The notes under the pieces are model-generated. The model did no database searches and was not told where the DNA came from. It saw only the letters and a program-made list of their open reading frames with translations. Position numbers and translations under genes: made by a program. A stretch of DNA of 52,278 nucleotides. Origin: Phycisphaerales bacterium. Lineage in GTDB: Bacteria > Planctomycetota > Phycisphaerae > SM23-33. Location: positions 1 through 52,278 of the forward strand of contig JABGPZ010000030.1 in NCBI GenBank assembly GCA_018644725.1, given 5' to 3'. Position 1 is the first letter of the stretch. Each line of letters begins with the position of its first letter. Of this stretch, positions 1 to 52,278 are shown in pieces.

Positions 1-2
1 AT

Positions 3-464
3 TGTCGGCTAAGACTCCCATTCAACTTGGTACATATTTTCGGGGGCACGTCACCGCAGATTCAAAATGCGACGACTCCGCCGAAGGTTGCGTTTGTGAC
101 CGTACAGAATCGCTCCAATGACTTCATCGATGGGGATTCCTTCCTCAATAAGATGCGGACCCAATTGTTGCGGAATTCGGGAGGACGGATTACGTTCCTG
201 GATCGTGCCATTGTCTCTAGCATCGAGCAAGAGTCCCGCGATAAAAGTCGCGGCCGGATCACTTCCAGCGGTGAGCAAGCTCGCTTTGGGGCTGATTTTT
301 TCCTCACGGGGACCATCGAGTCGATTGATAAAGTCGCCGGCGCGGGGCATACGACGTATACCCGCCTGAGCTTTCGGTTGACCGATGCGGGAACGTCTGC
401 CATTGTGTGGGAAGACGAATATGAGATCAAAAAGCACAGTACGACCGGCTTAATGTATCGATAA
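3..464 (+). CDS. LpoB-like penicillin-binding protein activator (5' partial)
   Basis: The frame is open to the left window edge, so the N-terminus, probably with a lipoprotein signal, is missing. The visible part has the LpoB-family layout: a beta-strand start KVAFVTVQNRS, then DGDSFLNKMRTQLL, LDR, a FGADFFLTGTIES strand and a final WEDEYEIKK strand. In Enterobacteria LpoB is an outer-membrane lipoprotein that activates the peptidoglycan synthase PBP1B; the same role here is inferred from family and context. Twelve bases separate its stop from the COG3014-like gene, and YcfL follows further on, a grouping known from Gammaproteobacteria. An internal TTG at 27 could be read as a start but would give a protein without an export signal, so truncation by the window is more likely. 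Confidence 0.8.
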   Translation, partial: CRLRLPFNLVHIFGGTSPQIQNATTPPKVAFVTVQNRSNDFIDGDSFLNKMRTQLLRNSGGRITFLDRAIVSSIEQESRDKSRGRITSSGEQARFGADFFLTGTIESIDKVAGAGHTTYTRLSFRLTDAGTSAIVWEDEYEIKKHSTTGLMYR

Positions 465-475
465 GGAGACATCTT

Positions 476-1882
476 ATGCGGACACGAATTGGATCTTTTC
501 AGTTTGCGCTTTTGGCATGTGCCTGCGCGACCTTCGGCGGATGTATGATTCAGCCTTCTCAGGATCAAATGTCCTTGGCGAAGGCGATGAGTACTCGAGT
601 GGATACTCGGCCAGTCTATGCGGACTCCGCGCGGTTTCTACAGCGGAAATATTTGAACGCGCAAAGCCGAGACTATGTGATGTGGTCGATGGACTACAGC
701 AGCATTTGCCTGATGGGCGGCCATTTTGATGCCGCCAAGAAGGAGATGTTGAATTGTTACCATCACATCGAGACACGTCAGGATACGGACAGCGAAAAAG
801 CCGCTGCGGTTAGCAATGAGGCGTTGAAGGTGTTTAAAGGTGAACCCTTTGAACGCGCGATGCTGTGTACCTACCTCGGGATGCTTCACTACATGGAGGG
901 GGACTACAACAACGCACGTATTTTTTGCGCCCGGGCGGATATGTCCGATGCGACGACCGAAGAAAATTGCGTACAGTTTCGTCACGATTTCCGCTTAGCT
1001 CACTATTGGCTGGGGCGGTCCTATCTCAAGCAAGGAGATGAAGGAAATGCTCGCGTGGCGTTCCAGAAAGCGAGCCAGAAACTTGTTCGCGATGGGCAGG
1101 CGCGCGAAGAGCAACAAATCAGCCGAGCTCATACCACAGGCCGCGAAAAACGGATCGAGTTGGAGAAAAAAAGCTACCAGATTGCGACGACGGGGGAGAC
1201 TCCTGTCTTCGGAGCTGTGGACATGTCGGCATCGCCTCATCAAATGGGAATGCCTGAGTGCATCGCGGCATACCCGCAAGCGGCGAGCCTGGCCAATCCT
1301 GTTTTGCATTGCGCAACAAGCCCGAGTGAATTTTTCTCCCCGGACTATCAGAAGAAAGTCAACCTGATCGTTGTCGTTGAGATGGGAACCGCGCCCGTGA
1401 AATATCTGGCGGGTGAAAATGGGTGCGTGGACAATATCATTCGTTCCCACGGCCCGGAGCGTTCGGCGATGGTGTATCTCAACGGACACAAAGCAGGGGC
1501 TGCATTCAATATGCTCGATATGTTCCACCAAGCCGATACGCGTGGACGAAGCGAGAAAGACGATGTGCAGTTGGCCAAAGGGGTTACCCAGAGCATTCTT
1601 CGCCGGCTTCCTTATGTTGGTATGGTTGCGGCCTATTGGGATGTTCGTGCCGACGGCCGCTATTGGCGGTTGCTGCCTGGTGAGGTTTGCATTTTTGCTG
1701 CCTGCGTTGCGCCGGGGAACTATACCCTGTGCGTGAAAACATTTGACGCGAATGGAAATCTTCTGCCGCGCTATCGGTTGACACGCTATTCGGTCCCCGT
1801 ACAGGCCAACAAAGAAAACATCATTATGCTCCATACAAAATATGGTGCGGATAACACCTATGTTCCTCCGGTGAAGAACTAG
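476..1882 (+). CDS. COG3014-like TPR lipoprotein
   Basis: A 468-residue lipoprotein with a signal peptide ending in FGGC (Cys23). The first half is helical with TPR-like repeats, for example around MLCTYLGMLHYMEGDYNNARIF-type helices and LAHYWLGRSYLKQGDEGNARVAF at about 170-200. The second half is beta-rich, with LIVVVEMGTAPVK and a late YTLCVKTFDANGN strand. The order and its position between LpoB-like and YcfL-like genes match the COG3014 family, whose biochemical role is not established; a part in envelope or peptidoglycan maintenance is inferred from the neighbours. The start is set by AAGGAG at 464-469, seven bases before the ATG. Confidence 0.75.
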   Translation: MRTRIGSFQFALLACACATFGGCMIQPSQDQMSLAKAMSTRVDTRPVYADSARFLQRKYLNAQSRDYVMWSMDYSSICLMGGHFDAAKKEMLNCYHHIETRQDTDSEKAAAVSNEALKVFKGEPFERAMLCTYLGMLHYMEGDYNNARIFCARADMSDATTEENCVQFRHDFRLAHYWLGRSYLKQGDEGNARVAFQKASQKLVRDGQAREEQQISRAHTTGREKRIELEKKSYQIATTGETPVFGAVDMSASPHQMGMPECIAAYPQAASLANPVLHCATSPSEFFSPDYQKKVNLIVVVEMGTAPVKYLAGENGCVDNIIRSHGPERSAMVYLNGHKAGAAFNMLDMFHQADTRGRSEKDDVQLAKGVTQSILRRLPYVGMVAAYWDVRADGRYWRLLPGEVCIFAACVAPGNYTLCVKTFDANGNLLPRYRLTRYSVPVQANKENIIMLHTKYGADNTYVPPVKN

Positions 1883-1903
1883 GAATAAGGAAAGGATCTC
1901 TCT

Positions 1904-2362
1904 GTGAACGTTCAAAGCACATGTTGTAAAAACGAGGCCTCACGCACTGTCCAATTGAGTGTGTTGCTTGGCATGATGATTTTGTCGAGCCTCATTGCGG
2001 GTTGCGCGGTGGCTCCTCCGCCGCCGTTTGTCCCCAAGGCCCAAGTGGTCAAGAGTGTGGTCCATTGCAACGATTACACGGGCCATACACCGGGGAATAC
2101 CCCTTGGGCGATGGGCGGAAAATGCACCTGTACGCCCACTGACGAATTAATGGCGAAGCTCCATGCCGAAGGCAGTTGCACGTCGATGTCGACCGCAATG
2201 CTGAAAGACCTGTATGCGAGCAAAGGAATTCGGCTCGCTGGTCCGGGGCATATGAGATGCAACGGCCTTTGCACGGCCGGGCCACATGTTGTCCTGGGCG
2301 GAAAATGCATGTGTCCGCCAACGCCGGGAACCGAATCCTTTGAGAAGATCGTATCGCCGTAA
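1904..2362 (+). CDS. Cysteine-rich lipoprotein with a repeated GGKCxC motif, function unknown
   Basis: I do not recognise this 152-residue protein. It starts at GTG, has a signal peptide with lipobox IAGC (Cys34) and a Pro-rich linker, and then carries eight further cysteines at 55, 74, 76, 92, 119, 123, 134 and 136. Two segments look like an internal duplication: residues 55-79 end in MGGKCTCTPT and residues 119-140 end in LGGKCMCPPT. The pattern suggests disulfides or metal binding in the periplasm; neither is shown. It sits in the same run as the LpoB, COG3014, YcfL and CsgG-like genes, 21 bases after the previous stop and 63 bases before the next start, so it is probably co-transcribed and may be an extra subunit of that envelope complex. 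Confidence 0.7.
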   Translation: MNVQSTCCKNEASRTVQLSVLLGMMILSSLIAGCAVAPPPPFVPKAQVVKSVVHCNDYTGHTPGNTPWAMGGKCTCTPTDELMAKLHAEGSCTSMSTAMLKDLYASKGIRLAGPGHMRCNGLCTAGPHVVLGGKCMCPPTPGTESFEKIVSP

Positions 2363-2425
2363 GAGACGCTGAATAGCACCGAGACCCCGTCTGCCGAGAA
2401 GACCCTATACCCTCTGGAGAGACTC

Positions 2426-2854
2426 ATGAGAAAACGAAACGCAATGATTGGCTTTACCATTCTGTGCTCGCTGGCCCTGTCGGGATGTACGACCGAAGAG
2501 GCTCGAATGTCTCCCGAGGCCGACCCGTATCTGACGCAGGGGCGGGTCCAGTTCGAAAGTTCGACCACGAAAGATCTCATCCACGTTGCCCGAGTGGATA
2601 CCCAACGTGTGAATGGAAATTTGCTTAAGGTGATTCTTACGCTTCGCAATACGACGAAGAAGAATCTCTGGGTGGACATCCGCACAACGTTTCTCGATGA
2701 GGGGCGTCATGTTCTCGATCAGACGAATTGGGAACCCACGCTCCTTCAGGCGCGAACCGTGAGTGAGTATAACTGCACGTCGCTGAACAACCGCGCGGCA
2801 GATTATCAGATCATTTTGCGCAAGCCGAATCAAACATCTCTGCAGCTACCTTAA
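2426..2854 (+). CDS. YcfL/DUF1425-family lipoprotein
   Basis: A 142-residue lipoprotein with a signal peptide ending ALSGC (Cys20). The mature part is a small beta-sandwich with the sequence features of DUF1425/YcfL: a LLKVILTLRNTTKKNLWVDI strand pair, then TFLDEGRHVLDQTNWEP and a closing DYQIILRKPNQ strand. In E. coli ycfL lies directly beside lpoB (ycfM), so its presence here with LpoB-like and COG3014-like genes supports all three calls. Its molecular role is unknown; association with the outer-membrane activator of a peptidoglycan synthase is an inference from synteny. GAGAG lies before the ATG. Confidence 0.75.
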   Translation: MRKRNAMIGFTILCSLALSGCTTEEARMSPEADPYLTQGRVQFESSTTKDLIHVARVDTQRVNGNLLKVILTLRNTTKKNLWVDIRTTFLDEGRHVLDQTNWEPTLLQARTVSEYNCTSLNNRAADYQIILRKPNQTSLQLP

Positions 2855-2868
2855 CGAGGAGGGGAATC

Positions 2869-4020
2869 ATGTCAGTATTGAACAACGTGCTTTGCGGAAT
2901 TGGTGTTACGTTCACAGCGGTGATTGCGATTGGATGTGGTCCGACCACGAACCAGCCTGCTGGCATGGCACCGCCGCCCCCGCCGACGGCGCGGGTGGGT
3001 TCGAACAAGACCTATGATTACACGCACTCCTTGCAGGTGGATCCCAAAAAGCGCCTTGGTCAGTCCTGGTCGGTGGCGATTCTCCGGTTTGGTGATACTC
3101 GCGTCGTTGAGAATGTCCCCTTCGGTCCCGAGCCCGCCAAAGAGGCGACGGTGACGGGGGGAGTGAATGTGAAGGTCGCCGTCGGCACGCAGCCTGTTCC
3201 TTCCCGGCCGACTCAATCGACTCCGGCAATCACGAAACGGTCCCGAGATTTTCTCAAACATGCTCTCGTTACGAGTAAGGCGTTCACGGTTGTTGAACGA
3301 GAACGCATTTTGGAAATTCTCCGTGAAATTAATTTCAGCAAGACTCCACATGTTGACCCCAGCACATCGCCCGAGTCCGGGAAGCTCTATTCGGTGCGTT
3401 ATTTGATTGAAGGGTCTTTGGGGCGAAATGAAGATAAAACGCTGAAAGACACGATCGATGCGAAGAAGAATTATTCTGACATTTCTCAGAGCGATCGCGG
3501 GTTTGCAAGCAACATCTTTAAAAGTACCGCTACCAGGCGCGAAGAGCGACTTGCTGCTTTGGCGGAAATGCAGAAGCGACGCTTTAAGGAAAAACAACAA
3601 CAGACATTCAGTACAGCTTGTTATCTCAGTGCCTACGATGTGAGGACAGGGCAGGTCAAGGTGTCTGTGATGGGCTTGGGAACGAATGACCTTGAGGCCA
3701 TTAATGATGCCGTAGAAGTGCTGATCGAGGAACTGGCTGAAAAGGATGATGGGATTCGCGTGGCCGCGGTCTCTGGCGATACGGTCTACTTTGATATTGG
3801 ATCCAAGGGAGGGATCAAGGCTGGAGATTCGTTCCAGATTATTCAAAAGGACAAGGAAATCCTCAACCAACATGGCCAGGTAATTGGGCATGCGGAAACG
3901 GTTGTAGGGAAAGTCCGCGTTTCTGAGGTGAAGGAGCAGATGAGCATTGCAAAGGTCCTCACGAAATCGGGGAACATTGCCAGAGGGAATATCGCCACAA
4001 CGGTTCCGGTTTCCAAATGA
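2869..4020 (+). CDS. CsgG-like envelope protein
   Basis: A 383-residue exported protein; Cys23 in AIGCGP may be lipidated. Residues about 55-300 have the CsgG/curli-assembly layout: an opening strand SWSVAILRFGD, a long helix and strand around FLKHALVTSKAFTVVERERILEILREIN, then VRYLIEGSLG and the helix-forming INDAVEVLIEELAEK. The last 90 residues form a small beta domain (AVSGDTVYFDIGSKGGIKAG to GKVRVSEVKEQMSIAKVL) of the type also found in FlgT-like and surface-assembly proteins. CsgG itself is a secretion pore, but many distant relatives are not, and no curli genes are seen here. A strong GAGGAGG precedes the ATG. It ends the five-gene envelope run. Confidence 0.7.
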   Translation: MSVLNNVLCGIGVTFTAVIAIGCGPTTNQPAGMAPPPPPTARVGSNKTYDYTHSLQVDPKKRLGQSWSVAILRFGDTRVVENVPFGPEPAKEATVTGGVNVKVAVGTQPVPSRPTQSTPAITKRSRDFLKHALVTSKAFTVVERERILEILREINFSKTPHVDPSTSPESGKLYSVRYLIEGSLGRNEDKTLKDTIDAKKNYSDISQSDRGFASNIFKSTATRREERLAALAEMQKRRFKEKQQQTFSTACYLSAYDVRTGQVKVSVMGLGTNDLEAINDAVEVLIEELAEKDDGIRVAAVSGDTVYFDIGSKGGIKAGDSFQIIQKDKEILNQHGQVIGHAETVVGKVRVSEVKEQMSIAKVLTKSGNIARGNIATTVPVSK

Positions 4021-4047
4021 GAATAGACGAATCGGCCGATGGCTGGT

Positions 4048-4151
4048 GGCGATGAGATTCGCTCACTGCGTTCGCGGCAACTCCGCTACTGCCAACAAGT
4101 TGGCCCGTGCTCCGTTGTCGAACTCACGACATTCGCGTTGGCAACGTGACG
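4048..4151 (-). repeat. Split tRNA-Gly-derived element (left copy)
   Basis: Read on the minus strand this contains the anticodon arm and T-stem start of tRNA-Gly(GCC) at 4121-4151 (30 of 31 bases as in the intact gene at 15187-15217) and the T-arm/acceptor tail at 4048-4061. About 59 bases of foreign sequence lie between them. No acceptor 5' strand or D-arm follows, so it cannot fold as a tRNA. Bases 4048-4089 are identical to 14996-15037. It lies just after the CsgG-like gene, at the left edge of the GRE block. Confidence 0.8.
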
Positions 4152-4368
4152 GGCTTTCGATGTAAGTCTTTGCAATCACTAACCCTGTGGTCCTGAGGGT
4201 TCTCTGTGCACCAACTATGCACCAACCTTTTTGCCCAACGCGGCAAGGCCAGGCTCAAATTGGCACGAAAGCGCCAAAGAGCATTTTTCCTGATACAAAA
4301 GGGGAAGTCGGTAAATATAGAAGTAATTCCGTCGTTTCAGCGGGCAACCCCGCAAAGTTTCATTTGTT
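4152..4368. other. Intergenic stretch without a recognised feature
   Basis: Between the tRNA-derived element and the end of the AraC-type gene. Only short chance reading frames are present, none with a ribosome binding site or a recognisable product. I see no clear terminator for the CsgG-like gene here. Confidence 0.5.
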
Positions 4369-5328
4369 TTATCGATAGCTTTTGGGTGACTGGCCGATGA
4401 TTTTTTTGAACAGGCGAGAAAAATAATAAGGGTCGCCGAAGCCCAGTTTCTCGGCAATTTCGCACACCCGCATATCTGTGAGCTTCAGCAGTTGGCAGGC
4501 GCGTTGTATTTTCAGGCGGTTGAAATACTCTTTCGGAGAATATTGGTGCTGTCTTTTGAAGAGAACTCCATAGTGGTTGGTACTCATTCCGGCGAGTCGG
4601 GCAAGTTTTCGCAACGAGATTGTCTTATTCAGGTTATTGTGCATGAAATGGATTGTATTGTCGCACTGTTCTTCCGCTGTTCGACTTCGGTGCTCCTTTG
4701 TCCCCTGCCAAAGTTGCATTACACTCAACAAGGAACTCAAACCTCCTGATGCGGCAATGAGGTTAGGAATGGTGTGCACTTCAGACAGAAAACTGTAAAT
4801 CTGCTCGAAGGCAATGGTGGTTTCCTCCGGTTGATTCATATATAACAACGGAGAGGCCGGGGAAATCGAGAGTAGTTTGAGGTAGTCTGGAGCCTGCTGG
4901 CCTTTGAAGTGGATCCAGTAGTTCGCCCATGGGTTTTCGGGCATTGCCCCGTAGGCGTGCGGGACACCTGCGGGGACCAGAAAGCCCATATTTTTTTCGA
5001 TCACCCACTGGGACTCTCCGATTTCCAGCCAGCCAGTTCCCTCGGTGCAATAAATCATGATATGTTCCGAGCTTCCGCGAGGCCGGGGGATATAGTGTGC
5101 GGCGGCTGGGCCTTGATAGCCAATTCGTGTGCAGAGCAGATCACGCGTGATCGGTTGTTGCAGGGATTGATCCACCAATTGCTCGGGCATGAAAACCAGC
5201 CGCATATCGGGAAATGCACCACGCTGGACATGGCGGATCACTTCAGGAGAGATCGTGGAAAAGTCCCGGCAATCCACTCCGGCATGGTTGAGTAATTCCT
5301 TTAATGCATGCATTGATTTTGGCTTCAT
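4369..5328 (-). CDS. AraC-family transcriptional regulator with cupin sensor domain
   Basis: A 319-residue regulator. Residues about 55-170 form the AraC-type cupin sensor, with HYIPRPRGSSEHIMIYCTEG, WVIEKNMGFLVPAGVPHAYG and NYWIHFKG strands. Residues about 220-319 hold the two helix-turn-helix motifs, the first in ISLRKLARLAGMSTNHYGVL and the second in MRVCEIAEKLGFGDPYYFSR, ending in IGQSPKSYR. Such proteins usually bind a sugar or related effector and activate a neighbouring operon. It is divergent from the SSS transporter and GRE operon, which it most likely controls. AGAGGAG lies seven bases before the ATG. Confidence 0.9.
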   Translation of the reverse strand: MKPKSMHALKELLNHAGVDCRDFSTISPEVIRHVQRGAFPDMRLVFMPEQLVDQSLQQPITRDLLCTRIGYQGPAAAHYIPRPRGSSEHIMIYCTEGTGWLEIGESQWVIEKNMGFLVPAGVPHAYGAMPENPWANYWIHFKGQQAPDYLKLLSISPASPLLYMNQPEETTIAFEQIYSFLSEVHTIPNLIAASGGLSSLLSVMQLWQGTKEHRSRTAEEQCDNTIHFMHNNLNKTISLRKLARLAGMSTNHYGVLFKRQHQYSPKEYFNRLKIQRACQLLKLTDMRVCEIAEKLGFGDPYYFSRLFKKIIGQSPKSYR

Positions 5329-5528
5329 GGGATACTCCTCTAGAATTTGACTTTACCACGAGGCCGGGTTTTTGTCCATCTTTATTTCGATTAAATCCAT
5401 GGCACGAAGAGTGGTGTCCGATATAATTAATTCTGGAAATATCACATTGGGTGATGGATTCAGCCCTTGATATCGGCACGTGTCGTGTTTGAGATTTGAA
5501 TCCGCCCTGCTAATTGCGAGGGATATGC
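5329..5528. promoter_or_regulatory. Divergent control region between the AraC regulator and the GRE operon
   Basis: About 200 bases, AT-richer than the surroundings. A good -10 TATAAT for the + strand lies at 5422-5427 but has no recognisable -35, as expected for a promoter needing an AraC-type activator. A CACGTG palindrome lies at about 5478 and a CAC/GTG-flanked inverted pair at about 5440-5452; either could be part of an operator. Assigning these to the regulator is inference. Confidence 0.45.
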
Positions 5529-7229
5529 ATGCTTATTGCTGAAACGGCATTGAAGGGCCTTACGGGCTGGGATTTGAGTGTTGTTGTGGTCTACATGATC
5601 GCGATTGTTGGCATTGGCTGTGGCGCGACGTGGTGGCACAAACGCAAGGCCCATCTGCACACCCTCGGGGAAGAGCAAGGCGGCTACTTCCTCGCAGGCG
5701 GCACGCTGACATGGCCACTGATCGGCCTGGCGTTGTTCTCGACGAACATCTCCACCGTTCACCTCGTCAGCCTTGCCGAAAAAGGCTACACCTCGGGCTT
5801 GGTTGTCGGCAATACCGAATGGATGGCCGGGCTGTGCCTGATGATTTTGGCCGTCTTCTTCGCGCCGTTTTTCCTCAAGGCCAAGGTAGCAACCTTGCCG
5901 GACTTCCTCGAAAAACGCTACAGTCGCGCGAGTCGAAACTGGTTGGCGGGGGTTTCGATTTTTTCGGCCGTCTTTATTCATATTGGCTTTACGCTCTACG
6001 CGGCGGCGATTGTGCTCCATGGCCTCTTCGGGCTGGACATCAACACCTGCATCGTGGCCGTTGCGATTGCGACGGGTCTCTATACCATCATCGGTGGCCT
6101 CCTCGCCGTGGTGCTCACCGAGACCATTCAGACGGTGGTCCTTCTGGTGGGTGCGACTTGCCTGACGATTTTTGCCTATGACAAAGTCGGCGGCTGGGAG
6201 GGAATCACACAAAACGTGGACTCCACCCAATTGAGCATGTTGCGCGAAACCGGGCCGGGAGATGGCGGCATGCCTTGGTATGCGGCGCTGCTGGGATATC
6301 CCGTGATCGGGATTTGGTACTGGTGTACCGATCAGACGATTGTTCAGCGTGTCCTTGGTGCGAAAAGCGAAAATCATGGCCGCGTCGGACCGCTCTTTGC
6401 GGGGTTCATCAAAATCTTGCCCGTCTTTATCTTCATCCTTCCGGGCGTGATGTGCATGGCAATGGTCAAGCAAGGCGTACTCCCGGAACTGGATGATCCG
6501 AAAAACACCTACGCATTCATGATCGAGCATCTCCTGCCTGTCGGCATGCGCGGGTTGATGGCGGCAGCCTTGTTGGCGGCAGCGATGAGCACCGTTTCGG
6601 GTGCGCTGAACTCCATCGCCACGCTCTTTACCTACGACTTGTACAAACAATTCAAGCCGAACGCCCCAGAGAAAACACTCGTCCGAGTCGGGCGCATCAC
6701 GACGGCGGTCGCGATGGCATTGGCGATTGTCTGGTCCATCTTCGGCATCGGCGGAGGCCAGGCCCTCTTCGACCAGTTCGCAACGATCATCTGCCTCATT
6801 GCACCGCCGATCACCGTCACCTTCCTGCTGGGGGTCTTCTGGAAACGGGCCTCCAGCCGCGGGTCAATCATCACCATGCTGGTGGGAACGGCCATGGGCG
6901 CGGTGATGTTCGGGATTTACAAAGTGCACTGGGCTGCCCAAGCGGCTGCCGACGGAAAAGAATACTGGTCGTTCTGTAAGGATTGCCTCCCGCCGCTGTT
7001 GCAAAACTTCTGGATGGCGAGCTTCTATCTGGCGATTCTATGCGCGATCATCCATATGGTCACCTCCGTGATTTGGCCGGATGAACCGAGCGAGCTGAAA
7101 ATGTCCCTCGTGTGGGATCATCCCCTCGACGCCCTCAGGGGAGATGCCTGGCGCGGAATCGGGAACTACAAGTTCCTCTCAATCGCGTTGCTATTGACAA
7201 TCATCGGATTCTACATCGCCTTTGCCTAA
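5529..7229 (+). CDS. Sodium:solute symporter (SSS family, SglT-like)
   Basis: A 566-residue polytopic inner-membrane protein with about 13-14 hydrophobic segments. It has SSS-family features: YFLAGGTLTWPLIGLALFST near the N-terminus, AGVSIFSAVF and GLYTIIGGLLAVVLTETIQ in the middle, and AALLAAAMSTVSGALNSIAT with a Ser/Thr-rich sodium-site helix. The family imports sugars, vitamins, amino acids or organic acids with sodium. As first gene of the operon with a mutarotase and a cupin isomerase-like protein, it probably brings in a sugar or sugar derivative. The ATG at 5529 after GAGGG is preferred to an upstream TTG at 5514. Confidence 0.85.
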   Translation: MLIAETALKGLTGWDLSVVVVYMIAIVGIGCGATWWHKRKAHLHTLGEEQGGYFLAGGTLTWPLIGLALFSTNISTVHLVSLAEKGYTSGLVVGNTEWMAGLCLMILAVFFAPFFLKAKVATLPDFLEKRYSRASRNWLAGVSIFSAVFIHIGFTLYAAAIVLHGLFGLDINTCIVAVAIATGLYTIIGGLLAVVLTETIQTVVLLVGATCLTIFAYDKVGGWEGITQNVDSTQLSMLRETGPGDGGMPWYAALLGYPVIGIWYWCTDQTIVQRVLGAKSENHGRVGPLFAGFIKILPVFIFILPGVMCMAMVKQGVLPELDDPKNTYAFMIEHLLPVGMRGLMAAALLAAAMSTVSGALNSIATLFTYDLYKQFKPNAPEKTLVRVGRITTAVAMALAIVWSIFGIGGGQALFDQFATIICLIAPPITVTFLLGVFWKRASSRGSIITMLVGTAMGAVMFGIYKVHWAAQAAADGKEYWSFCKDCLPPLLQNFWMASFYLAILCAIIHMVTSVIWPDEPSELKMSLVWDHPLDALRGDAWRGIGNYKFLSIALLLTIIGFYIAFA

Positions 7230-7245
7230 CCGAAAGGACCGCACA

Positions 7246-7656
7246 ATGAAACACACACTTTGGGCCCTGATTCTAACAGCAGTGATTGCCATGAGCACCA
7301 CCGGATGCACCCAAGACCCCCCGGCCGTGAGACGATTTGGCTCGGTCATCGGCGTGAAAGACGACAAGCTCGCCTACTACAAAGAACTCCACGCCAAGCC
7401 CTGGCCTGCCGTTTTGAAGAATATCACCAAATGCAATATTCGGAACTACGTTATCTATCTCCGGAAGATGAACGATGGCAAGCACTACCTCTTCAGCCAT
7501 TTCGAGTACGTCGGCGATGACTTCGAAGCCGACATGAAACTCCTCGGCGAAGACAAAGAGACGCAGCGCTGGTGGAAAGAAACCGACCCGTGCCAATTCC
7601 CGCTGAATGGAGAAAAATCGTGGGCACCCATGGAAGAAGTCTTCTACCTGAAATAG
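7246..7656 (+). CDS. L-rhamnose mutarotase-like lipoprotein
   Basis: A 136-residue protein whose fold and motifs match the RhaM/DUF718 mutarotase family: GSVIGVKDDKLAYYKELHAK with the conserved Tyr and His49, NIRNYVIYLRK, HYLFSHFEYVGDDFEADM and a late WWKETDPCQ. The family interconverts alpha and beta anomers of L-rhamnose and related sugars. Unlike the cytosolic enzyme it begins with a signal peptide and lipobox STTGC (Cys21), so it probably acts outside the inner membrane, preparing the anomer for uptake. AAGGA lies before the ATG; the start at 7222 overlapping the transporter is less likely because it would bury the signal peptide. Confidence 0.85.
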   Translation: MKHTLWALILTAVIAMSTTGCTQDPPAVRRFGSVIGVKDDKLAYYKELHAKPWPAVLKNITKCNIRNYVIYLRKMNDGKHYLFSHFEYVGDDFEADMKLLGEDKETQRWWKETDPCQFPLNGEKSWAPMEEVFYLK

Positions 7657-7685
7657 TACACACCGCAAGCATAGGATGTATCAAC

Positions 7686-9995
7686 ATGACTCAGGCAACC
7701 GACGAAAAAGGGTACGCCGCCGATATGCACCACAGCCAATTCAAGCCGAATGACCGGCTGAAACAGCTGATTGGACGTCGCGACTGGCTGACCCAGAACC
7801 ACAAAAAAGATCTCTACTGCGACAACGCCGAGTTCCTGATCTATCATTGGTCGGGCAAGAGCGAAACCTTTGCCGCCGCAACAGGCGACAACGCGGCCTC
7901 GGAAGAAGAGCGGATCAACATCGGCGACCACACCTGCCGCGTCGATGTCGGCGGGCCGTTCCCCTATCTCGACGAAATGCCCTCGAAGGTTCACGGGAAC
8001 GAACCGACGGTGACCAGCTGGGCGGCGGACTATGCTTTTTTCCTTCGCCACAGCGATGCGGAGGTGTATCCTCATGAACAAATTGTTGGCGAATTTCACT
8101 GGCAATTGGATGAGGCGCGGTCCTACAAATATCCTGGCAGTCATGCGGAATTGGGCCACAAAGCGCGTGAGTTGGGCGCAGGCGGATTCAGCCTCGCACA
8201 CACTTGCCCAGACCTTGCGATTGGTCTGAAGCTTGGCTGGGGCGGGTTGCTGGACAAAGTGCGCGCCTCGCGTGGCAAACACGCCGCTTACGGGAACGCA
8301 AAATCCGTGGAATACCTCGACGCCAGTGAGCAGGTTGTGTTGTCGGTGATCGATTATGTCCAGCGTCACGCGACCCAAGCCTCTATGCTGGCCACCCAAA
8401 CAGACGACGCCAATCTTAAAGCCAACTACGAACTGGTCGCGGCCAATTGTGCCAATATTGCCCAAAAACCGCCTTCGACCTATCACGAAGCATTGCAGTG
8501 GATTATGCTCTACATGATCGTCGAGCGCATTAACGGCCACGGGAATGGCTATGGCCGATTTGATCAACTCCTGAACCCGTTTTATCAGGCCGACAAGGCG
8601 GCAGGTCGCATCGATCGCGAGCGCGCTCGGGAACTGCTGGCGGAGTGGTATCTCAAGTATGGCCCGCACTTGTCCTATGGGGGGCGACGGGAAGATGGCT
8701 CGGACGCAACGAACGAGATGAGCTGGATTGGTCTCGAAGCCTACGATATGGTCGGTGGCTACAACCAGTTCGGCGTACAGTGGCATAGCGACATGGACCC
8801 GGAATTTTGGGCCTACTGCAATGACGTTGTCGCGCGTCACGGTTGTGGCGTACCCGCGTTGTTGAACAACGATGTTATGGTCGGGAGCCAGCTCCGAACG
8901 GGGTTCCCCGAAGCCCATGCTCGAAACACGTCCTACAGCGGGTGTCAGTGGTATTGCATCCCCGGCCGGGAGTATCAGGACCAGGATGTCAATTGCATCG
9001 TTCTGATTGCGCCAATGCAACGGGCGATGAATCTTGCCATTGAGCAAAACGTTGAGACATGGGACGAATTTTGGGCGATCTATTGCCACGAAGTCGACCG
9101 TACGAGCGATGCCTTTGTGGATTTCAAAAACGAGGCCTACAAGTATCATGCCCAACTCTGGCCGGAAATGATCACCTCGCTTTGCTCCCACGGTCCGATC
9201 GAAAAGGGCCGCGATCTCACGGACTTCGATTCCGTTGACTACAACTACCCCTCCGTGAATGTCTTGGGCGTGCCGAATGTGGCCGACTCAATGTATGCGA
9301 TCAAACGCGGGTGCTTTGACGAGAAAAAATACACCCTTCAGCAACTCCACGATGCTTGCACGAGCGACTGGACGGGTGAAGGGGAAGAGGTCATGCGCCA
9401 GTATTTCCTCAATCTACCCAAGTTTGGCAACGATGAAGATTCTGTCGATGCCATGGCTGTAGAGATTTCTGAACAGGTGCGTGAAACGACGGAAGCCAAA
9501 CATTGCATCAAGGGCGGGCACTTTCGCCCGTCACTCTTCCAGTTCCAAGGCCACACCGTTGCGGGCCCCTATCTCGGCGCAACCCCCGATGGGCGCAAAC
9601 GTGCGGAACCGTTGGCACATGGAATGAACCCCATGCATGGCCGAAACACTGAAGGGCTTCTGGCGACGGCGAACTCCTTCACCAAACTGGACTTCAATAA
9701 ATACCAAGGTGGCTCGCTCCAGATCGAACTTCACCCGAGCGCCTTTGGGGGATACGACAGCCGCGGGGACATGATGCAGCAATTCTCCGATGTCTTTTTT
9801 GCTCAGGGGGGAGTGCAGATCAACCTCAACGTCTTCGACTTGGATGAGCTTCGCGATGCCTATGAGAATCCGGAAAAGACGGAATACGATCACATCGTTG
9901 TCAAGGTCACGGGCTACTCCGCCCACTTTACCAAAATGGATCGCCAGTTCCAGAAGGAATTTTTGGAACGCGTCAACTACACCAAACTGAACTGA
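7686..9995 (+). CDS. Glycyl radical enzyme 1, pyruvate formate-lyase family, atypical active site
   Basis: A 769-residue glycyl radical enzyme. The C-terminal radical loop is VTGYSAHF with Gly743, and the thiyl-radical loop is SGCQWYCIPGREY with Cys420 as the expected catalytic Cys and Cys424 four residues later. In GRE dehydratases and C-N or C-S lyases of the GCVE type a Glu stands two residues after the Cys; here it is Trp422. It also lacks the adjacent Cys-Cys of pyruvate formate-lyase. The reaction is therefore open; a sugar or sugar acid substrate is suggested by the symporter, mutarotase and cupin in the same operon. The enzyme needs an oxygen-free cytoplasm and activation by a radical-SAM activase, most likely the next gene. 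The start at 7686 is chosen over upstream codons that would overlap the mutarotase. Confidence 0.85.
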   Translation: MTQATDEKGYAADMHHSQFKPNDRLKQLIGRRDWLTQNHKKDLYCDNAEFLIYHWSGKSETFAAATGDNAASEEERINIGDHTCRVDVGGPFPYLDEMPSKVHGNEPTVTSWAADYAFFLRHSDAEVYPHEQIVGEFHWQLDEARSYKYPGSHAELGHKARELGAGGFSLAHTCPDLAIGLKLGWGGLLDKVRASRGKHAAYGNAKSVEYLDASEQVVLSVIDYVQRHATQASMLATQTDDANLKANYELVAANCANIAQKPPSTYHEALQWIMLYMIVERINGHGNGYGRFDQLLNPFYQADKAAGRIDRERARELLAEWYLKYGPHLSYGGRREDGSDATNEMSWIGLEAYDMVGGYNQFGVQWHSDMDPEFWAYCNDVVARHGCGVPALLNNDVMVGSQLRTGFPEAHARNTSYSGCQWYCIPGREYQDQDVNCIVLIAPMQRAMNLAIEQNVETWDEFWAIYCHEVDRTSDAFVDFKNEAYKYHAQLWPEMITSLCSHGPIEKGRDLTDFDSVDYNYPSVNVLGVPNVADSMYAIKRGCFDEKKYTLQQLHDACTSDWTGEGEEVMRQYFLNLPKFGNDEDSVDAMAVEISEQVRETTEAKHCIKGGHFRPSLFQFQGHTVAGPYLGATPDGRKRAEPLAHGMNPMHGRNTEGLLATANSFTKLDFNKYQGGSLQIELHPSAFGGYDSRGDMMQQFSDVFFAQGGVQINLNVFDLDELRDAYENPEKTEYDHIVVKVTGYSAHFTKMDRQFQKEFLERVNYTKLN

Positions 9996-10007
9996 CCCTC
10001 GAAACCC

Positions 10008-10988
10008 ATGAGCAAGCAACGCACAGCGGGTGTCTTTGATACCCACCGAATGGCCACGGATGACGGACCGGGCATGCGTACGACCCTGTTCTTCCAGGGC
10101 TGTCCGATGCGCTGTCGTTGGTGCCATAACCCCGAGAGCATTTCCATGGCCTCGAAGGTCTGGAGCGTCAACACCAAGGCGTGCATTGACTGTGGTGAGT
10201 GTGCCCGAGTTTGCCCACGGAAGGCGATGGTGTCCACCGGGGACGGGAGGACGATTGACCGTCAATCCTGTGATAATTGCGGAGAGTGTGCCGAGGTGTG
10301 CCCGACGCATCACCTCCAGAGTGTCGCTGAGAACTGGACCGTGGACCAGGCCGCCAAGTTTGTTCTGAAAGACAAGCCCTTCTATGATCGGAGTGGTGGC
10401 GGAGTGACTGCCTCCGGCGGCGAACCGCTCAGTCATGCGGAATTCGTTGCAGAGTTGTTTCGCAAACTTCAGGCTCAAGGGGTACACACGGCTCTGGATA
10501 CCTGCGGCCTTTGTTCTGCGGAGCAAATTCAATCCATCCTGCCCCACACAGACTTGATCCTGTGGGACATCAAAACGATGAACCCCGAAGAGCACGCCGC
10601 GTTCACGGGTGTCTCCAATGAACGTATTCTCGAAAACCTTCTTCTCGTGGCCGAGTGGGTTCGAAATCATTCCGAAACTGATCTTTGGATTCGCACGCCG
10701 TTGGCCCCGGGCATGACCGCGACATCCGACACCCTCCGTCAAATCGGTACGTTCCTGCAAGACCATCTCGCGGGCACGGTGTCCCGATGGGACTTGTGCG
10801 CATTCAACCCGATGGCCCGCGACAAATACAAACGCCTGGGCCTCACTTGGGAATTGGCCGAGACTCCTTTGCTTACCAAAGACCAAGCCGCGGAACTCCT
10901 CCGTGTTGCCCAGCAACACGCCCCGGCCGCAACGGACGTCTCGCTGGGAGGACCGACCCAGGCCACACCCCTTACCAATAAAGCATGA
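10008..10988 (+). CDS. Glycyl radical enzyme activase 1 (radical SAM)
   Basis: A 326-residue activating enzyme. The radical-SAM cluster motif CPMRCRWC gives Cys32, Cys36 and Cys39, followed by the NPES segment. Two ferredoxin-like 4Fe-4S motifs follow, CIDCGECARVCP (59-69) and CDNCGECAEVCP (88-98), as in activases of the glycerol dehydratase and arylacetate decarboxylase type. SGGEP at about 136-140 is the SAM-binding GGE motif. It abstracts hydrogen from the radical Gly of its partner. It starts 13 bases after GRE1, so GRE1 is the likely partner. Its end overlaps activase 2 by ATGA. Confidence 0.93.
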   Translation: MSKQRTAGVFDTHRMATDDGPGMRTTLFFQGCPMRCRWCHNPESISMASKVWSVNTKACIDCGECARVCPRKAMVSTGDGRTIDRQSCDNCGECAEVCPTHHLQSVAENWTVDQAAKFVLKDKPFYDRSGGGVTASGGEPLSHAEFVAELFRKLQAQGVHTALDTCGLCSAEQIQSILPHTDLILWDIKTMNPEEHAAFTGVSNERILENLLLVAEWVRNHSETDLWIRTPLAPGMTATSDTLRQIGTFLQDHLAGTVSRWDLCAFNPMARDKYKRLGLTWELAETPLLTKDQAAELLRVAQQHAPAATDVSLGGPTQATPLTNKA

Positions 10989-11887
10989 CTGAAACACTGA
11001 CACACATTCGACTGTTTGACATCCAACGCTACAGCGTACATGATGGCGATGGGATACGAACCAACGTATTCCTCAAGGGCTGTCCGCTGGCGTGCAAGTG
11101 GTGTTCTAATCCCGAGTCGCAGAGTTTCGCCTTCGAGAAGACCTACAATGCCTCGACGTGTATGGGCTGTCAGCGGTGCGTTGAGGTCTGCCCGACCGGG
11201 GCCATGACATTGGAAGGCCCGCAACCCAAGGGAACGTGCACCCTGTGTTTCCGGTGTGAAGCGGCCTGTCCCACGGCCTCGATTCGCCGAATCGGCCAGG
11301 ATTGGTCCATCGACGCGGTGTTGGAAGAAGTTCTCAAGGACAGCGCGTTCTACACTGTTTCTGGTGGAGGGGTGACCCTCTCCGGCGGCGAACCTCTCGC
11401 CCAGCCAGAGGCCTGCGGGGAGCTGGCGAAAGCGATCAAGCAACTCGGACTGCACCTGGCGATTGAAACCTGCGGGTATGCACCGTGGGCCAAGGCAGAG
11501 CCTGTATATCGCCTTTGCGATCAGATTCTGTATGACATCAAGGAAATCGATCCGGAACGCCACAAACGGTTTACCGGTGTGGACAATGCGTTGATCTTGG
11601 ACAACGCCCGCAAGGCCGCTGCGCTGGAGAGCGAATTCATTGTGCGTGTTCCGGTAATTGGTGACTATAATGACAGTCAGGACACCATCCAGGACATCGC
11701 CGAATTTGCGGCGGAGATCGGGGCGGAGGCAATCCACCTCCTGCCTTTCCACCAGCTCGGTGAAAATAAATACCATCGGGCAGGACTACAATATACATGC
11801 AACGCCTACACGCCCGATGACGAAATGATGCGGGAACTGGCCGATGTGGCCAGCTCGTGTGGCATCCCCGTGCAAATCGGCGGCTGA
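10985..11887 (+). CDS. Glycyl radical enzyme activase 2 (radical SAM)
   Basis: A 300-residue paralogue of the preceding gene. Radical-SAM cysteines are Cys33, Cys37 and Cys40 in CPLACKWC; the two accessory clusters are CMGCQRCVEVCP (59-69) and CTLCFRCEAACP (85-95); SGGEP lies near 128-132. It is translationally coupled to activase 1 by ATGA at 10985-10988 and ends 32 bases before GRE2, which it probably activates. Two separate activases suggest the two GREs are not interchangeable for activation, but cross-activation cannot be excluded from sequence. Confidence 0.93.
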   Translation: MTETLTHIRLFDIQRYSVHDGDGIRTNVFLKGCPLACKWCSNPESQSFAFEKTYNASTCMGCQRCVEVCPTGAMTLEGPQPKGTCTLCFRCEAACPTASIRRIGQDWSIDAVLEEVLKDSAFYTVSGGGVTLSGGEPLAQPEACGELAKAIKQLGLHLAIETCGYAPWAKAEPVYRLCDQILYDIKEIDPERHKRFTGVDNALILDNARKAAALESEFIVRVPVIGDYNDSQDTIQDIAEFAAEIGAEAIHLLPFHQLGENKYHRAGLQYTCNAYTPDDEMMRELADVASSCGIPVQIGG

Positions 11888-11919
11888 GACCGACAACCAA
11901 CCCCATTGAGGTGAATCGA

Positions 11920-14340
11920 ATGCAAACTACACCATTCCAGCCTATCATAAAAGAAGTCCTCCCCGAAGGCTCCGCCGGATCGCAACGCATCCAGCGCATG
12001 CGCCAGCGCGTGGTCAACGTTCAGCCAGAAGTGTGTCTGGAACGCGCCCGGATCGCAACACGCGTCTACAAGGCCAACGAGCACCTGAGTCCCTTGCCAT
12101 TGCGAACGAAAACCTTCGACGCGGTTCTTCGGGAGATGAGCCTTCTGATTCTCGACGACGAGTTGATCGTCGGCCACCAATCCTCCAAGCACCGCAGTGC
12201 GCCGCTGTTCCCGGAATTTGCCGTGGAGTGGATCAACGACGAAATTGAGACCTTCTACACGCGCGCGCAGGATAAATTCTACATCAGTGATGAAGACATT
12301 CAAACGTTCCGCGAAGAGATCTATCCGTACTGGACCGGCAAGACCTTCAAAGACAAGATGATGACCTACATGTCCGAGGAGGTTCGCAAACTCCGCTTCG
12401 ACGCGGGGCTTATCAGCGTTGGTGTGCATGAAGAGAGCGCCATTGGTCATGTGTTGCTCGACTATCAAAAGATTCTCACCCATGGGTTCAGCGGGGTCAA
12501 GGCGACGATTCAAGAGAAGATCGATGCGCTGACATCGTGGAAGGCGGAAGACCTTCGCGCAAAGCAGTTCTACGATGCGTGCCTGTCCGTGTGCGATTCG
12601 GTGATCGCCTTCGCGCGGCGCTATTCGGAACTGGCGACGCAGCTGGCCGAGGCCGAGGCGGATCCCAAACGCAAAGCCGAGCTACTTGAGATTGCCAAGG
12701 TCTGCGCGCGCGTTCCCGAATTCCCGGCCGAAACCTTCCACGAAGCGCTGCAAAGTTTCTGGTTCATCCAGATCGTCACGCAAATCTACGACAACGGCGT
12801 GTCCATCTCGCCGGGGCGCTTTGACCAATACATGCTCCCGTACTATACGCAGGATATTGAATCAGGCCTGCAAACCAAGGAGAGCGCCCAGGAGCTTCTT
12901 GAGGCCATGTGGGTCAAGTTCTGCGAGCCGATCAAGATTTATTGTGCCGAGGATGCAGCGTTCCACGCGGGCTATCCCATGGGGCAAAACCTCATCATTT
13001 CCGGCCTGCTTCCCGACGGGAATGACGGGACCAACGAACTGTCCTATCGCTGTCTCGAAGCCCATTCGCACCTCGTGCTCTCCCAGCCAAATTTCTCGGT
13101 GCGATTGCACTCAAAATCTCCCATCCAGTTCGTTCAGCATGTCTGCGAGGCCATCCGCAAAGGCAACGGCATGCCGCAGATCGTCAACGACGACATCTAT
13201 GTGCCGGCGATGATGAATCTGGGGGTTCCCCTCGCCGACGCGCGCGACTACACTCTCGTGGGATGCGTCGAGATTTCGCCTCGCCATACCTGGGGCCGAT
13301 GCAACGGCGGCTACCTGAACCTCAGCAAGGTTCTCGAATTGACCCTGTTCAACGGGCGTTGCGGGATTTCCGACAAGCAGGTCTCCATCGAAACCGGCGA
13401 CCCGACGAGCTTTGATACCTTTGAGAAATTCGTCGAGGCGTTCACCCGCCAGATGAATTACTGCATGGAAAAACTCGTCGAGTGGGACAACCTCATCGAC
13501 ATGGTCCACGCCGAGAACATGCCCATCCCGCTCCACTCGATTTTGGTGGACGATTGCATCGAAACCGGCACGGACGTCCTCAAAGGCGGCGCGCGCTACA
13601 ACTGGACCGGCCCGCTGGGCGTGGGGATCGCCAACGTTGGCGACTCGCTCTATACGCTCAAGAAGGCCATCTATCAAGACAAGACCTTCACCATGGAGCA
13701 GTTGGTTCGCGCTCTGGAAACCGACTTTGACGGCGAAGAGGTCATGCGCCAAACTCTGATCAATCGGGTTGATAAATATGGCAACGACCTCGACGGCCCG
13801 GACCAAATGGTCAAGCGGGCTACGGACATCTTCTTTGATTCCATGCTCGGCTACGAGACCTATCGCGGCGGACCGTTCACGGCGGCGTTGCTCCCCGTGG
13901 CGGCGTACGTTGCGTTCGGGCTGGCCACGGCGGCGTTGCCGGACGGCAAAAAGAAATACGCGCCTCTTGCCGACGGCATTTCGCCCACCTCCGGCGCAGA
14001 CATCAAGGGCCCGACGGCCGCGATGCGCTCGATCTGCGCGATCGATCATGTCCGCTGCGGCAACGGCGTAATCTTCAATCAGAAGATTTCCCCCACCGCC
14101 GTCTCGACGCCCGAAGGCATCGCCAAATGGGCCAACATGATCATGGGCTATATCGCCCTCGGCGGCGGCCACGTGCAGTTCAACATCGTCGATGCTGAAA
14201 CGCTACGCAGCGCCATGATTCATCCCGAAGAGCACAAGGGCCTGGTCGTCCGCGTCGCCGGGTACAGCGCATTTTTCAACGAGCTTGCACCGGAAATCCA
14301 GGAAAGCATCATCGCCCGAACCGAACACACCCTTGCATAA
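11920..14340 (+). CDS. Glycyl radical enzyme 2, GCVE-type (dehydratase/lyase class)
   Basis: An 806-residue glycyl radical enzyme with the canonical active site LVGCVEIS, Cys449 and Glu451, and the radical loop RVAGYSAFF with Gly781. GGARYNWTGPLGVGIANVGDSL-type segments and the PDGKKKYAPLADGISP region are those of the glycerol/propanediol dehydratase branch, which also holds choline, isethionate and hydroxyproline enzymes. The Cys-x-Glu pair fits water or group elimination from a 1,2-diol-like substrate, for example a deoxy-sugar-derived diol, but the substrate is not determined by what I can see. GAGGTG before the ATG at 11920 supports this start over the longer upstream frame. Confidence 0.9.
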   Translation: MQTTPFQPIIKEVLPEGSAGSQRIQRMRQRVVNVQPEVCLERARIATRVYKANEHLSPLPLRTKTFDAVLREMSLLILDDELIVGHQSSKHRSAPLFPEFAVEWINDEIETFYTRAQDKFYISDEDIQTFREEIYPYWTGKTFKDKMMTYMSEEVRKLRFDAGLISVGVHEESAIGHVLLDYQKILTHGFSGVKATIQEKIDALTSWKAEDLRAKQFYDACLSVCDSVIAFARRYSELATQLAEAEADPKRKAELLEIAKVCARVPEFPAETFHEALQSFWFIQIVTQIYDNGVSISPGRFDQYMLPYYTQDIESGLQTKESAQELLEAMWVKFCEPIKIYCAEDAAFHAGYPMGQNLIISGLLPDGNDGTNELSYRCLEAHSHLVLSQPNFSVRLHSKSPIQFVQHVCEAIRKGNGMPQIVNDDIYVPAMMNLGVPLADARDYTLVGCVEISPRHTWGRCNGGYLNLSKVLELTLFNGRCGISDKQVSIETGDPTSFDTFEKFVEAFTRQMNYCMEKLVEWDNLIDMVHAENMPIPLHSILVDDCIETGTDVLKGGARYNWTGPLGVGIANVGDSLYTLKKAIYQDKTFTMEQLVRALETDFDGEEVMRQTLINRVDKYGNDLDGPDQMVKRATDIFFDSMLGYETYRGGPFTAALLPVAAYVAFGLATAALPDGKKKYAPLADGISPTSGADIKGPTAAMRSICAIDHVRCGNGVIFNQKISPTAVSTPEGIAKWANMIMGYIALGGGHVQFNIVDAETLRSAMIHPEEHKGLVVRVAGYSAFFNELAPEIQESIIARTEHTLA

Positions 14341-14383
14341 CCAAACCCATTCACCGCGACGAAATAAGGAGAGGGATTTTACA

Positions 14384-14983
14384 ATGAAGCAATGGACCAA
14401 TGAGGATTTCTATGTTGATGGCAAGTTTGACGAAGCCAAGGCCAAACAGGCCTATTTCGAGCTGATGGAATATCACGGTTACCCAATTTTTGAAAGTTAT
14501 AAGGGCGAGCAAATGTGGTGCCCCGACTTTGACCTAGGCGACTTCGCCCATGTCGGCATGGCGGGTGTGTTCTGGATGAACCACAACCATGAGGGCGGGG
14601 GCTATCTCGGGCATGAAATCCTTCTTCTGCCTGGCCAGATGATCGTCGAGCACAGCCACGTCGCCGTCGAGGGTGTCTGCCCGGCCAAGCGAGAAGGCTG
14701 GCTGATCCGCCATGGCTCGGCCTATAATTTCTCGACCGAAGAAGAGCCGACGGGGTTCCTTGAAGGCGTGGAAATCCCCGAAAGCCAAAAACCTTACGTC
14801 ACCGTCAATTCCTGCACATTGCTCAACGCTGGCGACACCGACCAGTTGAACGTTCCCGAATCGAGCCACTTCCTCATGGGCGGGCCTGAAGGCGCGATCA
14901 TCACGGAATTCGCGACGTACCACACCAATGACGCGCTCCACTTCACCCACCCCACACTGGAGTTCGGCGTCAAAGAATCCTGA
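14384..14983 (+). CDS. Cupin protein resembling D-lyxose/sugar isomerases
   Basis: A 199-residue single-domain cupin. Motif 1 runs from LLPGQMIVEHSHVAVEG and has the metal-ligand pattern His90, His92 and Glu104, and a later His162 in SSHFLMGG fits motif 2. This arrangement with a long spacing before Glu and the phrase GWLIRHGSAYNF resembles cupin-type D-lyxose ketol-isomerases. As the last gene of the operon it may isomerise the imported sugar or an intermediate. It could also be a different metal-cupin lyase. GGAGAGG precedes the ATG; the longer frame from 14285 overlaps GRE2 and is not supported. Confidence 0.7.
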   Translation: MKQWTNEDFYVDGKFDEAKAKQAYFELMEYHGYPIFESYKGEQMWCPDFDLGDFAHVGMAGVFWMNHNHEGGGYLGHEILLLPGQMIVEHSHVAVEGVCPAKREGWLIRHGSAYNFSTEEEPTGFLEGVEIPESQKPYVTVNSCTLLNAGDTDQLNVPESSHFLMGGPEGAIITEFATYHTNDALHFTHPTLEFGVKES

Positions 14984-14992
14984 CCCATTCAA

Positions 14993-15127
14993 GCGGGCGA
15001 TGAGATTCGCTCACTGCGTTCGCGGCAACTCCGCTACGAATCGCAAGCGATTCTGGGCTGCGTTGGACGAACTCACGGGATGTCCACTCGCTACGCTCGT
15101 GTCCATGTGAGTTCAAATCTCATCGCC
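14993..15127. repeat. Split tRNA-Gly-derived element (right copy, inverted T-arms)
   Basis: The left end (14993-15009) is the acceptor/T-arm tail of tRNA-Gly read on the minus strand; the right end (about 15106-15127) is a complete T-arm GTGAG, TTCAAAT, CTCAT plus CGCC on the + strand. Between them lie a perfect hairpin GAATCGC/GCGATTC and a perfect 8-bp inverted pair GAACTCAC/GTGAGTTC. Bases 14996-15037 are identical to 4048-4089. The element sits between the GRE operon and an intact tRNA-Gly. Confidence 0.8.
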
Positions 15128-15131
15128 ATTG

Positions 15132-15164
15132 AAAAAGGACTGGTCCTTTGGATCAGTCCTTTTT
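15132..15164. terminator. Bidirectional terminator between the GRE operon and tRNA-Gly
   Basis: Stem 15132-15146 pairs with 15150-15164 over 15 bp with one G-T wobble and a TTT loop. The A-run and T-run flanks make it work in both directions, ending the + strand GRE operon and the minus-strand tRNA-Gly transcript. Confidence 0.9.
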
Positions 15165-15168
15165 GAGA

Positions 15169-15240
15169 AGCGGGCGATGAGATTCGAACTCACGACATTC
15201 ACGTTGGCAACGTGACGCTCTACCACTGAGCTACGCCCGC
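15169..15240 (-). tRNA. tRNA-Gly (anticodon GCC), copy 1
   Basis: A 72-base cloverleaf read on the minus strand: acceptor GCGGGCG/CGCCCGC, D-stem GCTC/GAGC, anticodon stem TCACG/CGTGA with loop TTGCCAA, T-stem GTGAG/CTCAT with loop TTCGAAT, discriminator T. CCA is not encoded. It is identical to the copy at 32713-32784. It stands at the right border of the GRE block, next to a split copy of its own tail. Confidence 0.97.
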
Positions 15241-15479
15241 GAAGGGGAGTATTATAGGAAAACACGGCCCATTGTCAAGGGGCCTGCCCGTTCGGAAAAA
15301 AAGATTTCTCCATTTGAATCCCCTCGCTGAAACGACTTGGCCACTCTCTGCATTTCGAACTGCACTCATACGCGATGGTTAGAAAAGGCGTTCGGCCATA
15401 ACTGTCAAGACGGGTGTTGATGCGGTGGGGGGCTACCCAAAAAACTCAGAGAAAGGGTTGGCCTCGAGGGTTTGGCTGC
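15241..15479. other. Intergenic region between tRNA-Gly and the structured leader
   Basis: Apart from the tRNA promoter no gene is supported. The long frame from 15425 into the lipoprotein is an upstream extension without a ribosome binding site or signal peptide at its start. Confidence 0.5.
15251..15278 (-). promoter_or_regulatory. Sigma70 promoter of tRNA-Gly copy 1
   Basis: On the minus strand TTGACA (15278-15273) and TATAAT (15256-15251) are separated by 16 bases; the tRNA begins 10 bases after the -10. Both hexamers are perfect. Confidence 0.92.
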
Positions 15480-15650
15480 CTACCATAGAAGTGGAACAGG
15501 GGAACGGTGCCCCATTCCGACAGTCCCGTCTGCAAGCGAATCGGAGTAGATTCGCGGCGCAACAACGGTTGCGTCAGCCGCCGGATGGCAAGGAAATTAA
15601 TTCTCTGTCACCCGGCGGTATTTTTATGCCGCAGACCCTCTGCTTCGAAA
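15480..15650 (+). promoter_or_regulatory. Hairpin-rich putative structured RNA leader
   Basis: Four perfect stems lie in 110 bases: 15536-15542 with 15549-15555; 15558-15563 with 15568-15573 closed by AACG; 15578-15584 with 15612-15618; and 15631-15635 with 15639-15643. Just before them AGGGGAACGGTG (15498-15509) and TTCCGACAGTCCCG (15515-15528) resemble the cobalamin-riboswitch core, but the usual B12 box is not evident. No coding frame fits. It lies about 100 bases before the start of a lipoprotein gene and could be a riboswitch-like leader or a free RNA. Confidence 0.4.
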
Positions 15651-15754
15651 AAATGTCCTCTTTTTCATTTTCCCCTTCACTGTCTCAAGCTCCTCTCCTA
15701 CAATCCATTACGCATCCAATCCACCGATTCGAAACTCGACTCAAGGAGAATCCC

Positions 15755-16825
15755 ATGAAATCCATCGCCCCGATCCTCTTGCTTTCCATGTTCTTATCCG
15801 CGTGCACCCCAATTGACCTGAGCGTGTCCAAAGACGGGAAAATCCTCATTCCCCGCGAAGGCGGATTCTACAGCTTCGACCCCGCGACCTCCAAGGCCGA
15901 GTTGCTGTCCCCCGCCAAAAAGGCCACCTTCGGGCTGTACAGCCCCTCCGGCAAGGGCGCACTGCTCTACGCCGATGGCGTATTCTATTCCAAGCCGGTC
16001 TCCAAGCCCGCGACCAAAATCAAATCGGTCGAAAATCTGACCTACGCGGTCTACCTTCCCGGCGGGAGCGCTCTGGCCTACACGGCCGTCACCGGCAAAA
16101 GCGATCCTGAACTCAAGGAAGGCTTCGCCGAAATTCACCTGATCGCCAATGGCAAGGATACGCTGTTGATGAAGCGCTCGGCGAAACTTCTCCGCCCGCT
16201 GAGCGATGGCAGCCTTCTGGCGATTCGCATCGACAAGGTCAACAAAAGCAAGGAGAACCACAAGTCCTACACCGGCAAATTGGTGCGTCTCAGCACGGCC
16301 GGGAAAACGACCGATCTCTGCACGGTGACGGGGACGGGGGAAATGTTCCTCGCGGTCCGCGGGGATTCCAAAAAGGCTCTGCTGGTGTGCTATGCGGCTG
16401 GCACCTATAAACCGGCCGCCGGCAATCGGAGAGGGAAGCCTTCGGAACAATGCTACGAAGTGGACCTTGCCACCGGGAAAGTGACCCTCGTGGCCAACAC
16501 CGAAAAAATCAACTACGCGATCTATTCTCCCTCGGGCAAGCACGTCCTGATGCAAACCGACGACAACCTGATCGTCACGGATGCGGCCTTCAAGGTCCGC
16601 ACGACTCTCGCCACCGATGGCGCGGCCCAGGTGGGCGGTTTCGGCCAAAGCACCGATGCCTACCCCGGCTGGTACGACGAAACCACGATCTACTATCTTC
16701 GCAAGGTCAAGGTCTATGGTTCCAACTGCGTCAACATGCACCTCACGCTCGTGGATGTGAAGACCAAAGCCAAGCGCGATCTGCAACCCGCCATCGATCA
16801 GGCGATTCTCAACGTGACAAAATAA
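15755..16825 (+). CDS. Beta-propeller-like lipoprotein, function unknown
   Basis: A 356-residue protein with signal peptide and lipobox FLSAC (Cys17). The mature part is a series of short beta-repeat units such as LYSPSGKGALLYADG, IYSPSGKHVLMQTDD and a final YYLRKVKVYGSN, which resemble WD40/TolB-type propeller blades. No catalytic motif is seen, so a binding or scaffold role at the outer membrane is most likely. AAGGAG precedes the ATG. It ends 15 bases before the convergent end of the membrane protein gene, with no clear terminator in between. Confidence 0.75.
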   Translation: MKSIAPILLLSMFLSACTPIDLSVSKDGKILIPREGGFYSFDPATSKAELLSPAKKATFGLYSPSGKGALLYADGVFYSKPVSKPATKIKSVENLTYAVYLPGGSALAYTAVTGKSDPELKEGFAEIHLIANGKDTLLMKRSAKLLRPLSDGSLLAIRIDKVNKSKENHKSYTGKLVRLSTAGKTTDLCTVTGTGEMFLAVRGDSKKALLVCYAAGTYKPAAGNRRGKPSEQCYEVDLATGKVTLVANTEKINYAIYSPSGKHVLMQTDDNLIVTDAAFKVRTTLATDGAAQVGGFGQSTDAYPGWYDETTIYYLRKVKVYGSNCVNMHLTLVDVKTKAKRDLQPAIDQAILNVTK

Positions 16826-16840
16826 GAGTCTCCCGCCGGG

Positions 16841-18529
16841 TTACTTCGGCAGGCGCAGGAGGCGGTATTGCTGGCCCCAGTCGGGATTGCGGATGTCTTC
16901 GAGCGGATGAACTTCCACGAGGTTGGTGTGTGCGGGCAGCAGCAGATAACAATGTTCGTGTGGCAGGCGGGCGTGGTAGGGGATGGCTGCGGTGATTTTT
17001 CGGAACCCGTCGGCGATGACTTTGGGATCGATGGGCTTGGAGAACCAGCGGTCCTGAGCCGAGTTCAGCCGATGCCACGTTTCGATCAGCCACGGCGCGT
17101 GCTGCACCAGCATCGTCACGTCCGACTGAATCACCAGCACACCACGACGTGCGCAAACTCGCATCCGCGGCTGGTTGGTCACGATCAGCGTATCGGCGGG
17201 CGTATTTTTCCGGAGCCACAGGCCGATGGCTTCCATTTCGCGCAGGGCGACATGGCGGTCGCGCAATTCCTGTAGCCGCATCGGTTTGTCGCTCTCGCGC
17301 AGGCCGGCGGTGAACCATTCGTAGAGGTGATGGCGCACGACGGAGCAGTTGTCGCTCGGCAGCAGCCACGCCAGAAGCAAAACGATTCGCGCCCAGAACA
17401 GGACGCCCGGGGAAAAGCGCATCACGCGCGTAACGTTTCGCAATCCGCGCGCGAGGAGCACAAACAGCGCGAGCATTGTCCAGCACGATGCCTGCAAAAT
17501 CACCGGCGGCAGGACCAAGCATTTTTGGCTTGTCGCGAGGAATTGCATCAATCCGATTCCGCCCAACGAGACGAGCGCGCCCAGCAGGGCCACCCAAATC
17601 CAGATACCCAGGTGCAGGCTGGTGTGTTCGTCGTCGTGACGCCAGAGCATGGTCACCGCGAGCCCCAGCAGGACGCCGATGTAGATCGCCCATTGCAGCG
17701 CCTGGGACACCAGTTCGGGATAGAGCGTTTCGCCGGGGCAATAACGCAATGCCGAGAGGACCGTGCCAACTTCGACGGGTGTGCTTGTCGTGGGCGCGGC
17801 GAGGCTGTGCATGACGCTGAGTTCATAGAGCACGGCTGGGAGGATGCAGATTGAAAATGCAAAAATCGACCCCAGCGTAGCCAATAGAGTGACTCGCCGG
17901 ATTCGCCGCTCGATGAGATAGGCCACCAGCAAAATCGCCCCCAGCGTGACAGCGCTTGGGAGGTGCAGGTTCCCCGCGAGCCCGATCAGGGCAAATCCGC
18001 GGACCAGTTTCATTGGCTGACGGCGGTGGTAGACAAAGGCACGCACCAGGAAGGGACTCAGTGCCAAAAACAGGCCGGCCGGCGTGACGGTGGCAAGCGC
18101 CCCCACGCCCCAGTGCCATGTGCCGACGGTCTCAATCGTCCCCATCGACAAAATCGCCACGAAGGCGGACACGGTCGAGCTGGCGGTGATGCGGAAGAGC
18201 AGGAAATACATCCCGCACAGGAACACCATGCACATCGGCCCCACCAACAAGCGGAATGTCAGCAGCGCATTGTCGACATGAAGTCCCGTTCGAATTGTTT
18301 TCAGCAAGCGGAGGAAGAACGGATTGAGCTGGCGGGGGAGCTGGCCCTCGGCATACATCGTTCCGAAAATCGGATCGGACGCAAAGGTGTCCGTGTCGTT
18401 CTGCACGCTGGCGACGGCATAGCGATATTGCTCTTCGTTGAACGATTCGTCCAGCAGAGCGAGATAGGTCGATCCGACCGCGACAGCGAGAAAGACGACC
18501 AGGGAAAGGATGTGTTTGCGAAATGCCAT
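16841..18529 (-). CDS. Polytopic membrane protein with C-terminal soluble domain
   Basis: A 562-residue protein with an N-terminal anchor, then a periplasmic-type loop with FNEEQYRYAVASVQND, about ten further hydrophobic segments, and a soluble C-terminal part of about 150 residues from ESDKPMRLQELRDRH to the end. This layout, with an acidic first loop and a soluble tail containing LRKNTPADTLIVTNQPRMR, is seen in GT-C-like membrane glycosyltransferases and their uncharacterised relatives. I cannot identify catalytic residues with confidence, so the function is left open. Confidence 0.65.
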   Translation of the reverse strand: MAFRKHILSLVVFLAVAVGSTYLALLDESFNEEQYRYAVASVQNDTDTFASDPIFGTMYAEGQLPRQLNPFFLRLLKTIRTGLHVDNALLTFRLLVGPMCMVFLCGMYFLLFRITASSTVSAFVAILSMGTIETVGTWHWGVGALATVTPAGLFLALSPFLVRAFVYHRRQPMKLVRGFALIGLAGNLHLPSAVTLGAILLVAYLIERRIRRVTLLATLGSIFAFSICILPAVLYELSVMHSLAAPTTSTPVEVGTVLSALRYCPGETLYPELVSQALQWAIYIGVLLGLAVTMLWRHDDEHTSLHLGIWIWVALLGALVSLGGIGLMQFLATSQKCLVLPPVILQASCWTMLALFVLLARGLRNVTRVMRFSPGVLFWARIVLLLAWLLPSDNCSVVRHHLYEWFTAGLRESDKPMRLQELRDRHVALREMEAIGLWLRKNTPADTLIVTNQPRMRVCARRGVLVIQSDVTMLVQHAPWLIETWHRLNSAQDRWFSKPIDPKVIADGFRKITAAIPYHARLPHEHCYLLLPAHTNLVEVHPLEDIRNPDWGQQYRLLRLPK

Positions 18530-18644
18530 ATGGGATACGACCAGCCGTCATTGGATGGGCGCCCGAGGAGCCCGCGGCTGGGAATTGGTTGGATTTAGAG
18601 TTTCCTGCGACGCGATATCGTGATACTATACGGCCCGAGAACCG

Positions 18645-19661
18645 ATGGCAAGCAAAAAGGCACAATTTGAAACGCGACTCCTTGAGACCCTCAAGGCCGC
18701 TCCGCTCCCTGTGTGCGGCGCGCGGATTCTCGTGGGCACGTCCGGCGGCAAGGACAGCATGGTCTTGCTGGACTGTCTTGCGGCGATGGCTCCGGCGCGG
18801 GAGTGGTCGTTGGTGGTGGCCCATCTGGACCACGGTCTGCGGGACGAGTCGGCGGCCGACGCGGCGTGGGTGGTGTCGATGGCAGACCATTTCCGCCTGA
18901 ATTCGATGATGCGGCGCGTGGACGTTGCGGCGATGGCGGAACGGCTTGGCGAGGGCGTCGAGCACGCAGCGCGAGAAGCGCGGATGACGTTTTTCCGCGA
19001 GGCCGCCCAAGACGCGGGTGCATCGGCAGTGGTCTTGGCGCATCACGGCGACGACCAGGCCGAAACGGTACTCTTCCGGATTGCGCGCGGCACGTCGTTG
19101 CGCGGGCTGGCGGGAATGGCACCGACGCGCGAGCTGGCCGAGGGCGTGACGCTCTATCGGCCGATGCTGGGTGCGCGGCGTGAATGGATCGACGCCTATG
19201 CCCAGCGGCATGATCTCTCGTGGCGCGAAGACGCGAGCAATACCGACACGACGCTGCGGCGGAACGCAATCCGCCACGAAATTCTTCCCGCCATCGAGGC
19301 ATCCGTCGCGCCCGGGGCAAGTGACGCGCTGGTGCGCCTCGCTACGCAGGCGGCCGAGGTGAGCGAGCTGCTTGCCGAGCAAAGCGCACAACTCCGTACC
19401 GAGGCGCTTGTGCTCCAGCGGCCCGACCGGGTGATTCTTGATGTGAAGCGCATGCTCACGGCATCGGCGATTGTCCGTCGCGAACTGGTCCGCGCGCTAT
19501 TGGCGGAGATGGGCATGGGCCTGCGCGATCTGTCCGACCGCCATCTGCGCGACGTCGACGAGTTACTCTCCGCGCCGCGCGGCAATGTCAATCTGCCAGA
19601 GCGATTCCTCGCCAAACGCGAAGCCGATCTGTTGTTGTTGGTCTCGCCGAATGCGACATAG
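18645..19661 (+). CDS. tilS: tRNA(Ile)-lysidine synthase
   Basis: A 338-residue PP-loop ATPase. The P-loop motif GTSGGKDSMVLL (SGGxDS) lies near residue 27, followed by VVAHLDHGLR, then AREARMTFF and LAHHGDDQAETVLFRIARGTSLRGL, which are diagnostic for TilS. The RRNAIRHEILP segment near residue 207 is also typical. The enzyme attaches lysine to C34 of tRNA-Ile(CAU) so that it reads AUA, and is normally essential. The protein is shorter than the E. coli enzyme and has only a small C-terminal extension, as in many bacteria. The gene is divergent from the membrane protein. Confidence 0.95.
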   Translation: MASKKAQFETRLLETLKAAPLPVCGARILVGTSGGKDSMVLLDCLAAMAPAREWSLVVAHLDHGLRDESAADAAWVVSMADHFRLNSMMRRVDVAAMAERLGEGVEHAAREARMTFFREAAQDAGASAVVLAHHGDDQAETVLFRIARGTSLRGLAGMAPTRELAEGVTLYRPMLGARREWIDAYAQRHDLSWREDASNTDTTLRRNAIRHEILPAIEASVAPGASDALVRLATQAAEVSELLAEQSAQLRTEALVLQRPDRVILDVKRMLTASAIVRRELVRALLAEMGMGLRDLSDRHLRDVDELLSAPRGNVNLPERFLAKREADLLLLVSPNAT

Positions 19662-19813
19662 CGCCTTCGAGGATGGCGGGAGATTGGGGTGTGTTTCGAG
19701 GGAACGAACAATCAAGCGGAGATTTGAATTTTTACTGTGAGACGTGGGCGTTGGTCGATACAATGCAATGGGAGACAAGGAACACCCCCGGCGAGACCGG
19801 GAAGGAGGCAACC

Positions 19814-21220
19814 ATGAAGTTGCACATCCTGATTGTACTATGCGCGGCAGGGATCGCGGCCGGTTTGGCTGTCGCGGCCGAGCCTGCGGCGGCAGGGCCG
19901 ACGTGGCCTCAGACAATTCGCATGCCCGAGGGGACCGTCGTGATCCACCCCGGCCCGTTGCATTCTCAGCCTCAAAATACACTTCGCGGGCGAATTTCCG
20001 TGAGCGTTCTCGCTACGGGCATGCTTCGCCCGGCGCACGGAGAGATTGTGTTCACGTCGCCCTATCGCACCGACGAGGCCAAGGGCTCGCTGGTGTGCCA
20101 TAGCGCCAAGGTGGTCACCATGGTGTTCCCCACGGCGACTTCGCCGGCCGAGAAGAGCTTGCTTGCGTCGATCCGTTCGCGCATCGGCCTGTGGGAGATC
20201 AATTTCTCGCTGGACCGTCTCGACGCCAAACCCGCCAGCGCCACCGAGGGTGACATTCTTCCGCCGATGGATCCCAAAGCCGCGCCGGCGAAACCCGCCG
20301 CACCCAAGCCGCTCACGGCCGAGGACCTGTTTGGCGAATCCACGTCAGACGGCCAACCCGCAGCCCCCGTCGCGACCGCGCCCCAGCCGCGCACTCCGCA
20401 CCTCCAATTCATCCCGCCTCAGCCGGAGGTGACCTATCGCTCCGAGCCGCTATTCGCCCTCGTCGACGGCGGATACAATGTGTACTATGCGACCAACGCC
20501 AATCGCACCGTCCTGCGCCACGCCCAGACCTATTACATCAACGCGGGGCAGCTGTGGTATTCCGGTTCGCGCCCGCACGGCCCGTGGACGCTGACGTGGC
20601 AACTGCCGTGGAGCAGCGGCAGCGGGGTCTCGACCACCGTCTCCGTCAGCGGGGTCGGTTCGCGCTCATTGTTGCACCGCCCGACGCTGATCTATTCCTA
20701 TGGCGGAATTCCCTACGCCGGGGTTCCCTATGGCCACTACCCGCATTGGACATCGCCGAGGCGGCACTATGGCTGGGGGATGGTCTATCCATATTCAAGT
20801 TTTGGACTTTTCGGACCAGAGATGCCGTACCTCGTGACCGGGTCGGGCGGCCTGTCCAGCGTTCAGCGACGCGGGCCGTTGTGGCTGCCGACGATTGCGC
20901 TGCCGACGATCTGGCCTTATTCGTATTACCCGCGGGGCGGGGGAAGCCGTCGGCCAAACTGGCCGAGGCACACGGGATATCCGGGTCACACACATCCCGG
21001 AGGAAACCCGCACACGGGGCATTCGGGCCACAGGTACCCGACGTGGGTCAAGCCCGCAGTGCCGACGATCCCGCAACCGACATGGGGAGCGCCTACCTTG
21101 TCGACGACCCCGCAACCCACGCAACCTGCGCCCACGACACCGACGAAACCTGCGCCGACGCAGACTCCGCCCATAACGCCAACGAACCCACGCTCCGCAC
21201 GGATCACGCACAAGCGATAG
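19814..21220 (+). CDS. Exported protein with Pro/Thr/His/Gly-rich tail
   Basis: A 468-residue protein with an N-terminal signal peptide (LVLCAAGIAAGLAVAAEP-like core). Residues about 30-150 (TWPQTIRMPEGTVVIHPG onwards) resemble the N-terminal part of proteins often labelled carbohydrate-binding family V/XII. Residues about 195-260 carry SEPLFALVDGGYNVYYATN and QTYYINAGQLWYSGS with GPWTL, another part of the same family. The last 200 residues are low-complexity, rich in Pro, Thr, Gly, His and Tyr, consistent with an extended surface or wall segment. GGAGG lies before the ATG at 19814; the longer frame from 19673 lacks these signals. Role unknown. Confidence 0.6.
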   Translation: MKLHILIVLCAAGIAAGLAVAAEPAAAGPTWPQTIRMPEGTVVIHPGPLHSQPQNTLRGRISVSVLATGMLRPAHGEIVFTSPYRTDEAKGSLVCHSAKVVTMVFPTATSPAEKSLLASIRSRIGLWEINFSLDRLDAKPASATEGDILPPMDPKAAPAKPAAPKPLTAEDLFGESTSDGQPAAPVATAPQPRTPHLQFIPPQPEVTYRSEPLFALVDGGYNVYYATNANRTVLRHAQTYYINAGQLWYSGSRPHGPWTLTWQLPWSSGSGVSTTVSVSGVGSRSLLHRPTLIYSYGGIPYAGVPYGHYPHWTSPRRHYGWGMVYPYSSFGLFGPEMPYLVTGSGGLSSVQRRGPLWLPTIALPTIWPYSYYPRGGGSRRPNWPRHTGYPGHTHPGGNPHTGHSGHRYPTWVKPAVPTIPQPTWGAPTLSTTPQPTQPAPTTPTKPAPTQTPPITPTNPRSARITHKR

Positions 21221-21251
21221 AGAAATATGGCGGGCAACACCTAGCCCGCCC
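21209..21251 (+). repeat. Short repeat at a gene end with GGCGGGC hairpin
   Basis: Bases 21209-21236 recur at 21733-21760 with 2 mismatches in 28. The first copy includes the stop codon of the exported protein and continues into a perfect 7-bp hairpin, GGCGGGC/GCCCGCC. It lacks a T-run, so it is not a standard terminator. Confidence 0.6.
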
Positions 21252-21265
21252 TACGGGCTGCAACG

Positions 21266-21613
21266 TTATTTCCATTCACAAGTTGCCAGAGAAATGAAGA
21301 GGAAGATCAGAAGCCCGATGTGGCTGACGACTAGGCATATAAGAAACATTCGTAGTTCCAGCTTGCGTTTTCTTCCCGCCCAATAGGCCATTATTCCCAG
21401 TGCAATCGCGCCGACGAAAAGTATGCCCATGAGTGAGAAAAGCCGGTCTCCCAGAGAATGTTCAAATGCGCTGAGTGCCAATGAGGCCAGAAGCATGAGA
21501 AAGAAAGTTAGCACGGATGTTACGACCAAGGAAAAAATCCAAGCCGCTACTCCGCCTCTTTTGAGAAGTGCGACGAACGGATCGGTTGGGCCTGGTTGCT
21601 GCATGGTCGTCAT
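21266..21613 (-). CDS. Small membrane protein
   Basis: A 115-residue protein starting MTTMQQPGP, with about three hydrophobic segments (WIFSLVVTSVLTFFLMLLAS, LMGILFVGAIALGIMAYW, MFLICLVVSHIGLLIFLF) and a basic loop GRKRKLE. No family is recognised. AAGGA on the minus strand lies before the ATG; a longer upstream extension has no such signal. It is one of five small membrane proteins on this strand. Confidence 0.6.
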   Translation of the reverse strand: MTTMQQPGPTDPFVALLKRGGVAAWIFSLVVTSVLTFFLMLLASLALSAFEHSLGDRLFSLMGILFVGAIALGIMAYWAGRKRKLELRMFLICLVVSHIGLLIFLFISLATCEWK

Positions 21614-21732
21614 AGGAATCCTTGTGAAGAAGGGAACGTTTGTGCACAGAGTATAAACACCGCCCGTCCATCCTGGCAAGAATAATGTGTGGAGGGAATT
21701 TGCGAACCAATTTCATTCCAGGTTGGCATACC

Positions 21733-21760
21733 CACAAGCAATAGAGAAATACGGCGGGCA
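21733..21760 (+). repeat. Second copy of the short repeat
   Basis: Matches 21209-21236 at 26 of 28 bases and lies in the spacer between two minus-strand small membrane protein genes. Confidence 0.6.
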
Positions 21761-21765
21761 ATTGG

Positions 21766-22047
21766 TTATTGGATCACATATTTGAGGATGGAAAAGAGGA
21801 AGTAAAGTCCCACGGCCGCAAAGATCAGGCCAAGCAGCCAGTAAGCGAGGCTGGGGCGGTGGAGGCGGCGTTTGAGTTTCGCGGCGCGATCTTTTTCGGC
21901 ATCGGAAAGCACCCGGCCATTGAGTTGGCCTTGGAGGCGGAGCATGTCTTCGGTTTCCTCTCCCTCGGCCTCACACAGTGGGTCGCGTACGTGGGATTCG
22001 ATTTTTTCGTGGACAATCGCGTTGAACCGTCGTTTGAAATTATGCAT
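21766..22047 (-). CDS. Small membrane protein, tandem paralogue A
   Basis: A 93-residue protein: charged N-terminal half, a helical segment MLRLQGQLNGRVLSDAEKDR, a basic stretch AAKLKRRLHRPSLAYW and then one or two C-terminal membrane segments. It shares a 43-residue central block with the next gene, encoded by 128 bases with a single, synonymous difference. It is 16 bases downstream of paralogue B. Function unknown. Confidence 0.65.
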   Translation of the reverse strand: MHNFKRRFNAIVHEKIESHVRDPLCEAEGEETEDMLRLQGQLNGRVLSDAEKDRAAKLKRRLHRPSLAYWLLGLIFAAVGLYFLFSILKYVIQ

Positions 22048-22063
22048 GGTGGTTTGGTTTCAG

Positions 22064-22348
22064 TTAAAGGAGGTGGAGAAAAAAATTCACCACAAACAAG
22101 ATACCCATGACCACACCCAGGGCAAAGATCAGGCCAAGCAGCCAGTAAGCGAGGCTGGGGCGGTGGAGGCGGCGTTTGAGTTTCGCGGCGCGATCTTTTT
22201 CGGCATCGGAAAGCACTCGGCCATTGAGTTGGCCTTGGAGGCGGAGCATCTCGTCGGTCTCTGGCCCTTCGGCTTCGATCAATGGATCGTGGACATGAGA
22301 TGCGATGGGCTTGTCCAATCTTCGAATTTTATTTCCAGGGAATCTCAC
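22064..22348 (-). CDS. Small membrane protein, tandem paralogue B
   Basis: A 94-residue protein with the same plan as paralogue A: an acidic segment with DPLIEAEGPETDEM, the shared block from LRLQGQLNGRVLSDAEKDR to YWLLGLIF, then a divergent C-terminal membrane segment GVVMGILFVVNFFLHLL. The ends differ from paralogue A while the middle is nearly identical, which suggests recent duplication with diverged flanks or gene conversion. Function unknown. Confidence 0.65.
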   Translation of the reverse strand: MRFPGNKIRRLDKPIASHVHDPLIEAEGPETDEMLRLQGQLNGRVLSDAEKDRAAKLKRRLHRPSLAYWLLGLIFALGVVMGILFVVNFFLHLL

Positions 22349-22360
22349 GGCGTGGCCTCG

Positions 22361-22627
22361 TTAGTGCAAGTGTCCGAACATCATCAGGGAGCCCAGGGCG
22401 ACGGTGAAGAGCACGACCAGCAGGAAGGCCCAATTGGAAAGGAACGCAACGACGCCAGTGCGCGGCCGATAGTGGCGGTGCGACTTGACGTGCATCCGTT
22501 TCGCGGTGGATTGGAGTGCTTCGAGTTCCGGCGAGTCGACTTCGTCGTCGCGGACCTCGTTGCGGGTGTGTGTGCGCAGGACGCGGTTGGCGACCAGGCC
22601 TCGAAATACGCTTCCGTAGCATCCCAT
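22361..22627 (-). CDS. Small membrane protein
   Basis: An 88-residue protein starting MGCYGSVFRGL, with an acidic DDEVDSPELEAL segment, a His/Arg-rich stretch HVKSHRHYRPR and one or two C-terminal membrane segments (FLSNWAFLLVVLFTVALGSL). GGAGA before the ATG at 22627 supports this start. The plan of charged N-terminus, basic stretch and C-terminal membrane anchor matches the two paralogues downstream. Function unknown. Confidence 0.6.
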   Translation of the reverse strand: MGCYGSVFRGLVANRVLRTHTRNEVRDDEVDSPELEALQSTAKRMHVKSHRHYRPRTGVVAFLSNWAFLLVVLFTVALGSLMMFGHLH

Positions 22628-22782
22628 GGTAGTCTCCGTTGCGCCCTGGGCCAGGCGGCACATGCGCCGAGCATTAACGCGCTGTAGTTGATCTACAAGA
22701 AGAGTAGCAACTCCCGCTATCCCCGGCAATTAGAAAATCTCGCCATTTTTATAACCGCCATCCACGGCACTCCACCAATCCC

Positions 22783-23220
22783 CTAGTACAGCGCGCGATC
22801 GGGCCTTGCGTAAGCGATTACAATGAGAAAAAGAAGATGCAGTAGAAACACAGCGAAGTGGCCTGCACAAAGGTAGCGAAATATCCATCGATAAGGTTCC
22901 AAGCGACCTTTCGCCCAAATAACCAGACCACCGAAAAGGATTATTCCGGCGACCGTTGCACTTATATTCACCCAGAGGATATGCCAATAGGACGCATCAC
23001 TCCAGCCCAGCGACTTGCTGAGAAGGTACAATTCCAGCAAGGTCCAAATGCTCGCCACAAAAATACCAAACGTCCAGCCCACTCGCCTGATACCCCAAAT
23101 CCGACTCCTGTCTAGCCAGTTCTGCCTGGAGGGCAATTCGCGCGAGGACAAGCACCCATGCGAAACTTCTTCTGCCAGAGCGGCGATGTCGTCAGCTGGA
23201 TTCAATTCTCCCTTGTCCAT
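22783..23220 (-). CDS. Small membrane protein
   Basis: A 145-residue protein starting MDKGELNPADD, with a soluble acidic N-terminus and about four hydrophobic segments from VGWTFGIFVASIWTLLELYL to the C-terminal FAVFLLHLLFLIVIAYA. AAGGGAG lies before the ATG. I do not recognise a family. It lies 155 bases upstream of the previous small gene on the same strand. Confidence 0.6.
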   Translation of the reverse strand: MDKGELNPADDIAALAEEVSHGCLSSRELPSRQNWLDRSRIWGIRRVGWTFGIFVASIWTLLELYLLSKSLGWSDASYWHILWVNISATVAGIILFGGLVIWAKGRLEPYRWIFRYLCAGHFAVFLLHLLFLIVIAYARPDRALY

Positions 23221-23272
23221 TGTTCTCCCTTGACTGTTCGCGAGGGCGGCCACATCGGGTCGCCCCTACAGT

Positions 23273-24445
23273 TTACGCGTTGATGCGTTGGCGGATGTTG
23301 TCGAGGATGTTCATGAAATTGATGTACGCGTCGTAGGGCGATTCGTAGGGGCTGAAATATTTGTGCACGTCGCCGTCCTCGAAGAACTTCGTGCACATGT
23401 AGTAGAAGTGGTCGGAGGTTTGGAGCTTGCGCCACTGATGTTCGAGGTCGGGGTTGCCCGAGCGGAGGATCGCGTCGTGGAGGTGATAGACTTCCTGCAG
23501 CGCGTTGGCTTGCATGGAGTTGCCCAGCCACGCCGTCAGGTCGCGCTCGGCGTCGGCCCAGCTGATCATCCGGGGGATGTCGACCTCGCCGGCGGCGGGA
23601 TATTTCGCGGAGGCCTCGGAGACGGTGAGGAAATCGTTCTTGCCGCCTTGCATAATCGCGCCGGGCAGGGTGTGCATGAAGTCGAAAATCCCGGTCTCGG
23701 CCCACTGGTGTTCGCCGAAGGTTTCGTAGTCCATAAACAGGTTGCAGGTATAGCCATTGCCGTTGATGCGGTCGACCCAGTTGGCGAATTTCTCCGTCGT
23801 CAGCGGCCATTCCGGCCAGCCTTTGTTGCCGAAGCGGAAGGCGATGTCGTCGCTGAGACGATAGTTCTTGAGCATCAGTTTGATGTTGCAGCCGGGCGGA
23901 TTGTAGACGTAATTCGGACTGCGATAGCCCAGCACATGGTCGGCACCTTCGGTGAGGATCGTCTCGAAGCCGAGGTCCTCGATCTCTTGGGCGACCTCGT
24001 TGTTGTAGGTCAGCTCGGTATTGCGGAACGCTTTGGGACGCACACCGAAATGATGTTCCATGAGGTCCGAGTGCAACTGAATCTGATGGCGGAACTCGCC
24101 GCGGTCATAGAGAAAGCTCAGCGAGTGGAAATAGGTCTCGCCGATGATCTCGACGCAGCCGGTGTCCACGAGGCGCTTGAAGCTGTCGAGCACCTCGGGC
24201 ATCCACTGGGCACACTGTTCGAGCAGCGTGCCGGTGATGGCATAGCTGATGCGAAAGCGCCCCTCGTGCTCACGAATGCAATCGAGCATGAGCTGGTTGG
24301 TCGGCAGGTAGCATTTGCGGGCGACCTTGCGGAGAATTTCTTCATTGCTCTCGTCGCAGAAGTAGTTGTGCGACGAGTCAAACACGCTGTAGCGCCGCAG
24401 CCGGAAGGGCTGGTGCACCTGGAAATAGAAGACAACGGATGCCAT
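23273..24445 (-). CDS. GH57-family glycoside hydrolase (alpha-amylase type)
   Basis: A 390-residue enzyme of glycoside hydrolase family 57. Motif 1 is FQVHQPFRLRRY at the N-terminus, motif 2 is around GETYFHSLSFL, motif 3 is FRNTELTYNNE with Glu144 as the expected nucleophile, and motif 4 is FMDYETFGEHQW with Asp239 as the expected acid. The family includes amylases and branching enzymes acting on alpha-1,4-glucans. There is no signal peptide, so it acts in the cytoplasm. It lies six bases after the glycosyltransferase gene, forming an operon for glycogen or maltodextrin. Confidence 0.9.
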   Translation of the reverse strand: MASVVFYFQVHQPFRLRRYSVFDSSHNYFCDESNEEILRKVARKCYLPTNQLMLDCIREHEGRFRISYAITGTLLEQCAQWMPEVLDSFKRLVDTGCVEIIGETYFHSLSFLYDRGEFRHQIQLHSDLMEHHFGVRPKAFRNTELTYNNEVAQEIEDLGFETILTEGADHVLGYRSPNYVYNPPGCNIKLMLKNYRLSDDIAFRFGNKGWPEWPLTTEKFANWVDRINGNGYTCNLFMDYETFGEHQWAETGIFDFMHTLPGAIMQGGKNDFLTVSEASAKYPAAGEVDIPRMISWADAERDLTAWLGNSMQANALQEVYHLHDAILRSGNPDLEHQWRKLQTSDHFYYMCTKFFEDGDVHKYFSPYESPYDAYINFMNILDNIRQRINA

Positions 24446-24451
24446 ACTGCG

Positions 24452-25978
24452 TTACGCTCCTTCCGTGAGGATTTGCTGATACAATTCCTGAAGCTGGCGG
24501 GCGGAATCGTCCCACGACAGCTTTTGGAGTTCAAAGGGTGTGTGTTCGGTGAGGGTTTTCTGCAGCGGGGGATAGCGCAGGACCGCGAGAATTTTGTCGG
24601 CCATGTCGTCGATGTCCCAGAAGTCACACTTGAGGACGTGGGTGAGCACTTCCGAAACGCCGGACTGCTTGGAGATCAGCACGGGGACGTTGTGGCGCAT
24701 CGCTTCCAACGGCGCGATGCCGAACGGTTCGGAGACGCTGGGCATGACATAGAGGTCGGCCATCGAGAAGATTTTTTCGACGTCGTCGCCGCGCAAAAAT
24801 CCGGTGAACGTGACGTGTCGGCCGATGCCGAGTTCGGCCGCGAGTTCAATACAGCCGGTAATCATGTCGCCGCTGCCCGCGATGACAAAGCGGACGTCTT
24901 TGACTTTTTCGATCACGCGCTTGGCGGCCTGGAGGAAATATTCCGGTCCTTTTTGCATGGTGATGCGCCCGAGGAAAAGAACGATCTTTTCGTTGCGCCG
25001 GATCGGGACGAGAGTTTCTTCGTTGTTGTCGGGGAACTCCACGGCGTTGTAGACGACTTCGGTTTTGGCCGAGTCTCCGCCGTAGCGGTGGACCACGGTG
25101 TTGCGCGTGAGGTGGCTGACGCAGACGATTCGCGTGGCGGCGTGGATGCCCGCGCGCTCGATGTCATAGACGGCCTGGTTGACGTGTTCGCCGGAGCGGT
25201 CGAATTCGGTGGAGTGGACGTGGACGACGAGGGGCTTGCCTGTGGCGCGTGCGACGGCAATCGCGGCGGGGAACGTCATCCAGTCGTGCGCGTGGATGAT
25301 GTCAAACTCTTCGGTGAGCGCAAGGTCGACCGCCAGCGACGCAAACCGGAAGACTTGCGAAAGCAGATCGCCCTCATAGTGTACGCCGGAGGTTCCCTTG
25401 ACCACCGAGCCGCCGGGGAAGGTGATGTCGCTGGGTGTGGGTTGGGGTTTTTCGGCGGGCGCGCTTTGGGCCTTGGCCTCTACGGCGGCGGTGGCGGCCT
25501 GGGCTACGGTCACCGGGGTGTCGCTTTGGGGCGCACCAAAATCGACGGGTCCGTTTGCGGTGGCCTCGTCGGTTTCCAATGCGGGCCTGTCGAGCAGCTC
25601 GTGTAACGATCCATCGAGCATGGCCGCGTCACACACGGTCATGTCGTCGGGCGAAGCATAGGCCTGGAGCACCGCGTCAAGGCGATAAAAATCGGTGTGT
25701 TCAAATTTCGCATCTTCTTGGGGGACCACGCGCTGGGCACCGGTGGCGAGCGGCGTACCATCGGCCGCGGCAACGTTCACTGTGACTTCGCCGGGGGATT
25801 GAAACTCAACGGTAGTTTGAATATGGGGTTGGACAGGGCGCTGGGCCGTCGGCAATACGAAACACACACCCACGCCCGCGTGGTCGAGCCCTCGAGTCAG
25901 GCCATAACACGCCGTTCCCAATCCGCCGCTGATCATCGGCGGAAATTCCCAGCCCAGCATAAATACTCGCATTGACAT
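24452..25978 (-). CDS. GT4/GT5-like glycosyltransferase, probably alpha-glucan synthesis
   Basis: A 508-residue GT-B glycosyltransferase. The N-terminal FMLGWEFPPMISGGLGTACYG resembles the nucleotide-sugar-binding start of glycogen synthases; the C-terminal half has RNEKIVLFLGRITMQKGPEY and the E-x7-E motif in SEPFGIAPLEAMRHNVP. An unusual segment of about 70 residues at roughly 95-185 is rich in Ala, Thr and Pro and may be a linker. Context with GH57 and a debranching enzyme points to glycogen synthesis; donor and acceptor cannot be read from sequence. Start at 25978 or the next ATG at 25972, which has better spacing to AGGGAG. Confidence 0.8.
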   Translation of the reverse strand: MSMRVFMLGWEFPPMISGGLGTACYGLTRGLDHAGVGVCFVLPTAQRPVQPHIQTTVEFQSPGEVTVNVAAADGTPLATGAQRVVPQEDAKFEHTDFYRLDAVLQAYASPDDMTVCDAAMLDGSLHELLDRPALETDEATANGPVDFGAPQSDTPVTVAQAATAAVEAKAQSAPAEKPQPTPSDITFPGGSVVKGTSGVHYEGDLLSQVFRFASLAVDLALTEEFDIIHAHDWMTFPAAIAVARATGKPLVVHVHSTEFDRSGEHVNQAVYDIERAGIHAATRIVCVSHLTRNTVVHRYGGDSAKTEVVYNAVEFPDNNEETLVPIRRNEKIVLFLGRITMQKGPEYFLQAAKRVIEKVKDVRFVIAGSGDMITGCIELAAELGIGRHVTFTGFLRGDDVEKIFSMADLYVMPSVSEPFGIAPLEAMRHNVPVLISKQSGVSEVLTHVLKCDFWDIDDMADKILAVLRYPPLQKTLTEHTPFELQKLSWDDSARQLQELYQQILTEGA

Positions 25979-26168
25979 TTCTCCCTGTCAGATTGCTGAC
26001 AGCTATTGATCCAGATGCGTCACTGTCCATTATATTTCTCGCCCAAGGTTCTGGAAGGTAAAAGTTTGCGAATTATCATTTTTTGGGCCAAATAGCGAGA
26101 AAAAAAGGTTTTGCGAGAAGAAAATCGCTTCTTTCGGGCAAATGGCTATAATACGCAGAGGAGTTACC

Positions 26169-28154
26169 ATGCATTCTACTGATTCATCCATCTCGCAAGA
26201 TCGTCTGAAATTTTCCATTCGAAGCTCCGGCGGCTCGCCCGAGGCGCTCGGCTCTCGCGAGTTTTTACGCAGCAACACCTTAGGCGCCTATTCCAGTTCG
26301 ACACTCTGCGGCTGCGGGACGCGACGGTATCATGGTTTGTTGGTTGGTGCGACGCATCCGCCGGTAGGGCGCGTGGTGGCACTGTCGACGGTGATGGAGC
26401 AAGTTCGCGCCGATGGGCGTGTGATGGACCTTGCGACCAACGAGTTTGATGGTGCGATGAGTCCCGAGGGGTATCGCTGGTTGGATTCGGTGACCGACGG
26501 CGTGGCGGTGGAATGGACCTATCGCCTGGGCGAGGCGTTGGAGTTGCGAAAACGCCTGTTGCTGTCGCCAGAGCAAAATGCTGTGGTGTTGCGTTATGAC
26601 ATTGATGGCGAATTCGACACGCTGACACTGCGGCCGTTCACGAACCTGCGCGATTTTCACGCCTTGCGCCACAAGTCGGGATCGCACTTTGACGTGCGGA
26701 CGATTTCCAACGGCATGAGTATTGCGGCCGACTGGATGATGGATCGGCCGTTGTCTCTTCTTGCGCCCGGCACCGAGGCAACCATCGATCCGCAGTGGTG
26801 GTATGGTCTGCGATATCGCATCGACCTGTTCCGCGGTCAGGACGGCCACGAAGATTTGTATTCGCCGGGAACCTTTACGGCGACGTGCAGCGGCCGATAT
26901 ACCACCGTCGAGCTGACGGCCAATCTGGACGAGCCCGCCGCGCTGGAGTTCGACGCGATTCTCGCCGCTCAGACCCGCCAGCGTGAAACGCTTCTCGACG
27001 TGTTGGCGACCGACGATCCTGACCCCACCGAGCAACGACTTGCGCTTTCGGCGAGCAGCTATCTCGTGACCCGTCCGACCCCGTCGCGCGGAGACGGCAA
27101 GAGCATTCTCGCGGGCTTCCCCTGGTTCGCCGATTGGGGGCGCGACACGTTTTTGGCGCTGCCTGGGGTGCTGCTTTCGACTGGACGGATGGACGAAGCG
27201 CGGGACGTGTTGGCGACGTATGTGGAGTTTCTTTCCGAGGGGATGATCCCCAATCGGTTCGACGATTACGGCGGCGAGCCGCACTACAACAATATGGATG
27301 CGTCACTGTGGTTCATCCTCGCGGCCGATCGCTATCTGCGCGCGGGCGGGGACGAAGCGTTTGGCCGAGAGGTGCTTTTGCCTGCCTGTCGCGAAATCGT
27401 CGAGCACTATCGCGCCGGAACGATGTTTGAGATTCACGCTGAACCCGATGGGCTGCTCGCAGGGGGGAATGCCTCGACGCAACTGACGTGGATGGATGCG
27501 AAATTCAATTCCGAGGCCATCACGCCGCGCTATGGCAAGGCCGTCGAAATCAATGCCCTGTGGTATTTCGCGCACCGCATGATCGCGGAGCGCACTCGCG
27601 AGGTCGAATTTGTCAACGAGGCCGAGCGCATCGCCGCCGCCTTCAATGAGCAGTTTTGGTGTGACCATCTCAATGGGCTTGTGGATTGCATTCTGCCCGA
27701 CGGCACGCGGGATGAATCCATTCGGCCGAACCAGATTTTTGCCGCGTCGCTCCCATTTTCGCCGCTGAGTGCGGAGCGCCAAGCGCGTGTGGTCGATACT
27801 GTTCGTCGTCACCTGCTGACGCCGATGGGCCTGCGAAGCCTCTCGCCGAGCGACAATCGATACCGCCGGCACTATGGCGAAAGCTGGGAATCGCGCGAGC
27901 GGGCCTACCACCAAGGCACGGTGTGGGGCTGGCTGATCGGCCCGTTCATCGAGGCCATGCTCCGTGTGGACCCGACCGCCCAGGCCGAAGCGCGGGAATA
28001 TCTCTTGCCGCTCGCGGCGCATCTCGACGAGGCGTGCATCCACCACGTCAGCGAAATTTTCGACGGCGACGCGCCCCACGCGCCTCACGGCTGCTGCGCA
28101 CAGGCCTGGTCCACGGCCGAACTCCTCCGCGCATGGCAATTAACCGCCCGGTAA
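26169..28154 (+). CDS. Glycogen debranching enzyme (amylo-alpha-1,6-glucosidase type)
   Basis: A 661-residue enzyme with the archaeal/bacterial GDE layout. The N-terminal beta domain begins EFLRSNTLGAYSSSTLCGCGTRRYHGLLV; the C-terminal (alpha/alpha)6 barrel contains AGFPWFADWGRDTFLALPGVLLSTGR, NNMDASLWFILA, LTWMDAKFNSEAITPRYGKAVE and YHQGTVWGWLIGPF, which are the conserved GDE_C motifs with the catalytic acids. It removes alpha-1,6 branches of glycogen. It is divergent from the GT4/GH57 pair. GAGGAG precedes the ATG; a -10 TATAAT is at 26147-26152 without a good -35. Confidence 0.93.
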   Translation: MHSTDSSISQDRLKFSIRSSGGSPEALGSREFLRSNTLGAYSSSTLCGCGTRRYHGLLVGATHPPVGRVVALSTVMEQVRADGRVMDLATNEFDGAMSPEGYRWLDSVTDGVAVEWTYRLGEALELRKRLLLSPEQNAVVLRYDIDGEFDTLTLRPFTNLRDFHALRHKSGSHFDVRTISNGMSIAADWMMDRPLSLLAPGTEATIDPQWWYGLRYRIDLFRGQDGHEDLYSPGTFTATCSGRYTTVELTANLDEPAALEFDAILAAQTRQRETLLDVLATDDPDPTEQRLALSASSYLVTRPTPSRGDGKSILAGFPWFADWGRDTFLALPGVLLSTGRMDEARDVLATYVEFLSEGMIPNRFDDYGGEPHYNNMDASLWFILAADRYLRAGGDEAFGREVLLPACREIVEHYRAGTMFEIHAEPDGLLAGGNASTQLTWMDAKFNSEAITPRYGKAVEINALWYFAHRMIAERTREVEFVNEAERIAAAFNEQFWCDHLNGLVDCILPDGTRDESIRPNQIFAASLPFSPLSAERQARVVDTVRRHLLTPMGLRSLSPSDNRYRRHYGESWESRERAYHQGTVWGWLIGPFIEAMLRVDPTAQAEAREYLLPLAAHLDEACIHHVSEIFDGDAPHAPHGCCAQAWSTAELLRAWQLTAR

Positions 28155-28250
28155 CGGATTTTCTGGAATTCTTGTCGATTCGACGGTATACTGTCCGACC
28201 TGTTTTGCCCCTCGGCGAAACCCACTTAACCTCCAGATCGGATCGAACCC

Positions 28251-29570
28251 ATGACCACGCAATATACCCAGGCCCTCGCGGGCACCATCACTCCCGAAAT
28301 GACCGCCGTCGCGACACGCGAAAATCTCCCCGTCGAGACCATCCGCGAAGAACTCGCCGCCGGCCGCCTTGTCATCCCCGCCAACCGTCTCCACCTCGAA
28401 GGCCTCAACGGCGGTGTCAAGCTTGCCCCCTGCGCCATTGGCCGGGCGGTGACCACCAAAATCAACGCCAACATCGGCGCCTCGCCCGTCGGCAGCTGCA
28501 AGCAGGAAGAACTCCTCAAGCTCCAGTGGGCGGTGAAATATGGCGCCGACGCGGTGATGGACCTCTCCACCGGCGGGGACCTCGACGACATCCGCGCCCA
28601 CCTGATCGCCAATTCGCCGGTCCCCATCGGCACGGTCCCGCTCTATTCGATGATCGTCGACCAGCCCATCGAAGACCTCACCGAAGACAAAATTCTCCAG
28701 GTCATCGAGCACCAAGCCAAGCAGGGGGTCGACTTTTTCACGATTCACGCGGGTTTCCGCAAGGCCCACCTCGCGCACATCCCCAAACGCAAGATGGGCA
28801 TCTGTAGCCGCGGCGGCAGCTTGATCGCCAAATGGATGACCGTCCACAATCGCGAAAACCCGTTCTATGAACTGTTCGACGACATCTCCGCCATTCTGCG
28901 TGAGTATGACGTGAGCTATTCCCTCGGCGATGGTCTGCGCCCGGGCTGTTTGGCCGACGCGAGCGACGATGCTCAATTCGCCGAACTCGACACGCTCGGC
29001 GAGCTGGTATTCCGCAGCCGCGACGCGGGGGTCCAGTGCATGGTCGAAGGCCCCGGCCACGTCCCGTACGATCAAATCGAGATGAACATGAAGCGCCAGC
29101 AAGAAGTCTGCGACCACGCGCCGTTCTATGTCCTCGGGCCGATTGTCACCGACGCATTCCCCGGCTACGACCACATCACCTCAACGATTGGCGCAACGGC
29201 GGCGGCCGTCCACGGCGCGAGTTTCCTCTGCTATGTTACGCCCACCGAGCACCTGTCCCTCCCCGAGGCCGAAGACGTTCGCCAGGGTTGCGTGGCCTAT
29301 AAAATTGCTGCCCACGCCGCCGATGTCGCCCGCGGGCTGCCCGGCGCACGCGATTGGGACGACGCGATCAGCGATGCCCGTGCAAACTTTGACTGGGACA
29401 AACAACTCGAGCTCGCGTTCGACAGTGAAAAAGCCTCCGAGATTCGCAATCGCGGCAACGACACCGAGGGCGACAATCAGCACTACTGTTCCATGTGTGG
29501 CCACGATTGGTGCGCGGTGCGCATTTCCAAAGAGGTCAACGAAACCTTGCGGGACCAGGCCCAGGCATAA
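28251..29570 (+). CDS. thiC: Phosphomethylpyrimidine synthase ThiC
   Basis: A 439-residue radical-SAM enzyme that rearranges aminoimidazole ribotide to hydroxymethylpyrimidine phosphate in thiamine synthesis. Diagnostic segments are IGASPVGSCKQEEL, MDLSTGGDLDDIR, PLYSMIVDQP, VEGPGHVPYDQIEMN, and the C-terminal cluster motif CSMCGHDWC (C-x2-C-x4-C). The short form without the N-terminal extension is common in bacteria. Only 96 bases lie upstream after the debranching enzyme, and no TPP riboswitch sequence is recognisable there. Confidence 0.97.
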   Translation: MTTQYTQALAGTITPEMTAVATRENLPVETIREELAAGRLVIPANRLHLEGLNGGVKLAPCAIGRAVTTKINANIGASPVGSCKQEELLKLQWAVKYGADAVMDLSTGGDLDDIRAHLIANSPVPIGTVPLYSMIVDQPIEDLTEDKILQVIEHQAKQGVDFFTIHAGFRKAHLAHIPKRKMGICSRGGSLIAKWMTVHNRENPFYELFDDISAILREYDVSYSLGDGLRPGCLADASDDAQFAELDTLGELVFRSRDAGVQCMVEGPGHVPYDQIEMNMKRQQEVCDHAPFYVLGPIVTDAFPGYDHITSTIGATAAAVHGASFLCYVTPTEHLSLPEAEDVRQGCVAYKIAAHAADVARGLPGARDWDDAISDARANFDWDKQLELAFDSEKASEIRNRGNDTEGDNQHYCSMCGHDWCAVRISKEVNETLRDQAQA

Positions 29571-29573
29571 CGA

Positions 29574-30170
29574 TCAGGATTTGCATTGCCCGCTGGTGCT
29601 TCCCAGCCCGGCGGTCACAAATCCAAAGGCAATTCCGCAGAGACACATCAGCGCGGGGAAAATGCCCTCGCCCCCTTTGTTCGCCAGCCAGCGCAAATAG
29701 GCCTTCGGGTTGGAATCGGCCTTGACTTGCTTGGCGAGATAGGCCTCGAAAGCGATGTCGAGTCCGTTTTTTCCGGTGAACACCGTTTTCTCTGATTCGA
29801 CCTTGTCGACAAACTGGCGTTTATACTCTGTGCGTCCCGGTTCACTGCGGATTCCGACGGAATAGGCCGCATAGGACGAACCCACAATCGTTACCAGAAC
29901 AATCACCATGACGACCACTCCAAGGGGGACACTTTTTTTGCCCCCGAAATACACAGCGAGAAGTCCGCTCAGTCCGCCCATCAAAATCGATAGTCCCCAG
30001 GCCACTTCGGGCACGCCTTTTTTGGCGAGAGCGACCCAGAGGGCACTTACGACAACCGCGCCGAGGACGGCACCGACGAAACCAAGGAAAAAATTCCCTT
30101 TGGGCGCAGGAGTCTGGTTTGTATCGACGGGCGCAGGCGGCGTTTGCGGTGTGGGCGGATCGAATGACAT
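29574..30170 (-). CDS. Membrane protein with Pro-rich N-terminus
   Basis: A 198-residue protein starting MSFDPPTPQTPPAPVD, then four or five hydrophobic segments: FFLGFVGAVLGAVVVSALWV, VAWGLSILMGGLSGLLAVYF, LGVVVMVIVLVTIVGSSYAA and a C-terminal LMCLCGIAFGFVTAGLG. A soluble loop of about 60 residues lies before the last segment. The start at 30170 has GGAAAG upstream; the longer frame reaching 30530 crosses the rpmA promoter. Function unknown. It converges on thiC with only three bases between them. Confidence 0.6.
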   Translation of the reverse strand: MSFDPPTPQTPPAPVDTNQTPAPKGNFFLGFVGAVLGAVVVSALWVALAKKGVPEVAWGLSILMGGLSGLLAVYFGGKKSVPLGVVVMVIVLVTIVGSSYAAYSVGIRSEPGRTEYKRQFVDKVESEKTVFTGKNGLDIAFEAYLAKQVKADSNPKAYLRWLANKGGEGIFPALMCLCGIAFGFVTAGLGSTSGQCKS

Positions 30171-30315
30171 GGGTAGGCTTTCCGGATGGAGGAGGGGGGC
30201 TGTCCTTTGAGTATAGGCCCATAAAGAATTCATTACAAACACAAACCCGAAACCCTGAAAAAATAGTGACTTGGGACTTTGGCGCCAGAAAAGCAGGCCT
30301 CGACGCGATTTTTGC

Positions 30316-30343
30316 TTGACATTGAACGCAAACCAAGTAAAAT
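30316..30343 (+). promoter_or_regulatory. Sigma70 promoter of rpmA
   Basis: TTGACA at 30316-30321, 16-base spacer, TAAAAT at 30338-30343. It lies about 70 bases before the rpmA start. Confidence 0.88.
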
Positions 30344-30410
30344 GTGCCGCTCGAACGGGGATTCCCTGTTCTATCCATTTAGCCCGACAGAACTGATAAG
30401 GAGTTTTATC

Positions 30411-30644
30411 ATGGCACATAAAAAGGGACAAGGTTCGTCCAAAAACGGTCGCGATTCCAATGCACAACACCGCGGCGTCAAGCGCTTCGGCGGCGAGGCT
30501 GTCACCACCGGAACGATCATCGTCCGTCAATGTGGCACGCCCTTCAAGGCCGGCAAAAACACCAAGCGCGCTGGCGACGACTCGATCTTCGCTCTCGCCG
30601 AAGGCACGGTCTGCTTCCGGGGCCGCTTCGTCGACGTCGTCTAA
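30411..30644 (+). CDS. rpmA: 50S ribosomal protein L27
   Basis: A 77-residue protein with the L27 signature [17 protein letters not shown] and [17 protein letters not shown], ending with the usual short beta strands. The basic N-terminal tail reaches the peptidyl transferase centre. It is slightly shorter than the usual 85 residues. In most bacteria rplU precedes rpmA; here it is not present upstream, and rpmA has its own promoter. AAGGAG precedes the ATG. Confidence 0.97.
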
Positions 30645-30666
30645 GCTGCATCCACACGATACGACA

Positions 30667-30695
30667 GGGATGGCCGTTGGCCGTCCCTTTTTTTA
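30667..30695 (+). terminator. Terminator between rpmA and obgE
   Basis: GGGATGGCC pairs with GGCCGTCCC around a GTT loop with one mismatched pair, followed by a run of T. It probably ends most rpmA transcripts; some read-through could still feed obgE. Confidence 0.8.
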
Positions 30696-30711
30696 TCCCA
30701 CGAGGAAGATC

Positions 30712-31827
30712 ATGAAAGATCACACAGTCGCAAAATCAATGTTCGTCGATGAAGTCAATATCCACGTCAAAGCCGGCAAGGGCGGCGACGGGAGCTTGGC
30801 GTTTCGGCGTGAGCGCTATATCCCCAAGGGCGGCCCCGATGGCGGCGATGGCGGTAGCGGCGGCAGTATTTACCTCGTCGGAGACGATTCAATCAATACG
30901 CTGCATCACCTCGCAGGGATGCACCACTGGAAGGCCGCCAAAGGCCAACACGGCATGGGGAAGAAATGTCACGGCAAAAATGCCGAGGACGTCGAAATCC
31001 CCGTCCCGTGCGGCACGCTGATCTATGACGTCGACAAGGGTGTGCTCCTCAAGGACCTCGCCACCGCCGGTGAACGCGTTTGCGTCGCCATTGGCGGCAA
31101 GGGCGGCAAGGGCAACGAGCGCTTCAAGACCTCCGTCAACCAGGCCCCGCGCGAGTTCACCACCGGTGAAGCCGGCGAAGAACGCTTGCTCCACCTCGAG
31201 CTCAAGCTCATCGCCGATGTCGCGCTCGTGGGCATGCCCAACGCCGGCAAGAGCACGCTCCTGAGCGCACTCTCCGACGCTAAGCCGCAAATCGCGAGCT
31301 ATCCGTTCACCACCCTCACGCCCAAACTCGGCATCGTCAAGCTCTCCGGCGAGCGGCGCATCACGATGGCCGACCTGCCCGGCCTGATCGAAGGCGCCCA
31401 CGACGGCCACGGACTCGGCCACGAGTTCCTGCGCCACATCGAGCGCGCGCGCATCATCGTCCACCTCGTGGACCTCTGTCCGATGGCGGGCGACCCGATC
31501 CACAACTACAATTCCATCCGTAACGAGCTGGAAACCTATTCGCCCAAGCTCGCCAACACGCCGGAAATTCTCGTCGCGACCAAGATGGACCTCACCGACG
31601 CCACCGAGCACCTCGCCACGTTCGAGAAAGAGATTGGCCAGGACGTGATGCACATTTCTGCCATCACCCGCGAAGGCCTTGATGGGTTCTGCGAAGCCAT
31701 GTGGGCCGTTCTTGGCCAGCAAAAGAAGGACTCCGCCCCGGCCGAAACCTTGACCGAGGAAAAACCTCGCGTACTCAAGCCCCACGAGATGTTCCCCGAC
31801 GTGGAATCGCTTACGCAACAGGACTGA
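30712..31827 (+). CDS. obgE: Obg-family GTPase
   Basis: A 371-residue GTPase. Residues about 8-165 form the glycine-rich Obg fold (VKAGKGGDGSLAFRRE, PKGGPDGGDGGSGG). The G domain follows with the P-loop GMPNAGKST, switch region SYPFTTLTPKLG, DLPGLIEGAHDGHGLG and TKMD. The C-terminal OCT domain of some relatives is missing; only a short charged tail remains. Obg proteins act in large-subunit assembly and stress signalling, fitting the rpmA neighbour. GAGGAAG precedes the ATG; the frame extending back over rpmA is a shadow. Confidence 0.96.
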   Translation: MKDHTVAKSMFVDEVNIHVKAGKGGDGSLAFRRERYIPKGGPDGGDGGSGGSIYLVGDDSINTLHHLAGMHHWKAAKGQHGMGKKCHGKNAEDVEIPVPCGTLIYDVDKGVLLKDLATAGERVCVAIGGKGGKGNERFKTSVNQAPREFTTGEAGEERLLHLELKLIADVALVGMPNAGKSTLLSALSDAKPQIASYPFTTLTPKLGIVKLSGERRITMADLPGLIEGAHDGHGLGHEFLRHIERARIIVHLVDLCPMAGDPIHNYNSIRNELETYSPKLANTPEILVATKMDLTDATEHLATFEKEIGQDVMHISAITREGLDGFCEAMWAVLGQQKKDSAPAETLTEEKPRVLKPHEMFPDVESLTQQD

Positions 31828-31829
31828 CC

Positions 31830-32591
31830 ATGCCTGATGTGTGGGTAGCCATTGCGCTGTTTGTTGCGGGCCTCGCCAGTGGATTTGTAGACTCCATTGC
31901 CGGCGGCGGTGGGTTGATCAGTGTACCGGCGCTGATGCTTGCGGGTCTGGGCCCCAAGGCCGCGATTGCCACCAACAAGCTCCAGGCCGTTTTTGGCTCG
32001 TCGATGGCGACGTATCAATATTACCGACACGATCACCTTGATCCTCGGCCGGCGATTCCGGGCATCGTCATTACGTTTTTCGCTGCTGCGGCCGGCACGT
32101 TGACCGTTCGCGCGATCCCTTCGGACATCCTCGGGAAGATCATTCCCATCGCCATGGGCGCGATCCTCGTGTATACGATTTTCAGCCCGCGCCTGGGTCA
32201 CACCAGCCGCAAACCGATCCTTGGCCGCTACGGGTTTTATGCCATCTTCGGCGGCCTGATCGGCTTTTATGACGGGTTCTTTGGGCCGGGGACGGGCTCG
32301 TTCTGGACGGTGGCCTATATGGTGTTCCTCGGCTATGACATGCCGCGCGCGACGGGCCATACCAAGCTGATGAACTTCACGTCGAACGTCGCGGCGCTGC
32401 TGTTTTTTCTGCCGAGCGGGCTGATTCATTATTCCCTCGGCCTGTGCATGGCCGGCGGGCAGATCCTCGGCGCGCGGATGGGCGCACGGATGGCTTCGCG
32501 GCGCGGGACGAAGTTCATTCGACCGATCTTTTTGATCGTTGTGGCCATCGCGACCGCCCGGCTGGTGTGGAAATATTACAATGGCAGTTGA
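31830..32591 (+). CDS. TauE/SafE (TSUP) family permease
   Basis: A 253-residue membrane protein with about eight segments. The two half-repeats carry the family motifs GFVDSIAGGGGLISVPALML near the N-terminus and GFYDGFFGPGTGSFW in the middle. The family moves sulfonates, sulfite, thiosulfate or other small anions. It starts two bases after obgE, so it is probably read from the same transcript. Substrate unknown. Confidence 0.9.
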   Translation: MPDVWVAIALFVAGLASGFVDSIAGGGGLISVPALMLAGLGPKAAIATNKLQAVFGSSMATYQYYRHDHLDPRPAIPGIVITFFAAAAGTLTVRAIPSDILGKIIPIAMGAILVYTIFSPRLGHTSRKPILGRYGFYAIFGGLIGFYDGFFGPGTGSFWTVAYMVFLGYDMPRATGHTKLMNFTSNVAALLFFLPSGLIHYSLGLCMAGGQILGARMGARMASRRGTKFIRPIFLIVVAIATARLVWKYYNGS

Positions 32592-32672
32592 GGCGCAACT
32601 TGCGTGCAGGGCTCGTGTGAAACCTCGGTTTTTCTCCCTGTTGGTGATGGCTTAGAATCTTGCGAAAAAGGC

Positions 32673-32700
32673 TTGACACCAAGCCCGTCGTCCATATAAT
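32673..32700 (+). promoter_or_regulatory. Sigma70 promoter of tRNA-Gly copy 2
   Basis: TTGACA at 32673-32678 and TATAAT at 32695-32700 with a 16-base spacer, 12 bases before the tRNA. Confidence 0.93.
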
Positions 32701-32712
32701 AGGCGCTCCTTC

Positions 32713-32784
32713 GCGGGCGTAGCTCAGTGGTAGAGCGTCACGTTGCCAACGTGAATGTCGTGAGTTCGAATCTCATCGCCCGCT
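32713..32784 (+). tRNA. tRNA-Gly (anticodon GCC), copy 2
   Basis: Identical in all 72 bases to the minus-strand gene at 15169-15240: loop TTGCCAA, T-loop TTCGAAT, discriminator T, no encoded CCA. It is followed by a hairpin terminator and then by remnants of its own tail sequence. Confidence 0.97.
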
Positions 32785-32790
32785 TACGAT

Positions 32791-32821
32791 AAAAAGGCCA
32801 GCCTTCACGGCTGGTTTTTTT
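32791..32821 (+). terminator. Terminator of tRNA-Gly copy 2
   Basis: CCAGCC pairs with GGCTGG around a TTCAC loop, with A-run before and seven T after. Confidence 0.88.
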
Positions 32822-32878
32822 ATGGAAACAGGCAATTCGAATTCTCGTGGATTTGTGAGCTTGCGAGCAAAGACACTT

Positions 32879-32951
32879 CGTGAGTTCGACGCCGAAGGCG
32901 CTCGCGAGCAACGCGAGCGAAATCTCATCGCCTCTGCGCAATCTCATCGCC
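32879..32951 (+). repeat. Split tRNA-Gly tail remnant with duplicated end
   Basis: CGTGAGTTCG (32879-32888) is the start of the tRNA-Gly T-arm. After about 32 bases including a CGCTCGCG/CGCGAGCG inverted pair, AATCTCATCGCC completes the T-arm and acceptor at 32921-32932. The same 12 bases occur again at 32940-32951. Confidence 0.75.
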
Positions 32952-33072
32952 AACCTTGCTTTTCAGCGTTGCGGCGGTTGCGGCTTGTGTGACGCGCCCA
33001 AATGCGTACAATAGCGAACGACAACCATGACCCTCAGAAGGAGATTTCCGTCAGAGTCCCGAAGATTTTTCC

Positions 33073-33101
33073 GCGAAGGTGGCAGAATTCGTCGACGCGC
33101 T
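33073..33101 (+). repeat. tRNA-Leu-like 5' fragment in a gene leader
   Basis: About 29 bases match the acceptor 5' strand and D-arm of bacterial tRNA-Leu (GCGAAGGTGGC, then GAATT and GACGCGCT) with a few substitutions. No anticodon stem pairing, variable arm or T-arm follows, so it is not a functional tRNA. It lies in the 5' leader of the NicO-like gene. Confidence 0.5.
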
Positions 33102-33115
33102 CTAGAGGCTTACTT

Positions 33116-33763
33116 ATGAACACGGAAGCAATCACATTACTTACCACGGCGGCCTCGCTGGGCGTGTTGCACACGCTGATCGGCCCGGACCATTACGTCC
33201 CCTTCGTCGCGATGGGAAATGCGCGCGGCTGGTCGCTGATGCGGACGCTGTGGATCACGCTGGTCTGTGGCATGGGTCACGTTCTCAGCAGTGTTCTGAT
33301 CGGCACGATTGGCATCGCCCTCGGGACGTTGGTGGGGGATGTTGCATGGCTTGAGGCCTCGCGCGGCGACATCGCAAAATGGTTGCTCATCGCGTTTGGG
33401 CTGGTGTATATGGTGTGGGGACTCCGCGCGGCGGGGAAGCGTCACGTTCATACCCACAGCCGCGGCCTCAGCGACAACGCAACGCCCTGGGTGCTGTTTT
33501 TGGTGTTCGTGTTCGGCCCGTGCGAGGTGCTGATCCCACTTTTGATGTACCCGGCAGCGGCCGTCAATACGACGCTCTGTTTCACCGTCGCGCTGGTGTT
33601 CAGCCTGTGTACTGTCGCGACGATGCTCACGTCGGTGGTGGCGCTACGCTATGGCCTGAGTCTGTTGCCGGGGCGAGTCCAGCATGGCCTGCATCGCTAT
33701 TCTCACGCACTGGCGGGCGGCTCGATCTTCGCCTGCGGAATGCTGATCCACTTCGGCCTGTAG
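33116..33763 (+). CDS. NicO/UreH-like membrane transporter
   Basis: A 215-residue protein with about six membrane segments. The first carries HTLIGPDHYVPFVAMGNARGW, a variant of the H-x4-D-H metal motif of nickel/cobalt transporters of the RcnA/UreH/NicO group. A His-rich loop KRHVHTHSRG lies between the third and fourth segments, and FGPCEVLIPLLMYPAA in the second half is also family-like. Metal export or import is the likely role; the direction cannot be told. AGAGG lies before the ATG at 33116; an upstream ATG at 33002 would read through the tRNA-like fragment. Confidence 0.75.
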   Translation: MNTEAITLLTTAASLGVLHTLIGPDHYVPFVAMGNARGWSLMRTLWITLVCGMGHVLSSVLIGTIGIALGTLVGDVAWLEASRGDIAKWLLIAFGLVYMVWGLRAAGKRHVHTHSRGLSDNATPWVLFLVFVFGPCEVLIPLLMYPAAAVNTTLCFTVALVFSLCTVATMLTSVVALRYGLSLLPGRVQHGLHRYSHALAGGSIFACGMLIHFGL

Positions 33764-33791
33764 GTGTGAGAACGATTGTTGGGAATACAGG

Positions 33792-33919
33792 TTCATGGCA
33801 GATAGAGGGGCGAGGCATTCCATCCAAATCAATGATTTATCCGGCTGGATCCTTTCGCGCCTTCGGCGCTTGAACCAATCCTGTCGCATAATAATCAGTC
33901 CATTTGAATCTGCCATGAA
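33792..33919. repeat. Small intergenic element bounded by 12-bp inverted repeats
   Basis: TTCATGGCAGAT at 33792-33803 is the exact reverse complement of 33908-33919. Inside lie a perfect palindrome around 33826-33838 (AAATCA, A, TGATTT) and a GCGCC/GGCGC hairpin at 33857-33869. No coding frame is supported. It could be a small non-autonomous element or a processed RNA. Confidence 0.45.
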
Positions 33920-33925
33920 TTTACA

Positions 33926-33961
33926 AAAAGCGACGGCAGGCCGAAGCCAACCGTCGCTTTT
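33926..33961. terminator. Bidirectional terminator
   Basis: AAAAGCGACGG (33926-33936) pairs perfectly with CCGTCGCTTTT (33951-33961). It separates the NicO-like gene from the end of the ActP-like gene on the other strand. Confidence 0.88.
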
Positions 33962-33982
33962 GATTGTGTGCAATGCGGGGGA

Positions 33983-36061
33983 TTATTCCGCGGCAGCTTT
34001 GGCCTTGGCGGCTTCGAGCTTGACGTTGTCACCCTGAGTCATCAGCGAGACGACGACCAGCGTGATGAAGCTGAGGCTGATCGAGACGATGCCGGGGTTG
34101 GAGAACGGCACGATGGCCTCTTCGCGGGCCATGCCGTAGCGGACGAACATGTCCGGCGAGAGCAGGATCCAGCCGATGGCCGAGATGATGCCCACGGTGA
34201 TCGAGGCGACGATGCCCTTGGCGGTCGTGCGCTTCCAGAACAGTAGCATGAGGATCGCCGGGAGGTTGGCCGACGCAGCGACCGCGAACGCCCAGCCCAC
34301 GAGGAACGACACGTTCATGCCCTGGAACATAATCCCGAGGACAATCGCGACGATGCCGACGCCGACGGCCGAGAGTTTTCCGGCCATGACCTTTTGCTTC
34401 TCGGTCATCTTCATGCCCGCCCAGCGGTCCATCAGGTCGTGCGCGACCGCGCCGCTGGAAGCGACAATCAAGCCGCTGACCGTGCCGAGGACCGTTGCGA
34501 ACGCAATGGCCGAAACGATGGCGAACAGCGCCACGCCGAAGGACTTCGCCAACAGCGGGGCGGACATGTTGCCGTCCGCGGGGTTGACCACGCCGGAGAC
34601 CATGGCTCCGAGGCCCATGTACATCGTCAGCACATAGAAGAAGCCGATCGCCGCGATGGCGACGATGGTGGATTTCCGCGCGCAGGCCTGGCTGGGCACG
34701 GTGTAGTAGCGGATGAGGATGTGCGGCAGGGCGGCCGTGCCGAAGAACAGCGCCAGCATCAGCGACGCGAAGTCCATCTTCTGCAGCCAGGTGCCTTCGA
34801 CCTTGAACTTCAGGCCCGGGCGCATGATCTTGTTGCCGGGGAGTTCCTTGGGATAGTAAATCGTGATGGCTTTTTCCGACAGGCCGAGCTTCTCGGTGTC
34901 GAGAGCCTGTTTCGGCCAGGTACGAACCACGGTGCCTTCGTCGGCCATGATCGCCAGGAAGCTCGCAGGGTTCATGCTTTCGACGGTCGCGGCCTTGCCG
35001 GTCTTGCCCTGGATCTTGATCAGGTTGCTGCCTTGGCGAAGTTGGTTGTCTTCGCTGGCGGGCAGGCCGTTGATCCATTGGCTGTCGTCGGCTTTGGTGG
35101 TTGCCCACTGGGTTTCGTCGAGGTGGACGCTGCCGGTTTTGGTGTCGTCCTTGGTCAGCAGCCACCACGTTTCTTTGGTGCTCGCTTTGACGGCAGGGGT
35201 GGCGGGTGTGTCGCCCTTGGCCGCAATGGCGGGCGTGGCGGGGATACTCTTCGTCAGCTTCACGAACTGCATCTTGATCTCGCCGGGGGTTTTGCCGGGG
35301 ATCTTGACGATCTGCGGGTCTTTGTAGGTTTTGTCCGCGAGGGTCAACTTGTCGTCTTGCAGCGTACCGACCAGCGTGGTGTGCTGGTGGAACTCGACTT
35401 GACCGCCCTGGTTGGGTTCGGTGGTCAGGCCGCGGCTGAGCAGGCAGCAGGTCAGGACCGTCGAGAAGACGATCAGCAGTGCGCCCTTGAGGAACTGGAC
35501 GTAGGTCGTGGAGGCCATGCCGGCCGTCGCGACGATGAAGATCACGATCGCGCCGACCATGATCACGCCCGTGGCGTGGCTCAGGCCGAGGAGCGGCTCG
35601 ACGAGCGTGCCCGCGCCGACCATCTGCGGGATGAGGTAGAAGATCGACACGGCGAGGGTACTGATGGCCGCGGCGAGCTTGATGCCCTTGGAGTTGAACT
35701 TGGCGTCCAGCGCATCGGTGAAGGTGTATTTTCCGAGGCGTTTCATCGGCTCGGCGACGATGAACAGCGCGACGATCCACCCGGCGAGATAGCCGATGGA
35801 ATATAGGAACCCGTCATAGCCCTTGGTTGCGAGCATGCCGCAAATCCCGAGGAAGCTGGCTGCCGACAGGTAGTCGCCCGCGAAGCTGATGCCGTTGACG
35901 GCCCAGTGGATGTTGCCGCCGCCGGCGAAGTAGCCCGCAGCGGATTTTGCTTTTTTGCCGAGGAAGAAGCTCAGCCACAGCACGAACAGGACGAAGCCTG
36001 CGAAGATACCAACCGCGATGGGCTGGACTTCGGCGAGGAGGGAGGTGGTCAGAAGGCTCAT
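33983..36061 (-). CDS. ActP-like cation/acetate symporter with large inserted domain
   Basis: A 692-residue SSS-family symporter. The N-terminal half (YFAGGGNIHWAVNGISFAGDYLSAASFLG, FTDALDAKFNSKGIK, YLIPQMVGAG) and the second half (ALFFGTAALPHILIRYYTVPS, AFATVLGTVSGLIVASSGAVAHDL) are those of ActP acetate permeases. Between them, at about residues 215-420, is an extra hydrophilic domain of roughly 200 residues that E. coli ActP (about 550 residues) lacks. It is Lys/Thr-rich, begins near TTEPNQGGQVEF and contains KETWWLLTKDDTKTG. Its start overlaps the YjcH-like gene by ATGA. Import of acetate or another short carboxylate is likely. Confidence 0.88.
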   Translation of the reverse strand: MSLLTTSLLAEVQPIAVGIFAGFVLFVLWLSFFLGKKAKSAAGYFAGGGNIHWAVNGISFAGDYLSAASFLGICGMLATKGYDGFLYSIGYLAGWIVALFIVAEPMKRLGKYTFTDALDAKFNSKGIKLAAAISTLAVSIFYLIPQMVGAGTLVEPLLGLSHATGVIMVGAIVIFIVATAGMASTTYVQFLKGALLIVFSTVLTCCLLSRGLTTEPNQGGQVEFHQHTTLVGTLQDDKLTLADKTYKDPQIVKIPGKTPGEIKMQFVKLTKSIPATPAIAAKGDTPATPAVKASTKETWWLLTKDDTKTGSVHLDETQWATTKADDSQWINGLPASEDNQLRQGSNLIKIQGKTGKAATVESMNPASFLAIMADEGTVVRTWPKQALDTEKLGLSEKAITIYYPKELPGNKIMRPGLKFKVEGTWLQKMDFASLMLALFFGTAALPHILIRYYTVPSQACARKSTIVAIAAIGFFYVLTMYMGLGAMVSGVVNPADGNMSAPLLAKSFGVALFAIVSAIAFATVLGTVSGLIVASSGAVAHDLMDRWAGMKMTEKQKVMAGKLSAVGVGIVAIVLGIMFQGMNVSFLVGWAFAVAASANLPAILMLLFWKRTTAKGIVASITVGIISAIGWILLSPDMFVRYGMAREEAIVPFSNPGIVSISLSFITLVVVSLMTQGDNVKLEAAKAKAAAE

Positions 36062-36360
36062 GCTTGCACCTCCGTGTCGCTCGCGGTGTCAGCGGCCTTG
36101 AGGGCCTTTTCTTTCCGGGTGCACAGCGCGTTGTAGATCAGCGCCTGAACCAGCGCGAGGATGATCAGGCCAAAGCCATAGACCACCGCGAGGTTCATGC
36201 CGAGAAAGACGGGTTTTTCCATCAGCTTGGCGTTGGTGAGGTTGATCGTGACAAAGCCGATGTAAATCACGGCGTAGATCGCGAACATCCACAAGCCCAA
36301 TTTGGTCTTGTAGGCCGTGCCATAGTCTTTGCCTTGGGGGGCAGCCGGTTCGTGTAGCAT
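36058..36360 (-). CDS. DUF485 (YjcH-like) membrane protein
   Basis: A 100-residue protein with two membrane segments (LGLWMFAIYAVIYIGFVTINL and LGMNLAVVYGFGLIILALVQALIY) and the DUF485 pattern around them. In many bacteria this gene immediately precedes actP, as here, and the two reading frames overlap by four bases. A role in supporting the symporter is inferred from this pairing. Confidence 0.9.
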   Translation of the reverse strand: MLHEPAAPQGKDYGTAYKTKLGLWMFAIYAVIYIGFVTINLTNAKLMEKPVFLGMNLAVVYGFGLIILALVQALIYNALCTRKEKALKAADTASDTEVQA

Positions 36361-36560
36361 GTGTGATCCTTTGTTGTGGGAAAGGTGGCCGAATGGCCTT
36401 GTTTTGACACCTGATTGCCAAAAATCAAGCGCGTATCATACACACTTTTCAGAAAAGATCACGCATTATTTCGGTGCGAAATAGAATTCTGTGAAATTAT
36501 TCACACGATGACGAAATACAATCGTTGAGGATTCACAGGTGGTGTAGAGCTGGTCGGGCC
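36361..36560. promoter_or_regulatory. Upstream region of the YjcH/ActP operon
   Basis: About 200 bases between the protease end and the operon start on the minus strand. It has a plausible minus-strand -10 TATGAT near 36433-36438 and an inverted pair GTGAA/TTCAC at 36491-36504 that could be an operator. No clear -35 was found. Confidence 0.35.
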
Positions 36561-37499
36561 TTATTTTTTGATCAGTTTGTGGATTTGGCTGACGGGGATG
36601 GTCTGTTTGAAGACCATTTGGAGGTCGCGAGCGATGCCCTTTTTCATGGAGTAGTAGGCCGAGTAGGTGCTGGAGACGACACCGGCGATATTTCCATTGG
36701 GGCCGAAAATGGGCCCGCCGCTGGAGCCGGCCGCATAGTCGGCGGTGACCGTCATCATGATGGTCTTGGCGGTTTTCTTCCCCTTGATGCGATTGCTGGT
36801 TTGGAAGAAGCGCGAGACGAGGCCGTGGGTCAGCGAGAACAGGCGACCCTTGGGGTGGCTGATGCAGGTGACTTCCGAGCCGACCGGCGGATTGGCAGCC
36901 AACAGGGGCGCGGGGGTGAGTTTGTCTTTCCCCGTGTCGACGCGAAGAATTGCAAGGTCGTCGGCTTCGCTGGCGGCGAGAACTTCCATGACGGGGAAGA
37001 CCTTGCCCGCGCGGGTCATCACGGCTATGGCCTTATCGCTGGGGTTGTTGACGACGTGGTAGTTCGTTACGAAGGTCGATTCGGTGATCGCGAATCCGCT
37101 GGCGGGGTTGACGTGCCATTTCGGGCAGTGTTTGCATTTGTAGAACCCGCCGACAAGAAGGGTGCTTTGGGCGCGATTGGCGTAGATCGCCTCGGGCGTC
37201 ATGGGTGTTTTCGAGGGCGCGGGGAGGGTCAGGGCGCACTGTTTGCGGCTAAGCTGCTTGATGAGGTCGGTCATCGGTGTGATCTTTTTGGCCTTGAACA
37301 GTTCATCGGTTTTGCGAGACATCAGGGCGACCATGCCTTGGTCATCAATCGCGGGGCAATCGTCGGGCTCGGCGGCGGCGTTGGCGGGGGGTGTGACCGT
37401 CTCTCCCGAGCAGGCACAATTGGACGTCGCGCAGGGGGTGGTGGTCGAACAGCCGGCGATGAGGATCAGGCCGCAGAGGCCGAGGGCGAATTGGCGCAT
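36561..37499 (-). CDS. Trypsin-like serine protease lipoprotein
   Basis: A 312-residue lipoprotein with lipobox LIAGC (Cys17) and a short Cys-rich mature N-terminus (CATSNCACSGETV). The protease core has FVTNYHVVNN with His148, EADDLAILRVD with Asp181 and DYAAGSSGGPIFG with Ser260, the HtrA-like catalytic triad. A CKHCPKWH segment just before the core is unusual and may bind metal or form a disulfide. No PDZ domain is present, so it is not a full HtrA. It probably works at the outer-membrane face of the periplasm. Confidence 0.88.
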   Translation of the reverse strand: MRQFALGLCGLILIAGCSTTTPCATSNCACSGETVTPPANAAAEPDDCPAIDDQGMVALMSRKTDELFKAKKITPMTDLIKQLSRKQCALTLPAPSKTPMTPEAIYANRAQSTLLVGGFYKCKHCPKWHVNPASGFAITESTFVTNYHVVNNPSDKAIAVMTRAGKVFPVMEVLAASEADDLAILRVDTGKDKLTPAPLLAANPPVGSEVTCISHPKGRLFSLTHGLVSRFFQTSNRIKGKKTAKTIMMTVTADYAAGSSGGPIFGPNGNIAGVVSSTYSAYYSMKKGIARDLQMVFKQTIPVSQIHKLIKK

Positions 37500-37730
37500 G
37501 GAAATCTCCTGGGGTAAGTGGTCTCTATTAATGTCTCGGATGGGAAATAGTTTCGGTTCGGGACCGATTACAGAAAGAAAGATTTTTGAACATTCTCCAT
37601 TTTTTGCATTTTTTGAAAACTTCCGGCGAGGTTATGCATCCAAGGGGTTGTACAATAGATACGCTTTGGGTGAATTCTGGACGAATTTCGAATTCATCTC
37701 TCGAACCCCCTCTCTTGTAAGGAGATCGCG
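37500..37730. other. Intergenic region before the alpha-2-macroglobulin gene
   Basis: AT-rich spacer between divergent genes. A possible -10 TACAAT is at 37651-37656 without a good -35. AAGGAGA at about 37718 is the ribosome binding site of the next gene. Nothing else is seen. Confidence 0.4.
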
Positions 37731-40700
37731 ATGAAATACGCTAAATGGATGCTACTTCTTGTGTTGGCAACGGTTATCTTTTCGAGCGACATGTTCGCCT
37801 CCAAGCCGCTTGCGCCGCAAAATCCCTACAAGGCTGCTCAGGCGGCCGAGAAAAAAGGGAACTACCGCGACGCCTACAACCTGTACCGCAAGGCACTCGA
37901 AACCAAAGGCGCGATTACGGCCCAGCAGGCCGAGGCGGCTCTGGGGAAGGGGGTTTACTGTCTCCAGCGTCTCAACCAGTACAACAAGATGGACGAGTTT
38001 GTCGAGGCGATGCTCAAGGTCGAGCACCAGAAGGACAACTACTACCTCGTCAACCGCGCCGCGCAATATTATCGCCAGGTACAGCACTACGGCTATATCG
38101 TCGCCGGCGAATATCATCGCGGCAGCCATCGCGGCGGCGGGCGCTGGGTCTATAGCACCGAGCGCGACAACATGCGCGCACTGCAACTGATGGAACGCGC
38201 GGAGAAACTGCTGGTCAAGTGCGACGTTCCGGTCGGCACTCAGGCGAATTTCTACCGCGTCTTCGCGGGCTATTTCCTCAAGCAACCCTGGCAGATGACC
38301 GCGCTGAGCGACACGTCGAAGCTGCCTGACTATGGCAATGGCTATCGTGGCGGCGGGCGGGGGTATCCCGTCAACGCTCAGGGCGAGCCGATCTACTTCT
38401 TCGTGCCCAAGAGCTACCAGGCCGCGAAAAATGACGGCGAACGCTGGCGCTGGCTGCTGAAAAAGTCGAGCGAACTCCGCAAGAACCCCAATCAGGAACT
38501 TTCGGCTGTCGCCAATTTTGCGCACGGCTATCTCGGTGTGCAAACGCTCCGGCAATATTCCAACTTCTTTGGCCGCAGCAACGAAGCCGACGAGAAGGCG
38601 AACCAAAAGGGCGTCTGGGCGATCCACACCCTCACCGACACCGAGACCATTGCCCGCACCGCTGGCGGGATTAAGCGTTTGACTCTGCCCAAAGAGTATC
38701 AGTTTGTGCGCTATTACCGCGAGACGAAAAACAAGTACACTCTTGCGGGTATTTTTGAAAACCGCCGTCAATACACCGAAGCGGCCATCCTCCGCGACCA
38801 GATCGTCAAAGAGCAAAATTATCCCGCGACGATCAAGAATCTTGAATCGCAACTCAAAGTGCTCGAAGCGCAGATCAAAAAGGGCGTCCCCGCCAAGCAG
38901 AAACGTAGCTACGACGACCGCCTTCGCAGTGTCAAGAAGCAGCTTGAAATGTATCGCCGCGTGGTGAAAAAGGATGATGCGAAGCTCTATGTCCCGATGA
39001 GGGATGAACATGGCTGCTGGCAGCAGCTGTGTCAGCTTCGCGGGAACATGGGCCAGTTCGAGTCCGTAATGACCCAGCCCTCGGGCAAGGGCGCGACGCT
39101 GCAATATCGCTTCCGCAACGCGACCAAGGCGACTTTCACTGCCGAGGAAATCGACATTGAAAAACTCCTCACCGACTGCAAGAACTACATCAAGTCCAAG
39201 CCCGCCAAGTACAACTGGCAGGATTGGCGCAACAACACCGAGGTCACCAACATTGGCCAGCGTCTGATTAGTGGATTCAAGACGGTTCCGAATATGGCAC
39301 CGAATCAGATGAGACTGAATCCGTCGGCCAATGACGCCAAACTCCAGATTGGCCAGATCGGGTATCAGCTCGTCAAGAATGACAAAGTTAAGTACATCAC
39401 CAAGAAGACGGCCGAGTGGTCGATGGATCTCAAGCCCCGCACGAATCACTGGGACAAGCGCATCACCGTCACCACTCCGCTGCAGAAGGCTGGCGCGTAT
39501 CTCGTGACGGCCAAGCTCGCCAACGGCAACATCTCCAAGATCATCGTATGGGTGGCTGACACCGTCCTCGTCGAGAAGAACATCGAGAAGGGCAAGAAGC
39601 TGTACTACGTCGCCGACGCGATTACCGGCAAGCCGATTGAAAAGGCCAATATTGAGTTCTTTGCCTATCGCCGCCATTACACAGGAAACAGTACCTACCG
39701 TTGGGACATCAAGAATTTCAGCGAGCACACCGACGTCGATGGCATGGCGTATCTCGACAATAGCAAAATCCCCGGCAACCACAGTTGGACCGTGCTGGCG
39801 ATGGCGCGCACCAAGGCTGGCCGCCTGGCATATACCGGCTTCCGTAACGTGTGGTACAATTCCTCGTCGGCCTCTCAGCCGTCCGTCACGCGATTGTTCT
39901 ATCTCACCGACCGCCCGGCCTATCGGCCGAAGCAAACCGTGAAATGGAAATTCTGGTACAACAGCGCCAACTACGGCAAGAAAAATTACGACAGCCCCTA
40001 CGCAAAGCGCAAGGCCTATGTCCGCATCGACACCCCACGCGGCGAAAAAGCGTGGGACGGTTATGTGACCCTCGACAAATTTGGCGGCGCGAATGGCGAA
40101 TTGGCCCTCAAGGCCGGTTGCCAACTTGGCACGTATCGTTGGCATGCCCGGTGGGCCCCGAACAGTGGCCATCTCGGTGGCGGCAGTTTCCGCGTCGAGG
40201 AATACAAAAAGCCCGAATACGAAGTCACCGTCGAAGCGCCGAAAGATCCCGTCGCGCTCGGCGAAACCATCAAGGCCAAGGTGATCGCGAAATACTATTT
40301 CGGCGGCGCCGTGACCGACGCGAAGGTCAAGTACAAGGTCCTCCGCAAGGAGCACAGCGCGAACTGGTATCCGGCCGACCATTGGGACTGGCTCTACGGC
40401 AGCGGCTACTGGTGGTTTGGATATGATTACACATGGTATCCGGGCTGGCGCAGCTGGGGCTGCAAGCGGCCGTACCATCCGTGGTGGGGCTGGCGACCGA
40501 CGCCACAGCCCGAACTCGTCGCCGAGGGCGAAGCGAAAATCGGCAAAGACGGCACGTTCGAAATCCCGATTGACACCTCCCTCGCCAAGGCGATGCACCC
40601 CGACCGCGATCACAAATATGAAATCACCGCCGAGGTCCGCGACGCGTCGCGCCGCACCATCGTCGGCACGGGCCAGGTCCTCGTCAGCCGCAAACCGTTC

Positions 40701-43700
40701 AAGGTCCACACTTGGGTTGACCGCGGATTCTATCGCGTCGGCGACAAAATCGAAGTGAACTACTTCGCCCGCCGTCTCGACGGCAAGGCCGTTTCCGGCA
40801 AGGGCAGCCTCAAGCTCTACAAGATCGGCTACACCACCGGCAAACATGGCGAACCCGTCCCCGTCGAAACCCTCGAAGGAACGTGGAACAACGACGTCGA
40901 CGACTCCGGCAAGATGTGCCAGCCGCTCGACGCGACCCTCCCCGGGCAGTACCGCGTGAGCTGCTCGGTCACCGACAACCAAGGCCACACCATCGAAGGT
41001 GCGCAAGTCTTCACGGTCTGGGGCAAGGGCGATACGGGCAAAGACTATCGCTACAACGGCCTGGAATTGTTGCCGGATCGCAAGAACTATAAATCCGGCG
41101 ACACGGTGAGCCTGCGCGTGAACACCGCCAAGCGCGACTCGACGGTGCTGCTGTTCACCCGCTGCGCCAATGGCCTGTGTCCCACCCCCAAGGTCCTCCG
41201 GCTCAACGGCCGTTCGGTGGCCGAGGCGATCAAACTGACTGACGTGGATATGCCGAACATCTTCATCGAGGCCGTCACGATTGCCGACGGCAAGGTGCAC
41301 AATGAAATCCGTCAAATCGCCGTGCCGCCCAAAAAGCGCATCGCGAAGATCAAGATCGAGACCGACAAGACCGAATATCTCCCCGGCAAGAAAGCCAAGG
41401 TCAAGCTGCTCGTCACCGATCACACCGGCGAGCCGTTCAGCGGGCAAGTCGCGCTGACGATGTATGACAAGTCGGTGGAATACATTTCCGGCGGCAGCAA
41501 CATCGGCGACATTCGCAAAGTGTTCTGGGGCTGGAAACGTAACCACAGCCGTCAGTTGGCCCACTCGCTGCAAAAGGGCTGCTCCAATCTCGTCCTGCCG
41601 GGCCACGGCCCGATGCGGTTTGTGGGGTGCTTCGGCCATAGTGTCGCCGACACGCCTAGTAAAAGGCGCGAGGCAGGATTTGCCGTGGGCGCTGAGGTCA
41701 TGGCGATGGATTGTATCGCAAAGGAGTCAGCTGAAGACGGCCGGTTCCGCGCCCAGTCCAGGATGATCGCTGCGCCCAAGCCTTCGGCTGCGCCGATGAC
41801 GAAATCGCGGGCGAAGAAGGACGTGGGCTATTTCGCGAATGGCAAGGGAGAAAAGGCCGCTGAAGGCAATGCCGCTGGCGGGAATCAACCCGCTGTGGCG
41901 GTTCGCAGCAAGTTCGCGGACACGGCCAAGTGGATCGCTGCGCTGGCGACTGCGAAAAATGGCGTGGCCGAAATTGAAATCGAAATGCCCGAGAACCTCA
42001 CGACGTGGAAAACGCGGACGTGGGTGATGGGCAAAGGATGCGAAGTGGGGGCGGCCGATGTGGAAGTCCTCACCACCAAGCCCGTGATCTGCCGGCTGCA
42101 AGCGCCGCGCTTCTTCGTCCAGAAGGACGAGTGCGTGCTGTCGGCGGTCGTGATGAACCGCGCGAAGAAAGAACTCACAATCAAGGTTGTCCTCGGCCTG
42201 GGCAACAGCCCGATGGAACTCATCGCGGGCAATGCGACCCAAAGCGTCACCATTCCGGCCGGCGGGTCCAAGCGCGTCGATTGGCGCGTGAAGGTCACGG
42301 ACGAAGGCACCGCGAAAATTACCATGACCGCGACTGGCCCGACGAAGGACCTCTCCGACGCGATGGTCAAGAGCTTCCCGTGCAAGGTCCACGGCATGTT
42401 GAAAACCGAGAGCTATTCCGGCGTGATCCGCGCCGATGGCAAGAGCGGCACGATTCAGATTCGCGTGCCCAAGGAACGCCGTCCCGCCCAGAGCCGTCTG
42501 GAAGTTCGCTACAGCCCGACGCTGGCGGGGGCGATGCTCGACGCGCTGCCGTACCTGATCGAATATCCCTACGGCTGCACCGAGCAGACGTTGAACCGCT
42601 TCCTGCCTGCAGTGATTACCCGCAAGACGTTGCAGAATCTCAACATCGATCTCGCGGAAATCGAGAAGCATCGCACGAACCTCAACGCGCAGGAAATCGG
42701 CGACGACAAGGCCCGCATCGCGGCCGACTGGAAACGCACCACGGAAACATGGCGGACCCGTCACGGTCACCTCAACAGCCCTGTCTTCAACAAGGCTGTG
42801 CTCGACGACGTGGTCAAACAGGGCGTCAACCGCCTGATCTCGCAGCAATGCTCCGACGGCGGGTGGGGCTGGTTCAAGGGCGACCACAGCTATGCCCACA
42901 CCACGGCCGTCGTGGTTCACGGGCTGATCATCGCCAAGCAGTGTGACGTGGCGATTGTGCCCGGGACGATTGAACGCGGGCTGAAGTGGCTCAAACGTCA
43001 TCAGGATGGCGAAGTGCGCAAGCTGCAAAACGGGACGAAAACCATCGCCGGTGGCACGCACCCCCGGCCTTGGAAAACCCGGGCGTCGAACCTCGACGCG
43101 CTCGTGGCGAAGGTGCTGCTCGAAGGCGGCGCGAAGTATGACTGCAAGGAAATGCGCGACTTCCTCTATCGCGACCGGCTGAAGCTGAGCGTGTACGGCC
43201 AGTGCCTTGTCGGGACCGTTCTCGACATGGCCAAGGACACCCGCGTCGCGATGGTCGTCAAGAACATCGACCAGTTCCTCAAGGTCGATGACGAGAACCA
43301 GTCGGCCTATCTGGAACTGCCGCAGGGTTGCTACTGGTGGTACTGGTACGGCAGCGAGATCGAAGCCAACGCGGCCTACCTCAAGCTGCTCGCCAAGTAT
43401 GACCCCAAGGGCAAAAAAGCGTCTGGGCTGGTGAAGTATCTGCTGAACAACCGCCGCCACGCGACGTACTGGAACTCGACGCGCGACACGGCCTACTGCG
43501 TCGAAGCGTTCGCCGATTACATCAAGGCCTCCGGCGAGGCCAAGCCCGACATGGAAGTCGAAGTCCTCATCGATGGCAAGGTCCACAAGACGGTGAAAAT
43601 CAACGCGAAGAATCTCTTCACCTATGACAACAAGCTGGTCCTCACCGGCGACGCCGTCACCGACGGCAAGCACACCGTCACGCTGCGGCGCAAAGGCAAA

Positions 43701-44276
43701 GGCCCGCTGTACTACAACGCGTACCTCACGAACTTCACGCTCGAAGACCCGATCGAAAAGGCCGGGCTGGAAGTGAAGGTCACACGCAAATACTTCAAGC
43801 TCGAGCGCGATAAAAAAGCGACGCAGCTGGTGGAAACCGCCACGGGTGTGGCGACGGCGCAAAAGGTCGAGAAGTACATCCGCGTGGAAATTCCCGATCC
43901 GTTCGTCACCGGCAAGGCCACCCCGGGCATCGAGTCCGGCGACCTGATCGAAGTCGAGCTGACCATAGAATCGAAGAATGATTACGAATACATTCTGATT
44001 CGCGACTACAAGCCCGCCGGCTGCGAGACCGTCGGCCTGCGGAGCGGCTATTCGAGCAACAACGGCATGTGGGCTTATCGCGAATTCCGCGACGATCACG
44101 TCTGCTGGTTCGTCCGGGCTCTCGCGCGCGGGAAACACTCGATGAGTTATCGCGTCCGGGCAGAAATTCCGGGCATCTTCAGCGCACTGCCAGCGAAGAT
44201 CGAAGCGATGTACGCACCGGAACTCGTGGGCAATTCCAACGAACAAAAGGTCACGATCACCGACGAAGTCGAATAG
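37731..44276 (+). CDS. Alpha-2-macroglobulin family protein with thioester motif
   Basis: A 2181-residue exported protein, longer than E. coli YfhM (about 1650). After the signal peptide the first 250 residues look like TPR helices (YKAAQAAEKKGNYRDAYNLY). A set of macroglobulin beta-domains follows, including LFYLTDRPAYRPKQTVKWK near 720. The bait and conserved centre are VRSKFADTAKWIAAL and PENLTTWKTRTW around 1390-1430. The thioester is PYGCTEQTLNRF with Cys1616 and Gln1619, followed by the (alpha/alpha) thioester domain (SDGGWGWFKGD). Such proteins trap proteases in the periplasm. The usual partner PbpC is not adjacent; a serine protease gene is, on the other strand. A Trp/Tyr-rich stretch lies at about 878-924. 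Confidence 0.95.
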   Translation: MKYAKWMLLLVLATVIFSSDMFASKPLAPQNPYKAAQAAEKKGNYRDAYNLYRKALETKGAITAQQAEAALGKGVYCLQRLNQYNKMDEFVEAMLKVEHQKDNYYLVNRAAQYYRQVQHYGYIVAGEYHRGSHRGGGRWVYSTERDNMRALQLMERAEKLLVKCDVPVGTQANFYRVFAGYFLKQPWQMTALSDTSKLPDYGNGYRGGGRGYPVNAQGEPIYFFVPKSYQAAKNDGERWRWLLKKSSELRKNPNQELSAVANFAHGYLGVQTLRQYSNFFGRSNEADEKANQKGVWAIHTLTDTETIARTAGGIKRLTLPKEYQFVRYYRETKNKYTLAGIFENRRQYTEAAILRDQIVKEQNYPATIKNLESQLKVLEAQIKKGVPAKQKRSYDDRLRSVKKQLEMYRRVVKKDDAKLYVPMRDEHGCWQQLCQLRGNMGQFESVMTQPSGKGATLQYRFRNATKATFTAEEIDIEKLLTDCKNYIKSKPAKYNWQDWRNNTEVTNIGQRLISGFKTVPNMAPNQMRLNPSANDAKLQIGQIGYQLVKNDKVKYITKKTAEWSMDLKPRTNHWDKRITVTTPLQKAGAYLVTAKLANGNISKIIVWVADTVLVEKNIEKGKKLYYVADAITGKPIEKANIEFFAYRRHYTGNSTYRWDIKNFSEHTDVDGMAYLDNSKIPGNHSWTVLAMARTKAGRLAYTGFRNVWYNSSSASQPSVTRLFYLTDRPAYRPKQTVKWKFWYNSANYGKKNYDSPYAKRKAYVRIDTPRGEKAWDGYVTLDKFGGANGELALKAGCQLGTYRWHARWAPNSGHLGGGSFRVEEYKKPEYEVTVEAPKDPVALGETIKAKVIAKYYFGGAVTDAKVKYKVLRKEHSANWYPADHWDWLYGSGYWWFGYDYTWYPGWRSWGCKRPYHPWWGWRPTPQPELVAEGEAKIGKDGTFEIPIDTSLAKAMHPDRDHKYEITAEVRDASRRTIVGTGQVLVSRKPFKVHTWVDRGFYRVGDKIEVNYFARRLDGKAVSGKGSLKLYKIGYTTGKHGEPVPVETLEGTWNNDVDDSGKMCQPLDATLPGQYRVSCSVTDNQGHTIEGAQVFTVWGKGDTGKDYRYNGLELLPDRKNYKSGDTVSLRVNTAKRDSTVLLFTRCANGLCPTPKVLRLNGRSVAEAIKLTDVDMPNIFIEAVTIADGKVHNEIRQIAVPPKKRIAKIKIETDKTEYLPGKKAKVKLLVTDHTGEPFSGQVALTMYDKSVEYISGGSNIGDIRKVFWGWKRNHSRQLAHSLQKGCSNLVLPGHGPMRFVGCFGHSVADTPSKRREAGFAVGAEVMAMDCIAKESAEDGRFRAQSRMIAAPKPSAAPMTKSRAKKDVGYFANGKGEKAAEGNAAGGNQPAVAVRSKFADTAKWIAALATAKNGVAEIEIEMPENLTTWKTRTWVMGKGCEVGAADVEVLTTKPVICRLQAPRFFVQKDECVLSAVVMNRAKKELTIKVVLGLGNSPMELIAGNATQSVTIPAGGSKRVDWRVKVTDEGTAKITMTATGPTKDLSDAMVKSFPCKVHGMLKTESYSGVIRADGKSGTIQIRVPKERRPAQSRLEVRYSPTLAGAMLDALPYLIEYPYGCTEQTLNRFLPAVITRKTLQNLNIDLAEIEKHRTNLNAQEIGDDKARIAADWKRTTETWRTRHGHLNSPVFNKAVLDDVVKQGVNRLISQQCSDGGWGWFKGDHSYAHTTAVVVHGLIIAKQCDVAIVPGTIERGLKWLKRHQDGEVRKLQNGTKTIAGGTHPRPWKTRASNLDALVAKVLLEGGAKYDCKEMRDFLYRDRLKLSVYGQCLVGTVLDMAKDTRVAMVVKNIDQFLKVDDENQSAYLELPQGCYWWYWYGSEIEANAAYLKLLAKYDPKGKKASGLVKYLLNNRRHATYWNSTRDTAYCVEAFADYIKASGEAKPDMEVEVLIDGKVHKTVKINAKNLFTYDNKLVLTGDAVTDGKHTVTLRRKGKGPLYYNAYLTNFTLEDPIEKAGLEVKVTRKYFKLERDKKATQLVETATGVATAQKVEKYIRVEIPDPFVTGKATPGIESGDLIEVELTIESKNDYEYILIRDYKPAGCETVGLRSGYSSNNGMWAYREFRDDHVCWFVRALARGKHSMSYRVRAEIPGIFSALPAKIEAMYAPELVGNSNEQKVTITDEVE

Positions 44277-44294
44277 ACCCATTCCTCCAACTCC

Positions 44295-44333
44295 AACGCG
44301 CCCTGCGGGAAAAAGTTCCCGTGGGGCGTTTTT
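44295..44333 (+). terminator. Terminator of the alpha-2-macroglobulin gene
   Basis: GCGGGAA pairs with TTCCCGT and the outer AACGC-CCC pairs with GGGGCGTT, followed by TTTTT. It lies 19 bases after the stop codon. Confidence 0.85.
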
Positions 44334-44566
44334 GTTGCGTATGGAAAGAGGAAAAGGAGAATAGATGAGGTTTCATTTAGATTTTCGCACTCAATGTAAT
44401 TCCTTTTTACAAAAGGGGTAAGGCGAACTGGCGGTGGAACGGTAAATGAAAAAAAGAACACGAAAAACGAAATCTCGACCGCAGTCGTGCGTTGTTCACA
44501 GTATAATGCCTCGCTTGATGTTACGAATTCATAGACAGGGCCCGAGCCGAAAGAATTGATACACCC
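44334..44566. other. Intergenic leader of the HzsA-related gene
   Basis: AT-rich. A -10 TATAAT is at 44502-44507 but I find no matching -35. The ribosome binding site is weak (GAAAGAA). No gene is supported. Confidence 0.4.
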
Positions 44567-47500
44567 ATGATGATGCAACGACGAACACGGATGATGTGCC
44601 TCGCTCTGATGGTTTGGAGCGCGTCAATGGTAACGGCGGCGACAACGGCGACAACGACGCCCGCGAAGGCGCCGACGTTTCACGACCAGCTCAAGGAGCA
44701 CTGGCTCAAGCAGCTCGTGGCGGGTTCGAGTAAGTCCTCCGCGCGTGTTGATCCGCGAAAGGCCCATGCCGAACGCGCCGCCCTTGATGCTGCGGGCGCG
44801 GTGGATGGCAATCGCTACGAAGATCCGCGTCGCCCTGGCTTCCACACCGAGAAAGACAAGGCCGCGTGGTGGCAGGTTGACCTCGGCAAATCGGTCGAGA
44901 TCGGCAAGATCATCATTGCCAACCGCAGAGACTGTTCCCATCGTGCGCATAACTTGGTCATCCTTGTTTCCGAGGATGGCAGGCGATGGGGGACCATCCA
45001 CGATCAAAAAGGGGTTCCCTTTGCGGGCTGGGACAAAAAAACCGAGCCGCTGACTGTTCTCCCCAAGCTGCCCCCCAAGTCCAAAGAAACCAAAATCGCC
45101 GGCCGCTATGTCCGCGTCCAGCTCCGAAACGATTATCTGCATCTCAACGAAGTGGAAGTCTACGCCAAGGGCGATCTGAAGACCAACATTGCGCTGAACC
45201 AACCCGCGACGCAATCTTCGGTGCATAGCATGTCGGCCTATCCTAAGGTGATTAGTCCGGTCAAGGGCAAAACACATGCCAAAGTGGGCATCAGCAAACC
45301 GGGTCGCGATGCGGGGGCGGAGGACATCAAGGCCGCGCTCGATCTCGCCAAACGCACGCTGGAGTACGTTGAGAAGTCGAAAAAGCTTCCGCGCTTTGCC
45401 AAGATTCTGCGCACGCAGGAAGCTCAGTGGGCCAAGGGTGTCAAGCCCAACGAGTACAACAAATTCTTTTTCCGTGTTCGCGGCCTGCGTCGTGCGACCA
45501 TCCTTTCGCACCCGTCGCTGGACTTCGAGAAGATTTTGATCAACCGCGCACCGCCAGCGAAATACAGCCACAATGGCGACCAGCATCTTGGCCGTCACAG
45601 TACGATCTCGCCGGGGCTGACAATTTTGACCGATTGGAAAACCGCCCAGCCCAAGGCGACCTCGATTCTCAAAGGCAAGCTCCCCGAGGGAGCGGTGCGC
45701 AATCCGGATCTGCACTATGACGCGGACAAGGTGGTCTTTGCCTATTGCGACCACACCAAAGAGGGCCAGCGCCGGTTCTTCTTGTACGAGGCCGCCATCG
45801 ACGGCTCGGCCGTGCGAAAGCTTACCGGCACCAAGCGCGACACCTTCCAGACCTGGAACAATCGCGCCACGGCCTTCCTCGAAGACAACGACCCGGTCTA
45901 CCTGCCCGGCGGCGACATCATGTTCATCTCGACGCGCAGCCAGTCCTATGGCCGTTGCCACGGCGGGCGCTATAACCCCGCGTGGGTGCTCCACCGCTGC
46001 GACAAAGATGGCAACACCATCCGCCAGATTTCCTACGGCAACGAAAACGAATACGAGCCGTCCGTCCTCAACGATGGGCGCGTGATTTTCTGCCGCTGGG
46101 AATATACCAACCGTCACGAGATGCTTTTCCACATGCTCTGGTGGTGCCACCCCGATGGCTCGAAGGTTTCCCACTATTTCGGGAACGACATGCTTCACCC
46201 GATGATGATCACCGAAGCGACGGCGATCCCTGGCACGACCAAAGTTGTCGGCACGGCCATGGGCCACCACAGCTATTCCACTGGTACGACGGTTGTGCTC
46301 GATACGACCAAGGGCGAAAACACCGAAGATGCGATCCAGAGGATCACGCCCGAAACGCCGTACTCGGAATCCCACGGCTGGCCGAGCCCGCACTACAGTC
46401 ACCCGTACCCGATCAACGAAGAGATCTTCCTGGTGTCGCGTGCGAATCACCACGTTCACAAGCAGGGGGAAACTCCGCCAGTGAACGACCGCGCGATTTA
46501 CCTCGTCGACAGCCTCGGCGGCCGCGAGCTGATCTATGAAGATCCGACCGTTGCGTCGTTCTCGCCGATCCCGGTCCGCAAGCGCAAGGCCCCGCCCGTG
46601 CTGGCGTCGGCTTTGCCGAAGAATGCGCCCAAAGAAGGCACGCTGTTTGTGCAGAACGCCTATCTCACCCGCAACGACCCCGAGAAGAAGATCAAGCCTG
46701 GCAGCATCAAAGCGATTCGCGTGATTGCCATCGGTGTCCAGCCGCGGATTAGCCGTGCGGCGTGCAGCATGACGGTTACGGTGGAAATTCCCAAGAAAGT
46801 CCTCGGTACGGTTCCGGTTTCCAAAGACGGTGCGGCCTGGTTCAAAGCCCCCTCGGGCACGGCGCTCCAGCTGCAGATTCTTGACAAATCCGGCCGGGCA
46901 ATTCTCACCGAAAAGAGCTTCTTCTATCTCCAGCCGGGTGAAAATCGCAGTTGTGTTGGTTGCCACGAACCCGAAGGCACCAGCCCGCTTCCCCAAAGCG
47001 CGGCACTGCTGAAGGGCCTTAGGCCGATGGACCTGACCCCGTCGGCCGGGCCGCAATACCCCGGCGGGATGAGCTTCATGCGAACAGTTCAGCCGGTCCT
47101 CGACCGCTATTGCATCGGCTGCCACGGCCTGGAGGGCAAACCCAAGGGCGGCGTGAATCTGATTCACGACGGAAAGCTCACTTGGCCGCGCCCGGCGAGA
47201 GAACTCATCGCACGCGGCAAACACAGGCTGGGTCTCAAAACTTATATGGGCGGCACCTATGGCATCGGAAAGGAACACAACATTTCCCGGCCTTACGAGT
47301 TCTATGCCTATGGCAACAAGGTCTCGGGGATGTTGCTTAAGGGCCACGGCAAGACCAATATGGACCGCGAGAGCTACATGCGGGTCATCGAATGGCTGGA
47401 CGTCAATGCCCAGTGTTATGGCGACCTGTTCCCCAATAAGCTCGAAGAGCGTACGATCGACCCCAAGGCGCTCCGGACATTGCGCGCCTATATCGCGACG

Positions 47501-47929
47501 CTGTTGCCCAAGAGCATTTCCGAGCAGCCCGAGCGTGCACTGATCAATACCGTGCAGGTCGACGAAAGTCGGATCCTGATGCTGGGCCTACCGAAGTCGG
47601 CCGGTGGCTGGGGCCAGCTTAAGTGCTTCTCGTCCAAGTCGGACCCGAAGTACATCAAGACCAAGCGTCTCGTTGAAGCGTGCATCATCAAGAATCCTAA
47701 CGAGAATACCCGCGGCTGGGAGCCGACGTTGATGATGGGCGGCGGCGACGGCCAGTTCATCAAGGAACGTCAACGCTTCACGCAGGAAGTTCTTGGCCGC
47801 TCGACAGTGGATATTTCTGACGCCAAGATGAAGATCAAGATCAAAGACGATACGCGCGCGTCCGAAGCGATCCGCAAAGCAAGAGAACAGCGCAAAGCCA
47901 AGCGGAGCGGGGCCAAGAATCGAAAATAA
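44567..47929 (+). CDS. HzsA-related di-haem protein with F5/8 type C domain
   Basis: A 1120-residue exported protein. After the signal peptide, residues about 55-200 form an F5/8 type C (discoidin-like) domain (WWQVDLGKSVEIGKIIIANR, YVRVQLRNDYLHLNEVEVYA). A long propeller-like region follows, with YLPGGDIMFISTRSQSYGRC and NDGRVIFCRWEYTNRH, characteristic of proteins related to the hydrazine synthase alpha subunit. Two c-type haem motifs are present, CVGCH (796-800) and CIGCH (849-853). No hydrazine synthase beta/gamma genes are nearby, so anammox function is not implied. Relatives are often near sulfatases, as here; a redox role in glycan breakdown is a guess. Confidence 0.85.
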   Translation: MMMQRRTRMMCLALMVWSASMVTAATTATTTPAKAPTFHDQLKEHWLKQLVAGSSKSSARVDPRKAHAERAALDAAGAVDGNRYEDPRRPGFHTEKDKAAWWQVDLGKSVEIGKIIIANRRDCSHRAHNLVILVSEDGRRWGTIHDQKGVPFAGWDKKTEPLTVLPKLPPKSKETKIAGRYVRVQLRNDYLHLNEVEVYAKGDLKTNIALNQPATQSSVHSMSAYPKVISPVKGKTHAKVGISKPGRDAGAEDIKAALDLAKRTLEYVEKSKKLPRFAKILRTQEAQWAKGVKPNEYNKFFFRVRGLRRATILSHPSLDFEKILINRAPPAKYSHNGDQHLGRHSTISPGLTILTDWKTAQPKATSILKGKLPEGAVRNPDLHYDADKVVFAYCDHTKEGQRRFFLYEAAIDGSAVRKLTGTKRDTFQTWNNRATAFLEDNDPVYLPGGDIMFISTRSQSYGRCHGGRYNPAWVLHRCDKDGNTIRQISYGNENEYEPSVLNDGRVIFCRWEYTNRHEMLFHMLWWCHPDGSKVSHYFGNDMLHPMMITEATAIPGTTKVVGTAMGHHSYSTGTTVVLDTTKGENTEDAIQRITPETPYSESHGWPSPHYSHPYPINEEIFLVSRANHHVHKQGETPPVNDRAIYLVDSLGGRELIYEDPTVASFSPIPVRKRKAPPVLASALPKNAPKEGTLFVQNAYLTRNDPEKKIKPGSIKAIRVIAIGVQPRISRAACSMTVTVEIPKKVLGTVPVSKDGAAWFKAPSGTALQLQILDKSGRAILTEKSFFYLQPGENRSCVGCHEPEGTSPLPQSAALLKGLRPMDLTPSAGPQYPGGMSFMRTVQPVLDRYCIGCHGLEGKPKGGVNLIHDGKLTWPRPARELIARGKHRLGLKTYMGGTYGIGKEHNISRPYEFYAYGNKVSGMLLKGHGKTNMDRESYMRVIEWLDVNAQCYGDLFPNKLEERTIDPKALRTLRAYIATLLPKSISEQPERALINTVQVDESRILMLGLPKSAGGWGQLKCFSSKSDPKYIKTKRLVEACIIKNPNENTRGWEPTLMMGGGDGQFIKERQRFTQEVLGRSTVDISDAKMKIKIKDDTRASEAIRKAREQRKAKRSGAKNRK

Positions 47930-47954
47930 TCGCGTTCGCATTCTAGCAACCCAC

Positions 47955-47999
47955 AAAAAAAACGAGGCCGTTCCGTTTGGAGCGAGCCTCGCTTTTTTT
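47955..47999. terminator. Bidirectional terminator between convergent genes
   Basis: CGAGGC (47963-47968) pairs with GCCTCG (47986-47991), with a run of A before and T after, so it can serve the HzsA-related gene and the sulfatase. Confidence 0.85.
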
Positions 48000-48013
48000 A
48001 TGTAGAGTGCGGG

Positions 48014-49534
48014 TTACTTTTGGGGTTTCTTGCGCTTGGGTCGCCCGCCCGCATCGCCAGAGCGTTCGATATCAGGTCGATTTTTTTGGGGGTCGAAGAA
48101 ACGCGCCCCTTTGCCAATTCGATTATAGTCGCCAATGTCCGCACGCGCTTTTTCTGCCAGCGCCAGAAGCTCCTTGACCACCATAGGGTGCTGGGCGGCG
48201 ATGTCGGTCGTCTCGCCGAGGTCGGCATCGAGGTCATACAGTACAGGCGATTTTCCCGTGATGACGTGATCTTCCTTCGGCGAATGCTTGTTCCATCGCT
48301 TGGCCATGGAGTCGCCAGGTTGGGCGGGAATGTGCAGCTTGTATTTGCCTTTTCGCACTGCCCGTAGATAGGTGAACGTGTAGTAGTAGAAGACCTCGGT
48401 GGGACTCTTCGCGCCGGGGGTGGCGTGCATCAGACCGCTGATGTCGCCGCCGTCGATGATGCGGTCGGTGGGCGCCTTGGTGTCCGCGAGTTTCGCCAGC
48501 GTCGGCAGCATGTCCATCGTCGTGGTCAGCTCGCTGCAGGTCTTGCCTGCGGGAATTTTTCCCGGTGCCCACATCACGCACGGCACGCGCAGGCCGCCTT
48601 CCCAGGTCGTCGCTTTCCAGCCGCGCAGAGGTCCGCAGACCCCGCCATAGCTGTGGCCGCGGGATTTCTTTTTCTGCCACTTCGGCCCGCCCAGCCACCA
48701 CGGACCGTTGTCAGAGGTGAAGATGACGTAGGTGTTTTTCTCGATCTTGAGGCGTTTGAGTGTTTTGAGAATCCGCCCGAGGTTGGAATCGATTTCCTCG
48801 ATGCAGTCGCCGTAGAGGCCGGAGTCGGACTTGCCCTCAAACCCCTTCGTCGCCGCGAGGATCACGTGGACCATCGAGTGCGGCAGGTAGACAAAGAAGG
48901 GCTTGTCGGTATTGCGCTCGATGAAGCCGATCGCTTCGTCGGTGTAGCGCTTGGTGAGGGATGCCATGTTGGCGTTTTTTTCGATTACCTTCTCGTTGCG
49001 GATCAGGTTCACTTTGGAGTCGTTGCTGGAGGGCGTGCCGAAGTAGTAGTCGAAGCCCTGTTTGCGTGGCAGCAATTCTGGCGAATAGGATGTTTGGCTG
49101 TGGCCGGCGAGGTCCCATTTGCCGAAGCAGCCCGAGACATAGCCTTGGGGTTTGAGCACTTCGGCGATGGTGAGTTCTTTGGTATGCAGGCGCGGGTGGG
49201 GCGTGGCCATCTCGTTGTGCTTGCGCGCGAGGCGCAGCGGGTAGCACCCGGTCATGATCGACGAACGGCTTGGACCGCAAACGGGCTGGGCGTAGAAACT
49301 GGTAAATTTCATACCCTCGTTGGCCATCTGATCGATCACCGGTGTCTTGGCTTTTTTGTTGCCGAAACACCCCACGTCGCCATAGCCCATGTCGTCCACG
49401 AACACGATGATAAAGTTGGGTTTGGCCTCGGTAGCCTTCGGTTCGGCCAGCAGGGAGGGGGTGAGCGCTGCGCCTGCGAGCGAGCCCGCAGTCATACGGA
49501 GCAGGGCCCGGCGAGAGAGAGGGTGAGAATTCAC
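48014..49534 (-). CDS. S1-family sulfatase, Tat-exported
   Basis: A 506-residue sulfatase. The N-terminus has a twin-arginine signal (SRRALLRMTAGSLAGAAL). NFIIVFVDDMGYGDVGCFG supplies the metal Asp residues 47 and 48. The active-site motif is CGPSR with Cys86, to be converted to formylglycine by a maturase that is not in the window. FYAQPVCGPSRSSIMTGCYP and IFTSDNGPWWLGG are standard S1 segments. The likely substrates are sulfated glycans. It starts at GTG with AAGGAG before it. The C-terminus is short and basic. Confidence 0.95.
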   Translation of the reverse strand: MNSHPLSRRALLRMTAGSLAGAALTPSLLAEPKATEAKPNFIIVFVDDMGYGDVGCFGNKKAKTPVIDQMANEGMKFTSFYAQPVCGPSRSSIMTGCYPLRLARKHNEMATPHPRLHTKELTIAEVLKPQGYVSGCFGKWDLAGHSQTSYSPELLPRKQGFDYYFGTPSSNDSKVNLIRNEKVIEKNANMASLTKRYTDEAIGFIERNTDKPFFVYLPHSMVHVILAATKGFEGKSDSGLYGDCIEEIDSNLGRILKTLKRLKIEKNTYVIFTSDNGPWWLGGPKWQKKKSRGHSYGGVCGPLRGWKATTWEGGLRVPCVMWAPGKIPAGKTCSELTTTMDMLPTLAKLADTKAPTDRIIDGGDISGLMHATPGAKSPTEVFYYYTFTYLRAVRKGKYKLHIPAQPGDSMAKRWNKHSPKEDHVITGKSPVLYDLDADLGETTDIAAQHPMVVKELLALAEKARADIGDYNRIGKGARFFDPQKNRPDIERSGDAGGRPKRKKPQK

Positions 49535-49667
49535 AGTGGCTCCTTGTGGGATTGTGTGTTTCCGTGGCGGTCGCGCATGTGCAGGAAAACGAGTTCAGCA
49601 GGACGATATTACAGTTTTCGGGCTGGTGTAGTCAAATTTTTGTGGATGGCTGGAGGAGGGGATGCTA

Positions 49668-49710
49668 TGAAAAAACAGCGCACCGGATCGTTCCGATGCG
49701 CTGTTTATTA
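49668..49710 (-). terminator. Terminator of the last gene
   Basis: AAACAGCGCA (49673-49682) pairs with TGCGCTGTTT (49697-49706); read on the minus strand it ends in a run of T. It lies just downstream of the stop at 49719. Confidence 0.85.
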
Positions 49711-49718
49711 TGTAGCGT

Positions 49719-52278
49719 CTATCGTTTGGGCGGGGTGGCCTCGCGGATGACCGCGCCGTGGGTGTCGCTGGAGATCAGCAACGCGAACTTGCGGACCTGC
49801 CCAAGCTCGGTCGTGTTCAGCGAGGTGTAGTCGAAGCGGCCTCGCAGGTCGGTGTAGCCGTCCTTGAAGAACTTGATTTGCCCGTTGTTCATCAGCGCGT
49901 AGACCTTCACATAGGTCTTGGTGAGGGGCTTGGAGGTCTTGGCGTCGGTGACCTTGACCTGGCCATAGTTCTCGATCATTTGGATGTTCATCGAGTTGGC
50001 ATAGTAGGCGCGCGAGCGCTGGATGCCGCCGGCGGAAATGCCGATCAGCACGTTGGCGTTGGCGAATTCCTCGGGCAGTGCCAGCGTGGCCGTCTTCTTG
50101 GCCGGGTCGAGATCGACCTTGCCCGTCGCGTTGGGCTTGATGTAGGAAAAGCCGCTGCCGGCGATGGACTGGGACTGGACGAACGGGTTGCGGCTGAAGA
50201 GCAGTTCAATGTCCATCTTGTAATAGTTGATCGTCACGGCCTTGACGTTCTGATAGTCGAGGGTGATTTTGCGATCCTCGACCTTGAACTCGAAGCTCGG
50301 GGCCGTGTCGGCCAGGGCGGTTTGCTGCTGGTCGCGATCTTTTTTGTCGACGACCTTGGCGGTCTTGCCTTCGATCTCGTCGAGCTGGGTCAGTGCCGCG
50401 ACAAAGACGGTGCGCCATTTGTCCACGGGGTGGTCTTTGTGCTTCGTCGCGAGAGTGCGCGCGGTTTTCGTGTCGCCGCGATAGAAGCTCGTGTAGAGCT
50501 TGAAGTAGTCATACTGCATGGTCGTCGCGAGGGCCTTGGGGTCGACCCGGTCGAACCATGCGAGGCCTTCTTCGACGCGGTCCTGCAGCAGCAGGGCATA
50601 GGCCACGGCCAGCGTTTCGGCCGACGTGAGGGTGTTGCGGTAGGTCAGCACCTTCAGCATCCGATTGTACTGCTGGAAGAATGTCTCGTTGACGATCTTG
50701 CGATCCGGGCCGAGTCGGTGCGCGCGGGCGTTGACCAGCGGCAGATATTCCAGATGCTGATAGACCATCCGTTCGACCGGATCGATGGTCAGCAGCGGAC
50801 TCTCCAGCGCCCAGCCACACTGGCTGACGAAGCTGCCGTTGTAGGGGAGATATTCGCGAATCGTCGGCGCGTCGTTGTGATAGATCGCGTAGCTGTACAG
50901 CGTGTGGTTGTAGACGTGGCGCGTGCGGAGGATCGCGATCACGCGACGGTAATAGGCGCGGTCTTTCATCCGCCATGCGATTTTCGCGAGGTTCAGGCGG
51001 TGGAGGTTGTGCGCCTTGAGATAGTCGATCACGGCCTCGCCCGTGCCGAATTGCGAGATGTAGTCCCAGCTGGATTTGTCGATCTTGCTGAGCTTGTTCA
51101 CGACGTTCAGCACCACGGCCGGGGCGGCGGTGATGTGCTTTTCGCTCTTGGCGATGTGCGTGGTGTAGTGCGGGAATTGGCCCGTGACGGGGAAGTAGAA
51201 GTAATATTCCATCGTCGTGGTGCGATAGGGATCGAGATTCACGCGCACCGAGCGGGTTTCCTTGCAGCGGGCGACGGGAATCGCGCCGGCGGGAATTTGC
51301 AGCAGGACGGCCAGTTCCTGGCGCGTCGAGGTGGGGTTGGTGATCACGATGTGGCAGCCATAGACCACGCCCGTGAGGAATTCGTCGGTGACGTATTTGT
51401 CATATTTGACGTTGTTCTTGTGGGTGTAGCGGTCGCCGTAGCGGAAGAAGTTCTGGCTGACGAGGATGGGCAGTTTTTCTGCGGCGACCTCGGCGGGTTT
51501 GATTTCTTCGTGGATGGCGATGGCGGGTGTGGCGGCGGTGAAATTCAGCGCGCCTTGGTCCACTTTTACGGTGTGCTTCCCGGCGGTTTGGGGCAGGTCG
51601 AGCACGGCCAGGGCGAACATCATTTCCGTGAAGGTGCTCGTCGCTTCGGCGAGGTGGTTCGAGACAAACGGGCCGTCGGTGTGCGCGGCGTAGTCCGCCC
51701 AGAACCCGTTGACGCGTACCAGTGAGGAGTTCTGCGCGACAATGCGCAGCTTGTAGTAGTTGTTTTCCGCCCATTCCTTCGTCACGCCCAATGTGCGATA
51801 GAGGTGACGGACCCGTTCGCGCTTGTCGGCATCTTTCTCGAGTCTGCCATCGAGTGAGTCTTCCCAGTTGCCGATATTCGTCCCGTGCTTGTAGGCGAAG
51901 CCTTCGAGCTCTTCGGTGGCGATTGCGCCGCCACGTACGCGGATGGCGCGAAGCGCGTTGCCGGGTATCTTTGCGGGTTTCGGCGCGGGCATGTCTGCGG
52001 CGGCGAGGATGGGGGAGAGGGCGGCGGGGGCTCCGCGGAGTCGGGCCTTAGGCTCATCGTACAATTCTGCGAGTGCCACTCTCTTGGCTTCTGCTCGGTA
52101 TGTAGCCCCATCTGCATAGCGTAGGCCCGAGCGACTGGCGGGCGCGCTAGGCCCACTAGCATCGCCTTCTTTGTATTGGTCATAGCTAATGCCAAAGCTA
52201 ACGAGTCGCTCCCCTGGTTTTCCCCCGGCGTAGCGGCCGCCGGAGGTGTCGAGTGCGCTGCCCTTGAGCGCGGTTTGG
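49719..52278 (-). CDS. Large protein of unknown function (5' partial)
   Basis: The frame stays open on the minus strand to the right window edge, giving at least 852 residues; the GTG at 52079 is therefore not the real start. The visible part has an Ala/Gly/Ser-rich segment near the window edge, then alternating beta-rich and helical regions. Around IVITNPTSTRQELAVLLQIPAGAIPV it looks like a beta-sandwich, followed by TPR-like helices (SAETLAVAYALLLQDRVEEGLAWF). The end, KTYVKVYALMNNGQIKFFKDGYTDLRGRFDY, resembles the MG or carboxypeptidase-regulatory-like fold. No named family is recognised. It could be an extracellular partner of the alpha-2-macroglobulin gene nearby, but this is speculative. 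Confidence 0.7.
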   Translation of the reverse strand, partial: QTALKGSALDTSGGRYAGGKPGERLVSFGISYDQYKEGDASGPSAPASRSGLRYADGATYRAEAKRVALAELYDEPKARLRGAPAALSPILAAADMPAPKPAKIPGNALRAIRVRGGAIATEELEGFAYKHGTNIGNWEDSLDGRLEKDADKRERVRHLYRTLGVTKEWAENNYYKLRIVAQNSSLVRVNGFWADYAAHTDGPFVSNHLAEATSTFTEMMFALAVLDLPQTAGKHTVKVDQGALNFTAATPAIAIHEEIKPAEVAAEKLPILVSQNFFRYGDRYTHKNNVKYDKYVTDEFLTGVVYGCHIVITNPTSTRQELAVLLQIPAGAIPVARCKETRSVRVNLDPYRTTTMEYYFYFPVTGQFPHYTTHIAKSEKHITAAPAVVLNVVNKLSKIDKSSWDYISQFGTGEAVIDYLKAHNLHRLNLAKIAWRMKDRAYYRRVIAILRTRHVYNHTLYSYAIYHNDAPTIREYLPYNGSFVSQCGWALESPLLTIDPVERMVYQHLEYLPLVNARAHRLGPDRKIVNETFFQQYNRMLKVLTYRNTLTSAETLAVAYALLLQDRVEEGLAWFDRVDPKALATTMQYDYFKLYTSFYRGDTKTARTLATKHKDHPVDKWRTVFVAALTQLDEIEGKTAKVVDKKDRDQQQTALADTAPSFEFKVEDRKITLDYQNVKAVTINYYKMDIELLFSRNPFVQSQSIAGSGFSYIKPNATGKVDLDPAKKTATLALPEEFANANVLIGISAGGIQRSRAYYANSMNIQMIENYGQVKVTDAKTSKPLTKTYVKVYALMNNGQIKFFKDGYTDLRGRFDYTSLNTTELGQVRKFALLISSDTHGAVIREATPPKR

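Follow-up and report, generated by a model that had tools for sequence, protein, structure and literature searches.

A clade of glycyl radical enzymes with an invariant SGCQWYC active-site loop and a link to sugar utilisation

The gene GRE1, found in a 52,278-nucleotide stretch of DNA from a Phycisphaerales bacterium (here referred to as the window), encodes a glycyl radical enzyme (GRE) whose subfamily forms a single clade with an invariant active-site loop, SGCQWYC, in which a tryptophan stands two residues (+2) after the catalytic cysteine. The anomaly holds up, is conserved and defines a lineage, and the class, a variant of the known GRE superfamily, is uncharacterised in everything that was searched. 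With a probability of about one half, GRE1 is an active GRE of anaerobic sugar-utilisation loci whose substrate is a free monosaccharide, L-fucose or a closely related 6-deoxyhexose being the likeliest, with Trp422 serving as a platform and Glu429 as a displaced acid/base. GREs of this type lack the usual eliminase glutamate, and their chemistry would show how necessary that residue is. The SGCQWYC branch is linked to the liberation of fucose from glycans, among them algal fucoidan, which is a slowly degraded carbon store, and its function is directly testable because Pontiella sulfatireligans is in culture and grows anaerobically on L-fucose and fucoidan.

GRE1 occupies positions 7,686 to 9,995 of the forward strand, where an intact frame encodes 769 amino acids followed by a stop codon. 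The translation contains TSYSGCQWYCIPGREYQD, with the active-site loop running from Ser418 to Cys424 (8,937 to 8,957) and comprising Cys420, Trp422 at +2 and Cys424 at +4. Glu429 (+9; 8,970 to 8,972) is invariant in every aligned Trp-type GRE, and the radical glycine, Gly743 (9,912 to 9,914), is located in the VTGYS motif of an intact loop, KVTGYSAHF. An earlier, sequence-only reading had described Cys420 followed by Gln-Trp-Tyr-Cys, a Trp replacing the Glu at +2, the lack of the adjacent cysteine pair of pyruvate formate-lyase (PFL) and an undamaged Gly743 loop, all of which are borne out by the translation (the sequence being GCQWYC). Pfam matches to the PFL-like (PF02901, 313 bits) and Gly_radical (PF01228, 67 bits) domains are far above cut-off, and the AlphaFold model (69 sequences) has a pLDDT of 90.6 and a pTM of 0.93. 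The PFL-like domain, the catalytic cysteine, the C-terminal glycine loop and the fold make GRE1 a member of the glycyl radical enzymes, and a dedicated radical SAM activase is encoded at 10,008 to 10,988. The PFL-like match begins at residue 171; residues 1 to 167 fall outside it, and a sequence search of the PDB with them returned nothing meaningful. The first 165 or so residues (window positions 7,686 to 8,186) nevertheless form a strongly conserved block (DNAEFLIYHWSG...ATG, GDH--RVD) that has no Pfam or PDB match. The host genome (2.5 Mb, 95% complete) has two PFL-like genes, both within the window.

Relatives were sought in 84,980 species genomes, and the best 80 hits consist of 12 close orthologues (L033 to L044), 56 to 78% identical to GRE1, and 68 others that make up a second, larger clade, all with the loop GC[H/N/Q]W (the GCxW clade); the next relatives after the orthologues are at most 33% identical. 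A set of 295 genomes of one order yielded two further SGCQWYC proteins, and the motif is thus identical in 15 of 15 proteins (GRE1 and 14 others at 56 to 78% identity) from several phyla. The hosts include Pontiella sulfatireligans (78%), Carboxylicivirga, Sunxiuqinia and other Bacteroidota, along with metagenome-assembled genomes (MAGs) of Chlorobiota, Spirochaetales, Chloroflexi and Desulfobulbaceae. No further SGCQWYC gene was present in 392 sampled genomes of the phylum, 38 of the order and 298 of the class. The gene is thus scattered in its distribution and was probably transferred between lineages; a plasmid search gave no match. When the motif columns are left out of the tree, the SGCQWYC proteins still form one fully supported clade. 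Between GRE1 of the window and that of Pontiella dN is 0.16 with dS saturated, and GRE1 is under purifying selection; since the motif is also identical in the orthologues, it is not a product of chance, sequencing error or decay. The earlier suggestion of a distinct GRE subclass therefore stands, given the supported branch, the drop in identity from 56% to 33% and a position outside every characterised family searched; in the libraries covered, GRE1 was not placed inside any characterised cluster sharing its motif. No work on the class turned up in a literature search on GREs in connection with fucose, fucoidan, fucosidase or planctomycetes, most subscription journals lying outside its scope.

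Within the window GRE1 is part of an operon-like series of genes. A divergent AraC-family regulator (4,369 to 5,328, reverse strand; identified by Pfam), 53% identical to one adjoining the Pontiella GRE1, is followed on the forward strand by a sodium:solute symporter (SSS; 5,529 to 7,229; PF00474 and TIGR00813 over cut-off), a RhaM-family mutarotase (7,246 to 7,656; PF05336 at 83 bits, TIGR02625 below cut-off) with a lipoprotein-like signal read by eye, and GRE1 itself. Next come two activases, both over cut-off for TIGR02494. Activase 1 (10,008 to 10,988), with CPMRCRWC and two CxxCxxCxxxC motifs, is of the type found after GRE1 in most of the orthologous loci, where it is the best match, and activase 2 (10,985 to 11,887) presumably serves GRE2, judging from gene order. 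GRE2 (11,917 to 14,340; TIGR01774 over cut-off) has the conventional GCVE loop and is closest to diol dehydratase; the series ends with a D-lyxose-isomerase-like cupin (14,381 to 14,983; phmmer 1e-10 to 2y0o and 2e-10 to 7nzo). GRE2 does not travel with GRE1, the other GREs scored in host genomes being HypD, PFL or other types. Neither a fucosidase nor a fucose permease occurs in the window locus, and L-fucose isomerase (FucI) is absent from the window genome. Elsewhere in the window, a pair of tRNA-Gly(gcc) genes of equal score lies on opposite strands, one just after the GRE operon (15,169 to 15,240, reverse) and one at 32,713 to 32,784 (forward).

The neighbourhoods of the orthologues point towards fucose. 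An activase lies directly 3′ of GRE1 in 12 of 15 loci (split frame in L037; unrecognised in L033, absent from L121 and a contig end in L042), and an AraC-type regulator is usually found upstream. Among the 15 loci, fucose-permease-like MFS transporters and GH29 fucosidases each occur in eight, TIM-barrel isomerase-like proteins in four, PhyH-type oxygenases and RhaM-like mutarotases in three each, and GH95-type proteins in two. The expectation that the gene would travel with a mutarotase and a symporter holds in part: the mutarotase recurs, but the SSS symporter adjoins GRE1 in the window only, the fucose-permease-like protein being the more usual transporter (8/15 loci versus 1/71 in the GCxW clade). 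At least one of GH29, GH95 or fucose permease is encoded in 11 of 15 SGCQWYC loci versus 3 of 71 GCxW loci (P = 2e-8). Host genomes are rich in fucosidases (75 matches in Pontiella), and for this reason the counts were scaled by the fucosidase density of each genome; GH29 fucosidases then occur in 8 of 12 loci where 0.81 would be expected (P = 4e-8), the Bacteroidota loci among them being related and not independent. Control GRE loci in such genomes have a fucosidase in two of eight cases. One locus, L043, consists of GRE1, an activase and a fucose permease (FucP) above its curated cut-off and nothing else. The link to sugar is thus strong for the SGCQWYC subfamily and presumably extends to GRE1 of the window. 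The nearest orthologue belongs to an organism that grows on L-fucose and fucoidan, and in which its describers found no fuculokinase (PMC7356697). A role for GRE1 as a plain replacement of L-fucose isomerase is ruled out, as FucI and GRE1 occur together in 10 of 12 genomes; FucI is present in most hosts and fuculokinase (FucK) above cut-off in five, which means that GRE1 does not just fill a gap in fucose breakdown.

For GRE1 we infer a substrate, residue roles and a type of reaction as follows. The activase would form the radical on Gly743, from which it would be transferred to Cys420, and the resulting thiyl radical would abstract a hydrogen atom from one of the sugar's carbons. Since +2 has no glutamate, we propose that the pyranose stacks on Trp422 as a platform, and that Glu429, together with Asp434 and His172, may take over acid/base duty and the binding of hydroxyls. 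A radical elimination would be the likely result, either dehydration or opening of a ring C-O bond, by analogy with PflD and YbiW acting on anhydrohexitol phosphates. Those two enzymes (8yjo, 8id0, 8id7) share with GRE1 the GRE fold (TM 0.80 to 8yjo) and the pattern IPGR-Y---D after the catalytic cysteine, and their substrate is a sugar ring, as proposed here for GRE1. They differ in having Glu at +2 and Thr at +9 (8id0 loop), in being about 23% identical to GRE1, and in using phosphorylated anhydrohexitols. A precedent for GREs acting on sugar rings exists in that PflD and YbiW open the rings of 1,5-anhydromannitol-6-phosphate and 1,5-anhydroglucitol-6-phosphate (PMC12441222).

It is possible, though distinctly less probable, that GRE1 acts on some other sugar or sugar acid released along with fucose (for example L-galactose, L-rhamnose, a methylated fucose or fuconate), so that the association with fucose reflects shared glycans. 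The window locus, which combines a RhaM-type mutarotase and a lyxose-isomerase-like protein with the lack of a fucosidase, is in keeping with this, as is the FucI already present in host genomes, and the substrate in the window may indeed be another sugar such as a different 6-deoxy sugar. In three loci GRE1 has a PhyH-type oxygenase next to it, conceivably an aerobic counterpart, which could be read in the same direction. However, L043 pairs GRE1 and its activase with a fucose permease and no other gene, and fucosidases are the commonest hydrolases in SGCQWYC loci, both of which favour L-fucose. The three PhyH-family dioxygenases, which are oxygen-dependent, are encoded directly 3′ of the oxygen-sensitive GRE1-activase pair in Bacteroidota (L036:13245-14225, L040:13209-14231 and L041:4142-5125) and may carry out the aerobic counterpart of the GRE1 step.

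Comparison with enzymes of solved structure bears on whether GRE1 is instead a diverged diol dehydratase that tolerates Trp at +2, its substrate being 1,2-propanediol or a comparable small diol formed downstream as fucose or rhamnose is degraded; we regard this as unlikely. Glycerol dehydratase is the best solved match in both sequence and fold (1r8w, TM 0.83), ahead of PflD (8yjo, 0.80), propanediol dehydratases and 8id0, a PflD structure containing 1,5-anhydromannitol-6-phosphate. In the alignment GCQWYCIPGREYQDQD of GRE1 pairs with GCVEPQKPGKTEGWHD of glycerol dehydratase, GCQW standing opposite GCVE, so that Trp422 occupies the position of the catalytic glutamate, Glu435 at +2. His172 and Asp434 of GRE1 pair with the substrate-binding residues His164 and Asp447. 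The B12-independent glycerol and 1,2-propanediol dehydratases (1r8w, 5i2a) thus share these residues with GRE1 yet differ in Glu435 versus Trp422, are 23% identical to it and cannot be aligned by sequence with its residues 1 to 167. GRE eliminases with a GCxE loop (GDH, CutC, HypD, IslA, PflD) carry Glu at +2, and the characterised ones rely on it; all 15 SGCQWYC proteins have Trp there. Pontiella does ferment fucose to 1,2-propanediol (PMC7356697), but GRE2 of the window is far closer to a diol dehydratase (652 bits to the Roseburia enzyme 5i2a, versus about 200 for GRE1), and no microcompartment or aldehyde-dehydrogenase genes were recognised in the neighbour lists, which were read without model searches. 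All NCBIfam GRE equivalogs and TIGR01774 score GRE1 under cut-off, the best being TIGR01774 (302 versus 678), with HypD at 229 versus 1100 and CutC at 187 versus 1050. Identity as a PFL is likewise rejected (124 bits versus a cut-off of 994); PFL has the superfamily and the glycine loop in common with GRE1, while the adjacent cysteine pair of PFL is missing from GRE1. No close relative of either Trp-type clade was found among solved GREs.

The GCxW clade (L002 to L004, L012 and L045 to L112), of which we know no characterised member, resembles GRE1 in having Trp at +2, Glu at +9, Tyr or Phe at +10 and Asp at +14, and in its sugar-linked neighbours. It differs in being at most 33% identical, in usually having His or Asn at +1, and in a variable +4. 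Among 108 aligned GREs, Glu +9, Tyr/Phe +10 and Asp +14 accompany Trp at +2 in 83 of 83 proteins, GRE1 included, whereas among the 25 that carry an acidic residue (Glu or Asp) at +2, just 3 have Glu at +9. GCxW proteins were already part of the alignment from which the scan patterns were built, so that their proportion of the hits is skewed, although the motif itself was not in the patterns. The SGCQWYC, GCxW and GCxE sets each fall on one side of a branch (SH-aLRT 98 to 100, loop columns left out), giving a three-way split in which the first two may be sisters, a join that is insecure because long branches meet there. Neighbours of GCxW genes include Gfo/Idh/MocA-type oxidoreductases (19/71 loci), phosphomannose-isomerase-like proteins (7/71) and AGE-like epimerases (3/71); fucosidases typify the SGCQWYC loci instead. 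Tentatively, and at well under even odds, the two Trp-type clades could constitute a large division of GREs whose radical reactions act on sugars without a phosphate group or on cyclic polyols, the acid/base having shifted from +2 to +9, and the SGCQWYC clade would give anaerobes a radical route into L-fucose that is absent from known pathways. GCxW GREs (L045 to L112, L029 to L032) are spread over many bacterial phyla and are also present in MAGs of Bathyarchaeota.

The second cysteine pointed out in the sequence-only reading is present in GRE1 and fixed within the SGCQWYC clade, but in the GCxW clade at large the residue at +4 varies between Ala, Ser and Cys, which rules out Cys424 as a hallmark of the wider Trp-type class. 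A PFL-like or other thiyl chemistry with Cys424 as second catalytic cysteine would account for its invariance in the SGCQWYC clade; it is nonetheless improbable, since most members of the wider clade carry Ala or Ser there, the adjacent pair is missing and the PFL score is low. The different chemistry proposed in that reading is plausible and is something we still infer, as the loss of Glu is real yet the extra cysteine is not general to Trp-type enzymes. That GRE1 is catalytically dead, with a structural or regulatory role, might be argued from the lost eliminase residue and the unmatched residues 1 to 167, but is very improbable in view of the cysteine and glycine loop retained in all intact orthologues, the selection on the gene and its multi-phylum spread with an adjoining activase. 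Other planctomycetal GREs (L028, L007, L025, L027, L016, L019 and L022) have unusual loops of their own (ACQD, TCVE, GCHE and GCNE), and the window also holds, at 37,731 to 44,276, an open frame of 2,181 amino acids with a signal-like start.
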